64,000 bases of DNA, taken from the NCBI GenBank assembly GCA_963580285.1, contig OY757010.1, positions 64,626,406 to 64,690,405 of the forward strand. Reading direction: 5' to 3'. Within the stretch, counting starts at the first letter, position 1. Each line of letters opens with the position of its first letter. Position numbers and translations under genes: made by a program. This DNA is from Lucinisca nassula (taxonomy: Eukaryota; Mollusca; Bivalvia; Lucinida; Lucinidae). The notes below the pieces were generated by a model that searched no databases, was not told the DNA's origin, and saw nothing but the letters and a program-made list of their open reading frames with translations. Below, in pieces: positions 1-64,000 of the stretch.

Positions 1-820
1 ATTTGACCTACTGACCTACTTTTCAACCGGACATGACCCATATTCAAACTTGACCGAGATATTGTCATGATGATCATTCTGAGCAAGTTTGATTATGATT
101 GGACCAAAATTGTGGCCCCTAGGGTGTTCACAAGGTTTTTATATGATTTGACCCGCTGACCTACTTTTTAACCCGATATGACCCATATTCGAACTGGACT
201 GAAATATTGTCACAATGGTCATTCTGAGCAAGTTTCATGATAATTGGACCAAAACAGTGGCCTTCAGAGTGTTCACAAGGTTTTTCTATGATTTGACCTA
301 CTGACCTACTTTTTGACCGGACATGACCCATATTCGAACTTGACCAAGATATTGTCATGATGATCATTCTGAGCAAGTTTGATTATGATTGGACCAAAAT
401 TGTGGCCTCTAGGGTGTTCACAAGGTTTTTCTATGATTTGACCCGCTGACCTACTTTTTAAGCCGACATGATCCATATTCAAACTTCACTAAAATATTGT
501 CACAATGATCATTCTGAGCAAGTTTGATGATGATTGGACCAAAATTGTGGCCTCTTGAGTGTTCACAAGGTTTTTCTATGATTTGACCTACTGACCTACT
601 TTTTTACCCGACATGACCCAAATTCGAACTTGACCGAGATATTGTCATGATTATCATTCTGAGCAAGTTTGATGATAATTGGACCAAAACTGTGGCCTCT
701 AGTGTGTTCACAAGAAAAAGTTTACGCACGACGGACGACGGACGACGGACGACGCACGACGACGCCGGACATCTTACTGTCACAAAAGCTCACCATGACC
801 TTCGGTCAGGTGAGCTAAAA
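1..820 (+). mobile_element. Pearl-like element, 3' part (family A)
   Basis: Five imperfect tandem units of about 146 bp (each with CTGACCTACTTTTT and GAGCAAGTTTGA) run in from the left edge. They are followed by a GACG-rich microsatellite (about 728-765) and a terminal hairpin at 787-816 (AGCTCACC...GGTGAGCT). The 5' head is outside the window. The same core family recurs at 44625-49264. The layout resembles mollusc pearl elements and HINEs (non-autonomous Helentrons); the class is inferred from structure only. Confidence 0.65.
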
Positions 821-905
821 ATATCACAATATTTCATCATAAAATTTTCATTTTCTAGGCGATAAGGGTGACAATGTATTTGTATCGGCGTGTTTGCATA
901 ATGAA
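821..905 (+). mobile_element. P1 palindromic MITE, right half
   Basis: Matches the right half of P1 copies elsewhere (16293-16568, 39570-39842), ending in GGCGTGTTTGCATAATG. It abuts the pearl-like tail, so the pearl-like element probably inserted into a P1 copy whose other half lies left of the window. Confidence 0.6.
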
Positions 906-1285
906 TTAAATGGAGGGACACTAATGAGACAGCCACTACTGACAGTGCTTGTGTATTTGTTACATTTGTTGTTGTGTGTTTGGTATATTTCTTTGCATAG
1001 TACCTGGTTGATTGGGATCATGTGTTCTCATTCTGGCATGTTTATTCAGCCCTTTGAAAAACAGAATGAAATCCGATAGGTCACTGCAAAACTGCATCAC
1101 GACGAATATTTTAAAATTTGATTCTTCAAATGGAGGGAACATTGGGAGAATTTACAGAAAGTCTGTCACATGGTGGGAGAATATACTTAGCAAAATTGTC
1201 TTTATTTCTCCAAAAGATGAAAAACTGTAAATAAATCCAGGAATGTATGGTAAAAATTATCAATGAGAACAATATCATTATTAAT
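906..1285. other. Unassigned intergenic/intronic stretch
   Basis: No exon, RNA gene or repeat shared with the rest of the window is visible. The short open frames here resemble nothing known. Confidence 0.4.
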
Positions 1286-2908
1286 GACAAGAGGGCCCAG
1301 AGGGCCCTGATTCGCTCACCTGAATGTCACTGTCTCTAGTACATTCTATTTTTAGCTCTGGTGGCCATCTTGTTGATCAGAGTGGAACGATCTTAGCTAT
1401 TTTGGTAGGGTGTCAACTAGGCAACATTCCTTTGAAGTTTGAATCAAATTGACCCAAGGGTTTAGGAAGAGTTCGCATTTAGGAAAACTCTTTTAGGAAG
1501 CAAATTTACAATGTTTTTCTATTTTTAGCTCTGGTGGCCATATTGTTCATCGGAGCAAGACCATTTTAGCTATTTTGGTAGAGAGTCATCTAAGCAACAT
1601 TCCTATGAAGTTTGAATGTAATTGGCCCAAGGGTACAGGAGGAGTTGTCGTTTGAAGATTTTTTCTATTTTAAGCCCTGGTGGCCATCTTGTTTATCAGA
1701 GTTGAATGATTTTAACTATTTTGGTAGGGAGTCACCTGGGCAACATTCCTGTGAAGTTTGAAGCCAATTTACAATGTTTTTCTATTTTTAGCTCTGGTGG
1801 CCATTTTGTTCATTGGAGCGGGATCATTTTAGCTAATATGGTATAGGGTCAACGACATAATATTCCTGTGAATAAAAATCAAAAATGAGTTCCTTTAAGA
1901 GCAATGAAAACATCCATAAGAAAGAAGATGGGTCATACTACGTAGTTTCAGCTAATAAAGCCTCATCAGTGACCCTGTAATGATCCACTTTCATGTGAAG
2001 TTTGATTCAAATTGGCCCAAGGGGTAAGGAGGAATTGTTGTTTGAAGAATTTTTCTATTTTTAGCTCTGGCGGCCATCTTGTTAGTCAGAGCGGAACAAT
2101 TTTAGCTATTTTGGTAGGGAGTCAACCACATAATAGTCCTGTGAAGTTTGAATCATATTGACCCAAGGGGTAAGGAGGAGTTGTCGTTTGAAGATTTTTT
2201 TCTATTTTTAGCTCTGGCGGCTATCGTGTTCGCCGCATTGAACGATTTTAGCTATTTTGGTAGGGAGTCACCTAACTAACATTCCTGTGAAGTTTGAATC
2301 AAATTGGCCCAAGGGTTGAGGAGGAGTTCGCGTTTTGACATAAATTTACAAAGTTTTTCTGTTTTTAGCTATGGCGGCCAATTTGCTCATCAGAGCAAAA
2401 TCGTTTAGCCATTTTGGTAGTGGGTCATCTAAGCAACATTCCTATGAAGTTTGAATGAAATTGGCCCAAGGGTAAAGGAGGAGTAGTCGTTTGAAGATTT
2501 TTTCTATTTTTACCTCTGGCGGCCATCTTGTTAGTCAGAGCGGAATGATTTTATCTATTTCTTTAGGGAATCACCTACATAACATTCCTGTGAAGTTTGA
2601 ATCAAATTGGCCCAAGGGTTAAGGAGGAGTTCGTGTTTGAAGCAAATTTACGATGTTTTTCTATTTTTAGCTATGGCGGCCATTTTGCTCGTCAGAGAAG
2701 AATCTTTTCAGCTATTTTGGTAGATGGTCACCTAAGCAACATTCCTATGAAGTTTGAATAAAATTGTCTTAAGGGTACAGGAGGAATTGTTGTTTATAGA
2801 TTTTTTTCTATTTTTAGCTCTGGCGGCCATCTTGTTTGTCAGAGCACAACGATTTTAGCTATTTTTGTAGGGAGTCATTTGGGCAACTTCGTGCTCAGGT
2901 GAGCTAAA
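1286..2908 (+). mobile_element. Pearl-like element (family B)
   Basis: The head GACAAGAGGGCCCAGAGGGC forms a small hairpin and is followed by GCTCACCTGA (1314-1323), whose reverse complement TCAGGTGAGC closes the element at 2895-2904. The core is about ten diverged units of roughly 150 bp, each with TTTTTAGCTCTGGYGGCCAT and AACATTCCTGTGAAGTTTGA. No microsatellite remains near the tail, so the 3' part is probably shortened. A relic of the same core lies at 59560-59830. Confidence 0.65.
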
Positions 2909-3103
2909 AACCAACTAAGTGCTGCACATTTTTACCATTTTCTTGTTTTTGAAGCTTATACCTTCTATTAGTAGTATAGACATACAGCATGTAGCAAGAA
3001 AAACTGTCATGGCCCTTAGGTAAGATACAAACTACAAAGACTAGTTAAAGACTTGAAATTTAAAAAAAAGAAACTAGAGGACAAAGAATATAAAGTTGCT
3101 GAT

Positions 3104-3352
3104 CAGGGCCCTGTGGTTCAAAACTAACAAATGTCATTACTTGATGAATCATTCAAATTTTGATCATTTAATATGGCAAATATATTAATGTTTTTGCTGA
3201 AAAAATGTGAGCAGCTTTTGCATTTGCAAAAGCTGCTCACATTTATACAGCAAAAATACCAAAATTTTAGATATTGTACTTTCTAGAACAGTTAACAATA
3301 TGATCACTAACAAGCTCGTTAAGCTGACAAGGCTTTGAACAACTGGTCCCTG
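3104..3352. mobile_element. K-family MITE
   Basis: A perfect 19-bp inverted repeat (AAATGTGAGCAGCTTTTGC at 3203-3221, complement at 3226-3244) sits in the centre. The outer ends GGTTCAAAACTAAC and GCTTTGAACAACTGGTCCC are complementary. Copies at 43466-43710 and 49872-50102 define the same ends. Confidence 0.7.
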
Positions 3353-3509
3353 GTTGCTAGATGCACAGGCTGATCTGCACCATTGTTCACAAATGGCAAA
3401 AAAACATGTTTTCTGATGTTATGGCTCGTACAGCTTGTATGGAATGAGACAATGACAGAGAATCTACTTCTAACCATCTTTCTTGTTAACCCATAAAATG
3501 CCCATCACA

Positions 3510-3700
3510 ATACACTACAACCTCTTGACAACAGTGTTCCTTATAACACGATTTTGGATATAACAGTGTTTCAAGATGGATCCCAAAAATGTATAGAATA
3601 ATCAGAAAAATGACCATAAATGGTCATTTTTCTATATAATCTTCACATTTTTGTTTGGATATAACACAGCTGTTTAACTAACATGGTTTCTGAATGTTGC
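3510..3700. mobile_element. Tigger-like palindromic MITE, degenerate
   Basis: Starts with ACTACAACCTCTTGACAAC and has a central palindrome AAAAATGACCATAAATGGTC at about 3605-3632. It is homologous to the well-preserved TA-flanked copy at 38630-38881. The right terminus is not clear. Confidence 0.5.
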
Positions 3701-3970
3701 AAACATTATTGATTCAGATCAGGATCTGGAGCAGTCTGATCAGGGTCAACACTATTTGCCTGTATGCAAAAATACTTGTATAAGGTTTGCAGGAAGATTC
3801 AGCAGACAACATAAACAGACAACATTTTCAGATGCATTTGTTTCTTGGCATTTTAAGGGTGAACCCATTTCAAATAAATATATAGCTCTTGCTACCATAA
3901 TTACACTAGAAGCAATTTGATCAGGGTCTACATATTTTAGGGAATGGGAGAGAAACAAAACCTGGTATAC

Positions 3971-4140
3971 CTGCATCACCATACACTTCAAAACTTTTCC
4001 TCTGTGGAAACACATAGAAGAAAATCCCTTTAGCCCAGTATGACCTACAGCCTCCTTTGTTGATACGTGCAGCAACCATAATACCAGACGTTCCATTCAC
4101 TGGTGAAACCTGAGCATCAAATTCCAAATAGATATCTGAC
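3971..4140 (-). CDS. GALC: Galactocerebrosidase, internal exon 11 of 11 seen (lectin domain)
   Basis: Lysosomal galactocerebrosidase (GH59) releases galactose from galactosylceramide. This 170-bp exon encodes SDIYLEFDAQVSPVNG, then GIMVAARINKGG, then AKGIFFYVFP. It matches the C-terminal lectin-domain segment of vertebrate GALC ([21 protein letters not shown] and ARGIFFWIF). The acceptor is TTTCAG just above 4140 and the donor is CAG|GTATAC at 3970. Its first base completes a Trp codon split with the upstream exon at 18396. One base is left over at the 3' end, so at least one more exon must follow; none was found at 1-3970, so the C-terminus probably lies left of the window. Homology is by recall of the family, not a search. 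Confidence 0.9.
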
Positions 4141-4192
4141 CTGAAATCAAGACAGTGCACCATGAATGTTTTGCTCAAATCTTGTACATTAC

Positions 4193-4329
4193 GATGACAC
4201 CCCCGTGCATTATAGTGCATTTTTTCACATCTTCAAAATGGCTATTTTTCTGATGAAGATCTGTGACATTTTTTCTTATTTTTACTGCAAACATAGGTTG
4301 TGAGTACTCATTAGAACTGCCTCAGTTCC
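4193..4329. mobile_element. Palindromic MITE, left half (host of the 5.1-kb nest)
   Basis: Contains CATAGGTTGTGAGTACTCAT and then AGAACTGCCTCAG, the left arm of the P1/P2 palindrome. Its partner arm resumes at 9434 with ATGAGTGTCCACAATCTATG. The two halves are separated by a pearl-like element whose first base follows GTTCC. Confidence 0.65.
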
Positions 4330-4606
4330 AACTAGACTATCAAGTGAGCATATGCTCACTAATACCCCCGGCCAAAGCCATCGGTAACTTTCTGGCAATT
4401 CAAAGCCATCAAGTTTGACAAAAACCTATTATGAACACAGAATTAATCTTGCAAAAGTAAGGAGAATACCATTACATCTAAATAACTCACCTGATAACTA
4501 ATGAGATCTTGAACAGATGTTTGAAATGTCAGTATCACAAGTTGTCTGTTTAGTCTTTTTAGAACAAAGGCTATTTCTCTTCCAATTGTCTGATTCAGTA
4601 ATAACT

Positions 4607-4780
4607 CCTGAAAATTATTGGAGCTAGAGCCTTGAAAGTTGGTGAATAGATTGGTGGTGATGAGTAGATGAACTGATTAACTTTTGACAACATTCCGAAA
4701 AATACTTTGTGAGTTATGGCCCTTTGTCATTTTGGTAATTTGTGCCATTGATCTGTATGGTAAAAGTGATGCATAGCATG
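4607..4780 (-). repeat. Inverted copy of part of the ~330-bp unit
   Basis: This stretch is the reverse complement of about 4943-5112 (GGCCCTTTGTCATTTTGG against CCAAAATGACAAAGGGCC). It gives a large foldback with a ~165-bp spacer at the start of the array. Confidence 0.8.
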
Positions 4781-4857
4781 AGATATCTTGCTGACAAAAT
4801 TTTATAAAAAAAAAATTCTTAGAGCAATAACTCTTGAAAGGGGCATAATCCTGACGA

Positions 4858-6411
4858 GAAAAAAAAAATACGCGTCAGCTAATTTTCCATGAGGAATCCA
4901 TATATGAAATTTCAAAACCCTAGCATACACGGTTCTAAAGTTATGCTATGCATCACTTTTACCATACAGATCAATGGCACAAATTACCAAAATGACAAAG
5001 GGCCATAACTCACAAAGTATTTTTCGGAATGTTGTCAAAAGTTAATCAGTTCATCTACTCATCACCACCAATCTATTCACCAACTTTCAAGGCTCTAGCT
5101 CCAATAATTTTCGAGATATCTTGCTGACAAGATTTTATTAAAAAAATTTCAAAGGGCAATAACTCTTGAAAGGGGCATAATCCGGAGGAGAAAAAAAATA
5201 TGCGTCAGCTAATTTTCCATGAGGAATCCATATATGAAATTTCAAAACCCTAGCATACACGGTTCTAAAATTATGCTATGCATCACTTTTACCATACAGA
5301 TCAATGGCACAAATTACCAAAATGACAAAGGGCCATAACTCACAAAGTATTTTTCGTAATATTGTCAAAAGTTAATCAGTTCATCTACTCATCACCACCA
5401 ATCTATTCACCAACTTTCAAGGCTCTAGCTCCAATAGTTTTTGAGATATCTTGCTGACAAGATTTTATTAAAAAAATTTCAAAGGGCAATAACTCTTGAA
5501 AGGAGCATAATCCGGACGAGAAAAAAAATACGTGTCGGCTAATTTTCCATGAGTTATGCTATGCATCACTTTTACCATACAGATCAATGGCACAAATTAC
5601 CAAAATGACAAAGGGCCATAACTCACAAAGTATTTTTCGGAATGTTGTCAAAAGTTAATCAGTTCATCTACTCATCACCACCAATCTATTCACCAACTTT
5701 CAAGGCTCTAGCTCCAATAATTTTCGAGATATCTTGCTGACAAGATTTTATTAAAAAAATTTCAAAGGGCAATAACTCTTGAAAGGGGCATAATCCGGAG
5801 GAGAAAAAAAATACGCGTCAGCTAATTTTCCATGAGGAATCCATGTATGAAATTTCAAAACCCTAGCATACACGGTTCTAAAATTATGCTATGCATCACT
5901 TTTACCATACAGATCAATGGCACAAATTACCAAAATGACAAAGGGCCATAACTCACAAAGTATTTTTCGTAATATTGTCAAAAGTTAATCAGTTCATCTA
6001 CTCATCACCACCAATCTATTCACCAACTTTCAAGGCTCTAGCTCCAATAGTTTTTGAGATATCTTGCTGACAAGATTTTATTAAAAAAATTTCAAAGGGC
6101 AATAACTCTTGAAAGGAGCATAATCCGGACGAGAAAAAAAATACGTGTCCGCTAATTTTCCATGAGGAATCCATATATGAAATTTCAAAACCCTAGCATA
6201 CACGGTTCTAAAGTTATGCTATGCATCACTTTTACCATACAGTACAATGGCACAAATTACCAAAATGACAAAGGGCCATAACTCACAAAGTATTTTTCGG
6301 AATGTTGTCAAAAGTTAATCAGTTCATCTACTCATCACCACCAATCTATTCACCAACTTTCAAGGCTCTAGCTCCAATAGTTTTTGAGATATCTTGCTGA
6401 CAAAATTTTAT
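4858..6411 (+). repeat. ~330-bp tandem array with dimeric higher-order pattern
   Basis: Unit starts (GAAAAAAAATACGCGTCAGC and variants) lie at about 4858, 5189, 5518, 5803 and 6131. Diagnostic differences alternate: units 1, 3 and 5 carry CGGAATGTTG, units 2 and 4 carry CGTAATATTG with AAATTATGC. Unit 3 lacks about 45 bp. The order is A-B-A'-B-A''. Confidence 0.8.
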
Positions 6412-8832
6412 AACAAGAGGCCCATGGGCCACTATGCTCACCAGAGCTCAGGTGGGCACTGCCCATCCTGCCCAATGGCAGCCATGTATTTTAACATGAT
6501 ATCATTTTAATCCACCAAATGAACCCCCATGTCCAAATGAGCACCCATGTGGACTCAGCATCTGAAAAGTTAGGCCTTTTATGAAGTAGAGGGGGTGGGG
6601 CATGGACCCAATGGAGCCCTGGTTGGTATCACTAAATGCGTCTTATCATAAGAAACAAAATTATATATGGTTTAGCAGTGGGGATCTGTAAGGCCTCTTT
6701 AACAGTTGAGGGGTTGGGGCATGCCCTGTTGATCCCAGGAAAGCCCAAACTGTTGTCCCTAAATGTGTCTTATCATAAGGACCAAGTATATATATGGTTC
6801 AGTGCTGGGAATCTGACCGGTTTCAGGGATTTGAGGCCCTTTTATGAAATAGGAATGGCCCCTGCGGACCCCGCTACAGTAGGTGTGCTAATAATAAGGA
6901 AAAAGAACATATATGATTATGGGGTGGGGATTTGAATGGTTTCTGAAATATAAAGCCTTTTATGAAATGGAAGGGCGGGGCACATTGCCTCAGCACAAAG
7001 AGACCTCCAGGTTGGTGTGATTGAACGAGTCTTATCATAAGGAACAAGTTTATGGTTTAGGGGTGGGGATCTGAACTATTTCTGATATATATGGCTTTTA
7101 ATGAAGTAAAGCGGTGTGGCATGGCCTGGGCGTGCCCCGGGGACTCCCAAGCTGGTGTCACTGAATGCGTCTTATCATAAGAAAGATGAATATATATGGT
7201 TTAGGGTGGGGCTAAGAACATTCTCTGAGATATAAGGCCTTATGTGAAGTGGAGGGGTGGGGCAAGGCCCAGGGAGACTCCCAGGTTGGTGTCAATGAAT
7301 GTGTCTTATCATAAGGAACAAGACTATATATGGTTAAGGGGTGGCCATCTGTAGGGTTTCCGAGATATTGTGATATTATGAAATGGAGGGGGTGGGGCAT
7401 GGCCCCAGCATATCCCTGGGAACCCCCAGGTTGGTGTTACTGAATGCGTCTTATCATAATGAACAAGAATATATATGGTTTAGGGGTGGGGATCTGAACA
7501 GTTTCTGAAATATATGGCCTTTTTTGAAGTGGAGGGGTGGGGCAAGGCCCCAGCGCGTCTTTGAGGATCCCCAGGTTGGTGTCAATGAATGTGTCTTATC
7601 ATAAGAAGCAAGCATATATATGGTTTATGGGCGGGGATCTGTAAGGTTTCCGAGATATTGGGCCTTTTATCAAATGGAGGGGGTGGGGCATGGCCCCGGT
7701 GCATCCAGGGGACTCCCAGGTTGATGTCACTGAATGGGTCTTATCAAAAGGAACAAGAATATATATGGTTTAGGGGTGGGAATCTGAATGGTTTCCGAGA
7801 TATTGGGCCTTTTATAAAGTTGAGGGGGTGGGGCCTGACCTGTGCGCATTCCTGACGACCCCCAGGTTGGTGTTACTGAATGCGTCTTATCAATAGGAAC
7901 AAGAATATATATGGTTTAGGGGTGGGGATCTGAACAGTTTCTGAGATATATGGCTTTTTGTGAAGTAGAGGGGTGGGGCAAGGCCCCAGCGCATCTCTGA
8001 GGACCCCCAGGTTGGTGTCAATGAATGTGTCTTATCATAAGAAGCACGCATATATATGGTTTAGGGGCGGGGATCTGTAAGGTTTACGAGATATTTGGCC
8101 TTTTATGAAATGGAGGGGGTGGGGCATGGCCCCGGCGCATCCAGGGGACTCCCAGGTTGATGTCACCGAATGGGTCTTATCATAAGGAACAAGAATATAT
8201 ATGGTTTAGGGGTGGGGATCTGAATGGTTTCCGAGATATTGGGCCTTTTATTAAGTGGAGGGGGTGGGGCATGACCTCGGCGCATCCCTGAGGACCCCAA
8301 GGTTGGTGTTACTAAATGCGTCTTATCAATAGGAACAAGAATATATATGGTTTAGGGGTCGGGATCTGAATGGTTTCTGAGATATATGGCTTTTTATGAA
8401 GTGGAGGGGGTGGGGCATGGCCCCGGCACAACCTGGGGGACCCTCAGGTTGGCATAAAAGCATATGGCTGAAAGAATTTTACTCAAGAAACATTTCTATA
8501 AAAGTTTTGTCCAAATATCTGCAATGACTTGGCAGTAAATGCCATTTTTCAATTTTCCCCATTATAAGTCTATGGAAACTCTAAGTTGCCATAGCAACCA
8601 AACTAATGGGCCGATTTTCATAAAAAACACAAACTTTCAATCCCCCTGCCCAAGGATGCTACAGATAAAATTTGGGCTGAATCGGTCCAGTGGCTTCAGA
8701 GAAGAAGATGTTTGAAAGTGTTGACGTCAGACGACGACGACAACGACAACGACGACAACGACGACGACGACGACGCCGGACAACTGCCTATCCTATAAGC
8801 TCCCCCGGAGCCTTCGGCTCTGGTGAGCTAAA
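6412..8832 (+). mobile_element. Pearl-like element (family D), complete
   Basis: The head AACAAGAGGCCCATGGGCC is followed by GCTCACCAGAGC (6436-6447). Its exact reverse complement GCTCTGGTGAGC is at 8817-8828, in the tail hairpin 8798-8829. The core has about thirteen units of ~145 bp (TCTTATCATAAGGAACAAG, ATATATGGTTTAGGGGTGGG, GGGGTGGGGCATGGCC). A GACGAC/AACGAC microsatellite (about 8729-8775) precedes the tail. It is nested in the family C/E element. A related core occurs inverted at 55240-56860. Confidence 0.75.
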
Positions 8833-9330
8833 AAAAATATAACAAAGGGGAATAACTCTAAAGAACCTGGCCCCACAGCCCCAATTTTCTTTCCCACAAT
8901 ACAACTAGTTATGCATGTTGTTTGTACCAAATTTCAAGTTTCTAGGTACAGTAGTTCCTGAGAAATCTTTGACACAAAATTTAAGGTAACTCACAAAATA
9001 AACATCTCAGTAGCAAATATAACAAAGGGGAATAACTCTAAAGAACCTGGCCCCACAGCCCCAATTTTCTTTCCCACAATACAACTAGTTATGCATGTTG
9101 CTTGTACCAAATTTCAAGTTTCTAGGTACAGTAGATCTTGAGAAATCTTTGACACAAAATTTAAGGTAAGTCACAAAATGCACATCTCAGTAGCAAATAT
9201 AACAAAGGGGAATAACTCTAAAGAACCTGGCCCCACAGCCCCAATTTTCTTTCCCACAATACAACTAGTTATGCATGTTGTTTGTACCAAATTTCAAGTT
9301 TCTAGGTATAGTAGTTCCTGAGAAATCTTT
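8833..9330 (+). repeat. ~181-bp tandem repeat, 2.7 copies
   Basis: AATATAACAAAGGGGAATAA recurs at about 8836, 9017 and 9197, so the unit is about 181 bp and the copies are nearly identical. It forms the 3' core of the interrupted pearl-like element ending at 9433. Confidence 0.85.
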
Positions 9331-9433
9331 GACACAAAAAAAAGTTTACACACACACACACAGAAAGTTTACACACACACAGAAAAGACGAAAACTATAT
9401 ACCCCCATGGCATACTCCGTATGCCGGGGGTAT

Positions 9434-9559
9434 AATGAGTGTCCACAATCTATGTTTTGAGCAGAAATAAGAAAAATATCGCAAATTTTCATCTTAAAAT
9501 TTTTGTTTTTTTAGCAGTACGATTTACACTGTATTTGTATAGGCATGTTTTCGTAATGG
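9434..9559. mobile_element. Palindromic MITE, right half
   Basis: ATGAGTGTCCACAATCTATG through AGCAGAAATAAGAAAAATAT to TATAGGCATGTTTTCGTAAT matches the right half of P1 copies. It is the continuation of the half at 4193-4329 across the nested insertion. Confidence 0.65.
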
Positions 9560-9686
9560 TGGCATTTACCTTTGGAATGATATATAGAATAATCTTTCTA
9601 TGCTTCCAAGCAGACAATGTTTTCATGCTAAGCATGTTCTTGTCCTATATATTTGCTTTCAATACTGACTGTGGGATCTCATATGG

Positions 9687-10278
9687 AACAAGATGTCAGT
9701 AAGCAGGGCTTACTAAATACCTCCCACAGCAGTACAATTCAGAACCTCAAGATATTGGGAGAAAACAGTTTTCTGAGGTCATTCAAAGGTCATAACTGCT
9801 GAAAATTGATGCAAAAAGCCATGTAATAGTCCCAAGCTATATCTTGCCACGGAAATTCACATACCAAATTTGATCAAAATCCATCATTTCTTTCTCAAGG
9901 TATTGAGCAGAAACAAAATTTTGACATCATTCAAGGGCCATAACTCTGCTGAAAATCGACAGAAAATACCATATAACAATCCCAAACTATATCTTGTCAA
10001 CATTAATTCACATACCAAATGTGATCAAAATCCATCAATTCATTCTCAGGATATTGAGGGAAACAAATGTTTGCCCTCATTCAAAATTAATCATATGTTT
10101 CTTAAGATATTGAGCGGAAACGACTTTCTGGTGTCAGGCAAGGGCTATAACTCTGTTGAAAATTGATGCAAAAAGCTGTGTAACAATTCTAAACTAGAGG
10201 TTGTCAATATCAATTCATATGCGAAATTTGATCAAAATGATTTAAATCCATCAATTTGTTTTCAAGCTATTGAGCAGC

Positions 10279-10337
<59 letters not shown>

Positions 10338-10449
10338 ATGGATGGATGGATGGATGGATGGACAGACAATGCAAAACAATATAACCCCTCACACCATACT
10401 TAGTATGTGGGGGGTATCTTCCCATTCTCAGTGTGTGGGTGTATAATAA
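9687..10449 (+). mobile_element. Small pearl-like element with GGAT microsatellite
   Basis: Head AACAAGA (9687), hairpin AGTAAGCAGGGCTTACT (9698-9714), then ATACCTCCCAC (9717-9727). The tail has GTGGGGGGTAT (10407-10417), complementary to the head with one mismatch. The core is three diverged units containing CATAACTCTGCTGAAAATYG and ATTCACATACCAAAT. A (GGAT)n microsatellite spans about 10277-10365. The right end may be 10417 or the second GTATAATAAT at 10449. Confidence 0.6.
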
Positions 10450-10714
10450 TTGAGGCAGATTGTTTACCCTTATCTGCTGCAAGGACAGCAAGCCTTGTCC
10501 AACTGTAAACCAATATCAGTTTTGGATGTCCCCATGTGGAAAGATACACAACCCCTTTACTTTACCACGGACATCTGAAGTTTCATGTGAAATAAATACA
10601 TAATTATAAAAATTGCTAAAATCTCAAATATTCAAGGAGCTCACGCGGCTATGTAAGCTCCTTGAATAGTGATATCAGCTGTTTTTCAAGGTCTGTAATT
10701 GTTTCAAACAAAAC
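10450..10714. other. Unassigned, with a short foldback
   Basis: Only a short inverted repeat is visible (TTCAAGGAGCT with AGCTCCTTGAA, about 10630-10670). No coding or RNA signal is seen. Confidence 0.4.
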
Positions 10715-10898
10715 TTAACCCTTTTCCTGCTGAATAAATTAATTCAGCCACACCCATTTCTAACTTTCAACCAATCAAATTACTTAATATAATGTATTTC
10801 AATTCACAAACACAATAATAACAGTGTAGATCCTGATCAGAAGCCACCAGATCGTTTGCAAAGGTAAGGCTTATTGTGGTCAGCAGGATAACGGTTAA
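10715..10898. mobile_element. T1 MITE (TTAA-flanked)
   Basis: Bounded by TTAA at 10715-10718 and 10895-10898, with inverted ends CCTTTTCCTGCTG and CAGCAGGATAACGG. The central hairpin is eroded. TTAA flanks and CC-starting ends suggest a piggyBac-mobilised MITE (inference). Confidence 0.7.
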
Positions 10899-11253
10899 GG
10901 TACCCATGGCCTTGTGCAACAACCACTGCATACTGCTATTAAATGTATCTTATGGACTATTATTTTCACAGACTGTATGGATGGAACTCATGATACAGTA
11001 ACCTTAATATGTATGATTGTTTCATGGCTATAGTAGCTTACAGAGACTGCTTTTGGTGGACTATTTAACTTGAATGGACACATCTGAAATACCACAACCT
11101 CTTTACTACACTATTGTGCAGAAACCCTGTTAGTCAAACAACACTGCTATATTTAGGATCCTGTTGGTTTTTCTATAACCTAAGCTCTTCCAAAAAAAGT
11201 GATCTATCCTTAAAGGAAAGAATTTTTGCTCCTAAGCAGCATTTGTTTTCCCT
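10899..11253. other. Unassigned; weak Tigger-like relic
   Basis: ACCACAACCTCTTTACTACA at about 11091 resembles the end of the Tigger-like MITE at 38630. Nothing else is recognised. Confidence 0.35.
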
Positions 11254-11754
11254 TTAACCCTTATCCTACTGTTCATGACAACCCCTACCTTTGCAAAACA
11301 GTGTAGATCTAGATCAGATGGCTTCTGAAGAAGCCATCTGATCAGGATCTACACTGTTTGTCTTTGAATTTGCAGGAATAAACTAGAGCTATCACTAAAG
11401 GTGATGAATACCCCCACAAAAACTGCCTTGATAGTACATCAGCGGCATTTTGCAATTTTTTCACTTGAAAGGGGCCATAACTATGTCGAAAATTGACGAA
11501 TTGTAGTGGAAATCGAACTTGACTTGTATTTTATGATGTTACATCAGTGTACCAAAAATTATAAAAATCGGTGGAGCGCTTTTTGAGTTATCGTCTGGAA
11601 ACCAAGTCAACAGGCCGACCAACCGACCGACAAGCTCACTCCTATATACCCCCCAAATTTCATTTGTGGGGGTATAATAACATCAAATAATCTGATTGGT
11701 TCAAAATCAGAAGCGGGTGTTGCTAAATTAAATATTCTGCAGGATAAGTGTTAT
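11254..11754. mobile_element. T1 MITE split by a pearl-like element
   Basis: The left part (TTAACCCTTATCCTACTG, hairpin with GATCAGATGGCTTCTGAAGA) runs to 11380. The right part resumes at 11680 with CATCAAATAATCTGATTGG and ends CAGGATAAGTGTTAT, a mutated TTAA. Intact T1 copies (11908-12120) show what the empty site looks like. Confidence 0.7.
11381..11679 (+). mobile_element. Small pearl-like element in T1
   Basis: Head AACTAGA, hairpin ATCACTAAAGGTGAT (11391-11405), then ATACCCCCACAAA, complementary over 13 bp to TTTGTGGGGGTAT in the tail hairpin. The core is about 230 bp of single-copy sequence with an ACCGACCGAC stretch. It is inserted between A residues of the T1 copy, with no clear target duplication. 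Confidence 0.65.
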
Positions 11755-11907
11755 GGGAAGATATCTTCTGCAAGGCAGACAAAAATAAATTGAAAGAGTT
11801 GCCTCTCCTGAATATGTATCCAAGTGTATCCATTCTTGTTTATAAAAGTAAACAGAATGCAGTGCAATATTAATGGTTATTTGTGCAGTATAAACAGCAA
11901 CTAAACA

Positions 11908-12120
11908 TTAACCCTTGTCCTGCTGATCCCGGATATGTCTTATCTTTCTGACAATGAAGATCCAGATCAGATGGCTTCTGAAGAAGCCATCTGATCAGGA
12001 TCTACATTGTTTGTCATTCAGTTGATGAATTTGTTGCAATAATTTGCATCAAGTAATCTGATTGGTTGATAATCGGTAGTGGGTGTGGCATATATGAATT
12101 TTCAGCAGGACAATGGTTAA
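11908..12120. mobile_element. T1 MITE, complete 213-bp copy
   Basis: TTAA at both ends (11908-11911 and 12117-12120), with ends CCCTTGTCCTGCTGA and TCAGCAGGACAATGG. The centre is a near-perfect hairpin around GATGGCTTCTGAAGAAGCCA. Confidence 0.8.
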
Positions 12121-12177
12121 CGACAACAAATATGTTATCTCTTTTATCAACAGGTGCCTACTCATAGAGGAAAGTTT

Positions 12178-12300
12178 GGCTTGTTTGTTTGTTTGTTTGT
12201 GGTTTAACAGCCCAGTCACCACTATTTAGGACAAATCAAGTTGGTCAGTGTACCTAACTACACTTTTCCAGGTCACAGTTTATCTGTCAGTCAAAAGTAG
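12178..12300 (-). mobile_element. SINE1, 3' fragment
   Basis: A TTTG-repeat tail is followed by GGTTTAACAGCCCAGTCACC and CACTATTTAGGAC, matching the 3' end of SINE1 copies at 19332-19644 and 21249-21572. The tRNA-like head is missing. Confidence 0.65.
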
Positions 12301-12309
12301 ACAAATCAC

Positions 12310-12436
12310 TTGTACTACCCTTTCAAGATTATTTCAGTTATTTCGAGCTGATCATTAATCAGAGGTGGGCAAAAATCAGAGTACCTGGAGAAAAACTGCC
12401 TGACCTTCCAATGCAGAAATTGGCGTCTCACATTGT
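12310..12436 (-). mobile_element. SINE3 fragment
   Basis: ATTAATCAGAGGTGGGCAAA, then CCTGACCTTCCAATGCAG and GGCGTCTCAC, are shared with copies at 16600-16830, 37695-37830 and 50735-50925. Confidence 0.55.
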
Positions 12437-12509
12437 GTGTACAATTTGATCTACTTTACAACTGACCTCCAAACTGTGATTTATTACTCAGCAATTCACT
12501 GCTACACAT

Positions 12510-12788
12510 CACGTGAACAAGTCTGTGAAATGAAGACCCCCCTAAACCCCACTTTATATAGAGAAAACTGGGTTTTATGGGGGTATACATTATTTTTCTT
12601 ATTTCTGCTCCAAGACATAGGTTGTGGGTACTCGCTAGAACCGCCTCATTGAGGCGGTTCTAATGAGCACCTACGACCAATGTTTGGAGTAAAAATAAGA
12701 AAAATATCACAATTTTTCATGAGAAAATTCACCATTTTGGAGATATGAAAGAATACACTATTTCGCACCGATTTGTTATCGTAATGAG
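12510..12788. mobile_element. P2 palindromic MITE
   Basis: Contains a mini foldback AACCCCACTTTATATAGAGA with ACTGGGTTTT, then the central palindrome GAACCGCCTCATTGAGGCGG flanked by GTGGGTACTC and GAGCACCTACG. Copies at 15220-15497, 20476-20700, 27030-27290 and 44125-44620 give the same limits. Confidence 0.7.
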
Positions 12789-12841
12789 CTGATCGATTTC
12801 ATAAACAAAACAAATCAGTAAGTACATCAGAATATAGTAAA

Positions 12842-12981
12842 TACATGGTTAGTGTCTTTAATAATAAAATATAATCAGTGAGCCTTAGACAATTTTAATA
12901 GGGGCGAGCTTCAGCGAGCCCCTATGATATTATAGTGGCGAACTGATTATATTTTATTATTAAAGACACTAATCATGTGTT
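12842..12981. mobile_element. Foldback MITE, GTGTCTTTAATAATAAAATA arms
   Basis: Arms of about 36 bp (12842-12877 and 12945-12981) are almost perfectly complementary. They enclose a second hairpin AGGGGCGAGCTTCAGCGAGC. No coding capacity. Confidence 0.7.
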
Positions 12982-13609
12982 TAGTTTATACCGCAACTCA
13001 AAACAATCATGGGATTTCGCAATAATTAAGCAAATTTAAGCAAATAAGACAGCAGACAGTGTGGCTGTTAAACGACATTCAGTGCCATGGTGCGCACACG
13101 TTGTATAACGTGACCTAAAATAGTGCTAAGTTTCTGACGTCACTGTGCCACAAAGATGTTGGAAACAACATGGATGCTCGAATAAAACTTTCTCAGCGCT
13201 TTACATTCTATATGAAAATCTACAAATAAATAGTTTATTTTAGAGTAATTATTTTTGAGGTTGAGACGCAACCGCAGCAGCGCGCAATTATTCCAACAGA
13301 CCATTGAAACCAGGAAAGCCTGAGTTCAGAATTTAGCTTAAATTTCTGAAAATATGATTAAATAAATATTGCAAAGATTATAACTTGGTATTTGGTTGTT
13401 TTCTTGTGTATAAAAAGTTGCATGTTATTGTTCACATTTGCAAATTAGGGACCTGAAAAGTAGGTCCGGTCTATAAACGGCCCCTAGACGTATTACAGGT
13501 CACTAGAAGGTATTATAGGTCACTACCGATTGTAGCATGCAGTTATTCAACCCCCTTTATTAGGTTACTAGAATGCCTGATTGCGGTATAAAAAGGATTA
13601 CTGTGACAA
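12982..13609. other. Unassigned, possible larger MITE
   Basis: TTTATACCGCAA near 12988 and TTGCGGTATAAA near 13582 are complementary, hinting at a ~600-bp non-autonomous element. A short repeated motif TTACAGGTCACTAGAAGG/TTATAGGTCACT lies near 13490-13525. No open frame of note. Confidence 0.35.
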
Positions 13610-13617
13610 AAATAAAT

Positions 13618-13712
13618 TATTGATTTTAAGGTTGCAAATTGCAGTTTATGACTCTGCCTATGTGGAGCCATTAACCACGACTTGCAACCTTAAAATCAAC
13701 AGTTATTTTTAA
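13618..13712. mobile_element. Short foldback element
   Basis: TTGATTTTAAGGTTGCAA and TTGCAACCTTAAAATCAA are perfectly complementary arms around a ~45-bp spacer. Confidence 0.7.
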
Positions 13713-13719
13713 ACCAATG

Positions 13720-13985
13720 TTTTATTGCACAAATGGCAATTTTGACAATAGTTATCTCTCAACTCATTTTGAACTGGAAACCAGGCAAACAGTGCAGGTG
13801 CAGATCAGAAGCCACAGAATATGGCATCTGATCAGGGCCTACATTGTTTGCAAAAAGTTCAGCCATTTTCCAAATAAATTTAAAGAAAACACAACCTGAA
13901 ACCCCAAAATTTGGAAATGGATTAGTGCTATACTGTATTATAAGGTGGAAGATTCCATTTGGTACAAAAAGGATTAATCATTATA
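13720..13985. mobile_element. T2 MITE
   Basis: Carries the T2 body (GTTCAGCCATTTTCCAAATA, GAAAACACAACCTGA, TCCATTTGGTACAAAAAGG) and a central hairpin around GATCAGAAGCCACAGAATAT. Orientation is opposite to the copies at 20248, 24623 and 43776. Confidence 0.65.
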
Positions 13986-14115
13986 GGTTATTAACTTTAT
14001 ATTGTGAAATATTCGGCACGAGTTCATATGGCGAAGGATGCACGAGCTTGCGAGTGCGTCTCCGCCATATGAACGAGTGCCAAATATTTCACAGTATAAA
14101 GTGAATAACCTTTTT
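13986..14115. mobile_element. Foldback MITE
   Basis: AGGTTATTAACTTTATATTG...AAATATT pairs with AATATTTCACAGTATAAAGT...AATAACCT. An inner GC-rich hairpin surrounds GTTCATATGGCG and CGCCATATGAAC. Confidence 0.7.
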
Positions 14116-14980
14116 ATTATATACCCAAAACTTGAACTATCTACTTGAATTCAGGATTGTCTGGTATAGAAATCTGAACATAAAATCAGATTATATAACT
14201 CTAAATGGTTTGAAATGGAAAATAATGAAGGTTGTTAAGTGTCTCCCTATATGTTGAAAAACCACGCCCAACAGCGCCAAAGTGAAGATGACGTTAACAT
14301 TGGTGGATGTGACGTCATTAAAAACATTTACGTTTCCCAACGCAGGACGGTATTTTTTCCAAAATGCCTGTTTTATTTGTTTTAAAATTCTCCTGATTTC
14401 TTAGAATGTAGTGAAAATCTAACCAAATTGCAGGCAGGCCATATTTGACAGCATAAAATGCTCCTTATGCACTTTGTCAAAACCTATATTCATTTTGTTT
14501 TATGTTCTTTTGGTCGATACGTAAGACAAGATGGCTGTCAATGTTTCTTCTTGAAATGCATAGATTTGAAAGTAGTTCTATTGTGAACGAGACTGATTAT
14601 CTACAGGCAATATGAACCTGACTATGGAGAATATGGAAAAATATTGACTGGTAACTTCTGTACAAAGTAAACAGGACATTTTCTGGGTATATAATAATAC
14701 AAAATACTGGTATTTTTTTCAAATCAGCCATGTCTTCATGCAATTCAGCTAAATGTACCTTTTCCAAAGGAACAGTGTTATGCCAATCCGTTCTCTTCAG
14801 AGTGCATGGTCTACCAATAAGTCCTAGTTTCACAGGCTTTGTTAATGCTGCAATTTTCTTCGGCTTTCTGCAGCTATGCCACACATCAGAAACGGTATAA
14901 CTTTCATAACAAATTGCTAGTGTGTAAAAATCAACAAAGCAACTATATATTATTAGGTTATAATGTTAGACAAAAGTCAC
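14116..14980. other. Unassigned intronic stretch
   Basis: No repeat shared with other parts of the window. A 95-codon open frame on the minus strand (14884-14597) gives a lysine-rich peptide starting MWHSCRKPKKIAALTKP that resembles nothing I recognise and has no convincing splice context. It could be a decayed element or chance. Confidence 0.35.
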
Positions 14981-14984
14981 AATA

Positions 14985-15210
14985 TACCTTTATAATGGGT
15001 CAATTTCATGTATTTACCAAAATAATGGGAAAGAAGTGTCTGACCAAACTCTGTAGACCCAGATCAGGCTGCTCCTCTAGGAGCATTCTGATCTTGGTCT
15101 ACACTGTTTGCCATGCTTATTGTAAGTTTGAAAATACCTACATGTATAAATTTATGAAACTTGTTCAAGGTTTTATATACTGTATTTACCCTATGTTTTT
15201 GGACATACAA
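14985..15210. mobile_element. T4-type MITE, degenerate
   Basis: Central hairpin CTGTAGACCCAGATCAG with CTGATCTTGGTCTACACTG around CTGCTCCTCTAGGAGCA. Flanks resemble T4/T3 ends (TACTGTATTTACCC). Confidence 0.5.
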
Positions 15211-15219
15211 ATCACATTA

Positions 15220-15497
15220 ACAAGTCGGTGTATTAAACACCCCCTCAAACCCCACTTTATATAGAGAAAACTGGGGTTTGCAGGGATATACAGTATTTTT
15301 TCTTATTTCTGATCCAAGACATGGGTTGTGGGTACTCATTAGAACCGCCTTATTGAGGCAGTTCTAACGAGCATACACAACCTATGTTTGCAGTATAAAT
15401 AAAAAAAAATATTACAGATTTCCATCAGAAAAGTAGCCATTTTGGAGGTGTGAAAAATGCATTACTTGTATGTCGCACGGGTGTGTCATCATAATGC
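15220..15497. mobile_element. P2 palindromic MITE
   Basis: Begins AACAAGTCGGTGTATTAAAC, contains AACCCCACTTTATATAGAGA with ACTGGGGTTT and the central GAACCGCCTTATTGAGGC palindrome, and ends GTGTGTCATCATAATG. Collinear with 12510-12788. Confidence 0.7.
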
Positions 15498-15502
15498 AGG
15501 CC

Positions 15503-15700
15503 TGAGCAAATGGTGTAAACCCAGACCAGAGTCCACAGAATGTGGTATCTCATCAGGGTCCACACTGTTTTCCACTCATCCATTTACATGTGTTTTCAAA
15601 CACAACATCTGGTAAATTGTATTTTTTCAAAATTAAGAACTAGTATTGTAAGGAGTCGAGGTGGCCAAATATTTAGGGTAATCACGGTTTTTTACACTAT
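15503..15700. mobile_element. T3 MITE
   Basis: Central hairpin TGTAAACCCAGACCAGAGTC...CAGGGTCCACACTG, then the T3 right body GTAAGGAGTCGAGGTGGCCA and ATATTTAGGGTAATCACGG. Homologous to 26259-26471. Confidence 0.6.
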
Positions 15701-15844
15701 AGGGGTGTCTCAGTGCTTCAGATAACCATAGTAAACCAGTGCAATAACCTATTCAAATGTGCCAAGAGTAAAGCATTTTGCTGTGCTGCATAAGTTTGAC
15801 TGCTACATGATGATTTATGTTACAAAAGTCAAGGCATCTTGATT

Positions 15845-16147
15845 TGTTTGTTTGTTTTGATGTTTATCGTCCCCGTCAACACTATAAAGGTCATTTTGGA
15901 GACGTTGCTTCCAATTGTGTGGGAATTTTCCCTGACATTCAGATGAAATGACATCTCAAGCCCTGTCACCCAATGAAACCAATAGGGGTTATAAGCATGG
16001 ACGGTCCGACCCACACCGCTTTGCCTGGGCAGGCTTAGATCCTCTAAGTGGTTTACCAGTACTGGTGTGCGGTCGAATTCAGCTCTGCGTGGAAGCATCA
16101 TGCAGCCTGTTTATTTCTTCAAGCCCCAATGGGTGGGGGCTGCACTA
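15845..16147 (-). mobile_element. SINE2, full length with target duplication
   Basis: About 303 bp with a TTTG tail at the left and the head ending GCCCCAATGGGTGGGGGC at the right. It is flanked by the direct repeat CATCTTGATT (15835-15844 and 16148-16157). Shared diagnostic blocks: TTGGAGACGTTGCTTCCAAT, GATGAAATGACATCTCAAGC. Confidence 0.8.
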
Positions 16148-16292
16148 CATCTTGATTATTTTCTTATAAAATGAGGACATTCAGATTATCAGAACAGCAG
16201 ATAGCTACAATTTTATCCAGACTAAATCTCTTCTGTAACATACTTTGCTACCAACAATAGAATGACTTCTTACACAAGTTTTTTTCTAAGCC

Positions 16293-16568
16293 ATTACGCA
16301 ATCACGCCTATACAAATACATTGCCACCTTTATCGCCGAAAAAATGAAAATTTTATGATGAAAAATTGTGATATTTTTCTTATTTCTGGTCAAAATATAG
16401 ATTGTGGGCACTCGTTAGAACCGCCTCATTGAGGTGGTTTTAACGAGTACCCACAATCTATATTTTAGAGCAGAAATAAGAAAGTAAGGTATACCCCTGG
16501 AAACCTCTGTTTTTCTATATAAAAGGGGTTCAAGGGGTCAGAATTATATAGGTGTGTTTTCGTGATGA
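16293..16568. mobile_element. P1 palindromic MITE, near complete
   Basis: Ends ATTACGCAATCACGCCTATA and TATAGGTGTGTTTTCGTGAT are inverted. The centre pairs TAGATTGTGGGCACTCGTTA with TAACGAGTACCCACAATCTA. An off-centre CCCCTGGAAACC...AAAAGGGGTT foldback marks the site where the Naiad element sits in the copy at 27437-32600. Confidence 0.75.
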
Positions 16569-16599
16569 ATACCGTGAATATGGCAGCTAGTACATGACT

Positions 16600-16830
16600 G
16601 TTTGGTTAGTATTTTTTTATTTTTGGTTTGCTTTTTATCTCGGACCCATCAATACCATATTGATGGGTATGGGGTTTTATGGCCCTTTCACAATTATTTT
16701 AGTTATATCAAGGCAATTGTTAATCAGAGGAGAAAAACCACCTGACTTTCATTGCAGGACTTGGCATCTCATATATGGCCCAAGCGAGGCTCGAACCATG
16801 GCAGTGAGAGACTTAAAATTTTAACTAGTA
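16600..16830 (-). mobile_element. SINE3
   Basis: The right end contains, on the minus strand, GGTTCGAGCC, a good Pol III B box. The body has TTGTTAATCAGAGGAG and CACCTGACTTTCATTGCAGG shared with other SINE3 copies. An A box is not clear. Confidence 0.6.
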
Positions 16831-17283
16831 AGAGAGCAACATTATACAAAGTACATTTCTGATTGATCAGGATAACAATATGCTACATTTTTCATCTCGG
16901 AATTGCAGTTTGCACATTAAGGTCAAGAATACGTAAATGACGTTGTCGCCAAATTTTACGCGCTTTGACCGGCAACATCATTGGATACCAAACAAACGTT
17001 CTCATTGAAAACAACCTTATTCTCCATTGCCATTTCGGTAAAATGATAGACATCTTCTGTCTCTGCTGTAAAAACATGATGCATTTTTCATCTATTTATT
17101 TATTTATGTGCATATAACAATGCAAAATTCACAACGGCAAGACATTTACTGCAACCTTTCAAATAAATAAGCCTAGATAAAACGTAAACAGTCATGAGAA
17201 AATGTAAAATAGTATGAACATTTAGCGACAACTAAGATCAGTTTGCATACTCCCGCTGTCTATTCATAGTCTTCACTGTACCA
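16831..17283. other. Unassigned stretch
   Basis: Nothing supportable beyond short chance open frames and a small ATTTATTTATTTATG run near 17094. Confidence 0.4.
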
Positions 17284-17446
17284 AACTAGAGCTGTCAGTG
17301 AAACTGACTAGGGCCCCGGCAGCGCTATCAGAGGAGTAGGAAAAAAATTTGTGGAGGGACAGACGGACAGACAGACAGACAGACAGATGGACGGACAGAG
17401 TGATTACTATAGGGCACCCACTCTTTCAGTGCGGGGCCCTTATAAT
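17284..17446 (+). mobile_element. Minimal pearl-like element (163 bp)
   Basis: Head AACTAGA, hairpin GTCAGTGAAACTGAC, then AGGGCCCCG, complementary to CGGGGCCCT in the tail, which ends TATAATT. The body is little more than a (GACA)n/(GACG)n microsatellite, so the element is almost only termini. Confidence 0.6.
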
Positions 17447-17671
17447 TGTGTTCTATATAATAGGCTACAACTTAAAGAAACGTTGAAAGCGCACTTCTGA
17501 CCATCGTATATAAATTAAGTCAAAATGCGCCCAAATTATACATACCCTATACTTCTTTACGCTGCTATAGCTCATAAACTAACCCAGTAGTCAAGGACTT
17601 TTTTAATTTCATTCTAATGTTGTTGTTTTGTTTTGTTTTTTAGTAAACCATATCAGGATCTTTGTAAAAAT

Positions 17672-18260
17672 GATTAATGTATAGAATCTGGCTATTCAAA
17701 GCATCATTAGCTTGATGGTCTCATTATTAGCCATAATGTTTAATAGTATTTCATATGCAATATGTAATACGCTAAAAATTTTGCTGAATAAATCCGAGTA
17801 GCTTTGGCTACTCCCATTTGTTTCTCTCAGCAAAAATATCAGTATCTTTGTCAACATGATGGTCTTGTCAACATAATGTATAGAATCTGGCTGTTCAAAG
17901 CATCATTAGCTTGATGGTGTCATTATTAATCATAATGTTAAATAGTATTGCAATATACAGGTATTTTGCTGAATAACTGCGAGTTGCTTTTATAATGCAA
18001 AAGCTACTCCTGTTCGTTTCTCTCCAAAATTACCAGTATCTTTGGTCAACATGAAGGACTTGTCAACAAGATATACAAAATTACACTATTCAAAGCATCA
18101 TTAGCTTTATGCTGTCTTTTATGATGCCAGTATTGGTCATAATGTTAAATAGTATGTCATATACAACGCATGATACACTGATTTTCTAGCTTTTGTAATG
18201 TAAAAGCTACTCACACTTTTGTCAGCAAAAATATCAGTATCTTTGCCATATGGAACAATT
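17672..18260. repeat. K-family MITE tandemised three times
   Basis: TTCAAAGCATCATTAGCTT recurs at about 17694, 17896 and 18088 (period ~195). Each unit keeps a fragment of the K centre (TTTTGCTGAATAA...TCAGCAAAAAT). Confidence 0.65.
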
Positions 18261-18280
18261 AATGTCTTAACATAATGTTT

Positions 18281-18330
18281 TGTGTGTTTGTTTGTTTGAT
18301 TGGAGGTTTAACATACTCGTCAAGATTGTA
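18281..18330 (-). mobile_element. SINE2, 3' fragment
   Basis: A TTTG tail followed by GGAGGTTTAACATACTCGTC matches the SINE2 3' end; the rest is lost. Confidence 0.5.
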
Positions 18331-18395
18331 TAAAATCTTAACTAATGGCTTCATTAGCTCTAAACAACTCGGACCTAGTACATAAATCAACATAC

Positions 18396-18573
18396 CAAGA
18401 ACCATTTCCAATAACATTCAGTGATTTATTCACTAGTTCCCCCACACACCAGTTACATGGAAAATCTGTAACCATCTGTCTCATGACCTTCTTATGAGAT
18501 GATGCTGTTGTCATGACTTCATAACTGCCAGTCTGCTGGGCCAGGTTGAATGGTTCACTGAACTCTTCGTATG
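18396..18573 (-). CDS. GALC: Galactocerebrosidase, internal exon 10 of 11 seen
   Basis: 178 bp, acceptor TTTTTAG above 18573, donor TTG|GTATGT below 18396. The peptide YEEFSEPFNLAQQTGSYEV and later ELVNKSLNVIGNGSW align with human YPFFSEAPNFADQTGVFEY and ISIIGDYNW. This is the linker from the beta-sandwich into the lectin domain. It starts with two bases completing a Ser codon from exon 9 and ends with TG of a Trp codon finished by exon 11. NKS and NGS are potential N-glycosylation sequons, as expected for a lysosomal glycoprotein. Confidence 0.92.
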
Positions 18574-19128
18574 CTAAAAAAATGTCTGTGTTACGAAAAT
18601 CCTGACAAACCCCATTTAACCCACTTTTTACTGGCGGACTCTTCCATTGTTACGTGATGGATGGAAAAGTCCATTTTTCATTTACGGGGTGCAGGATCTA
18701 TTTTTTTATTTTATCATATGACATCGCGTCTGAGATTTTAACAACGCCATGTATTAAATTTGTTAATCCACTTGTGGATTAACTAGGCAAATTCGTTAGA
18801 TATGCCCTGTATCATTACATATATGACATCCTTAAGGAAGTTGTGTTTACTAACGGCGGAATACTGACATTTAAACAATCGTGAACAAAGGGTATTTAAA
18901 TGTCATATAAATAGAATCTTGCATCTTTGTTCATATATTACTGAATTTATTAAACACATTGAGGAAAAGGGATACAATGCTTCAATGCTTTGCCCAGCCT
19001 CGCATTTTATCCCTTTTCGTCAACTTATTTAAAAAATTCAATTATACATGAACACTCATGTAAGATCCTCTGTTTATGACTGAAAATCTTGCTAGCAAAT
19101 AGTGTAGTCACATTATGCTTAAACTGAT
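18574..19128. other. Unassigned, with two palindromes
   Basis: Contains the perfect palindrome GTTAATCCACTTGTGGATTA (about 18766) and an imperfect foldback at about 18940-19045 (AGGAAAAGGGATACAATG with CATTTTATCCCTTTTCG). These look like MITE relics. Confidence 0.4.
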
Positions 19129-19712
19129 CCAGGCCGTTCCAATGCAGTTCTTCTGTTGGGGTTTATTTTTGTTATGGTTTGTCTTTGGGTGTTTGTGTCG
19201 CTTATATTATTTTATTTTGGATAGCCTATTGGTAATTTTGGGGGAAAGTAATTGTCCTTTTGGCTTTCCACAGTTGGTGTTTCCGATGGGTCTGTTGTTT
19301 CGTGTTTCTTTCCCTTTAGTGTCTCTGATGGTTTGTTTGTTTGTTTGTATTGGAGTTTAACAGCCCAGTCAACACTATTTAGGTCATTTTTGAGCCGGTC
19401 AGTTTACCTATCAACCCTTTCCTGGGCAGGCTTATACGTAAGCGGTTAAACAGTACAGTGCACATTCTTTCTCCAGAAACTGACAACTGCCCTTCTTGAA
19501 TCAGCTGAAGGGAGAGAATGACCGTAGAAAAGATTTCATGATCAATCTCCACGAAAGAATGTTGCCGACCCTGGCGGGAGTCGAACCCACGTCCTCCTGA
19601 TCACCAGTCAGACGCGCATCCGACTGAGCCACTGAGGCCGGCCTGTGTCTCTGATGGGAGCTGTGGGTTGATTGTATCAATTCCTGATCATTGCCTCCAC
19701 TTCTATTTTACA
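19129..19712 (+). mobile_element. Naiad-type 3' UTR fragment, split by SINE1
   Basis: GGCCGTTCCAATGCAGTTCT to TTGGCTTTCC, then TGTCTCTGATGGGAGCTGTG to CTCCACTTCTATTTTA, matches the 3' UTR of the full element at 27486-32373 in opposite orientation. It is 5'-truncated and interrupted by the SINE at 19332-19644. Confidence 0.75.
19332..19644 (-). mobile_element. SINE1, full length, tRNA-derived
   Basis: On the minus strand the head starts GCCGGCCTCAGTGGCTCAG and carries a canonical A box (TGGCTCAGTCGG) and B box (GGGTTCGACTCC). A ~200-bp body and a TTTG/CAAA tail follow. It is flanked by a perfect 13-bp target duplication GTGTCTCTGATGG (19319-19331 and 19645-19657), and the other Naiad copies show the uninterrupted site. 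Confidence 0.9.
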
Positions 19713-20015
19713 CTGCTTGCCTATGTCCCATTCACGAGTTTCCAGGTAAGAATAGGTTTATATGCAAGAAATTAATGTTGACTGGTTGAAACATTTTTGT
19801 TATCTTTCTGTCCAAAAACATTCATTGTGATTTCTAAAATGCCTCAATAATGCGATCCTAATGAGTACACACAAGATACCTGTAAAAGTCAAATCAGAAA
19901 AACATACTTAAAATAACAAAATGCAGTGAAAGACCACCTAAAACTGAGACAAATTTTGATTTAAAAATCTTATTTACAGTGGTGCAGTTATTCTTTCTTC
20001 GTGAATTCTGCACAC

Positions 20016-20122
20016 AATGTCCTTTGGACAGGGACCACCTTTGGTACTGTTCAAAAGTGGTCTTAAAGACCACTTGTGAACAGTCCCAAAGGTGGTCTTA
20101 ATATAGGAATTTTACTGTATAT
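20016..20122. mobile_element. Tigger-like foldback
   Basis: GGGACCACCTTTGGTACTG with AAAAGTGGTC pairs with GACCACTTGTGAACAGTCCC, ending AATATAGGAATTTTACTGTA. The same terminus starts the copy at 25089-25194. Confidence 0.6.
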
Positions 20123-20247
20123 GGATATCTGAAACCATTGGAAGATTTCCCTAGGGACTCAAGATCGAGTTCAAATTAGACAAGGTAAATGAGATATACA
20201 TGTTCGAGTTATAGAAGATTCACAGAGTAGCTCAACCTCGCTTGATC

Positions 20248-20478
20248 ACTTTAACCCATTTTGTACCAAATTGAATCTTCTTCCTTGCGGATAGCAGGAG
20301 TCCTCTTCAAAATTTAGTGGTGTCAGGTTGTGTTTTCTTCCAAATTTATTTGGAAAATGGCTGAACTTTTTGAAAACAATGTAGGCCCTGATCAGATGCC
20401 CCATTCTGGGGTGTCTGATCTGGGCCTGGACTGTTTGCCAATTACCCGTTTTGGGGTTTCCGGTACAAAATGAGTTAA
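20248..20478. mobile_element. T2 MITE
   Basis: Starts TTTAACCCATTTTGTACCAA and ends GGTACAAAATGAGTTAAC. The central hairpin surrounds GATGCCCCATTCTGGGGTGT. The TTAA flanks are preserved. Confidence 0.75.
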
Positions 20479-20700
20479 CAAGCCTGTGTAATGCACACCC
20501 CAATCAACCCAGTTAATAAAAATGAAAATATGTTTTACAGGGGTGTTCATAAGTTTCTGTATTTCAGCTCCAAAACAATGAGGCGGTTCTAATGAGTACC
20601 AACAAACTATGTCTGAACCAGAAATAATGAATGTATGACAAATTTTAATCAGAATAATGTCAGATTTTAGAGACATGATGGTGAGTTATCCTAATGTCAA
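20476..20700. mobile_element. P2 palindromic MITE, degenerate
   Basis: AACAAGCCTGTGTAATGCAC, a reduced central palindrome (AATGAGGCGGTTCTAATGAG) and TTATCCTAATGTCAAG at the right end. It abuts the T2 copy. Confidence 0.55.
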
Positions 20701-20738
20701 GGACTTTTAGAAATGAAAAGCCTAGTAAAATGTTCTGC

Positions 20739-20941
20739 TAGCCCTTATAACTACTGTCCTGCAGAATAAATTAATAATGTTATATCCATTTATGACTATC
20801 AACCAATCAAACTATTAGTTACAATTTATTCATTCACAAACTGAATGACAAACAGTGGAGATCTTGAGTAGATTGACATCTGATCTGGATCTACACTGTT
20901 TGCAACATATGGGCTGTCCTGATCAGCAGGATAAGGGTTAA
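20739..20941. mobile_element. T1 MITE, left partner of a fused pair
   Basis: CCTTATAACTACTGTCCTGC at the left (TTAA lost) and AGCAGGATAAGGGTTAA at the right. The right TTAA (20938-20941) is also the left TTAA of the next copy. Confidence 0.65.
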
Positions 20942-21151
20942 CCCTTGTCTTGCTGTTCACGACAACCCCTATCTTTGCAAACAGTGTAGATCCAGATCTG
21001 ATGGCTTCTGAAGAAGCCATCTGATCAGGATCTACACTGTTTTGGCATTGAGTTTATGAATTTGTAGCAATAAATTAAATCAAGTAATTTGATTGGTTGA
21101 TAGACGGAAATGGGTTTGGCTGAAATGAATATTCAGCAAGATAAGGGTTAA
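20938..21151. mobile_element. T1 MITE, right partner of a fused pair
   Basis: TTAACCCTTGTCTTGCTG to TCAGCAAGATAAGGGTTAA (TTAA at 21148-21151). The hairpin centre is GATGGCTTCTGAAGAAGCCA, as in 11908-12120. Confidence 0.8.
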
Positions 21152-21248
21152 AATAATAGAAGACTTTCCACTAGTAAGTCTGTTCTTCAGGGAAGCAACC
21201 ATGTGACAAATGCAACAAGATGATTTTGAAAAAGGTTGCAGCCCTTGA

Positions 21249-21572
21249 ATGTGTTTGTAATGGATTTGTTTATAATGGAGTTTAACAGCCCAGAAAACAC
21301 TATTTTAGGTCATTTTTGAGCCAGTCAGTTCACCTATCCACACTTTTCCTGGGCAGGTTTATACGTAAGCGGTTAACCAGTTCAGTGCACATTCTTTAAC
21401 CAGAAACTGACAACTGCCCTTCTTGAATCAGCGGAAGGGAGAGAATGACCATAGAAAAGATTTCATGATCAATCTCCACAAAAGAATGTTGCCAACCCCG
21501 GCAGGGGAATCGAACCCGCGTCCTCCCGATCACCAGTCATACGCGCATCCGACTGTGCTACCCAGGCCGGCT
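21249..21572 (-). mobile_element. SINE1, near full length
   Basis: The right end on the minus strand reads AGCCGGCCTGGGTAGCACAG with B box GGGTTCGATTCCCC. The left tail is GTTTATAATGGAGTTTAAC. Collinear with 19332-19644 except for a degraded TTTG tail. Confidence 0.8.
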
Positions 21573-22320
21573 AAATATGAATGTATGCCCATTGAATGAA
21601 ACACAAGTAAACACGCTTCTTATATACTGTATTCTACTCTGTTGACATGATACCTTTCATGGCAAACCATATATTTTGGCAAATACTGTAAAATGGCATG
21701 TACAAACAGACAAGACTAAGTTTAGCCTGTGCAGCTATCTAAGCTGTGCATCTATTCAAAAACTTCAGAGAATTTCTTTCTCACTCTGTGGACAGTAAAA
21801 CTTCTTTGAAAAACAAACACTGATCAGTCTGAGCATCTGCACAGAGTGAGTGAAGTCTTCAACTAAAAACAGAACGTAAGTTATTTAAAGTTCACTGAAG
21901 TATGAAAAACATCGGGTAATGAGCAAAGTAAGCGAAAGCCATAGTATCAAGCCTCAACCAACTTATAGAAGTTTTATATCAAGGCTTTCACCTGAACTGC
22001 CACCATGTAATTTTAGAGTCCAGCATAGCTATCAACCGTGATTCAGTCAACAGCCATATTTGCAGTCTGTTGCTTCATTTCAAAACTGTATTTAAACCTT
22101 TTGTTACAAAAACTGGTCTTTTTGAATGTCTCTGAAAAATTTGGATTTCCCTAGAATTTTCTTAAATTTGTAAAGCCTCTCCACGGAATACAGGTTCTGA
22201 TATACGTTGTTAAAATTTAAGTTTCATAAATTTCATATGTAATGAAAAAGAGTGTAAGATCCTCTGTGTAAATTTTACAGCCCGGGCTCACTTCATAGCA
22301 ACAGATAAGGAAAGTATTTT
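21573..22320. other. Unassigned; one foldback half
   Basis: AGTTCACTGAAGTATGAAAA and GAGCAAAGTAAGCG (about 21885-21945) match one arm of the foldback at 38214-38340. Otherwise nothing is supported. Confidence 0.4.
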
Positions 22321-22470
22321 GATAACTGAAGGATAGGAATCCTTAATTCTCCATAAAAACCTATGTTGTGGGTGCTCATTAGAACTGACTTGGTGAGGCA
22401 GTTCTAATGAATACCCACAGCGTAAGTTTTTACGGAGAGCTGACAAAAACTATCCTTCAATTCTCACAAG
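22321..22470. mobile_element. P3 palindromic MITE close to an exon
   Basis: Arms GAAGGATAGGAATCCTTAAT...CTCCATAAAAACC...TATGTTGTGGGTGCTCATTA and TAATGAATACCCACAGCGTA...TTACGGAGAGC...CTATCCTTC fold around GAACTGACTTGGTGAGGCAG. The right end lies about 30 bp from the GALC exon at 22503. Confidence 0.65.
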
Positions 22471-22502
22471 ATACTTACCTTACCCGTTGCTATGTCACTT
22501 AC

Positions 22503-22644
22503 ATTCAAAATCATCTGTGTAGGGGAGAGGGAATGGTTTCTGAGGTGGAGGGTCTGGGTATTCTCCCTTGGTTCCGGTCTTTAGGGTTGTCAGTGTATAC
22601 ATCTCATCTATACCAAGTCTCAGACTAATTGTCCCTTTTACCAC
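22503..22644 (-). CDS. GALC: Galactocerebrosidase, internal exon 9 of 11 seen
   Basis: 142 bp with acceptor CATATTAG and donor GAAT|GTAAGT. The peptide VVKGTISLRLGIDEMYTLTT continues LKTGTKGEYPDPPPQKPFPL and YTDDFE, matching human [22 protein letters not shown], then PLPPKSQPFPSTYKDDFN. This proline-rich stretch joins the beta-sandwich to the lectin domain. Phase 0 at its start with exon 8; it leaves one base that, with CA from exon 10, makes Ser. Confidence 0.93.
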
Positions 22645-22696
22645 CTAATATGAAATAAAGGCACTGCCTTTTGAGCAAACACACTCATTTACACCC

Positions 22697-22720
22697 CTAT
22701 TTATCTATCTATCTATATTC
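22697..22720. repeat. (TATC)n microsatellite
   Basis: TTATCTATCTATCTATATTC: a short tetranucleotide run. Confidence 0.8.
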
Positions 22721-22914
22721 ATATATTGAGTTGGTGACTCAGTTAATTTGCAGCGTGGAAACTTTAAAGTACCCTGAAGCACTAGCGTTAGTACTATAGA
22801 TTTGGGGCTTATCATCATTTTGTAAATCTTGGGAAGGAAGAAATCCACAGGTAGCCAGATAGCTCACTGTGTCTCATACAATTCCCATGGCTTTATTTTA
22901 TACCCCTGAGTGAT

Positions 22915-23352
22915 AATTTGCGAAAAGTTGTAATTGCTTGGCCAGACGAGAATCGCTTTCCACCCTACCGAGAAGTTCCGGTAAATGCTTCGGCATATGC
23001 TCCGGTTACTTGTTGGTCCAGTCGCGGTGCTGGGTTTTACCATCTAACCTTTGCGGTTCAGTGCGGTACGTTTCAGTTAATTTAAACGCGTGACGTATTT
23101 TCGTAGCTTTCCCGCGATCAAACTTCAGCGTTTGATGCATCGGTCTTGAAAAGAGCTTTTTAAAATTATTTCGACGCATTTTGTGTTTCTCTTGTAATAG
23201 ATCGTAACTCCTTTTGGTTTTGAGAAGCATTTTTTGGATAGGAATACAATTCTCATGAACTCTGTAAAGATGGCAGATTATCGCCAGAAATTGAATGAGA
23301 TTCCAGGCGAGATTTGGGTGCCTAAGTATGTTGTTCCAGTCTCTCTACAGTA
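22915..23352 (+). promoter_or_regulatory. CpG-rich stretch with a possible plus-strand first exon
   Basis: About 20 CpG dinucleotides fall in the ~230 bp at 22920-23150, against a CpG-poor intronic background. It includes TGACGTA, a CRE-like site. On the plus strand a good initiation context AAAGATGGC (ATG 23269) opens a 27-codon frame MADYRQKLNEIPGEIWVPK... to TAA at 23350, with a possible donor AA|GTATGT at 23325. This could be a promoter and first exon of a nested gene, or an old insertion. No downstream exon was identified. Confidence 0.3.
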
Positions 23353-23392
23353 AAGCAAACACTTCGAGTGTTTGCTATAAAAGAACAGTTGG

Positions 23393-23830
23393 TAATATAC
23401 AGTCATACTTCAATGGCTCAAACATGTTTGAGACAACGCAAATTTGTTCAAGACAGGGTTAGTTTGAGCCACTTTGGTTTAATCAAAGTGTCAGGTCAGA
23501 ATGAGTGATATCTCTTCAATTTTTCTTTAAAAATAAAGCTATGTTGTATGTACTCATTAGAATCGCCTCATTGAGGTGATTCTAATGAGTTCACATAACA
23601 CACATTCCCAAGATAAGATAGAATTAGAATATTTGCAAATATTTGCATTCATGCTATATGCATTTGCATTTAGTGATGCCACTTTGGGCCATTTGTAAAG
23701 AAGGTCAAATCACAATTGCATAGCATGAATGCAAATATTTGCAAATATTCTAATTCTATCTTATCTTGGGAATGTATGTTATGTGAACTCATTAGAATCA
23801 CCTCGATGAGCATAATAATGAATAATGCAA
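23393..23830. mobile_element. Nested palindromic MITEs
   Basis: A Tigger-like end (TACAGTCATACTTCAATGGC, 23398) leads into a P3-type centre (ACTCATTAGAATCGCCTCAT). From there 90-bp arms at 23567-23656 and 23721-23810 are almost perfectly complementary, with a 64-bp spacer that contains GTAAAGAAGGTCAAATCACA, shared with 25655. Confidence 0.7.
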
Positions 23831-23871
23831 ATAGAATTGCATGTCCCTAAATTATCCCAAATATACATGTA

Positions 23872-24084
23872 TTAACCCTTGTCCTGCTGAATATTTAAAT
23901 ATGCCACACCCAATACTGATTATCAACAAATCAAATTACTTGATGCAAATTATTGTGACAAATTCATAAACTGAACGACAAACAATGAAGATCCTGATCA
24001 GATGGCTTCTTCAGAAGCCATCTGATCTGGATCTGCATTGTTTCAAAGATAAGACATATCCGGGCTCAGCAGGACAAGGGTTAA
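23872..24084. mobile_element. T1 MITE, complete
   Basis: TTAA at 23872-23875 and 24081-24084, ends CCCTTGTCCTGCTGA and TCAGCAGGACAAGGG, central hairpin GATGGCTTCTTCAGAAGCCA. Same length as 11908-12120, in opposite orientation. Confidence 0.8.
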
Positions 24085-24099
24085 TATCTGCAGTTAGGG

Positions 24100-24165
24100 A
24101 CTCATGAATGAGTTCGAAACAGTCGTGGTAAATGAGCCATTGGTATTCAAGCCAACAACGTTCTT
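24100..24165. mobile_element. Tigger-like MITE fragment
   Basis: GTCGTGGTAAATGAGCCATT and GGTATTCAAGCC correspond to the right arm of the copy at 61528-61880. Confidence 0.5.
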
Positions 24166-24622
24166 GTGTAAATTTTCAGAAAATTCTTTTCACGATAAAT
24201 TAAGACAGATGCGGGGGAAAACCACTCAAATCCGGTGTTACAAGTTGTTTCCCCTCTTTTATGTTACTCCTAAAGAGTAGCCCATCTGGGTCTACACTGT
24301 TTGCATGGGACTGTCTGTTCGCTACATTGGTAAATCATGGTAGCATCCATCAACTTTGGTGTTAATCCTACCAGCAAACCATTCCGCAAGTCAGTTTCAC
24401 ATTAACTATCATGGCTATAATTATCCAACCTTGCTTGCATTTCTTCATCATATACGTACATACAAACTAAGAAATGGTCTGTGATCATCACCTACATTTC
24501 ACAGTCCAGTGACTTTGTCAACTTACAACAGGCAGTTTCAGCATTATCTTTCAGGGTCTTTGTGTCTGGAATTCAACTGGATTTTGTGTAATGAAAGAAT
24601 ATGCACCAGATGGGGGCATTAG
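24166..24622. other. Unassigned
   Basis: Only a half hairpin (CATCTGGGTCTACACTGTTT near 24283) of the T family is seen; no exon-like signal. Confidence 0.4.
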
Positions 24623-24851
24623 TTAACCCTTTTTGTACCAAATGGAATCTTCCTCCTTATATATAGCAGGGGTTCATTTCAAAATTTAGGGGTGTCAGAT
24701 TGTGTTTTCATCAAAATTTATTTGGAAAATGACTGAACTTTTAGCAAACAGTGGAGGCCCTGATCAGACGCCATGTTCTGCGGTGTCTAATCTGGGTCTG
24801 CACTGTTTATCAGGGTTCCCGTTTTGGGGTTTCTGGTACTAAATGGGTTAA
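24623..24851. mobile_element. T2 MITE, complete
   Basis: TTAA at 24623-24626 and 24848-24851, ends CCCTTTTTGTACCAAATGG and CTGGTACTAAATGGG. The central hairpin pairs GGCCCTGATCAGACGCC with GGTGTCTAATCTGGGTC. Confidence 0.8.
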
Positions 24852-24884
24852 GGGAAAGGGCATCTCATCAGGGTACCGAGATGG

Positions 24885-25010
24885 CATCTCATCAGGGTCT
24901 ACATTGTTTGTACCTCACCCAACTATTTATAGATAAAACATCGGGTAGTAAATCTTACTTGTTCAAATATTAGAACAAAAATTGTGAGGAGTTGTGAATA
25001 AGTAGGACAA
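24885..25010. mobile_element. T3 MITE, half
   Basis: GCATCTCATCAGGGTCTACA, then GTAAATCTTACTTGTTC and GTGAGGAGTTGTG, match the right half of T3 (57490-57550). Confidence 0.5.
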
Positions 25011-25088
25011 TAAAATTATTACCGGTATGGCATAAAACACTGTATAAAACCCATCAGGCCACAGGGGCCTGTTAGATATGAATGTATG

Positions 25089-25194
25089 TACAGTAAAATT
25101 CCTATATTAAGACCACTTTTGGGACTATTCAAAAGTGGTCTTAAGACCACTTTTGAGCAGTCCCAAAGGTGGTCTCTGACCAGAGGCCACTGTA
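25089..25194. mobile_element. Tigger-like MITE, TA-flanked
   Basis: TACAGTAAAATTCCTATATT at the left and GAGGCCACTGTA at the right, with inner arms AGACCACTTTTGGGACT and AGTCCCAAAGGTGGTCT. CAGT ends flanked by TA point to pogo/Tigger-type mobilisation. Confidence 0.65.
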
Positions 25195-25349
25195 TGCAGA
25201 AAACACAAAGAAAGAATAACTGCAACCAACTAAATAAGCTTTTTAAAGCAGAATTAGTGTCAATTTTAGGTTGTCTAAATAGCAGAATTTCACTGCACTT
25301 TAGAATAAATACATGTTGTCAGGATTTAGGCGTGTGGCAAATGTTTTCT

Positions 25350-25530
25350 TTACCCCCTTAAGTCCTGAATAGAAACTGTCCCCTTATACAGTATATGGAA
25401 TAGTAGGGAATTTCGAAATTTAGGGTATTTTAGCAATTTATTTAGAAAACGAACTGTTGGCAAACAGTGCAGGCACTGCTTGCCAGTTCCCCATTTTGTG
25501 GGCTTTGTCATATAAAATGAGTTTAGAGCA
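25350..25530. mobile_element. T2 MITE, degenerate
   Basis: CCCCTTATACAGTATATGGA, AATTTATTTAGAAAACGAAC, a shortened hairpin (GCAAACAGTGCAGGCACTGC) and CATATAAAATGAGTTTA follow the T2 order. Confidence 0.5.
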
Positions 25531-25599
25531 TTCCCAGTGAAATGGAAGAACAATTATCTATATTTGAGTACTTTCTCTTTAATACTGCATATATTTAAG

Positions 25600-25768
25600 A
25601 AATAGATCAGCTCTAGAGCGAATTACTGAGTAATAAATCACTGTTTTTGAGCCAGTTGTAAAGAAGGTCAAATCACAATTGCATAGCATGAGTAATATTT
25701 CCACAGACATTGATCTATTACTCACCAATTCACACACTATAGTTGATCTATTTCAATTCTAACATAGA
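25600..25768. mobile_element. Degenerate foldback MITE
   Basis: GAGCGAATTACTGAGTAATA and TATTACTCACCAATTC are complementary arms. The spacer shares AAAGAAGGTCAAATCACAAT with 23698. Related sequence occurs at 12440-12505 and 53930-54110. Confidence 0.5.
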
Positions 25769-25769
25769 A

Positions 25770-25929
25770 GCCTCCATGGTGTAGTGGTTAAGCTACTCAC
25801 CTTGTAAAACAGGGGTCGCAGGATCGATCCCGGGCTTCTCCAGACTTTTGGATGAGTCTATAAACTGAGGTCCCGTCTCTGTATGACCTTAGCTGTTGGT
25901 GGGATGTAAAACTTAAACACTCACTCACT
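25770..25929 (+). mobile_element. SINE4, tRNA-derived with ACTC tail
   Basis: The head reads like a tRNA: A-box region TGGTGTAGTGGTTA, B box GGATCGATCCC, end GGGCTTCTCCA. A short body (GTCTATAAACTGAGGTCCCG) and the tail AAACACTCACTCACTC follow. CAATTCTA before and after suggests a target duplication. The anticodon stem pairs poorly, so it is not scored as a functional tRNA. Confidence 0.7.
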
Positions 25930-26258
25930 CAATTCTATAAACATGAAAAATTGACAATAATTTTGTTTTCTTCATTGTAAGAAGAAATCCTGCCAGCACT
26001 AATGAAGGTTAACACATGCATTTCAAGTCCTTTTGTAACATTATTGATGCAAGAAAATAACATTACACCATCTAACGTCAAAGAATCTAAAAGTGGCAAC
26101 ACAAAATGACAGCATTTCTTGTGACAAACTCTCCCGCCCAGTGATTTGTTGCAGAATAAATCACAGAGTTCCTTTCCATTGCTTATAATTATAGGTAAGC
26201 TGTGTTTAAATTTCCATCAGACACATGCGCAATATGCATATTGACCACTATCATATTT
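25930..26258. other. Unassigned
   Basis: No shared repeat, exon or RNA signal seen. Confidence 0.4.
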
Positions 26259-26471
26259 ACTGTATTTACCACGTACATATAGACAGCCAGGTCTGGAAAA
26301 ACAGTGTAGATCCAGATAAGACACCACAGAATGTGGCATCCCATTAGGGTCTACACTATTTGCCACATGTTATGTATTTTCAGACACAATGTCAGGATAG
26401 TAAATTGTTCAAAATTTAGCACAAGCACTGTAAGAAGTTGAGGTGTCGAAAATATAGGGTAATTACAGAAT
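26259..26471. mobile_element. T3 MITE
   Basis: Starts TACTGTATTTACCACGTA and ends ATATAGGGTAATTACAG. The central hairpin pairs AACAGTGTAGATCCAGATAA with TTAGGGTCTACACTATT. Its right end is only about 12 bp from the donor side of the GALC exon at 26483. Confidence 0.6.
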
Positions 26472-26482
26472 ATGAACCTCAC

Positions 26483-26572
26483 CTCGTGTGAACCTAGATT
26501 CTTCATTAGTATACTCTCACTGCCATCAAATTTAAGTTTACTGTACCACAGATTCAGATGGTCTACTTTTGC
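26483..26572 (-). CDS. GALC: Galactocerebrosidase, internal exon 8 of 11 seen
   Basis: 90 bp, exactly 30 codons, phase 0 at both ends. Acceptor GTTTACAG, donor GAG|GTGAGG. The peptide AKVDHLNLWYSKLKFDGSES then ILMKNLGSHE matches human [25 protein letters not shown] in the beta-sandwich domain. Intron 8 upstream holds the Naiad-type element. Confidence 0.92.
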
Positions 26573-26595
26573 CTGTAAACAGAGATAAAAAAAAA

Positions 26596-26771
26596 TTATA
26601 TAGATTGTGGGTATTCGTTAGAACCGCCTCGATGAGGCGGTTCTAACGAGTACCCACAATCTATATTTTGAGCACAAATAAGAAAAATATCGCAATTTTT
26701 CATCTTACAATTTTCATTTTTTCGGTGATAAAGGTTACAATGTATTTGTATAGGCATGTTTTCATAATGAC
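26596..26771. mobile_element. P1 MITE adjoining a splice acceptor
   Basis: TATAGATTGTGGGTATTCGT with ACGAGTACCCACAATCTATA forms the centre, and the right half runs to GGCATGTTTTCATAATG. The left half is cut at the centre. It begins about 24 bp upstream (minus strand) of the exon at 26572, where a branch site would be expected. Confidence 0.7.
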
Positions 26772-26949
26772 ACATTTGTTGTGGTCCAGTTTGATGGTGT
26801 TGGGATTTAATGACACATCAACCCTTTTGGGCCATTTTGTGTTGTCTCCCAGAGAAAGGGAAAAAGAGATAGAAAAGATTGTAGAGGATCCGAGATTAAG
26901 GCATTTCAAAAACACACCCATGGCCTAAAAAGGCATCTTTTTTTCTCTA

Positions 26950-27029
26950 GAACTAACATTTTTCAGATGAAAATATTTGATATATTTTCTTATTTCTAGT
27001 CCAAATATAGATTGTGAGTGCTCGTTAGA
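26950..27029. mobile_element. P1 MITE, left-half fragment
   Basis: ATATTTTCTTATTTCTAGTC to GATTGTGAGTGCTCGTTAGA matches the P1 left arm, cut at the centre by the P2 copy that follows. Confidence 0.5.
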
Positions 27030-27290
27030 ACCGTCTTCCCCCTGTAAACCTCATTTTATATAGACAAAACTGGGGTTTACACGAGTATACATTATTTTTC
27101 TGATTTCTGCTCCAAAACATAGGTTGTGGGTACTCGTTTGAACCGCCTCATTGAGGCAGTTCTAACAAGCACCAGCAACCTATGTTTGGAGTAAAAATAA
27201 TGAAAATATGACAAATATTCATTAGAAAAATAATCGTTTTGCAGGTATGAAAAAATGCACTATGTCACACGGATGTGTTATTGTAATATT
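27030..27290. mobile_element. P2 palindromic MITE
   Basis: ACCTCATTTTATATAGACAA with ACTGGGGTTT, a central GAACCGCCTCATTGAGGCAG, and the right end GATGTGTTATTGTAATA. Collinear with 12510-12788. Confidence 0.65.
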
Positions 27291-27436
27291 AAGCATCTCA
27301 ATAACATAACACCCATGTTGATAAAATGTTTTCTTTCATAGTTGTAAAAACAACATTTTTCTCAGGAAAATTTGTCAAATTTTTCTTATGTCTGCTTCAA
27401 ACATAAATTTGGGTGCAAATTTAAACTCATCACGAA

Positions 27437-27485
27437 AACACGCCTATATAATTTTTACCCCCTTGAACCCCACTTTTATATAGTA
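27437..27485. mobile_element. P1 MITE, left part interrupted by the Naiad element
   Basis: TCACGAAAACACGCCTATAT to CCCCACTTTTATATAGT is the P1 left end. The matching continuation starts at 32374. Confidence 0.75.
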
Positions 27486-28232
27486 AGTAGAAGTAAAACA
27501 AAGATCAGGAATTGATACAATTAACTTACTCCATCCATAAAAGACACCAAAGGGAAAGAAATACAAACATTAAGCGACCAGACCATAATGGAAACCTAAA
27601 CAAAGGAAGGCCATATGGACAGTTACTTTCCCACAAAATGGCCATATGGCCATCCAAAATTAAAAGACACAAGTGATACACACAGTAAGTAACAAACAAC
27701 AACATAAATAAATCGCCACAGAAGAGCCGCCTTGGAACGGTCAGTGGAAGATTTCCACTGGGGGGCTTAAATCGATTTTACGTGGCCACAATCCTCGCCC
27801 TTACTTCCGTCGCGATTTAGACAAATAATTTGTTCAGTCCGCATGAAGGCCTCCTAACTCATCAGTGCAACATCTCTGTGAACACAGAAATCAAAGAACC
27901 ACAGAGGTGAGGCAACGGTGAGGACTAGACAGCAAGAAACCACTGAAATGCTGGAGCAAAAGAAAACCAACAGTTAGACTCCGATGAGCCCGACCAGAGA
28001 CAGAGCATCAGGCACCAACCAACATTATCTCTTTAATTTTCAATAAGCCTTTACGTTGGAGCCGTCATAGAATCTGAGGCCTAACCCACCGGCGTGCAAT
28101 TAAAGAGGGAAGCAAAGTTGCCAACCGTGATTGGGTTAACTACCATGCATGCAGTCTGTCGTATAATATCCATGTTGTACCCAATCTTTTTATATCGAAG
28201 AATGATTTTACGAAATTGGGTGCTGAAGTCAT
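27486..28232 (-). repeat. Naiad pseudo-LTR, 3' copy
   Basis: Almost identical to 31629-32373 (for example AAGTAGAAGTAAAACAAAGA at the left and GGGTGCTGAAGTCAT at the right). Coding sequence for the last ~50 RT codons ends at TAG (28083-28081); the rest is 3' UTR. Any SECIS element needed for UGA recoding should be sought here. Confidence 0.9.
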
Positions 28233-31200
28233 TGCGGTTATATATTTTTCTGAATTTATATACTAAGTCACCATAAAATTCGGGTTCCGATAGACCTTGT
28301 TGCAGAAGAGATTTAAGTCCAATATTGAATTTTGAAATTAAATCAGAATGGCGTCTATAAAATTTTGAAAAGGCTTTGCGTAGTTTATGGTACCGATAAC
28401 CCTGATTAAGGAGTTTAGCCGTTAATAATTTATTACGAGTGTTGAAGTCAGTTACATGACTACACACTCTAGCAAATCGAATTAATTGCGAAATATAAAC
28501 GCCATAGGATGGCGCACGAGGAACATCACCATCCAAAAAAGGAAAATTTACAATCTCAAAATCAAAGTCATCGCGTTTATCATAAATTTTGCACGAAACA
28601 AATCCATCTACAATAGATAGATGTAAATCCAAAAACGGGGCCTCGGTATCAGAAGAATTTGCTTTATTTAACTGAAGTTCTAGGGGGTAAATCTGACTGA
28701 TCAAACCATCAAAACAGGTATTATCAATATTTAATAAATCATCTAGAAGTAGAGCTAAAAGCTTCAATAATTTCAGATTGGTTATCAATGGAAAGCGACA
28801 AAATGAAGTCTCTTTCATAACAATACAAGAACAGATCAGCCACAAGAGGTGCGCAATTAGTACCCATCGGAATACCCACAATTTGTCTAAATAACTTAGT
28901 ACCGAATCTAATATAAATATTGTCAAGTAGAAAGGTGAGGGCATCACACACTTTCTGACATGACCAAAGTGTATAATTCTTATGCTCTTTAGAAGTGAAA
29001 AATGCATTTCTGACATTACATGCAAGATAGAGAGAATCTTCTCTGTGAAAAGCCCATTCAATTAAATCATTAAGCTTTTCTTTTATAAGATTATGAGGGA
29101 GTGTAGTGTAAAGAGTGGAAAAATCGTAGGTAGACAGACTAGAAGCACGAAACTGTCTAGATTTCAATTTATTTAAAACCTCATTCGAATTTTTTATAGA
29201 CCAAAACAGATTTCTCCCTGATCTTTCAAAGACTTTATCACAATATTTAATTACATGCGTTTTAATAGCAGTAAGACAGGAAGTTAATAATTTAGAAAGT
29301 TCAGTGGTAGTGCAAGAACTAGAATTTGCAATAAACCGTGCTTTGTAAGGTTTTTTATGAAGTTTTGGTAACCAGTATAGCGTAGGAAGCTTGTCTTGGC
29401 CTTCGTTAACACACACAGCAAACTTGGTGGCTGAAAGACAAACATGTTTATCTACTATAGCTCTCTCTTCAGCCAAAGGCTGAAGTTCATAGGCCTTAGT
29501 ACCACCAAGCTCCTGCTTAAGCGTGTTAACATAGTGGAGCCGTCACACAACGACGACGTTGTTAGCGGCCTTGTCTGCAGGAGCCAAAACAAACTTCTTA
29601 TGAAATTCTTGAATACCTAGTTTAAGATGACGTAAAGACGTCTTGGGCTTAGGAGGTAATAAGTTAGTATTTTGAGAATAGAAAGAAATGCGTTTATTCA
29701 CTATTCTTAAAATGCTAAGTTTCCAGTCCTTTAGGGCTTTACACTCAACATACTCTCGCTTACACCATCGATTACCGAATTCATTCAAGGAAGCAGCAAT
29801 TTCATCTCTACATTTACTGAAATCAATTTTAGAAGGAAACCGATATTTCGGTCCTTTAGAAATTATATTCCTTATCCTAGAATCAGGAATAATTTTCAAA
29901 TTGCCAGTAATTACATGACCAGCAGCAGGATAGCAATACTTTGAGTTTTTACAATCACATGAATCAGGAGTATTAGTATCAATATCAAGATCTGAAACAA
30001 GTTTATTGAAATTAAAAATGATAGATCTAACAGGTTTGTTATATTTATAGCAAATTATAGGTGTTTCAGTATTTTGAAAATAAGCAGGAATGGAAGAAAG
30101 CACCGATCTCTCACGAAAGATACTGGGCAAATCTATAAAATCCATACCCTTATTAATGAAGGATATTTTGAAGAAATGACGTTTATGATTAATTTCAGAA
30201 TCAATGTAAGGACGGAGAGTATGCTGAGTATAGCCTCTAGTTAAGAGAGCCGCATCATATAACTGATGAGAACTATCGTAGAATTTATTCGCCTCGGTGT
30301 CCAGAAGACGTAAAACAGAAACGGGTAATGAACTTAAAAATGAAAGCATAGAGTGGCGTCCATGATTTAATAATATAATTGACAGTCACTTCAGTCTAGT
30401 ATTGTTTCGTTTAAACGCACGTGATTTACGTTTAAAGTTACCATTTTTCCTGGTGCCGTGAAATCTAGTTCTGCGTTTTCGACATTCCAGGAGTGAGAAA
30501 ATATCAAAGTCCAGCATTCTGGAAATATTACCCTCATGATAAATGTTGTCATTAAATCCCAGTGGAAAAGGGGTCTTTAAAAATTTAATCCATTTCAGTT
30601 CAGCTTCATGTCTTTTTATTATTTTGAATCTAGATGTAGAATTTGCATCGTAATAATGTTTTTCCACTGGTTGTATAATAATGTTATTTACAGAATGACC
30701 TGTACGTCGAAAGTGACGGTACAAGAAAGTGTCAGTTTTCTTAGGCTTACTCATTCTACAATAATGCTCGTTCAATCTAGTTTTAAGCATGCGGTTAGTT
30801 TGACCGACGTACTGCATATTACAGTTTGCAGCACGTCAAGTAATTAGATAAATTAAATCTGTAGACTGTCATGTCAAATCAGACATGTTAACTACAGAGA
30901 AGCGTCTACCGTTTACAGATGAAGTAACGGTAGATGCAGTGCTTAAATGCGAACAACATCTGCACCTCTTGGCATTGCACTTAGAAATACTAGGATACAT
31001 TCCACTTCTTTTCCACGGATTAGTATATTTTCGCAGGATGGGTGATTTGAGAGGAGATAGTCTTATACGAAGACTACTCCCAAAAACATTGGTATTGCCT
31101 GCTCCTTTGAGATTAACTGAAGTTACAGAAGACAAATTTAAGGGTCTAACCAATACCGAAGGCAACATAGTATTAAAGTTCTTAATAGAATGGGGAATCC

Positions 31201-31336
31201 GTACAGAAGAAGCAGAGTGTAACCTAAGGGGTGATATTGATATTTTAAATGTATTTGTAATACTCATTTTGGTTAGTAAGGTTGTGATACCGTCAAAACT
31301 AAAGCGATGTTCATACCGGTTATTAAATAAATAAAA
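28081..31336 (-). pseudogene. Naiad GIY-YIG/RT polyprotein with in-frame UGA codons and a frameshift
   Basis: From an upstream TAA (31337) to 28742 one frame stays open except for UGA codons at 30871-30869, 30838-30836, 30388-30386 and 29545-29543; no UAA or UAG occurs. The first two flank LIYLIT, just before QYVGQTNR of the GIY-YIG domain, where Penelope-like endonucleases have zinc-binding Cys. The fourth follows ADKAANNVVVV, also a usual Cys position. RT signatures follow: LPKLHKKPYKARFI, TYDFSTLYTTLPH (motif A), GIPMGTNCAPLVADL (motif B). After FSSTSR the frame breaks: the DDLLNID part of the catalytic motif continues in another frame to TAG at 28081. A loss of about 8 bp removed the residues before DD, so this copy cannot make active RT. 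Confidence 0.85.
30386..30871 (-). other. GIY-YIG endonuclease segment bounded by UGA codons
   Basis: Reads (Sec?)QSTDLIYLIT(Sec?)RAANC, then MQYVGQTNRMLKTRLNEHY. It includes H residues (YRHFRRTGHS, DANSTSRF, KRHEAELKWI) and the typical ending ECRKRRTRFHG. The LIYLIT...YVGQT core is the GIY-YIG signature as it appears in Penelope-like elements; the C, H residues fit the CCHH zinc-finger variant. Confidence 0.85.
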
Positions 31337-31628
31337 TTACTGAAGAAGATTCCTTCGAATAGAAGGTCGGTACAACAAAAGCCCACAAAACATCCTAGTC
31401 TACTTAAAGTACAGGGATGTCAAACAAGCAGTTGTTATACAACGAGGAACGAACATCGGTTTAATAATGACCTTCAACAGGTATCTAAAGGATGTCAATT
31501 GATGGAACAGTGAAAAGCAATTGCATAAGCAATCCCTGAGGATTGGAAAAATAAGAGCATTAAATGCATGTACGGGGAAACCTTTTACAGCCGCCACACG
31601 GCACAAACAAAACAGCCCTGATATGCAA

Positions 31629-32373
31629 AGTAGAAGTAAAACAAAGATCAGGAATTGATACAATTAACTTACTCCATCCATAAAAGACACCAAAGGGAAA
31701 GAAATACAAACATTAAGCGACCAGACCATAATGGAAACCTAAACAAAGGAAGGCCATATGGACAGTTACTTTCCCACAAAATGGCCATATGGCCATCCAA
31801 AATTAAAAGACACAAGTGATACACACAGTAAGTAACAAACAACAACATAAATAAATCGCCACAGAAGAGCCGCCTTGGAACGGTCAGTGGAAGATTTCCA
31901 CTGGGGGGCTTAAATCGATTTTACGTGGCCACAATCCTCGCCCTTACTTCCGTCGCGATTTAGACAAATAATTTGTTCAGTCCGCATGAAGGCCTTCTAA
32001 CTCATCAGTGCAACATCTCCGTGAACACAGAAATCAAAGAACCACAGAGGTGAGACAATGGTGAGGACTCGACAGCAAGAAACCACTGAAATGCTGGAGC
32101 AAAAGAAAACCAACAGTTAGACTCCGATGAGCCCGACCAGAGACAGAGCATCAGGCACCAACCAACATTATCTCTTTAATTTTCAATAAGCCTTTACGTT
32201 GGAGCCGTCATAGAATCTGAGGCCTGACCCACCGGCGTGCAATTAAAGAGGGAAGCAAAGTTGCCAACCGTGATTGGGTAAACTACCATGCATGCAGTCT
32301 GTCGTATAATATCCATGTTGTACCCAATCTTTTTATATCGAAATGATTTTACGAAATTGGGTGCTGAAGTCAT
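31629..32373 (-). repeat. Naiad pseudo-LTR, 5' copy
   Basis: Direct repeat of 27486-28232 with few differences (a 2-bp deletion near 32341, several substitutions). It represents the 3' end of an upstream truncated tandem copy, the usual origin of Penelope-like pseudo-LTRs. Confidence 0.88.
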
Positions 32374-32600
32374 AAAACTGGGGTTTCCGGGGGTATACCT
32401 TATTTTTCTTATTACTGCTCTAAAATATAGATTGTGGGTACTCGTTAGAACCGCCTCGATAAGGCGGTTCTAACGAGTGCCCACAATCTATATTATGAGC
32501 AGAAATAAGAAAAATATCACAATTTTTCATCATAAAATTTTCATTTTTTTTGGCGATAAAGGTGGCAATGTATTTGTATAGGCGTGTTTGGGTAATGTGC
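32374..32600. mobile_element. P1 MITE, right part
   Basis: Resumes AAACTGGGGTTTCCGGGGGT, passes the centre GAACCGCCTCGATAAGGCGG and ends ATAGGCGTGTTTGGGTAATG. Joined to 27437-27485 it gives a ~276-bp P1, the size of the copy at 39570-39842. Confidence 0.8.
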
Positions 32601-32852
32601 CTAAATAAGACAGTTCTATTAAAAATAATGTCCCAAGTAGCCCCCACTTTTCTCTATATGAAGTGGGGTATACAGGGGTCATGTGTTTATGTAATGCTGC
32701 TACTATGTATACTTTTCAGAAAAAGTTAAGAGGGAAGACTGCCCTGCAAGATAGTTTTTCAATAGACACCTCATCTCAATATTAAAAGGCTGTTTATGAG
32801 TTTGACTTATCTTATGCCATGAGCTATACATACAGTTTTCAAACAAAAATAA

Positions 32853-33100
32853 AACTAGAGCTGTCAGAGGATCTGACTATAGCCCCGCTATAGCGCTATC
32901 AGAGGAGTAAGACACATTGACTCTAAAAGCTTTTACAAAGTTTTAGTTTTCTAGCTCTCTTAGTTTCGGGGAAAACTGTGACGAAAAAATAACGGAATAA
33001 CGGAATTACGGAATTACAGAATTACAGAATTACGGAATTACAGAATTACGGAATGACAGGGCAAATCCAATATAGCCCCACTTTTCAAGCGGGGCTATAA
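32853..33100 (+). mobile_element. Small pearl-like element
   Basis: Head AACTAGA, hairpin GTCAGAGGATCTGAC (32863-32877), then TATAGCCCCGCT, complementary over 12 bp to AGCGGGGCTATA in the tail hairpin ending at 33100. A (GGAATTAC)n run occupies about 32987-33055. Confidence 0.65.
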
Positions 33101-34035
33101 TCACAAGAATTCCGCCAAAGGCTATGTCGCCCCTGTGGGCGCGCAAAGTCATTGAGCCATGATATGCAGGTCAAGGTCAAACATAGATGCTTGCACAAAA
33201 GATTCCATTCTCAAATGCAAGCTTGTACTAAATATCAATAATGAAACTCTAATAATTCTTGAGAAATGAACTTAACCATCAGGGTGAATGCTAGGGTGGT
33301 CGCAATATTTTACAAAGTCAGTGAACCATGAAATTTAGGTAAAGGTCAAATATGGATGCTTGCGTTTAAGTTGCCATCCCCAGATTCAAGTTTGCACCAA
33401 ATATCATTAATGAAGCTCTTATAGTTCTTGAGAAATCAACTTGACCATTAGGGTGAACGCTAGGATGGTCGCAATATTTTACAAAGTCAGTGAACCATGA
33501 AATATAGGTCAAGGTCAAATATGGATGCTTGCATTTAAGTTACCATACCCAGATACTAGTTTGTAAACTTGAGCATTAGGGTGAATGCTAGGGTGGTCGC
33601 AATACTTTACAAAGTCAGTGAACCATGAAATGTAGGTCAAGGTCAAATATGGATGCTTACATTAAATTGCCATCCACAGATACAAGTTTGTACCACATAT
33701 CATTAATGAAGCTCTTATAGTTCTTGAGAAATAAACTTGACCATTAGGGTGAACGCTAGGGTGGTCACATTATTTTACAAAGTCAGTGAACCATGAAATT
33801 TGGGTCAAGGTCAAATATGGATGCTTGCATGTCAGTTGTCATCCCCAGATACAAGTTTGTACCAAGTATCATTAATGAAGCTCTTATAGTTCTTGAGAAA
33901 TAAACTTGACCATTAGGGTGAATGCTAGGGTGGTCGTAAATGTTGACGCCTTGACAAACGGACGGACGAACGAACGGACGACCGAACGGATGGAAAACCG
34001 GGAACCTATATTGCGCCATGCTAATAGCAGGCACG
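33101..34035 (+). mobile_element. Pearl-like element, ~168-bp core
   Basis: Four to five units with GTGAACCATGAAATWTAGGT, AAGGTCAAATATGGATGCTT and GAAGCTCTTATAGTTCTTGA, spaced about 169, 169, 130 and 165 bp, then an ACGGACGAACG microsatellite (33958-33988). It abuts the previous element. Head CACAAGAATTCCGCC is atypical and head/tail complementarity is weak. Confidence 0.55.
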
Positions 34036-34355
34036 ACAAAAACTGTTCACAAAGGCTCTATGCAGTTCACAAGATTAAACATGTCCTTGTTTGTTTAAGT
34101 TATCAAAGGCTCATGACTCAGTATAAAGTCCAATTAGCCATTTTCCATAATCAAAGGCTCATAACTCTAGCTCTAACAGTTCAATTTGCCATTTTCCAAC
34201 TCATATGAGAAACTATGCTTTTTATGAAAGACATACATTTTCAGGATCTATATTTCTATTGTTTTTTTTGTTTTTTTTTTCTTGTTTTTTATTTTTTTAA
34301 TCTAACATGTGTTTCTGTGAATAGTGTTGCTAATGTGTACTATACTCTTACTCAC
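34036..34355. other. Unassigned, T-rich
   Basis: Short diverged repeats (ATCAAAGGCTCATRACTC, twice) and a T-rich run at 34261-34300, which lies just downstream of a donor site and has no clear role. Confidence 0.4.
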
Positions 34356-34451
34356 AAAAGTTCCAGCCAACTGTAGGGTAACATTCTGTGTCTTCACACC
34401 AGCCTCAGTACAAGTTGCAGCAGGTGTTACACACTGTGAGTGATTGCGACT
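34356..34451 (-). CDS. GALC: Galactocerebrosidase, internal exon 7 of 11 seen
   Basis: 96 bp, 32 codons, phase 0 at both ends, acceptor TTTTCTAG, donor TTTT|GTGAGT. SRNHSQCVTPAATCTEAGVK then TQNVTLQLAGTF corresponds to human [20 protein letters not shown] then FATFVLKGSF. This starts the beta-sandwich after the TIM barrel. Cysteine content is higher than in the human segment. Confidence 0.88.
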
Positions 34452-34616
34452 CTAGAAAACAAACACACTCAATGTAATGATTATACATACACGGTTTAGC
34501 AGAACATTTTGCCTATGCTTAATTGTTTGTCTGTCATTCATGACAGTGACCAATCTTAATGCTCTGTGCATGCTGGGTATTTTTTTGCAGCAGACATCAT
34601 TTTGAAATACTTTTCT

Positions 34617-34708
34617 AATTTTCCTAGAAAATAGGATTTGACATTTCATGCAAATTGTTTCCTATGGAGACAATTTGCATGAGATGTCAAGTCCTGTTTT
34701 CAGGAAAA
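34617..34708. mobile_element. Foldback MITE
   Basis: TTTTCCTAGAAAATAGGATT...GACATTTCATGCAAATTGT pairs with ACAATTTGCATGAGATGTC...AAGTCCTGTTTTCAGGAAAA around an 11-nt loop. Confidence 0.75.
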
Positions 34709-34869
34709 ATAAGAAAAATATCAACAATTTGTTGTCTGCTGAATTCGCCTAGAGTATGGTAAAGGTTAACAAATGTGTGAAATGCACCTGTTCTGTATTC
34801 TAAGATGTTTGTTTGATGGGACCAGTCTTAGCTCTTAACTGCCTGTTGCAGATAGGGCAAGAGAGGTCC

Positions 34870-35671
34870 GAGAAAGACAGCTCTGTTGCTAATGCCTTAG
34901 TGCTGGCTTTGCACTGAGCATGTTAACTTTCTGCTTGGCTTTACGGACATGTTTTACTCATATCAGCAGCACCCTTGTTGAAGCCTTACCACTTTGCTAG
35001 GCCATTGCAATTTGTTCCTTAGACACTGTTAGTAGGTCGAAGTTCCAGAGGGAGGCTTTGAAAGTTTCCTTGTATCACTTTTTCTGACCAACATGGGTGC
35101 ATTTGCCCACTTGCAGTTATCTATAGAGTTTCCAGGCAAAAACCTAGGGAGACCAACATTATGGACTTCAATCATGTATTGCATAAACTGGTGATTTCTC
35201 GGAATAACAAACTGGTGATTTCTCAGAATAACAGAGCTTAATAAATAAAGACCAATATCTTTGTTTCTTTATTTTGGAGTTTTACAGAGAAAGACAGCTC
35301 TGAAGCTGATGCCATAGTGCTGGCTTTGCACTGTGCATGTTAACTTTCTGCTTGGCTATACGGACATGTTTTACTCATATCAGCAGCATCCTTGTTGAGG
35401 CCTTACCACTTTGTAGGCCATTGCAATTTTTCCTTAGACACTGTTAGTAGGTCGAAGTTCCTGAGGGAGGCTTTGAAAGTGTCCTTGTATCGCTTATTCT
35501 GACCAACATGGGTGCATTTGCCCACTTAAAGTTCTCTATAGAGTTTCCAGGAAAAAAACCTAGGGAGACCAACATTATGGACTTCAATCATGTATTGGCA
35601 AAAACTGGTGATTTCTCAGAATAACAGAGCTTAATAAATAAAGACCAAGATCTTTGTTTCATTATTTTGGA
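34870..35671 (+). repeat. ~414-bp tandem duplication
   Basis: GAAAGACAGCTCTG...AGTGCTGGCTTTGCACTG recurs at about 34874 and 35288; the copies stay collinear through GAGTTTCCAGGMAAAAACCT and CAGAATAACAGAGCTTAATA. Small indels only. No open frame spans a copy. Confidence 0.75.
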
Positions 35672-36505
35672 GTTTTACAGCCCATTTAGGTCATACCAAG
35701 CCAGTCCACACCTTTCCTGGGCAGGCTTAACCCAATCATGGTTGACAGCTTTGCTTTCCTCTTTAACTGCGCGCGAGTGCCTCTGGCCTCAGATTCTATG
35801 ATGGTTCCAGTGTAAAGGCTTACTGAGAATTAGAGAGATCCAATTCAATGTAATGTTGGTTGCTGCCTGATGCTCTGTCTCTGGTCGGGCCCATCGGAGT
35901 CTAACAGTTGGTTTTCTTTTGCTCTAGCATTTCGGTGGTTTCTTGCTGTCAAATCCTAACCATTGTTTCACCTCTGTGGTTGTTTGGTTTTTTGTGTTCA
36001 AGGAGATGTTGCACTGATGAGTTAGGAGGCCTTCATGCGGACTGAACAAATTATTTGTCTAAATCGCGACGGAAGTAAGGGCGAGAATTGTGGCAATGTA
36101 AAATCAATTTAAGACCCCAGTGGAATTCGTTTCACTGACCGTTCCAAGGCGGTTCTTCTGTCGCTGTTTATTTTTGTTATGATTTGTCTTTGAGTGTTTG
36201 TTTTGCTTATATTATTTTGATTTGGATAGCCGATTGGCCATTTTGTGGGAAAGTGACTGTCCGTTTGGCTTTCCGCTATTGATGATTCCATTAGGGTCTG
36301 TTGTTTCATGTTTGTATTTCTTTCCCTTTGGTGTCTCTGATGGGAGCTGTGTGTTAATTGTATGGATTCCTGATCATTGCCTTCACTTCTATTTTTTATA
36401 CATGAGTGGTTTACCAGTACAGTGCACATTCTTTCACCAGAAACTGACAACTGCCCTTCTTGAATCAATGAAAGGGAGAGAATGACCGTAGAAAAGATTC
36501 CATAC
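35672..36505 (-). mobile_element. SINE1 copy split by a Naiad-type fragment
   Basis: The SINE 3' part (GGAGTTTTACAGCCCATTTA, CCTTTCCTGGGCAGGCTTA) lies at 35672-35730. The middle part resumes at about 36405 (GAGTGGTTTACCAGTACAGT, GAAACTGACAACTGCCCTTC). The tRNA-like head is not preserved. The inserted 35731-36395 is Naiad 3' end. Confidence 0.65.
35731..36395 (+). mobile_element. Naiad-type 3' end fragment
   Basis: CAATCATGGTTGACAGCTTT to GCCTTCACTTCTATTTTTT is homologous, on the plus strand, to the C-terminal coding end and 3' UTR of the full element (about 28120-27486 on its minus strand). It is 5'-truncated, typical of retrotransposition. Confidence 0.75.
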
Positions 36506-36639
36506 CAAGAACTTAGCTTTATGGTTAAACAAACTACTGTCTGAAATCTATGTTACTATGGGTTCCAGAATATTTATGACAATTTTTTTCATTATCATTT
36601 TGATGTGTCACTAGTTAGTCTATGAAAGCCTCTGTTACT

Positions 36640-36845
36640 GCCAGAAAATACCATATTGATCCTAAGTATTGGGACAGACAGGCCTAAGAAAAAGTTTTAG
36701 GAGCAGTCTGATCAGGGTCTACACTGTTTGCCATTCCATCTTCACTTTTTGGACTCCTTGCTGGATTGTGAAACAAATTTATTAATTTTTTGGGGGAATT
36801 ACAACAAGTTCTAAAGTCATCGGAAATATAAGGATTTTTACGGTA
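36640..36845. mobile_element. T4 MITE
   Basis: CCTAAGTATTGGGACAGACA, a half hairpin (GATCAGGGTCTACACTG), TTTGGACTCCTTGCTGGA and the end GGATTTTTACGGTA. Collinear with 41150-41372, which fixes the right terminus as TTTTTACNGTA. Confidence 0.65.
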
Positions 36846-36849
36846 TACA

Positions 36850-36960
36850 TAAATAGAGGATCTTACACGAGTGGTCATTTCATATGATATTTATGAAACG
36901 AGCCTTCGGCGTGTTTCATAAATATCATATGAAATGACCACGAGTGTAAGATTCTCTTTA
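36850..36960. mobile_element. Foldback MITE
   Basis: GAGGATCTTACACGAGTGGT...CATATGATATTTATGAAACG pairs with CGTGTTTCATAAATATCATA...CGAGTGTAAGATTCTC; the arms are ~50 bp and nearly perfect. Confidence 0.75.
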
Positions 36961-37440
36961 TCATATGACTACTTTAAACTGGATTTTATCGGTTTTTAAT
37001 TTGACAATTTTTCTACGAAACATGCATTGTTGACATGGACGTCGTCATGACGTTACTTAATCCCGCCAAAGTGTTATTACACGTGTGGTCATACGATTTT
37101 TATTACACAACGTTATCCACTGATTATCAACGACGTCATATGATATATCTCTTTCTTACACTATTCATTATAATAAGGTTTGTATATAATGCTGTTTAAA
37201 AAGATGGATCCCAAACATGTTTATATCATATAGAAAAATTATCATATATGGTCATTTTCTATAAGATCTATGCATTTTCGTTTGGATATAACATAGTGTT
37301 TCAAATGGGACAGTTACTGTTTTGGACTCTAGCAATAGTGTTATAATGAGAAAATGGTGTTTAAAATGTCAAGAGAAACTGCATCTAAAAATGTTGTCTG
37401 TTTGTGCCCTTTCTGCACATCTTTTGAAAAATTTTCAACA
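36961..37440. other. Unassigned with Tigger-like relic
   Basis: 37180-37320 shares AGATGGATCCCAAACATG and GGTCATTTTCTATAAGATCT with the degenerate MITE at 3510-3700. A ~27-bp-distant T4 half hairpin (37450-37497) lies next to the exon at 37527. Confidence 0.4.
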
Positions 37441-37526
37441 TAGTTTTGCACACAGGCAAAGAGTGCAGATCCTGATCAGACTGCTCCTAGAGGAATCATA
37501 CAATCGGCTTAGCTTGACAAACTTAC

Positions 37527-37666
37527 CATTGTTTCTAAAATAATAGAGAACTCTTTTTTATCAGGACTCTGTAGTGTAACCATACTTCCTTCGCCATCTA
37601 GAAATGTGACACCTTCACTGTGAAGGGTATATAGCCAGCCTGGCCTGGTAAACTGGGTTGTGTGTG
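37527..37666 (-). CDS. GALC: Galactocerebrosidase, internal exon 6 of 11 seen
   Basis: 140 bp, acceptor TTATTCAG, donor ATG|GTAAGT. AHTTQFTRPGWLYTLHSEG, then GSMVTLQSPDKKEFSIILET, align with human [20 protein letters not shown] and [20 protein letters not shown]. The TTQFT.PGW block near the end of the TIM barrel is highly conserved in GALC. The first two bases complete an Ala codon with exon 5. Confidence 0.95.
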
Positions 37667-37694
37667 CTGAATAAGAAAGCAGAATCAACCCAAC

Positions 37695-37830
37695 AAAATC
37701 ATCAAGGCTTTTTTTTAGTTTGGTTTTATGGCTTAATTCACTTATATCAAGTTGATCAGAGGTGGATGAAACCACTTGACCATCAAGTGCAGGACTCGCC
37801 ATCTCACACCCTTGAACCCTAAGTGGTTTG
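37695..37830 (-). mobile_element. SINE3 fragment
   Basis: GTTTGGTTTTATGGCTTAAT, AAGTTGATCAGAGGTGG, CACTTGACCATCAAGTGCAG and CGCCATCTCAC are the SINE3 blocks seen at 16600-16830. Confidence 0.55.
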
Positions 37831-38213
37831 AGACCTAATCATTACATAGAAACAAATAAGGTGGGTATTGGGTGATAATGATAAAATCCTATCAATTCTT
37901 CATAAAAACCAATGTTGTGGGTATTTATTTAGTGAATGTAAACATTCACAGTGCATTTACAGAATACCCCTTTAGTTAAATGTGGAGACACAATGTTGTA
38001 AATATTCAATAAATACATTGCTCATGGCACAACACATAATCATTTTATGACGTCAAAAATAAACCATGTTTCTCTCCAATATGATTGGACAATGGAGACA
38101 TTATGATGTCAACAGCACTTTTCCACTGTTAAAAGGAAAACTGCAAGCAGTTGTTTTCTCCTTTCAATTTTAACCCTATTTTTCAGCACATAATGGATGG
38201 AAAAAAACTGTAA
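37831..38213. other. Unassigned; P3 relic
   Basis: CTTCATAAAAACCAATGTTG near 37899 resembles the P3 arm at 22360. Nothing else. Confidence 0.35.
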
Positions 38214-38460
38214 ATATAAGTCTTTAATGTTCACTGAAGTATGAACAACATTGGGTCATGAGCAAAGTATATTATAATTGAACTCTGGGTTTATTTACTG
38301 TGCTTGTGACCCAATGTTATTCATACTTCAATGAATGTTAAAGAAATTACATTCTGACCAAATGTTATTCATACTTCACTGAATGTTAACGAATAACATT
38401 CTGATCAAATGTTATTTATACTTCAATGAATGTTAAAAAATTACATTCATGTCTTATATA
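38214..38460. mobile_element. Foldback MITE with repeated right arm
   Basis: GTTCACTGAAGTATGAACAA pairs with TTATTCATACTTCAATGAAT (about 38229 and 38325). The right arm is then repeated twice more (ATGTTATTCATACTTCACTG, ATGTTATTTATACTTCAATG). Confidence 0.65.
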
Positions 38461-38474
38461 ATACCACAAATTTT

Positions 38475-38560
38475 AATCATAAAAATAACCGTTTTGGAGA
38501 TACAAAAGAAAGCACTATGCCACACAGATGTGTTATCAATCAAAATGTAACCGAGCCTTT
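38475..38560. mobile_element. P2 MITE, right-end fragment
   Basis: AAAAATAACCGTTTTGGAGA through CACAGATGTGTTATC matches the P2 right end and shows the uninterrupted form of the site used by the pearl-like element at 44625. Confidence 0.6.
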
Positions 38561-38629
38561 GTTGGTTATTGATACAATAAGTACCCTTTTCCTATAAGCT
38601 TGCTCCTTTATAAAACATGTTCAATCTAA

Positions 38630-38881
38630 TACACCACAACCTCTTTATAACACTATGAATGGGGTCCAAAGTGGAAACTGTGTAAGTTTAACTACCATAA
38701 TATATCCAACCCAACATGTATAGACTATATAGAAAAACCAAAATGTATAGATTATATAGGAAAATGACCATTTTATGGTCATTTTTCTATATAATCTATA
38801 CACTTTTGGAATCCATCTTGAAACCATGTTATATCCAAAACCGTGTTATAACAAACAGTGTTATAAGGAGATTGTGGTGTA
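38630..38881. mobile_element. Tigger-like palindromic MITE, TA-flanked
   Basis: 252 bp. TACACCACAACCTCTTTATA and TATAAGGAGATTGTGGTGTA are inverted ends. The centre AAAATGACCATTTTATGGTC folds on itself. Flanked by TA. Confidence 0.8.
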
Positions 38882-38984
38882 CCTCCTCGAATGTTCTGCT
38901 AAGGTCCAAATGGACCCTTTGGACCTTTTCTTGGGTAAATGGATATGGTTACATGAAAATGTTTTGTTACATATTTATGCTTAA

Positions 38985-39172
38985 TAATTTGGACACCTCA
39001 ACTCCTTACATTACTTGTTCCCGATTTGAATAAAAACAATCTACTACCCCATGCTGTGTAGAAAAGAAATAGCTGGATGACTTGCATACAGTGTGAACCC
39101 TGATAAGATGCCACATTCTGCTTCATCTCATCTTGGTCTACACTATTTGCTCAGGTCTGTCTAAATACAGCT
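38985..39172. mobile_element. T3 MITE, reverse orientation
   Basis: GGACACCTCAACTCCTTACA, hairpin GTGTGAACCCTGATAAGATG with CATCTCATCTTGGTCTACAC, and TCTAAATACAG. Confidence 0.6.
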
Positions 39173-39458
39173 TAAGAAATATGGGCTCCGTCAAGTGATT
39201 TTGGTACTTATTGCCTATGCGAGCAGCGAAGGCTCAGGCAAGCCTGCGCGGAGCGCAGTCTCGCCAGAACCTTTGCTGCTCGCTCATACAAGCAGTGAAT
39301 CAAGAGGAACCTTCAGACAGAAAGCCATATCCCTGGCCCCTCTGAATGGCTGGGCATGCGCAGTTACAATTTGTCATGAAGGAATGCTCGAAGACACAAA
39401 TTCGCTTGGCGGGGCTCATATGGTACTTACTGTCAAAGATGTGGAAACAAGTCAATTT
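39173..39458 (+). other. GC-rich repeat-like open frame with hairpin
   Basis: GCGAGCAGCGAAGGCTC pairs with GAACCTTTGCTGCTCGC. An open frame from 39195 reads YASSEGSGKPARSAVSPEP and APLNGWACAVTICHEGM. It resembles a dispersed mollusc repeat I have seen translated in databases, so a repeat is more likely than a gene; this is recall, not a search. Confidence 0.35.
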
Positions 39459-39569
39459 ACCTTAAATTACTCTTCCTGAGCAGGCTTATTAGACAAATAG
39501 TCTGAACCAGGATGGCACCAAGGGCAAGGATTGTGGCCACATAAAATCAATTTAAGCCCCCAGTAAAAA

Positions 39570-39842
39570 CTTTTTACTCATTACGCAAACACGCCTATAC
39601 AAATACATTGCCACTTTTATCGCCGAAAAAATGAAGAATTGTGATACTTTTCTTATTTCTGCTCAAAATATAGATTGTAGGCACTCGTTAGAACCGCCTC
39701 TTCGAGGCGGTTCTAACCAGTACCCACAATCTATATTTTACAGCAGAAATAAGAAAAATAAGGTATACCCCCTGAAACCCCAGTTTTACTATATAAAAGA
39801 GGGTTCAAGGGGGTCAAAATTATATAGGCGTGTTTTCGTGAT
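39570..39842. mobile_element. P1 palindromic MITE, complete
   Basis: 273 bp, CATTACGCAAACACGCCTAT to ATAGGCGTGTTTTCGTGATG, centre GAACCGCCTCTTCGAGGCGG. It interrupts Naiad sequence between CAGT...ACT and GACCGTTCC, seen joined at 27737-27765 (minus strand). Confidence 0.8.
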
Positions 39843-40032
39843 GTGACCGTTCCAAGGCAGTTCTACTGTTGTGGTTTATTATTGTTATAGCTCGTCTTTG
39901 CATGTATGTACATGTATTGCTAATAGCTTTCTATTTTGGATAGTAATTTGGCCATTTTGTGGGAAAATAACTGTCATTTTGGCTTTCTGCTTGTAAAATT
40001 TTTCATTATGGTGAAGTTGTTTTATGTTTGTA

Positions 40033-40210
40033 CAGTCAAACCTGTCATAGTGGCCACCTCTATTAAGCAAGCAACCTGTCTTAAGCAAGCAAGCATTTAG
40101 TTCCCGAAAAAGGCAAATGCATTAATATTCACCTGTATTAAGCAAGCAACTGTCTTAAGCAAGCACATTTTAATCATCCCTCAGATGCTTGCTTAACACA
40201 GGTTGGACTG
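40033..40210. mobile_element. Tigger-like MITE with TA duplication
   Basis: CAGTCAAACCTGTCATAGTG to CACAGGTTGGACTG, flanked by TA on both sides. The Naiad fragment at 36311-36325 shows the empty site GTTTGTATTTCTTTC, confirming a TA target duplication. Confidence 0.85.
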
Positions 40211-40517
40211 TATTTCTTTCACTTTGGTGTCTTGGATGGGAGGTGTGAGGTAATTGTATCGATTCCTGATAATTGCCTCCACTTCTATTTTATACACAAG
40301 CAGTTAACAAGTACAGTACATATCCTTTCGTCAGAAACTGAGAACTGCCCCTTCTTGAAGGGAGAGACTGACTCTAGAAAATATTTAACCATCAATCTCC
40401 ACCAAACAATGTTGCCAGATCTATATTTTCATTGAACCTTCTCTTTAAAAGAAGAGCTTTATTCTGACAATACAGGGAGCAAAATTCAATTTTACTACAT
40501 GTATTTAAATCTGCATT

Positions 40518-40868
40518 TACAGTAGAACTTCGATGGCTCGAACACCGATGGCTTGTTTACCATGACTGAGTCAAACCCGTTCTTGAACCCCTAGGGAAGT
40601 CCTCTATATAAGAAATGGTGCGAGATAATTTAGGAGCCTTTCGTCTTTTATCTTGCAAATGTATGCTGTGTGTACTCATTAGAATCGCCTCGATGAGGCG
40701 ATTCTAATGAGTACACACAGCATACATTTTCATTACAGGACACCGAAAATATATCAAAAAGTACCTCGTTATGCCTCCTGGCAGTAAGCCTCTGTGGCTC
40801 GAACTACCCCTGTCTCGAACAGATTTTGGAGGTCCCAAAGGTGTTCGAGCCATTGAAGTTCGACTGTA
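40518..40868. mobile_element. Tigger-like palindromic MITE with P3 centre
   Basis: TACAGTAGAACTTCGATGGC to GCCATTGAAGTTCGACTGTA, flanked by TA. The centre is a perfect palindrome around ACTCATTAGAATCGCCTCGA. Same family as 61528-61880. Confidence 0.8.
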
Positions 40869-40959
40869 TTAGTAAAAGCTGCATTTTTAGGTATAACAGA
40901 ATGGTTCTTGATCCTAAACTGTTAGGTTTGACAGATGTAGAAAATACTTCAAAATCAGA

Positions 40960-41105
40960 ATGATCTGTCTTAAGTCCATTTTGTACTAACAAATTCCATT
41001 TTGAAATTTGAAATAGTCAGGTTGTGTTATTTTTTGAAATTCATTTAGGAAAATGGCTGACATTTTTACCAACATCCCCTTTAGGGGCTTTCCATATAAA
41101 ATGTG
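40960..41105. mobile_element. T2 MITE, degenerate without hairpin
   Basis: CATTTTGTACTAACAAATTC, GTCAGGTTGTGTTA, AGGAAAATGGCTGACATTTT and CCATATAAAATGTG follow the T2 order, but the central hairpin is gone. Confidence 0.5.
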
Positions 41106-41149
41106 TAAGAAACATCCTCAAGTACCTAGTAATCTACCCTGGCAGTAAC

Positions 41150-41370
41150 AAAACTAAACGTAAGAACTGAAATGATCCTAAGTATTGGGATAGATAGGCC
41201 TAAGCAAACAGTGCAGTCACAGATCAGACTGCTCCTGAAGGAGTCTACACTGTTTGCCATTCTATCTGCACCTTTTGGACTCCTTGCTGGACCATGAAAG
41301 AAAATTTCTATAAATTTTAGGAGCATTACAGCTAGTCCTCAAGGTGTTCAAACTTTTAGAATTTTTACTG
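41150..41370. mobile_element. T4 MITE abutting the exon 5 splice donor
   Basis: CCTAAGTATTGGGATAGATA, hairpin GATCAGACTGCTCCTGAAGG, TTTGGACTCCTTGCTGGACC and the end AATTTTTACTG, followed by TA at 41371-41372. Those TA bases are intron positions +2/+3 of the GALC donor, so donor bases from +4 on come from the element. Confidence 0.7.
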
Positions 41371-41373
41371 TAC

Positions 41374-41501
41374 CTGTCATCCATATATTACTCTCCACTC
41401 TGTAGTAACCACTCCAAGGACTATCTGCTGTCATCAGACTGTCTCTAGTGAAGGGTAGTGGGGTCTCATAGTAACTTGCTATAAGGTTCCAGGCTATTGT
41501 G
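41374..41501 (-). CDS. GALC: Galactocerebrosidase, internal exon 5 of 11 seen
   Basis: 128 bp, acceptor TAACTACAG, donor [29 protein letters not shown], then [20 protein letters not shown] and WMT, align with human STIAWNLVASYYEQLPYGR and [22 protein letters not shown], a strongly conserved TIM-barrel block. It begins with one base completing Ser with exon 4 and ends with one base completing Ala with exon 6. The donor is an unusual GTACAG whose downstream bases derive from a MITE end. Confidence 0.96.
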
Positions 41502-41751
41502 CTGTAGTTAAAGCAAAGGCAACATACAAGTATGTATAAGAGATAAGAAGAATGAATTCACCCTCAATGGAACTTAGTGCAAAATAAAATGGTTTGCCAA
41601 ACTCTTCATTAGGGGATACTTGTATAGGAAAGGAATGGATACTGTTACAGGACGTGAGGGAATACTACATGTATTACACAATACAAAAAAGGAGGGGATA
41701 CTCTTGAATTCAAGGAAGGGATACTCTTACAGGAAAAAAGAGGATACTCAG

Positions 41752-42002
41752 CCTTGATAGCACAGTGGTTAGCCTGTTCGACTTATGATCGAGAGGTTGT
41801 GCGTTCGAATCCGGCCACCGGTATCGAGGTGTGTCCTTGGGCAAGACACATAATGACACTGCCCCACTCCACCCAGGTGTAAATGGGTAGCAGTGGTGTA
41901 AAAGCCATTGCCTCTCTCGCGCGTGCGCGTGAAAACACCCGGAATGAGTGTTCGAGAGCGATTCAATAAGGTAGAAGCTTTCATTGCAATCGAACTAAAA
42001 TA
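41752..42002 (+). mobile_element. SINE5, tRNA-derived with V-type central domain
   Basis: tRNA-like head with A box TAGCACAGTGGTTA, anticodon-like loop CTTATGA, and B box GTTCGAATCC. It is followed by GTGTCCTTGGGCAAGACAC and CCACTCCACCCAGGTGTAAA, a segment resembling the conserved V domain of V-SINEs. The 3' end is uncertain because a pearl-like element starts at 42003. Confidence 0.75.
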
Positions 42003-42909
42003 AACTAGAATCGCGCAGTCGATGGCACGCCATCGCATATCCCCACGCTTTTTTAAATATACGCCACTATATAAGTTCTCAATTGCAACTCCCACCCAAT
42101 CTTAAGATCAAAATTCCGAAAGTGTCATGCACTCCTCAGACCAAAGACCCATCAGTTCCCAAAGTTTCATGTTTCTATCTGAAACGGCGTAGGAGGAGTT
42201 ATCCGGTAATCGTTAAAATGGGGGTTATGGGGGTGAAAATCCAAGTTTTTGACCTCTGGTGAACTCAAACCTGACCCTAGGGGTCAAATTTTGATTGTTA
42301 TGTGTTCTACTCATTATGCCGTTCGATTTGATATGTCACACGACCAGGTTCTGAAAACTTTGATTTTTTACCCCAGGGGCACCCCACCCCCTGGCCTGGC
42401 CCCTAGGGGTAGGATCAAAATTCCAAAAGTGTCATGCACTCCTCAGACCAAAGACCTATCAGTTCCCAAAGTTTCATGTTTCTATCTGAAACGGTGTAGG
42501 AGGAGTTATCCGGTAATCGTTAAAAAGGGGGTTATGGGGGTGAAAATCCAAGTTTTTGACCTCTGGTGACCTCAAACCTGACCCTCGGGGTCAAATTTTG
42601 ATTGTTATGTATTCTACTCATTATGCTGTTCGATTTGATATGTCACACGACCAGGTTCTGAAAACTTTGAATTATTACCCCAGGGGCACCCCACCCCCTG
42701 GCCTGGCCCCTAGGGGTAGGATCAAAATTCCGAAAGTGTCATGCACTCCTCAGACCAAAGACCTATCAGTTCCCAAAGTTTTAAGTTTCTAGCTGTAAAA
42801 ATGTGAGAGGAGTTGTCCGGTAAGACGGACGGACGGACGTACGGACGTACGGACGACGGAGACAATTACAATATCCCCACTTTTTTTCTTCGAAAAGCGT
42901 GGGGATAAT
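42003..42909 (+). mobile_element. Pearl-like element, 307-bp core
   Basis: Head AACTAGA, hairpin CGATGGCACGCCATCG, then TATCCCCACGCTTTT, whose complement AAAAGCGTGGGGATA closes the element. Core units of 307 bp contain GTCATGCACTCCTCAGACCA and GGGGCACCCCACCCCCTGGC; a (GGAC)n/(GTAC)n stretch lies at 42824-42860. The same family is at 57551-58757. Confidence 0.75.
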
Positions 42910-43465
42910 TACGTGTAGTATAAACTTAAAGGGGATACTCATACAGGAAAGTAGTAGATACAGTACTGTTAAGGAAAGGAGGGGATACTGTTAAAGGAAA
43001 GGAGGGTGTAGTCTTTGAGTAAAGGAAGGATACTTTTGCAAGAAGGAAGGTGGTATTTTTAAAGGAAAAAGGGGATACTATTACAGGAAAGAGGGGATAC
43101 TCTCAAAGGAAAGGAGGTAATACTCATAAATGAAAGGAGGGGATACTCTCAAAGGAATGGAGGTAGTCTTAATGGAAGTAAAGGGATACTAGTACAGGAA
43201 AGGGGAATACTTTTTAAGGAGATGATAATTTTAAAGGAAAGGAGGGGATACTGTCAAAGGAATGGAGTTAATCAGGGATATTAGTACAGGAAAAGGGGAT
43301 AATTTTTAAGGAAAGGAGAGGATGATTTTTAAGGAAAGAGGGGGTGACTCTTAAAAGAAAAGGAGAGATAGTCTTACAGGAAAGGGAGTGAATCCTTTCC
43401 TTCATGAGAAGCCTTCAGAGATCAGGTAAGTCATTTGAGCCAGCTCATGAGAAACTGGCACTTGG

Positions 43466-43710
43466 GCCCAGTTGTTCAAAGCATCATTAGCTTAACGAGC
43501 TTGTTAGTGTTCATATTGTTAACTGTTCTAGCATGTACAAGATCTAAAATTTTGGTATTTTTACTGAAAAAATGTGAGCAGCTTTTGCATTTGCAAAAGC
43601 TGCTCACATTTTTTTCTGCAAAAATATTAGCATATTTGCCACATTTAATGATCAAAGATTAAATGATACGTTAACTAACGACGTCATTAGTTTTGAACAA
43701 CTGGCCCCAG
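43466..43710. mobile_element. K-family MITE, complete
   Basis: Ends GGGCCCAGTTGTTCAAAGCA and AGTTTTGAACAACTGGCCCC are inverted. The centre is AAATGTGAGCAGCTTTTGC and its complement. Confidence 0.8.
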
Positions 43711-43775
43711 AAAATGTCCCGCTGAGACAGTACATGCATTTTATAGGGCAAGATGCACCACTTCTTGCATGGCCA

Positions 43776-44004
43776 TTAACCCTTTTAGTACCAAATGAAA
43801 TCTTCCTCCTTATATATAGCAGGAGTTCATTTCAAAATTTAGGGGTGTCAGGCTGTGTTTTCTTCAAAATTTATTTGGAAAATGGCTTAACTTTTCGCAA
43901 ACAGTGTAGGCCCTGATCCGACGTCATGTTCTGCGGCGTCTGATCTGGGCCTGCACTGTTAGCCCTGGTATCCATTTTGGGGGTTACAGTACTTAATGGG
44001 TTAA
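43776..44004. mobile_element. T2 MITE, complete
   Basis: TTAA at 43776-43779 and 44001-44004, ends CCCTTTTAGTACCAAATG and GTACTTAATGGG. The hairpin is around GACGTCATGTTCTGCGGCGT. Confidence 0.82.
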
Positions 44005-44124
44005 CAAGTTTGTTGAGTGAATGATGTTTTGAACAAAACAGGAAATGCAGTAAGTGAAATATGATGTGCATGTATTTATGTCCAAAACCCTTACTATGTA
44101 ACGTTACAACAGCCAATCATCAAG

Positions 44125-44623
44125 TTAACAAGTCTGTGTAATGGACAATTAACCCTACTTCATATAGAGAAAACTGTGGTTTACATGGGTATATGGTTTT
44201 TTTTTTTTATTATTTCTGCTCCAAGACATACATTGTTTGTTTGTTTGAATAGGGCTTTAACATCCCCGTCAACACTATTTAGGTCATTTTGGAGACGTTG
44301 CTTCCAATATTGTGGGACTTTTACCCAACAATGAGATGAAATGACATCTCAAGCTCAGCTGCCCAATGAAACCAGAAGGCTTATATGCATTGGACGATCT
44401 GACTCACATCCCTCTGCCTGGGCAGGCTTAGTCCTTCTACGTGGTTTACCAGTACTTGTGTCTGGTCAGATTCAGCTCTGCATGGAAGCATCATGCTACC
44501 CAATCTATTTCTCCAAGCCCGATGAAGACATACATTGTGTGTATCAGTGTGGCAGTTCTAATAAGCATCCACAACTCATTTAGGACATAAATGAGAAAAA
44601 TATATCAAAGAGTCATCAGAAAA
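44125..44623. mobile_element. P2 MITE, left part, split by SINE2
   Basis: TTAACAAGTCTGTGTAATGG to AAGACATACATTGT (44236), then GTGTATCAGTGTGGCAG to ATCAGAAAA (44623). The P2 remainder is beyond the pearl-like element at 49265-49345. Confidence 0.7.
44237..44524 (-). mobile_element. SINE2 with 14-bp target duplication
   Basis: TTTG tail at the left, head (TTTCTCCAAGCCCGATG) at the right. It is flanked by AAGACATACATTGT at 44223-44236 and 44525-44538, and collinear with 15845-16147. Confidence 0.88.
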
Positions 44624-45723
44624 ACAAGAGGACCATGATGGTCCTGTATTGCTCACCTGAGTCTATTCATCACCTTGTTTTTGATGCCACATGACCCATA
44701 TTCAAACATATTCAAGATTTTATAAAGGCAAATATTCTTGGCAAGTTTCACAAAGCTTGAACCAAAAATGAAGTCTCAAGTATGATTTGACCAATTTTGT
44801 TTGTTTGAGGTTTACGTTGCTTCCAATTTTGTGGGACTTTTACCCGACATTGAGATGAAAGGTCTGCCCCTTCATGTCTGACAGCATTTATATTTCTGCA
44901 GCCTGAAGGTTGATTTCAATCATTTCAAATCTGTAGCATGCTTATGGTTGGGAAATTATGAAATAAAAGTTCGTCGAGTGATGACAATGTTTTTTCTAAA
45001 AATAGCCAAAAGAACTTTGACCATGATCCAAACACCCTGGAAGTCTGAATTGCTTGAGATACTGTATTATCATAGAGAATATTTGTTTAAAGTTATAATA
45101 ACCCCTAAAAGGCGGGAAAACCCTGAAGGGGTAGCCTGGCAAACAACATAGGCCCAGATCAGATGTTGCAGAATGTGTCATCTGATCAGGGCCTGCACTG
45201 TTTGCTAACAGCATTTTCTGTCAAATAAAATACCCCTCCTGACCAAGGTATTACAAAAAAAGGGACAATTCTGAGCAAGTTTGATGATGATTGGACTAAA
45301 ACTGTGGCCTCTATAGTGTTAACAAGGTTTTTCTATGATTTAACCTACTGACCTACTTTTTGAACCCACATGACCCATATTCGAATTTGACCTAGATATT
45401 GTCAAGAGGATCATTCTGAGCAAGTTTGATGATAATTAGACTAAAATTGCAGTCTCTAGAGTGTAAACAAGGTTTTTCTATGATTTGACCTACTTTTGAC
45501 CCCACATGACCCATATTCGAATTTGACCTAGATATTGTAGAGATGACCATTCTGAGCAAGTTTGATGATGACTTGACCAAAACTGTGGCCTCTAGAGTGT
45601 TAACAAGGTTTTTATATGATTTGACCTACTGACCTACTTTTTGACCCGACATGACACATATTCAAGCTGGACTGAGATATTGTCAGGATGATCATTTTGA
45701 GCAAGTTTGAGGTTGACTGGACC

Positions 45724-48409
45724 ATAGGGGCTTGAATCATAAAAAAAAAAAAAATTTTTGGGGTACTATATTAGAGACAAGGGGGGGAAACTTCGGCTCA
45801 ATTTTTTTAGGGGTTACCTCATTTTACCCAGTGTATCTTTTTCGCAAATGCAGTTTGTCACCTGCTCATTATGAATTATACAAGTTAAATATGACCACTT
45901 TGCAACAATAATCCGCTTCTGTCTGTCACTTGCAGGAAACATGCTTCTCTTGCATGGATTACCTCAGCAACTCAAAATTCGGCATAACCGTGTGCCAAAA
46001 ATTTTCAGGTTTTCATCAATCACGAACTAGTGTTACGGAGGGAACTTTTTTCGCTTTCACCCGTTGTCTTTCATTTAACTTTAGCTCTCTCGGCCAATTT
46101 GAATCCAAAAAGGTGTATTCGCAGCTCTAAATTTTGATATTTCGTCATTTGCTTTGCTTTCCGCTGTGTTCTGTCAAAGATCTGAACAGAAACCAGGGCG
46201 CTTGCAATCATTGTCGTGTTTAAAAAGCAGGACGTGCTGTTTAAAAAGCGGGACGTGCAGATATAATCTGGAACTTTGCAAACTACGTCCGGCAGTATAG
46301 TAGCTAGGGTTACTGTTAAAATGTGTGTGATAGCCTTGATTTCTCCTTTGATATTTTTTTTTTCAATGTAACATATTCTGCTAGGACTACGTATACATGT
46401 ATACGCAGATAAGATAACTGTATGGTGTTTCTATGTATAATGGGCTGTGCTCTGGGAATATTTATTGTATCGCTTTGCGGTCAACTTCCAATTCAGCCGC
46501 TACAAGTTTTTTGACACATGCGTAGAAAAGGACATAAAAATGTTTACTGAAAAGTAGAAGACGGCCTTAGACCTGATAAAAACCAGGCACAACTGTCTTG
46601 TTTATGTCCAGGCTGGGACGGGCACAACCCACGTTATCGAGGAGATTGCTAGAGTGCTCCGCATTGAAGGGAAATGTTTGTCAGTTTCTTGCACAACGGG
46701 TATTGTATAATATCTATGTGTGTTTTGTGTTTTTGGCTGAGTGCTAAAGAACGTGTGCACATGACGTCGTCATCTTGTGTTTAAACGCTCGTACCCAGTA
46801 CACGGCAATGGTTAGCTAAGCAAAAAAATTTGCAGCAGTGTTAAACCAAATGGTTCAGAATATAAGTTAAGAGAGATACCGTACGGCTAGAAATAACTTG
46901 AAATTGTTTTACAAATTTGGATTCATAGTGGTCGGAATGACTGACGACTTTAAACGTCTGTTCTAATGCTGATACCTAAATAACAATGGCTGTTTTGGTG
47001 CTAGTAGGGCTGTAGGATTTTTCCTTCTGTTTTTCTTTCTTTGTGAGGAAAAAGTGGGCAAAGAATGTAATTATAAAAAAAAATAAACTTATTGTTTCTG
47101 CTTTTCATGAAAGTATGAACGACAGCAAGTCGCTAGCAAAGTTTACATGAACCCCTTCGGGGTTCATTTACTTTGCAGGCAACCCACTGCGTTCAAACTA
47201 TCATGAACAGCAGAAAAATAAATTTCATGGTTTAAGTGTTTGTTTTCTTTGCCTCATACTTCTGCCTCACTCTATGGTTTATTAGCTATCTCAATACGTC
47301 AATCATTGTAAAACACCCACATTGAGCTGGCGGTAAATACTTTTTCAAAACCGTCTTCTGTAGCATGTTTTGTTATCCATGCGATTAGGGGAGCAGCTTC
47401 TCAGTTTCTCCTTAAATGTACATTTTTAACAGTCAAAATGACATGTCCTTATCAACTTTTATTGAAATGGACATTCAATTTGTCATCAAACTGCTGTCAA
47501 GTGTCAAGGAAAGCAGGTCATGAAATGTAAATGCACGGGTTTTTTATTTCATGTGTAGCACTTTACATATGGATGCTTTAGACACAAACTTTGGCTGGTC
47601 ACTGGAAAAATGATTACGATTTTCTTCAGGAGGTATGAATATTAAATGACTAACATTTTTGTTGTGTTACTATTGAGAATGTGCTTTATCGCTTATTAAT
47701 TTCTGTATATTTGTGCAGTCTTTGCAAAAAGTTTATCCATTCACAACGCATTTTTTTAAGTTTTCGGCCCCGCCCATTGGGGCTTAAAGAAATAGGCTGC
47801 GTGACGCTTCCAGAGCTGAAACCGACCGCACGCGAGTTCTGGTAACCCCTCAGAGAATATATGCCTGCCCAGGCAAACCGGTGCGAGTCAGACCATTCAT
47901 GCTTATAAACCCGTTTGGTCTCGTTGGGCGGCAGGGCTTGTGATGTCAGTTCATCTCAATGTCGGGTAAAAGTCCCACAAAATGGAAGCAACGTCTCCAA
48001 AATGACCTGTTGATGAGCAATTTAAACATTAAATCAAACAAATTAATTCTTTAAAGTTTTTGAGTGAGAAAAATAATTAATATTGCGGTTGTGACTTTGG
48101 GCTCGTTTTCAGTGAATTAAAGTCGCATGCTCGACAAAACCCCACATGATACTTAACTGAACTGAAAACTTGTTTGAGAATTCCTTGTTTCGGCCTCAAC
48201 CCCATCTTACATTCTATTATTCAGTTCTTATCTAAACGGCCCCCGCCCATCGGGCTTGAAGAAATAGATGGGTAAAATGAGGTAACCCCCCAAAAAATTG
48301 GGCCGAAGTTTCCCCCCTTGTCTCTAATATAGTACCAAAAAAAAAAAAAAAAAAAAAAATTTTTTTTTCATTTTTTTTTTTTTTTTTTTTATATGATTCA
48401 AGCCCCTAT
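45724..48409. mobile_element. Long-TIR DNA transposon, non-autonomous, MULE-like
   Basis: Inverted ends of ~110 bp: ATAGGGGCTTGAATCAT, poly-A, GGTACTATATTAGAGACAAG, then GGTTACCTCATTTTACCCA, mirrored exactly at 48260-48409. The flanking direct repeat GACTGGACC (45715-45723 and 48410-48418) is 9 bp, up to 11 depending on where the ends are set. The 2.5-kb interior has no long open frame; it includes SINE2 (47766-48045) and a foldback around GAACCCCTTCGGGGTTCA. TIR length and 9-11-bp duplication suggest Mutator-like mobilisation. Confidence 0.8.
47766..48045 (+). mobile_element. SINE2 inside the long-TIR transposon
   Basis: GCCCCGCCCATTGGGGCTTA to TAAACATTAAATCAAACAAA. Collinear with 54188-54486. 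Confidence 0.75.
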
Positions 48410-49264
48410 GACTGGACCAAAACTGTGGCCTCTAGAGTGTTAACAAGGTTTTTCTATGATTTGACCTACTGACCTATTTTTTTGGCCATCATGACCCATA
48501 GTCGAACTTGACCGAGATATTGTCAGGATGATCATTCTGAGCAAGTTTGAGGATGATTGGACCAAAACTTAGGCCTCTAGAGTGCTAACAAGGTTTTTCT
48601 GTGGTTTGACCTACTGACCTACTTTTTGACCCGAAATGACCCATATTCAAACTTGACCGAGATATTGTCAGGATGAACATTCTGACCAAGTTTGAGGAAG
48701 CTGGGACCAAAACTGTGGCCTCCAGAGTGTTAACAAGGTTTTTCTATGATTTGACCTCCTGACCTATTTTTTAACCCTACATGACCCATATTCGAACTTG
48801 AACAAGATATTGTCAGGAGGATCATTCTGAGCAAGTTTAAGGATGATTGGACCAATACTGTGGCCTCTAGAGTGCTAACAAGGGTTTTCTGTGGTTTGAC
48901 CTACTGACCTACTTTTTGACCCGACATGACCTATATTTGAACTTGACCAAGATATTACCAAGATGATCATCCTGAGCAAGTTTGAGGATGATTGGACCAA
49001 AATTGTGGCCTCTAGAGTGTTAACAAGGTTTTCCTTTGATTTGACCTGGTGACCTACTTTCTGACCCGACATGACCCATATTCAAACTTTACCGACATAT
49101 TGTCATGATGATCATTCTTACAGAGTTTGATGATGGTTGGCTCAAAACTGTGGCCTCTAGAGTGTTAACAAGAAAAGTTTAGGCACGCACAACGAACGAC
49201 GCACGACGACGCCGGACATCTCACAGTCACAAAAGCTCACCATGACCTTTGGTCAGGTGAGCTA

Positions 49265-49345
49265 ATAACTATTTTTGAAAATGAAAGAATTCATTATAGT
49301 CAAACAGATATGTTATCATAATGTTAAAATTTAACATTCGTAATA
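49265..49345. mobile_element. P2 MITE, right remnant
   Basis: TAACTATTTTTGAAAATGAA to GATATGTTATCATAATG continues the P2 copy left at 44623. Confidence 0.65.
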
Positions 49346-49549
49346 TGCTCAGTCAATACACCCAAGCTTGAACAACTGTCATTTTCTTGTCCAAACTTGT
49401 ATTTTTTGTGTTTTCTTTGACCTTTCTTTTTCTATTTTGGCTTTTTAAAATAAAAAGGGAATTCAAAAATATTTCATTTCTATAATGCAATTTTTTTTAT
49501 CAGAGGTAAGACAAAATTAGAGCCCTCCCCTCCCCCCAACTCCCATTTC

Positions 49550-49851
49550 AATATGAAAACACGCTATACAAATGCATTGTACACTTTACCGCCAAAAAAA
49601 CAAAACTTTTAAGATGAAAAATTATGATATTTTTCTTATTTCTGCTCAAAATATAGATTGTGGGTACTCAATAGAACTGCCTCATTGAGGCAGTTCTAGC
49701 AAGTACCTACAATCTATATTTTACCTACAATCTATATTTTCGAGCAGAAATAAGAAAAATAAGGTATACCCCTGTAAACCCTAGTTTTACTATATATAAG
49801 TGGGGTTCAAGGGGGGGGGGGGCAAAATTATATAGGCATGTTTTTGTGATG
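49550..49851. mobile_element. P1 palindromic MITE, complete
   Basis: GAAAACACGCTATACAAATG to TATAGGCATGTTTTTGTGAT, centre GAACTGCCTCATTGAGGCAG. An 18-bp segment ACCTACAATCTATATTTT is duplicated in the right arm, and a run of G lies at 49814-49822. Confidence 0.75.
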
Positions 49852-49871
49852 GCAACATACTCTGAGGAAAA

Positions 49872-50102
49872 AAACACCTGGGCCCAGTTGTCCAAAGCAT
49901 TGTTAGCTTAACAAACTTGTAAGAGGCTTAAATGTCCAGCAAGCATATCTAAAACAAAATAATATTTTTGCTGAAAAAAATAAAAGTAGCTTTGCTACTC
50001 AAATTTTTCAGCAAAAAATAACATATTTACCATATTAGATTGTGAAATTTTAATGATATGTTAATTTACAACATTGTTAGTTTTCAACAACTGGACCCCA
50101 AT
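49872..50102. mobile_element. K-family MITE, diverged centre
   Basis: GGGCCCAGTTGTCCAAAGCA to TTTTCAACAACTGGACCCC. The centre is AAAGTAGCTTTGCTACTC instead of the GAGCAGC palindrome. Confidence 0.75.
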
Positions 50103-50172
50103 CATCTGTAAGAGACTGACTTGTCACTCCAAGCAGTGAGTAGTACAGAGACTAAGACTGCATTTTACGTAC

Positions 50173-50210
50173 CTTGTCATGAAGCCATTGACATAATTCT
50201 GATTCAACAT
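50173..50210 (-). CDS. GALC: Galactocerebrosidase, internal exon 4 of 11 seen
   Basis: A 38-bp micro-exon, acceptor CATTTCAG, donor AAG|GTACGT. MLNQNYVNGFMT matches human ILNQNYINGYMT exactly in spacing. It follows phase 0 from exon 3 and leaves two bases (AG) that make Ser with exon 5. Small enough to be missed by gene finders. Confidence 0.95.
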
Positions 50211-50406
50211 CTGAAATGAAAGGAAATTTATATGATTGGCCGTTGCACAACTCACCATAAGTTAATAATGAATCTGAGTTATATTGTCTTGTAAGCATGA
50301 CTATCGCTAACCAATTAAGCTAAACTGCCAAATAATGCTTGTTTGAAGTCTGGAAAAGTTACCTATAGACACACTATTCCTATGGCTGTGGTCAAAGACA
50401 GTTGTC

Positions 50407-50610
50407 CATAAAAATAGAAGTGAAGGCAATGATCAGGAATCGATACAATTAACTCACAGTTCCCAGGGTTGATACCAAAGGGAAAGAAACACAAACATGA
50501 AATAACTAGATCCTAATGGAAACATCAATAGTGGAAAGCCAAAAGGACAATTACTTTCCCACAAAATGATCAGCTGGTTATCCAAAACAAAATTATATAA
50601 GCAAAACACA
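50407..50610 (-). mobile_element. Naiad-type 3' end fragment
   Basis: AAATAGAAGTGAAGGCAATG, AATCGATACAATTAACTCAC and GGACAATTACTTTCCCACAA match the terminal ~130 bp of the full element (27486 onwards). Strongly 5'-truncated. Confidence 0.7.
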
Positions 50611-50734
50611 CACTAAAGTCTGGACTAGGCTCTTGTGCTGGGTTTGTGCTAAAATGGATATAGGGTTATCTCATGGATATTTAAACATTTTAATTGGTAA
50701 ATCCATACGCTTAGGCTCCTTTTGGGTTTTTTTG

Positions 50735-50925
50735 TTTTCACCCAATTCAAAATTATTTCACTATTTCGAGCTGAACATCAATCAGAGGTGGGCAAAAACC
50801 AGAGTACCAGGAAAAATACCATACGAACGTCAGCTGAAGGACTGGGAATCCCACAAATATGCGACCCAAGCAAGACTTACAATTATATGGTGAGACCTAA
50901 TGATTGAAAGACAGTTCTCTAAACC
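50735..50925 (-). mobile_element. SINE3 fragment
   Basis: ATTTCGAGCTGAACATCAAT, CAGAGGTGGGCAAAAACCAG and GGGAATCCCACAAATATGCG follow SINE3. Confidence 0.5.
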
Positions 50926-52166
50926 ACAAGGCCACAACTGCCCTTCTTGATTGTGAATGACCATATTTCATGAAAAACCAGTGCTTCAGCTGAAGTGCAC
51001 AACCCGCCGGATGCTTTTTGCTTTATGAGTGTTACCATATATGGGTATGGCGGCCATGTTGGTCATGTGACCTGGACCTAAAATGGTTCCCCCAATAAAT
51101 GCGCCTTATCGTAAGGAGCAAAAATATATCTTATACTTTAGTACTGTATTCTGAATCGTTTGCAGGATAAAATGCATTCTCACTTTTCCAATACAAAAGC
51201 ATATGTCAAAGTTTGACCTAGGCACAAAGAAGGTCAAGGTCAACCCAGGGTCACTATTTTAGCAATTTATGATGGGCCTACGTCCCAGATGCTATTTATC
51301 AAGTTTCGTGTAAATCTGCCCAGTGGTTCTGGAGAAGACTATTTTTGAAGGGTTTTTACCATATATGGCTTGGCGGCCATTTTGGTCACGTGACCTGGAC
51401 CCCATGAGCAAATTTTTGTTTCTCCCATCCCATAGAGGCTCCATATGAAATTTGACTTCAATCGGCCCAACGGTTTCCGAGGAGAAGCAGTTCGAAAATT
51501 TTCACATTTTTCGCCTCGGCGAGGCTATACTAAATGGAATGTAATATTTCACGAGTTCATTGGTTAGATCTCATTGATATCTATCAGTATGCCAAAAGTT
51601 TTTTAAATATTCCAAGCGGTTAAGTCACTATCACCAATTTTCACAAACGGGTTACGGACGGACAGACAGACAGACCATATATGGCTTGGCGGCCATTTTG
51701 GTCATGTGACCTGGACCCCATGAGCAAATTTGGGTTTCCCCCATCCCATAGAGGCTCCATATGAAATTTGACTTCAATCGGCCCAACGGATTCCGAGGAG
51801 AAGCAGTTTGAAAATTTTCACATTTTTCGCCTCGGCGAGGCTATACTAAATGGAATGTAATATTTCGTGCAAGTTCATTGGTTAGATCTCACTGATATCT
51901 ATCAGTATGCCAAAAATTGTTTAAATATTCCAAGCGGTTAAGTCACTATCACCAATTTTCACAAACGGGTTACGGACGGACAGACAGACTGACAGAATGA
52001 TAGAATGACACGGTGATTTTAGGACACTCTTAGAAATCAACCGACTTCAGTTGGTCGCTTTTTCTGCGGGTCGTGCAATTTCCATGAATGATTGTTGCCA
52101 AACTGACAGGAATGTGGTCCTAACCACTAGTCAGATGTACATCCAACTGAACCACCGAGGCCAGCA
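50926..52166 (-). mobile_element. SINE1 split by a pearl-like element
   Basis: CCACAACTGCCCTTCTTGAT to GACCATATTTCATGA (50926-50974), then ATTGTTGCCAAACTGACAGG to CCACCGAGGCCAGC (52081-52166), together make the SINE1 middle and head. Confidence 0.6.
50975..52080 (+). mobile_element. Pearl-like element, ~315-bp core
   Basis: Head AACCAGTGCTTCAGCTGAAG, then GTGCACAACCCGCC, largely complementary to TGCGGGTCGTGCA in the tail. The core carries CATATATGGCTTGGCGGCCA at 51362 and 51677 (period ~315), followed by GGACGGACAGACAGAC. Units share GGCGGCCATTTTGGTCA with the element at 54826. Confidence 0.6.
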
Positions 52167-52180
52167 CCACTGATGCCAGT

Positions 52181-52408
52181 TTAACCAATTTTGTACCAGA
52201 AACCCCAAAATAGGTAAATTGCAAACAGTGCTGGCCAAAATAAGATGCCACAGAATGCAGCGTCTGATCACAGCCTACAAGGTTTGCAAAACATTCAGCC
52301 ATTTTCCAAATAAATTTGGAAGAAAACACAACCTTACAGCATTAGATTTTGAAATGGACTTGTGCTGTATGTGAGGTTGAAGGTTCCATTTAGTATAATG
52401 TGGGTTGA
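52181..52408. mobile_element. T2 MITE
   Basis: TTTAACCAATTTTGTACCAG to TCCATTTAGTATAATGTGGG, with an eroded hairpin around GATGCCACAGAATGCAGCGT. Confidence 0.65.
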
Positions 52409-52521
52409 TCGATCATAGAAAACTATGTAAGTTTCATAATTAATCCATATCCTGCTGAATAAATTAATTGAGCCACACCCATTTATGACTATCTACCAAT
52501 CAAATTACTTGATATAATATA

Positions 52522-52901
52522 CAGGCCTCATACTGACCAAGCTTTTCCATGCCCGAAAGGCCCGATTTTGAAGACTTAACCCTCATCCTGCAGAATATGA
52601 CAACCATTACCTTTGCAGATAGTGTAGATCCAGATCAGATGGCTTCTAAATCGGAAACTACACTGTTTGTAATGCAGTTTGTGAATTGAACAAATACATT
52701 ATATCAAGTAATTTAAATGGTAAATAGTCAGAACTGGATGTAGCAAAATGATTGTGTTCAGCAGGATAAGTGTTAAATAGTCCTTTTAAACAGATTCAGA
52801 ATATAGGAGGAAAAATCAAAATCTAAAAAGCCTGAAATCAAGAAGAAAAAAAAGCTCTAAAAGCCTGAAATCCTGTGTATGCCTGAAAAGTATGAGGCCT
52901 G
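52522..52901. mobile_element. Inverted-repeat element CAGGCCTCATACT, middle layer
   Basis: CAGGCCTCATACT and AGTATGAGGCCTG are inverted ends, flanked by the direct repeat AATATA (52516-52521 and 52902-52907). Contains GCCTGAAATC repeats and an inner T1. Possibly hAT-related by its CAGG end, but the duplication is 6 bp. Confidence 0.65.
52576..52776. mobile_element. T1 MITE, innermost layer
   Basis: TTAACCCTCATCCTGCAG to TTCAGCAGGATAAGTGTTAA, with TTAA at both ends and a weakened hairpin. Confidence 0.75.
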
Positions 52902-53056
52902 AATATATTGATTCAATTCATAAACTGCATGAGAAACAGTGTAGATCCTGATCAGAAGCCATCTGATCTAGATCTACACTGTTTGCAAAGGTAGAGTTTG
53001 TTATTGTCAGCAGAATACGGGTTAAATCAATTAATTGGCAATCCTCTAACACCTAC

Positions 53057-53174
53057 CCTAGCCCAGTGGCTAGCTCCGTTGTTGTCATTAAAGAGACTGT
53101 AATCTTCTGATGACCATAGTGGTTTTCCACTCTTGAGTGCCACCAGATTACCTCTGGTACCAGGATAGTGTACA
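53057..53174 (-). CDS. GALC: Galactocerebrosidase, internal exon 3 of 11 seen (nucleophile)
   Basis: 118 bp, acceptor CCATTGCAG, donor AGG|GTAGGT. VHYPGTRGNLVALKSGKPLW then SSEDYSLFNDNNGASHWAR aligns with human [20 protein letters not shown] then SSEDFSTLNSDMGAGCWGR with no gap. The Glu in SSED is the catalytic nucleophile of the retaining GH59 mechanism (Glu258 in the mouse structure numbering). The first base completes Gly with exon 2. Confidence 0.97.
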
Positions 53175-53255
53175 CTGCAATGGAAGATAGCCTTCATAAT
53201 CACTAGGATAAGATACCTATGCAATCTTATGTTTCATGCATATCAGAAAATGACA

Positions 53256-53356
53256 AAGGCCAGCCTTGGATGACTGGGTCAGATGCATATCTAATTGGTG
53301 ATCAGTGGGTCACAGGTTCCAATGCCACTGGGTCAGCAACTTTCTTGTAAAGATTG

Positions 53357-53400
<44 letters not shown>

Positions 53401-53900
53401 CTTCACCAGATTTTTATCAACATGCAGGTACAGGGGCAACATCCACATAAGTGGACCTCTTCCAGACAGCCAGCTTGCTGCACACATGGTTGATCTCACA
53501 CCAGATCTCCAGGTGTGTCTATTTCGAGGGTCTACAGACAAGAGCTTTCACTCTCTGCAATCTCTCTCTTGTCAGCTGCTTTCAGGTCATCTTGGGCCTC
53601 CCAGACCCACGCTTTCCTTCAACCTGTATGCCACAGGTTGTCTTGAATGCAACACTGAAGCATTCCACCTGTCTATACCAGCAGAGCTTTCTTTAACTAA
53701 CTCATCATGAAAGATTATTCAAATCTTACTGTGGTCATTCTCTCCCTTATACTGATTCAAGAAGGGCAGTTTAAGTTTGTGGCCAAAGAATGAGGACTGT
53801 ACTGGTTAACCATTTATGAACAAGCCTGCCCAGGAAAAGTGTGGTTAGGTAAACTGACAAATTTGGCAAGACCTAAATAATGTTGACTGGACCATTATTC
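53256..53900 (+). mobile_element. SINE1 split by a LINE tail
   Basis: Head AGGCCAGCCTTGGATGACTG with B-box-like GGTTCCAATGCC (53256-53343), then body GTCATTCTCTCCCTTATACT to AATAATGTTGACTGG (53735-53900). Confidence 0.65.
53348..53718 (-). mobile_element. Non-LTR retrotransposon 3' end with GAT tail
   Basis: On the minus strand, degenerate coding sequence with DPRNRHTWRSGVRSTMCAAS typical of LINE ORF2 C-termini runs into (GAT)n at 53398-53358. AAAGATT flanks both sides (about 53349 and 53710), a likely target duplication inside SINE1. Confidence 0.6.
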
Positions 53901-54187
53901 TCAAAACCAAACCAAAGCTTCTTTCAATTACCAAGATTTTTTGAGTAATGAATCATAGTTTGAAGGTCAGTTGTAAAGTAGATCAAATCGAGAGCATGTT
54001 GTGTGAGTTATTTGTCTATTTACAACTGACCAACAAACTCTGATTTATCACTGAAAAAATCACACACAAGAGCTGATCTATTTTGATTCTGACACTAAAA
54101 AATCAGCGTTTCTTTCAAATTCTCCAAAACATTCCGCCATTGTTAGAAGAAAACATGCTTACATTATTGACTGTATAACACACATTT

Positions 54188-54486
54188 TTGCCACCACCCA
54201 TTGGGGCTTGAAGAAATAGATGGCTGCATGATGCTTCCATGCAGAGCTGAAACCCACTGCACACAAGTACTGGTAAATCGCTTAGAGTATCTAAGCCTGC
54301 CCAGGCAAAGCGGTGTGAGTCGGCCCATCCATGCTTCTAAACCCTATTGGTTTCATTTGGCGACAGGGCTTGAGATGTCATTTCATCTCAATGTCGGGTA
54401 AAAGTCCCACAAAATTGGAAGCAACATCTCCAAAATGACCTATACAGTGTTGACGTGGACATTTAACCTCAAATCAAACAGAACAA
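54188..54486 (+). mobile_element. SINE2 with 13-bp target duplication
   Basis: 299 bp, head CCACCACCCATTGGGGCTTG, tail AACCTCAAATCAAACAG. Flanked by ATAACACACATTT at 54175-54187 and 54487-54499. Confidence 0.88.
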
Positions 54487-54758
54487 ATAACACACATTTA
54501 TGTCCTTGTGTAATGTTCTGAAGCGAAAAAATATTGCTTCACTGTCTTTGGTTAAGGATCTACGAGTGACGTCATAAAATAGCAGATAAATTACAGTTCC
54601 ATTCCATTGCCTTTGTAGGAGCGCTGTGTTAGTATAACCTTTCTCATTCAGGAAGAGAAAAAAAAGGAAAAAGAAACATGTTCATGTGTACAGGACACAG
54701 ATTTTAGCACCGCCATAAAGGCTTTGGCAAAATGGTACTTAATACCATTGCAACTCAG

Positions 54759-54825
54759 GGCCTGACAAATCCATTGCCCAACAGCGCAGGACAAGTCCAA
54801 ATTTTAGCTGGACAAATGATTTTTA
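54759..54825. mobile_element. MITE fragment, CAGGGCCTGACAAATCC end
   Basis: CAGGGCCTGACAAATCCATT then GGACAAGTCCAAATTTTAGC is shared with 59050-59120. Truncated at the pearl-like tail. Confidence 0.5.
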
Positions 54826-54947
54826 GCTCACCTGAGCCGAAGGCTCATTGGTGAGCTGATAGTATGGCCAGGCAAAAATTCTGTGTGTGTGTGTGTTCAC
54901 ATTTTCAAACGTCTTCTCCTCCGGAACCGCTGGGCCGATTGTAGTCA

Positions 54948-56115
54948 AATTTCATGTGGAGGCTCCATGGGGTGGGGGAACGAAAGTTTGCATTTTTGGT
55001 CTAGGTCACATGACCAAGATGGCCGCCATGCCCATATATGGTAAAAACCCTTCGAAAATCTTCTCCTCCGGAACCACTGGGCCGATTTGCATGAAACTTG
55101 GCATGTAGCACCTGGGACATGGGCCCATCATAAATTGCATAAATGGTGTCCCTGGGATGACCTTGACCTATTTTACGCCAAGGTTAAATTTGGTAACATG
55201 GGCATTTGTATGGGAAAAAGTAGAAATGTCTGATATCTTGCAAACTGTTACAAATAATGCCACTAAACCATATATATTCTTATTCCTTATGATGAGGCGC
55301 ATTAAGTGACATGGATTTTGGGACCCTGGGGCCCCCCGTGGGGGCATGCCCCACCCCCTTCTTTGCACAAAATGCTTAATATCTCGGAAACGGTTAAGAT
55401 CCCCACCCATAAACCATATATATTCTTGTTCCTTATGATAAGGCGCATTCAGTGACACAGACCTTTGGACATCAGGGTATCGGAGGGTCCCCGGGGTGGC
55501 ATGCCCCACCCTCTTTATTGCAAAAAATGCAAATTTCATGTGGAGGCTCCATGGGGTGGAGGAACGAAAGTTTGCATTTTTGGTCTAGGTCACATGACCA
55601 AGATGGCCGCCATGCCCATATATGGTAAAAACCCTTCGAAAATCTTCTCCTCCGGAACCACTGGGCCGATTTGCATGAAACTTGGCATGTAGCACCTGGG
55701 ACATGGGCCCATCATAAATTGCATAAATGGTGTCCCTGGGATGACCTTGACCTATTTTACGCCAAGGTTAAATTTGGTAACATGGGCATTTGTATGGGAA
55801 AAAGTAGAAATGTCTGATATCTTGCAAACTGTTACAAATAATGCCACTAAACCATATATATTCTTATTCCTTATGATGAGGCGCATTAAGTGACATGGAT
55901 TTTGGGACCCTGGGGCCCCCCCGGGGGGGCATGCCCCACCCCCTTCTTTGCACAAAATGCTTAATATCTCGGAAACGGTTAAGATCCCCACCCATAAACC
56001 ATATATATTCTTGTTCCTTATGATAAGGCGCATTCAGTGACACAGACCTTTGGACATCAGGGTATCGGAGGGTCCCCGGGGTGGCATGCCCCACCCCCTT
56101 TATTGCAAAAAATGC
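54948..56115 (+). repeat. 584-bp tandem duplication
   Basis: 54948-55530 and 55532-56114 are almost identical; for example AAATTTCATGTGGAGGCTCC recurs 584 bp apart. Near identity implies a recent event, or an assembly artefact. Confidence 0.85.
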
Positions 56116-56232
56116 TTAATATCTTGGAAACGGTTAAGATCCCCACCCATAAACCATATATATTATAGTTCCTTATGATAAAGCGCATTCAGTGACATGG
56201 ACCTGTGGAACCCCGGGGGAGGAGGGGCATGA

Positions 56233-56256
56233 CCCCCCCCCCCCCCCCCCCCCCCC
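56233..56256 (+). repeat. C24 homopolymer
   Basis: Twenty-four consecutive C residues, at a point where neighbouring units have CCCCACCCCC. The length may be unreliable. Confidence 0.9.
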
Positions 56257-56870
56257 GTTGAAGAAGTCTAAACCTCTTCAAAAGTTTCTTCTTCAGAACC
56301 ACCCACCAAAACATGCATTGACTTCTATCAACCTTTACATTCAGGTGTACTGGGGTTTACAGTAAGCAACTTTTTAAAAGAAATAAAATTACCCCTTTAA
56401 CAATTACATGTATTTCATCGATTTGGTTAAATATTAATAGCTTATTCTACAGTGTTTTGTAAAATACAGAATTTTATTGTACGAGTCTTCGACCTGCCGC
56501 CACCCCCTTTAGAATTGGAAGTAACACCTCAAGTAACCCTCCCCCTTTTTTGGTTTTTTTCAAAAAGTGACCAATTTCTTGAAAACTGTTCAGATCCCCA
56601 CCCATAAACAATATATATTCTTATTGCTTATGATAAGGGGCTTTAAGTGACTTGCATCTTGAGACCCTGGGGGCATGCCCCACCCCTGCATTACATAAAA
56701 TGCATCAAATATCAGAAACTGTTCAGATCATATATTTTCTTGTGATAAGTGGCATTTAGTTACATAGATCTTTGGACACCGTAGGTTAAATTGAGGGCCT
56801 CACCCCCTTTAGAAATGGTTAAGCATTCCACCCATTAACCATATATTTTCTCCTGACCTTTTAGCTCATC

Positions 56871-57249
56871 TAAGGCTTTATCTTGGCTAAATATAACTGA
56901 AAATTCAAACTCAAAATTTTCCAACTGATCTTCAAGAGTCAGGAATGTGATTAAGGACCACTTGGTCATACAGCCAAATGCTAAAAATAATCAATGCTTG
57001 CTGTCAGGTGAGCGTCTTCAGGACCATTCGTCCTATGGTTTATTTTATGACCAAGAAAAATTATACAGAAGGTTATAGATAGGAAATTTTGTAATTCTAA
57101 AATTCCAAGCCATTTTAAAGATGGTGTGAACTGCTGGGCAAGTGGTGAAACAAGTGTAATTATGTCAGGCACTGGGCCGTCAAAACAACACCTGCAGAAG
57201 GATAGCATAGCTGCCAGTTTGAGTATTTTGTCTGATACTATATAACCCA
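56871..57249. other. Unassigned
   Basis: No repeat or exon recognised; a GGACCATTCGTCCTATGG foldback near 57021 is the only structure. Confidence 0.35.
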
Positions 57250-57400
57250 TTTTTAAGCTGAACAGAATCTTCTAACAATACATATTAGAAGTCCATTTCA
57301 AAATTTAGGGGTGTCAGGTTGAGTTATTTATAGAATTTATAAAGAAAATGGCTGAACTTATTTTAGCAAACAGTGAAGACCCTGATCAGATGCCGCATGT
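57250..57400. mobile_element. T2 MITE, truncated
   Basis: TCCATTTCAAAATTTAGGGG, TGTCAGGTTGAGTTA and AAAATGGCTGAAC follow T2; the sequence stops in the hairpin (CCTGATCAGATGCCGCATG). Confidence 0.5.
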
Positions 57401-57404
57401 TTGT

Positions 57405-58822
57405 ACAACAGTATTTACCACATGTATTGTGGCTTACAGGCCTGAGCAAACAGTGTAAACCCTGATGAGATGCCACAGAATGTGGCATCTCATCAGGGTT
57501 TACACAGTTTGCCACTCATCCAGCTATTCTTGGTAGTAAATTGTACTTGTTATCCCCACGCTTTTCGAAGAAAAAGTGGGGATATTGTAATTGTCTCCGT
57601 CGTCCGTACGTCCGTACGTCCGTCCGTCCGTCTTACCGGACAACTCCTCCCACACTTTTAAGCTAGAAACTTAAAACTTTGGGAACTGATAGGTCTTTGG
57701 TCTGAGGAGTGCATGACACTTTCGGAATTTTGATCCTACCCCTAGGGGCCAGGCCAGGGGGTGGGGTGCCCCGGGGGTAAAATATCAAAGTTTTCCGAAC
57801 CTGGTTGTGTGACATATCAAATCGAACAGCATAATGAGTAGAATACATAACAATCAAAATTTGACCCCTAGGGTCAGGTTTGAGGTCACCAGAGGTCAAA
57901 AACTTGGATTTTCACCCCCATAACCCCCTTTTAACGATTACCGGATAACTCCTCCTACGCCGTTTCAGATAGAAACATGAAACTTTGGGAACTGATAGGT
58001 CTTTGGTCTGAGGAGTGCATGACACTTTCGGAATTTTGATCTTTCCCCTAGGGGCCAGGCCAGGGGGTGGGGTGCCCCGGGGGTAAAAAATCAGAGTTTT
58101 CAGAACCTGGTCGTGTGACATATCAAATCGAACGGCATAATGAGTAGAATACATAACAATCAAAATTTGACCCCTAGGGGTAGGTTTGAGGTCACCAGAG
58201 GTCAAAAACTTGGATTTTCACCCCCATAACCCCCTTTTTAACGATTACCGGATAACTCCTCCTATGCCCGTTTCAGATAGAAACATGAAACTTTGGGAAC
58301 TGATAGCTCTTTGGTTTGAGGAGTGCATGACACTTTCAGAATTTTGGTCCTACCTCTAGGGGTTAGGCCAGGGGGTGGGGTGCCCTGGGGGTAAAAAATC
58401 AAAGTTATCAGCACCTGGCCGTGTGACATATCAGATCGAACGGCATAATGAGTAGAATACATAACAATCAAAATTTGACCCTAGGGTCAGGTCTGAGGTC
58501 ACCAGAGGTCAAAAACTTGGATTTTCACCCCCATAACCCCCTTTTTAACGATTACCGGATAACTCCTCCTACGCCGTTTGAGAAAGAAACATGAAACTTT
58601 AGGAACTGATAGGTCTTTGGTCTGAGGAGTGCATGGCACTTTCGGAATTTTGATCTTAAGATTGGGTTTGGAGTTGCAATTGAGAACTTATAGAGGCGTA
58701 TCTTTAAAAAAGCGTGGGGATATGCGATGGCGTGCCATCGACTGCCCGATTCTAGTTCAATTTTACAAGAAGTATGGTAAAGAGTTGAGGTATCCAAATA
58801 TTTAGGGAAAATATGGTATTTG
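57405..58822. mobile_element. T3 MITE split by a pearl-like element
   Basis: Left part to 57550 with the perfect hairpin GATGCCACAGAATGTGGCAT; right part from 58758 (AATTTTACAAGAAGTATGG, GAGTTGAGGTATCCAAATAT). Confidence 0.65.
57551..58757 (-). mobile_element. Pearl-like element, 307-bp core, minus strand
   Basis: Minus-strand head AACTAGA (58757), hairpin CGATGGCACGCCATCG, TATCCCCACGCTTTT; tail AAAAGCGTGGGGATA at 57551. Three-plus core units, one more than in 42003-42909. It is inserted at TT in the T3 copy, matching AA on its own strand. Confidence 0.78.
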
Positions 58823-58873
58823 CCAATGTTCATTCTGGTGTTCTATGTCTATAATGGGCTAAAACTTCCATAC

Positions 58874-59004
58874 CCAATTATATCAACAACTTTACTCAGT
58901 GATGGATATCTGGCAATATCTGTTGAGATTGGTTCCCACAAATCATCTGCAGCTACAATCCTGACATGTTGGAGACCAGCCACATCCAAACTCTTCCTTA
59001 AAAT
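58874..59004 (-). CDS. GALC: Galactocerebrosidase, internal exon 2 of 11 seen
   Basis: 131 bp, acceptor CTTACAG, donor TTGG|GTATGG. ILRKSLDVAGLQHVRIVAAD, then DLWEPISTDIARYPSLSKVV and DIIG, align with human [40 protein letters not shown] and DVIG without gaps. It lies in the TIM barrel between the acid/base and nucleophile strands. Phase 0 at the start, two bases left over at the end. Confidence 0.97.
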
Positions 59005-59049
59005 CTGTAAGAGCAAGAACAGATAGACAAGAGATCCATGATTGATCTG

Positions 59050-59120
59050 CAGGGCCTGACAAATCCATTGCCCAGCTGTCCGGGACAAGTCCAAATTTTG
59101 GCTGGGAAAGTGATTTTTTA
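59050..59120. mobile_element. MITE fragment, CAGGGCCTGACAAATCC end
   Basis: Same 5' terminus as 54759-54825, here continuing into TTTATTTCACTTGCCC. Confidence 0.5.
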
Positions 59121-59214
59121 TTTCACTTGCCCAGAAAATGTATAGAATACGGTATATAGGGAATATTCTTAATTATATTGCTTAAGAGGGTTATCTATAG
59201 AGTCTGGTCCGGAT

Positions 59215-59395
59215 TTGGCAAACAGTGTAGACCCAGATGTGATGCCATGTTCTTGAATGTACAGTACAGGAATTTTAGTGTCAGAATGCAGCATCTGATC
59301 AGGGTCTTCACTGTTTGCTTACAGTACAGAAATTTTAGTGTCAGAATGTGCCATCTGATCAGGTTCTACACTTTTTGCTTAGAGAACAGGGATGT
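59215..59395. repeat. T-type hairpin arms in local tandem
   Basis: AATTTTAGTGTCAGAATGYR then CATCTGATCAGGKTCTWCAC recurs ~63 bp apart (59270 and 59332), next to a first arm AACAGTGTAGACCCAGATGT. Confidence 0.55.
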
Positions 59396-59559
59396 AAGGG
59401 TTACACAAAATGTTTACAGTTTAAGTCACCCAGTCAGGATCATTGTTCCAGCCTACACTCAGAGAACATCAACCCACCAGTACGGTCAGTGCTTTGATTA
59501 AATCTGAGTCAGTAGCTTCAGAGAATATTTCATTTCAAGTTTTTATATTCTAAGATGTA

Positions 59560-59830
59560 ACTTCTTTCTCAGTTGAGCGGAATCAGTGGACTTGAACCAT
59601 TTAAGCAATTTTGGTACAGGGCAAAAAAAAGAGGAACATTTCTGAGAAAACATTTTTGAAATTGAGCAATGGGCTTGAGAGCAAAATGTTATTTTAAGAT
59701 ATTTTTCAATTTTTATATCAGGTGGCATTTTCTATTTCTATCTCCGATGGCAATCTTGTTTAGTGGAGTGGAACCATTTTAGCAATTATGGTACAAAGCC
59801 ATTTCTATGAAATTCTTTTGAAATATTACA
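59560..59830 (+). mobile_element. Family B pearl-like relic
   Basis: TTCTATTTCTATCTCCGATGG, ATCTTGTTTAGTGGAGTGG and AACCATTTTAGCAATT resemble the ~150-bp units at 1286-2908. No termini remain. Confidence 0.45.
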
Positions 59831-60017
59831 TGAGTGTACATTTCATGAACATTTAATTTAAAACTTAAGTGAAATACACCACAACCTCTTCATAACATCA
59901 ATGAAGAGTGTAAGATTTTGCAGTCTATTAAAGATGAAACAGTTCTAAAAGGTCCCACTAACAAACAAATTATTAAGCTTTTGTAATAAAGAAAGACAAA
60001 ATGCCGACTTGTGTTTA

Positions 60018-60205
60018 TTAACCCTTATCATGCTGAACACGACAACCCCTACCTTTGCAAACAGTGTAAATCCAGATCAGATGGGATCTTCACTGTTTGT
60101 CATGCAGTTTGAGAATTTAACAAATACATTATATCAAGCATTTGATTGGTGGGTTGTCAGAAATGGGCGTGTCTAAATTAATTTATTCAGCAGAATAAAG
60201 GTAAA
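60018..60205. mobile_element. T1 MITE
   Basis: TTAACCCTTATCATGCTGAA to TTTATTCAGCAGAATAAAGG; the hairpin is shortened and the right TTAA decayed. Confidence 0.7.
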
Positions 60206-60408
60206 GCAACTTATTGTTGTTTTTTTTTCTTAAAATAACATATTATCTTTAAGCCAAAATTGGCATCAGGAGCAAACAGTGCTCTTAACAGAAGGACTTT
60301 TAACGCCTTGTTTATATGATTACAATTAAATGTCTTGGGCAAGGCAAACTGTGCCCTCATTATGGTCACTATGAACGGACAGAGACAATAAATGTTTCAT
60401 CCACTTAC

Positions 60409-60447
60409 CTCTGTGTACTGTATACTGAAGTTTCTCTCATTCCAAAT
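60409..60447 (-). CDS. GALC: Galactocerebrosidase, internal exon 1 of 11 seen (acid/base)
   Basis: 39-bp micro-exon, exactly 13 codons, acceptor TGTATTGCAG, donor GAG|GTAAGT. IWNERNFSIQYTE matches human IWNERSYNANYIK in length and frame. The Glu of the NE pair is the catalytic acid/base of GH59 (Glu182 in the mouse structure numbering). Phase 0 at both ends. Upstream exons (start of the TIM barrel and the signal peptide) must lie beyond 64000; none is seen at 60448-64000. Confidence 0.95.
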
Positions 60448-60459
60448 CTGCAATACAAA

Positions 60460-60545
60460 TCAGTGCCAGTCTGTTAAGCTTCACCAGCATACCAAGCTTG
60501 TTAGTGGCCAAATAAGTTAACTGTTCTAGCAAGCACAGAGGGTCC
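60460..60545. mobile_element. K-family MITE, half
   Basis: GTTAAGCTTCACCAGCATAC and GTTAACTGTTCTAGCAAGCA match one arm of 3104-3352. Confidence 0.45.
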
Positions 60546-60654
60546 TCATCATAAGGACAAATCTTGTTTCCTTGCATTTTACCATTATAAAGAATTTGGC
60601 ACTACGAAGATGCCCAATAAGAAGAGGTAAAATATGAAATAAAGGACCTTTTCT

Positions 60655-60760
60655 CCTTAATTACCCCAAGAAACAATTGTTGTGGAGATTTGTTAGAATC
60701 TCCTCACCGAGGCGATTCTAACAAATCTCCACAGCATTTTTTTCTTGGGGCATTAGTTTT
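60655..60760. mobile_element. P3-type foldback MITE
   Basis: TACCCCAAGAAACAATTGTT...GTGGAGATTTGTTAGAATCT pairs with GATTCTAACAAATCTCCACA...TTCTTGGGGCA. Confidence 0.75.
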
Positions 60761-60909
60761 CAAGGATCTTTTAATAAAGGCATTTCCAACCCAAGGGATC
60801 ACTGTGCTGATTGAAACCGAGGCTAAGCTTTGTTGTTATAACGAGGTTTGGCATTATAAAGAATGTTGGTATAAATAGTGTTGACTCTGTAGTATCTAGT
60901 AAAGCATTT

Positions 60910-61318
60910 TTTTGTTTGTTTGGATTGAGGTTTAACTTCCCTATCAACACTATTTACCGGTAGGTCATTTTGGACATGTTGCTTCCAATTTTGTGGGACT
61001 TTTATCCGACACTGAAATGAAATGACATCTCAAGCCTGGCACGCAATGAAACCAGTAAGGTTTATATGTACTGGATTGTCTGACACACAGCACTATGCGC
61101 GGGCAACTGAGAACTAAGCGGTTTACCAGTACCCATGTGTGGTTAGTTTCAGCTCTGAATGGAAGCATCATCCAACCCAATCTATTTCTCCAAGCCCTGC
61201 TGTTTGTTTGTTTGTTTGATTTGAGGTTTAACGTCCCCGTCAACACTGTAAAGGTCATTTTGGAGACATTGCTTCCTATTTTGTGGGAGCCCTGCTGTAT
61301 GGGGGCACTTCCAAACAT
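60910..61318 (-). mobile_element. SINE2 invaded by a truncated SINE2
   Basis: The outer copy runs from the TTTG tail at 60910 to the head at about 61203. A second, 5'-truncated SINE2 of 84 bp (61204-61287) is inserted near its head, flanked by AGCCCTGCTGT at 61193-61203 and 61288-61298. Confidence 0.78.
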
Positions 61319-61527
61319 GTACAGTGACACTTCAATGGCTGGAACACTGAAGGTTTGCTTACCATAGTGGAACCCTTTCTTCAGTCCCTAGGAAACTCCT
61401 CAAGGTAAGAGAGAGTGAACAGTAACTAAGAGAGATTTTCTTTTATCTTGCAAATTTATGCCCTGGGTACTCATTAGAATTGCCTCAATGAGCCACGATT
61501 CCATTGAGTATACACAACATACATTTA
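61319..61527. mobile_element. Tigger-like MITE, incomplete
   Basis: TACAGTGACACTTCAATGGC, TTGCTTACCATAGTGGAACC and a degraded P3 centre (GTACTCATTAGAATTGCCTC). It runs straight into the next copy. Confidence 0.6.
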
Positions 61528-61880
61528 TACAGTCGAACTTCGATGGCTCGAACACCGTTGGGACCACGAAATTCTGTTCGAGACAGAGGTGGTTCGAGCG
61601 ACTGAGGTTTACTCCCAGGAGCTGTCAAGAGGATAGTTTGGGGCTTCTTTTCGATTTTCTATAACATAAATGTATGCTGCGTGTACTCATTAGAATCGCC
61701 TCGTTGAGGCGATTCTAATGAGTACACGCAGCATACATTTGCAAGATAAGGAACGAAAATCTCCTTAATCATCCCCCACCATTTCTTATCTTAAGGATTT
61801 CCCCGGGGGGCTCAAGAGGGAGTTCGACTTAGCCATGGTAAACGAGCCAACGGTGTTCGAGCCATCGAAGTTCTACTGTA
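61528..61880. mobile_element. Tigger-like MITE with perfect P3 centre
   Basis: TACAGTCGAACTTCGATGGC to GCCATCGAAGTTCTACTGTA, TA-flanked. The centre 61663-61748 is an almost perfect 86-bp palindrome around GAATCGCCTCGTTGAGGCGA. Confidence 0.82.
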
Positions 61881-62239
61881 TTACAGAACACAGAAAAATA
61901 TCCCAAAATTATTCCCATTATGCCTCCTGGCCTGGCACTGTCAGGTACCCCCTATATTAATTGCATTGCAGCACACTGACCTGATAAAGATATGCTATCT
62001 CAGGACAGGTCAATGTGACATTGCACTTTTATGAATGAACCGGACTACTAGAAAAAAATGCAAAAAATGATATAAATACTGGAAAAAATGGAAAGATTAT
62101 TTGACAAAATATTATAAGAAAAAATATGGTCAGCTGACACAAAATATATCCAATGCCGAAATGTTGGGATGCACTGAGGACCATCGATAACTGATCGTAA
62201 ATTGCTAATTCAAGAGTTTACAAGGGGATAAACCGATAA

Positions 62240-62495
62240 ATAGAATACCGAATTCATGTCATTTGACATCAAGTTCATCAGGCTTGGCTTCGAGAACGCA
62301 TGTAGAATCACTCTGCAAGGCTCGCGATTCGACAAGCGTTCTCGAAGCCTTGCCTGATAAATTTGATATCAAAAGACACTCACCTGGTATTCTCTATATG
62401 ATTGACCCTCAGTGGCTCAAACTACACGTATCTAAAACAAATCTTCATGGCTACAATGGTGTTTGAGCCATTGAAGTGTTTGGCTGTATCTGTAA
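62240..62495. mobile_element. Tigger-like MITE with different inner palindrome
   Basis: TCAGGCTTGGCTTCGAGAAC and GTTCTCGAAGCCTTGCCTGA form inner arms. The right end GAGCCATTGAAGTGTTTGGC resembles the 40868 terminus. Confidence 0.55.
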
Positions 62496-62510
62496 TAATA
62501 ACTCAAAGAT

Positions 62511-63897
62511 AACTAGAAATGTGTCAATACAACACAAATGCCCCCACCCAGGGGCCTACCTCCCCCTCCCCCGCAAAAAAAATGACATATTACAATAATA
62601 CCTGTCCTTAGGTCATTGGCATAGATTGGTGTATGGCTGATTAAACCTTGAAAAAATAACTATCAACATACCAAATAGGAACTCAATCCATCAAATGGTT
62701 TGGAAAATATAGGCCTTTACAAACGTTAACATTAAACATTTCTAAGTCTGCAACCTTGACCTTAAGGTCATGGGCAGGGGCGGGGTTATGGCTGAATGAA
62801 ACTTTTGACCTGCATCAATCATCATTCCAAATATTTAGCAAATCCATCACATGGTTCAGGAAATATGGACTCTCAAAAAATATAATATAAGAAAAATTTC
62901 TATGTCTGTGACCTTGACCTTTAGGTAAGGGGCGGGGAGTATGGCTCAATGAAACTTTGGACCTGCAACTATTGTCATACCAAATATGAAGCAAATCCAT
63001 CATAAAGTTTGGAAAATATAAGCTATTAACATACTTAAATTTGAAAATTTCTATGTCTGCGACCTTGACCCTGAAGTCATAGGCATGGGTGGGGGGTATT
63101 ACTGAATAAAACTTTGGACCTGCAAAATAGTGCATCTATCTTCAAACCAAATATGAACCAAATTAATCATAAAAGTTCAAGTTCAACGTGGTACAAATAC
63201 CTTAACCAAAGTCTTAAAGATTAAAAATTTTCTAAGTCTGTGACCTTGACCTTGAGGTCATGGGTATGGATGGGGGTATTACTGAATAAACCATTGGACC
63301 TATATGTATCATCATACCGAATATGAACCAAATTCATTACACGGTTTGGAAAATATGAGCTCAAGTTCTACCTGGAACAAATACCTTAACCTGGGTCTTA
63401 AACATTAAAAATTTCAAAGTCCACGACCTTGACCTTGAGGTCATGGGTATGGGTGGGGGTATTGCTGAATAAAACTTTGGACCTATATCTATCATCATAC
63501 TAAATATAAACCAAATCTATTGTATGGTTTTGAAAATATGATCTCAAGTTCTACATGGTACAAATACCTTAACCTGTGTCTTAAACGTTAGAAATTTCTA
63601 AGTTTGTGACCTTGACCTTGAGGTCATGGGTATGGGCGGGAGTATTGCTGAATAAAACTTTGGACCTATATCTATCATCATACTAAATATAAACCAAATC
63701 TATTGTATGGTTTGGAAAATATGAGCTCAAGTTCTACCTTGTACAAAAACCTTAACCTGAGTCTAACAGGATTACGTACGTACGTACGTACACACTTTCG
63801 TACAGAAGGACATACATTCGGACACCGTACACACGGACGCACTTGCGGAAAACCGAAAAACTCTATGCCCCTGGCATCATCCGATGCCGGGGCATAA
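62511..63897 (+). mobile_element. Pearl-like element, complete, ~160-185-bp core
   Basis: Head AACTAGA, hairpin-like GTGTCAATACAACAC, then ATGCCCC, complementary to GGGGCAT (63889-63895) in the tail hairpin 63864-63895. Seven or so units carry GACCTTGACCTTGAGGTCAT and TAAAACTTTGGACCT. An ACGT-repeat (63773-63791) precedes the tail. Confidence 0.7.
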
Positions 63898-64000
63898 AAA
63901 CACTACATCAGCCCCCTGAAATTTATGATAAGTTAAATCTTGACATATCAGAAGCCAGTTGCTAAAAACTAACAATATCGTCAACATACTGTTAAAAATC
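63898..64000. other. Unassigned window end
   Basis: No feature recognised in the last ~100 bp. Confidence 0.4.

Follow-up and report, generated by a model that had tools for sequence, protein, structure and literature searches.

The window, by which we mean the whole 64,000-nucleotide stretch of Lucinisca nassula DNA analysed here, carries on its minus strand a retroelement copy flanked by two pseudo-LTRs. Self-BLASTN places the upstream pseudo-LTR at 31628..32373 and the downstream one at 27485..28232, both on the minus strand, and aligns the pair over 748 columns at 98.8% identity. The downstream pseudo-LTR overlaps the 3′ end of the open reading frame (ORF) and a SECIS-like element, and the upstream pseudo-LTR carries an ORF 3′ end and a SECIS-like element of its own. 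We note that palindromic repeats of ~115 bases border the pseudo-LTRs (32401-32516 and 27093-27208), recur across the window and trigger weak microRNA matches.

Between the pseudo-LTRs, the minus-strand frame running from 31336 to 28721 contains TGA at codons 156, 167, 317 and 598 and neither TAA nor TAG in codons 1-865; 43 and 127 stops, of every type, occur in the strand's two other frames. UGA 156 (30869..30871, minus strand, as are all codons listed here) occupies a conserved Cys position before the motif LIYLIT, UGA 167 (30836..30838) lies at the Cys position after LIYLIT and before QYVGQT, and UGA 598 (29543..29545) follows ADKAANNVVVV in the reverse transcriptase (RT). UGA 317 (30386..30388) does not fall on a conserved Cys site. 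A fifth codon of interest, 460 (29957..29959), is TGT in the window and encodes the first Cys of a CxC motif.

The remains of the ORF extend over 28084..31267 (minus strand) from a Met at codon 24, which is also the start of homologous proteins in 14 rows of the protein match list. Codon 865 is the last before a frameshift, placed approximately at 28744..28745 (minus strand), where the window copy lacks 8 bases that are present in all 20 of the other copies compared; the frame then changes, and the window frame runs into TGA 866, TGA 871 and TAA 872. The first-pass annotation had reported UGA as the only stop over about 865 codons, and this description is accurate, with UGA at four of codons 1-865 and neither UAA nor UAG before codon 872; its coordinates and the three motifs named above are also correct. 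Near the end of the ORF, a TAG (28081..28083, minus strand) is private to the window among the 21 aligned copies, and intact copies are open at this position up to a UAA corresponding to 28053-28051. With 8 missing bases and this TAG, the window copy is dead.

Element type and copies in the host genome

The sequence is that of a Naiad-like element, combining a CxC motif, an N-terminal endonuclease and pseudo-LTRs. Craig et al. (Mol Biol Evol) reportedly described Naiad in 2021 as a Penelope-like clade with an N-terminal endonuclease, a CxC motif, a telomerase-like RT that carries an IFD, pseudo-LTRs, tandem copies, a high copy number, an insertion bias to microsatellites and no hammerhead ribozyme, and reportedly stated that Naiads came separately in spiders and in clams to code for selenoproteins containing several selenocysteines. 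The architecture, pseudo-LTRs and high copy number reported for this clade are the same as in the present element.

In the alignment, the GIY-YIG endonuclease lies N-terminal to the RT, with PF01541 (GIY-YIG) found in 21/40 aligned members and PF00078 (RVT_1) in 13/40; the element's own protein gave no Pfam match. The CxC motif, SCDC at codons 460/462, is situated between the two domains, and both of its Cys are present in 50/50 distant relatives. An AlphaFold2 model of the element protein (pLDDT 81.3, pTM 0.64) retrieves telomerase reverse transcriptases at Foldseek ranks 1-16, with low TM-scores of 0.22-0.29 by query length, and on this model the RT of the element would be telomerase-like. 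Like canonical Penelope/Poseidon elements as described in PMC11167929, the element has pseudo-LTRs, tandem copies and an RT with a GIY-YIG domain. However, those elements have their endonuclease at the C-terminus and carry a hammerhead ribozyme according to the same paper, whereas here the endonuclease is N-terminal and no hammerhead family occurs among the 61 Rfam matches obtained at E up to 10 in the window.

The host genome that was searched comprises 2,926,205,003 bases in 696 contigs. Its COX1, on contig C696, has a contig protein at 92% as best match, followed among named sequences by the bivalves Novaculina, Ensis and Laternula at 65-67%, with numerous other invertebrates only slightly behind; a quick tree of 29 selected rows groups it with Laternula at a weak support of 76 and under a long-branch warning. 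Together with the source names on two relatives of the element (P0094 and P0119, below), this makes a bivalve host probable. A DNA search, scored from 2697 first-look candidates, yielded at least 41 matches, 40 of which are long and 99-100% identical, including the window copy; our copy sample consists of 20 of the 39 other long matches. All 20 copies have TGA at codons 156, 167, 317 and 598 and TGT at codon 460, so that the check suggested in the first-pass annotation, for conservation of the UGA positions among genomic copies, comes out in its favour. A reading of UGA 317 as a mutation private to the window is rejected by the same data. In codons 1-865 of the sample, TAA occurs at four codons only, in one copy each. 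When TGA is read as a residue, the longest frame reaches 1094-1118 codons in 15/20 copies and ends in ..ASDSMTAPT in 14 of them and in ..ASDSMTTPT in one; in 2 of these 15 copies, the frame begins further upstream and takes in a fifth UGA ahead of codon 1 of the window frame.

Counting the window, 14/21 copies have neither a further stop nor a frameshift. At other positions, the 21 aligned copies contain six private stops, namely 5 TAA and the window's own TAG, and none of these is TGA. Each copy differs from the column majority at 3-16 bases of the ORF, the window copy at the most. We further searched the host genome with the N-terminal protein of the relative P0121 and scored the best 89 of 20528 candidates, a set biased to well-kept copies. 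In this set, 88 matches carry 3 TGA and 1 carries 2, and none has TAA or TAG; all 89 best-scored matches show TGA only, and, with the four UGA present in 20/20 copies, this exceeds what chance would give. One match, at C7:7910651, was considered as a separate two-UGA family and rejected, being a copy of the same family (~97% identical DNA) in which the 317 region is deleted.

Copies also occur in head-to-tail tandem arrays that repeat every 4151 or 4163 bases (for example from C3:59979878, C10:143989613 and C3:353737 onward), in which one pseudo-LTR is shared by two neighbours. A further locus, L030, combines a 3′ end of the older subfamily with an adjacent, oppositely oriented RT piece of the young family (96.7% identical), representing either a nested or an inverted insertion. 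No relatives of the element were found in collections of genome contigs and viral contigs.

The UGA sites in relatives from other assemblies

Protein searches gave 480 matches to the frame and 375 to its N-terminal third, of which the best 120 of each were read, amounting to 239 different proteins. We separate these into 189 close relatives, with at least 45% identity, and 50 distant relatives below that value.

At site 156, close relatives have W (35), an ORF that ends just before the site (7), a gap (3) or G (1), and distant relatives have C (29), W (1) or N (1). A similar picture is seen at site 167, where the close group shows W (31), C (3), a gap (3), an ORF end (1), L (1) or G (1) and the distant group C (19) or a gap (13). 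At site 598, close relatives have C (25), W (14), R (1) or I (1), and at site 460 their ORF ends (25) or they have W (9) or C (3); distant relatives have C at both of these sites in 50/50 cases. Site 317 behaves differently, as the 76 close relatives aligned across this position show D (51), N (12), E (4), C (3), V (2), a gap (2), Q (1) or A (1). The proposal of the first-pass annotation that all UGA codons fall at Cys positions consequently stands for 156 (29/31 distant relatives), 167 (19/32, with 13 gaps) and 598 (50/50) and fails for 317, which is Asp in most close relatives.

Among the 189 close relatives, considering columns with at least 10 rows in which the element itself has no W, W reaches at least 10% only at columns 156, 167, 460, 598 and 710. 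W is found at both 460 and 598 in 7 rows, and at 156, 167 and 460 in one row. Further ORF starts are located at Met 174 (56 rows) and Met 600 (16 rows), as expected, since these positions lie downstream of stops at 167 and 598. For these relatives, known as proteins alone, the W residues and ORF ends probably represent UGA codons that gene finders met as code-4 Trp or as stops. The source names on the relatives P0094 and P0119 are those of bacteria, presumably symbionts of lucinid clams.

Read in this way, the window family contrasts with most close relatives at two sites, having Cys at 460, where 34/37 covering close relatives have an apparent UGA, and UGA in place of the Asp that most of them show at 317. 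P0017 and P0035, from a more distant group, combine C at 460 with W at 598, and in P0005 the two sites are Cys; a quick RT tree, in which the window has no starred placement, puts these three proteins outside the main close group. Since the patterns of W, Cys and ORF end at 460 and 598 differ across relatives, Sec and Cys seem to interchange site by site. At the C-terminus of the alignment, the close group together with P0005 and P0017 carries ~80 extra residues that most distant relatives do not have. Two Naiad-like proteins of ~1300 residues, P0033 and P0034, carry PF00443, which we take to be a ubiquitin hydrolase domain, in precomputed annotation, reflecting a fusion or a neighbouring gene.

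The SECIS-like hairpin and the stop codon

A SECIS-like element lies at 27999..28078 (minus strand) and matches RF00031 (SECIS_1) at 25.1 bits, against a cut-off of 35. The same element recurs in the upstream pseudo-LTR at 32142..32221 (minus strand), again with 25.1 bits against the cut-off of 35, and these two are the only RF00031 matches listed for the whole 64-kb window at E up to 10. The first-pass annotation had suggested a stretch of each pseudo-LTR as a place in which to look for a SECIS; a SECIS_1 match is indeed found at the ORF 3′ end, although its score stays below the cut-off. The core elements align with those of RF00031, namely AUGA at 28068-28065, the unpaired A's, and UGAU at 28010-28007. 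In fact, AUGA falls in the last codons of the ORF, and the UAA stop at 28053-28051 provides the apical A's: in the intact frame, which ends ..D-S-M-T-A-P-T-stop, AUGA corresponds to Met plus the next base and UAA lies on the apical A's.

In six further loci, the SECIS_1 match is recovered at 24.7-25.1 bits in four (L009, L011, L079 and L081) and is absent from the other two, the older-subfamily copies L035 and L036, as it is from 35720-36000 of the window. A pattern with the exact core occurs 25 times in 16/20 copies and the window, 20 of these occurrences being identical, and is without a match in L010, L013, L026 and L028. Over 2574 strands of 64 kb generated by first-order resampling, a pattern with an arm energy equal to or below that of the element was hit 53 times, or ~0.02 per strand.

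The window also holds a solo 3′ end of an older subfamily (35727..36395, plus strand), which is 83% identical and has recognisable SECIS arms but no Rfam SECIS match. Two truncated 3′ ends had been pointed out in the first-pass annotation. The one at 35731-36395 carries the SECIS region; the other, at 19129-19712, aligns only as 19134-19331 and 19645-19712, outside the SECIS region. Within this latter interval, a tRNA-like match (RF00005, 40 bits, above cut-off) is located at 19566-19638 on the minus strand.

To describe the older subfamily, we used 30 of the best 40 of 14966 candidates, including the window's own solo copy. Aligned to the window element, from which they show a 12-base difference in the apical loop, these 30 sequences keep AUGA in 26 cases, AA in 30, UGAU in 28 and all three in 25; AUGA or UGAU is lost in 5/30. 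The stated arms pair in 97.0% of cells compared with 96.6% in shuffles, the observed value being reached by 143/500 shuffles. When the partner is shifted by 1-3 columns, pairing falls to 34-49%, a drop that is partly expected, since one of these very sequences served to define the structure. The covariation that the first-pass annotation had proposed to look for does not, in the SECIS arms, go beyond shuffles, 97/500 of which reach the score. The pairing data are compatible with the hairpin structure and do not constitute proof of it.

The protein relatives provide a second view of this region. In 35 of the 46 relatives whose sequence extends to the C-terminus, the protein ends in M-[MTV]-x-x-[TS], which is what a 5′ SECIS arm containing AUGA would encode. 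Among the other 11, P0053, P0069 and P0084 stop at S-D, just before that place; P0005, P0091, P0017 and P0035 are more distant proteins with different ends; and P0066, P0067, P0074 and P0078 end otherwise or run on.

Selenocysteine and alternative readings of the UGA codons

Our interpretation is built on four conserved UGA codons, a reading frame left open in numerous young copies, the Cys that distant relatives have at three of these sites, and a SECIS-like hairpin. We assign a probability of about 0.88 to the reading that the locus is a copy of a Naiad-type Penelope-like element, of which intact copies would encode a single protein of ~1074 residues with four selenocysteines, decoded via the host Sec machinery. 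The status of selenoprotein is one that we infer from sequence. The first-pass annotation had proposed descent from a selenoprotein-coding lineage, and the UGA codons in 20/20 copies, the Cys at three sites and the hairpin argue for such a descent. Points that count against the selenocysteine reading are the sub-cut-off SECIS score, the lack of a SECIS match in the older-subfamily copies, the 4/20 copies missed by the exact-core pattern, the loss of AUGA or UGAU in 5/30 older-subfamily sequences, arm covariation at the level of shuffles, the mostly Asp character of site 317 in close relatives, and the Cys at 598 in 25/41 of them.

According to the selenocysteine reading, the protein would comprise, in order, an N-terminal GIY-YIG endonuclease, a CxC linker and a C-terminal telomerase-like reverse transcriptase. 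The SECIS-binding protein, eEFSec and tRNA-Sec of the host would act through the hairpin in the element's own 3′ end, with UGA decoded as Sec, and full-length product would appear only under sufficient selenium and sufficient Sec decoding. Both the RT and the putative zinc-binding portion of the endonuclease would carry Sec instead of Cys, and the UAA that ends the ORF would sit inside the SECIS. As a kind, multi-Sec Naiads of clams and spiders have reportedly been described already, and it is well supported that the present element is a further member. A SECIS-like element that spans the stop codon and a non-Cys UGA carried through a recent burst may both be new.

Other explanations of the UGA codons have to be weighed against selenocysteine. 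They could be ordinary nonsense mutations in a dead source copy whose amplification relied on proteins supplied by intact elements; defective retroelements are commonly mobilised in trans, and many copies here are tandem or truncated. However, all four shared stops are UGA and three of them lie at conserved Cys, the rest of the 1097-codon frame is open in 15/20 copies, and the three same sites, together with 460, are seen in relatives from other assemblies. This, in addition to the presence of a SECIS-like element, leads us to regard a nonsense origin as very unlikely. It is also conceivable that UGA is read as a residue other than Sec, by programmed readthrough, by a variant code, or by A-to-I editing to UGG (Trp), and all four UGA do have C as the next base, a leaky stop context. 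We consider such decoding highly improbable: distant relatives carry Cys rather than Trp at three of the UGA positions (with one W in 31 at 156), and the SECIS-like element would be left unexplained. Nor is UGA a general Cys codon, since the copy L009 still uses TGT 19 times and TGC 9 times, against 4 TGA.

Alternatively, the chief role of the UGA codons might be that of regulated stops, with truncated pieces of the endonuclease or RT as the usual products and the full-length Sec protein as a minor one. Four UGA in series would reduce the full-length yield, and most selenoprotein mRNAs redefine UGA with rather low efficiency (PMC8310308). Yet the codons past all four UGA are open in young copies, and therefore the long product would be needed at least at times. 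Furthermore, the selenoprotein P (SELENOP) of bivalves has dozens of Sec, with 46 in oysters and 132 in a bivalve according to PMC8230778, so that heavy Sec use is known in bivalve hosts; the likeness to the present element lies in the many Sec of one protein, but SELENOP is a host protein and not a mobile element. We accordingly judge a predominance of regulated stops to be unlikely and retain the reading of an element encoding a full-length Sec protein.

Within the selenocysteine reading, we tentatively propose a further step, to which we give somewhat less than even odds. The SECIS and the true stop may be one object, in which the 5′ arm encodes the last residues and the UAA gives the apical A's, such that Sec decoding and termination would be physically coupled and the C-terminal peptide would be an imprint of the RNA signal. 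In the same proposal, the non-Cys UGA 317 in the seed copy of the recent burst suggests that new Sec codons may spread nearly freely under efficient host Sec decoding. A SECIS placed partly in coding sequence, as proposed here, has a counterpart in the fowlpox GPX4-type selenoprotein gene, whose SECIS lies in the coding sequence according to PMC8310308 and PMC6769590. The fowlpox SECIS is inside the ORF, whereas the SECIS of the element would start in the ORF, downstream of four UGA, and extend across the stop codon.

With its need for selenium and for the Sec machinery of the host, such a selfish element would be confined to hosts or tissues that decode UGA well. Sec would here serve putative zinc-binding and RT positions, where redox catalysis is not expected. 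Because the young copies are many and near-identical, they offer a natural experiment on the interchange of Sec and Cys codons, and, since the candidate SECIS spans the stop codon, a coupling between recoding and termination would be testable by a simple reporter.
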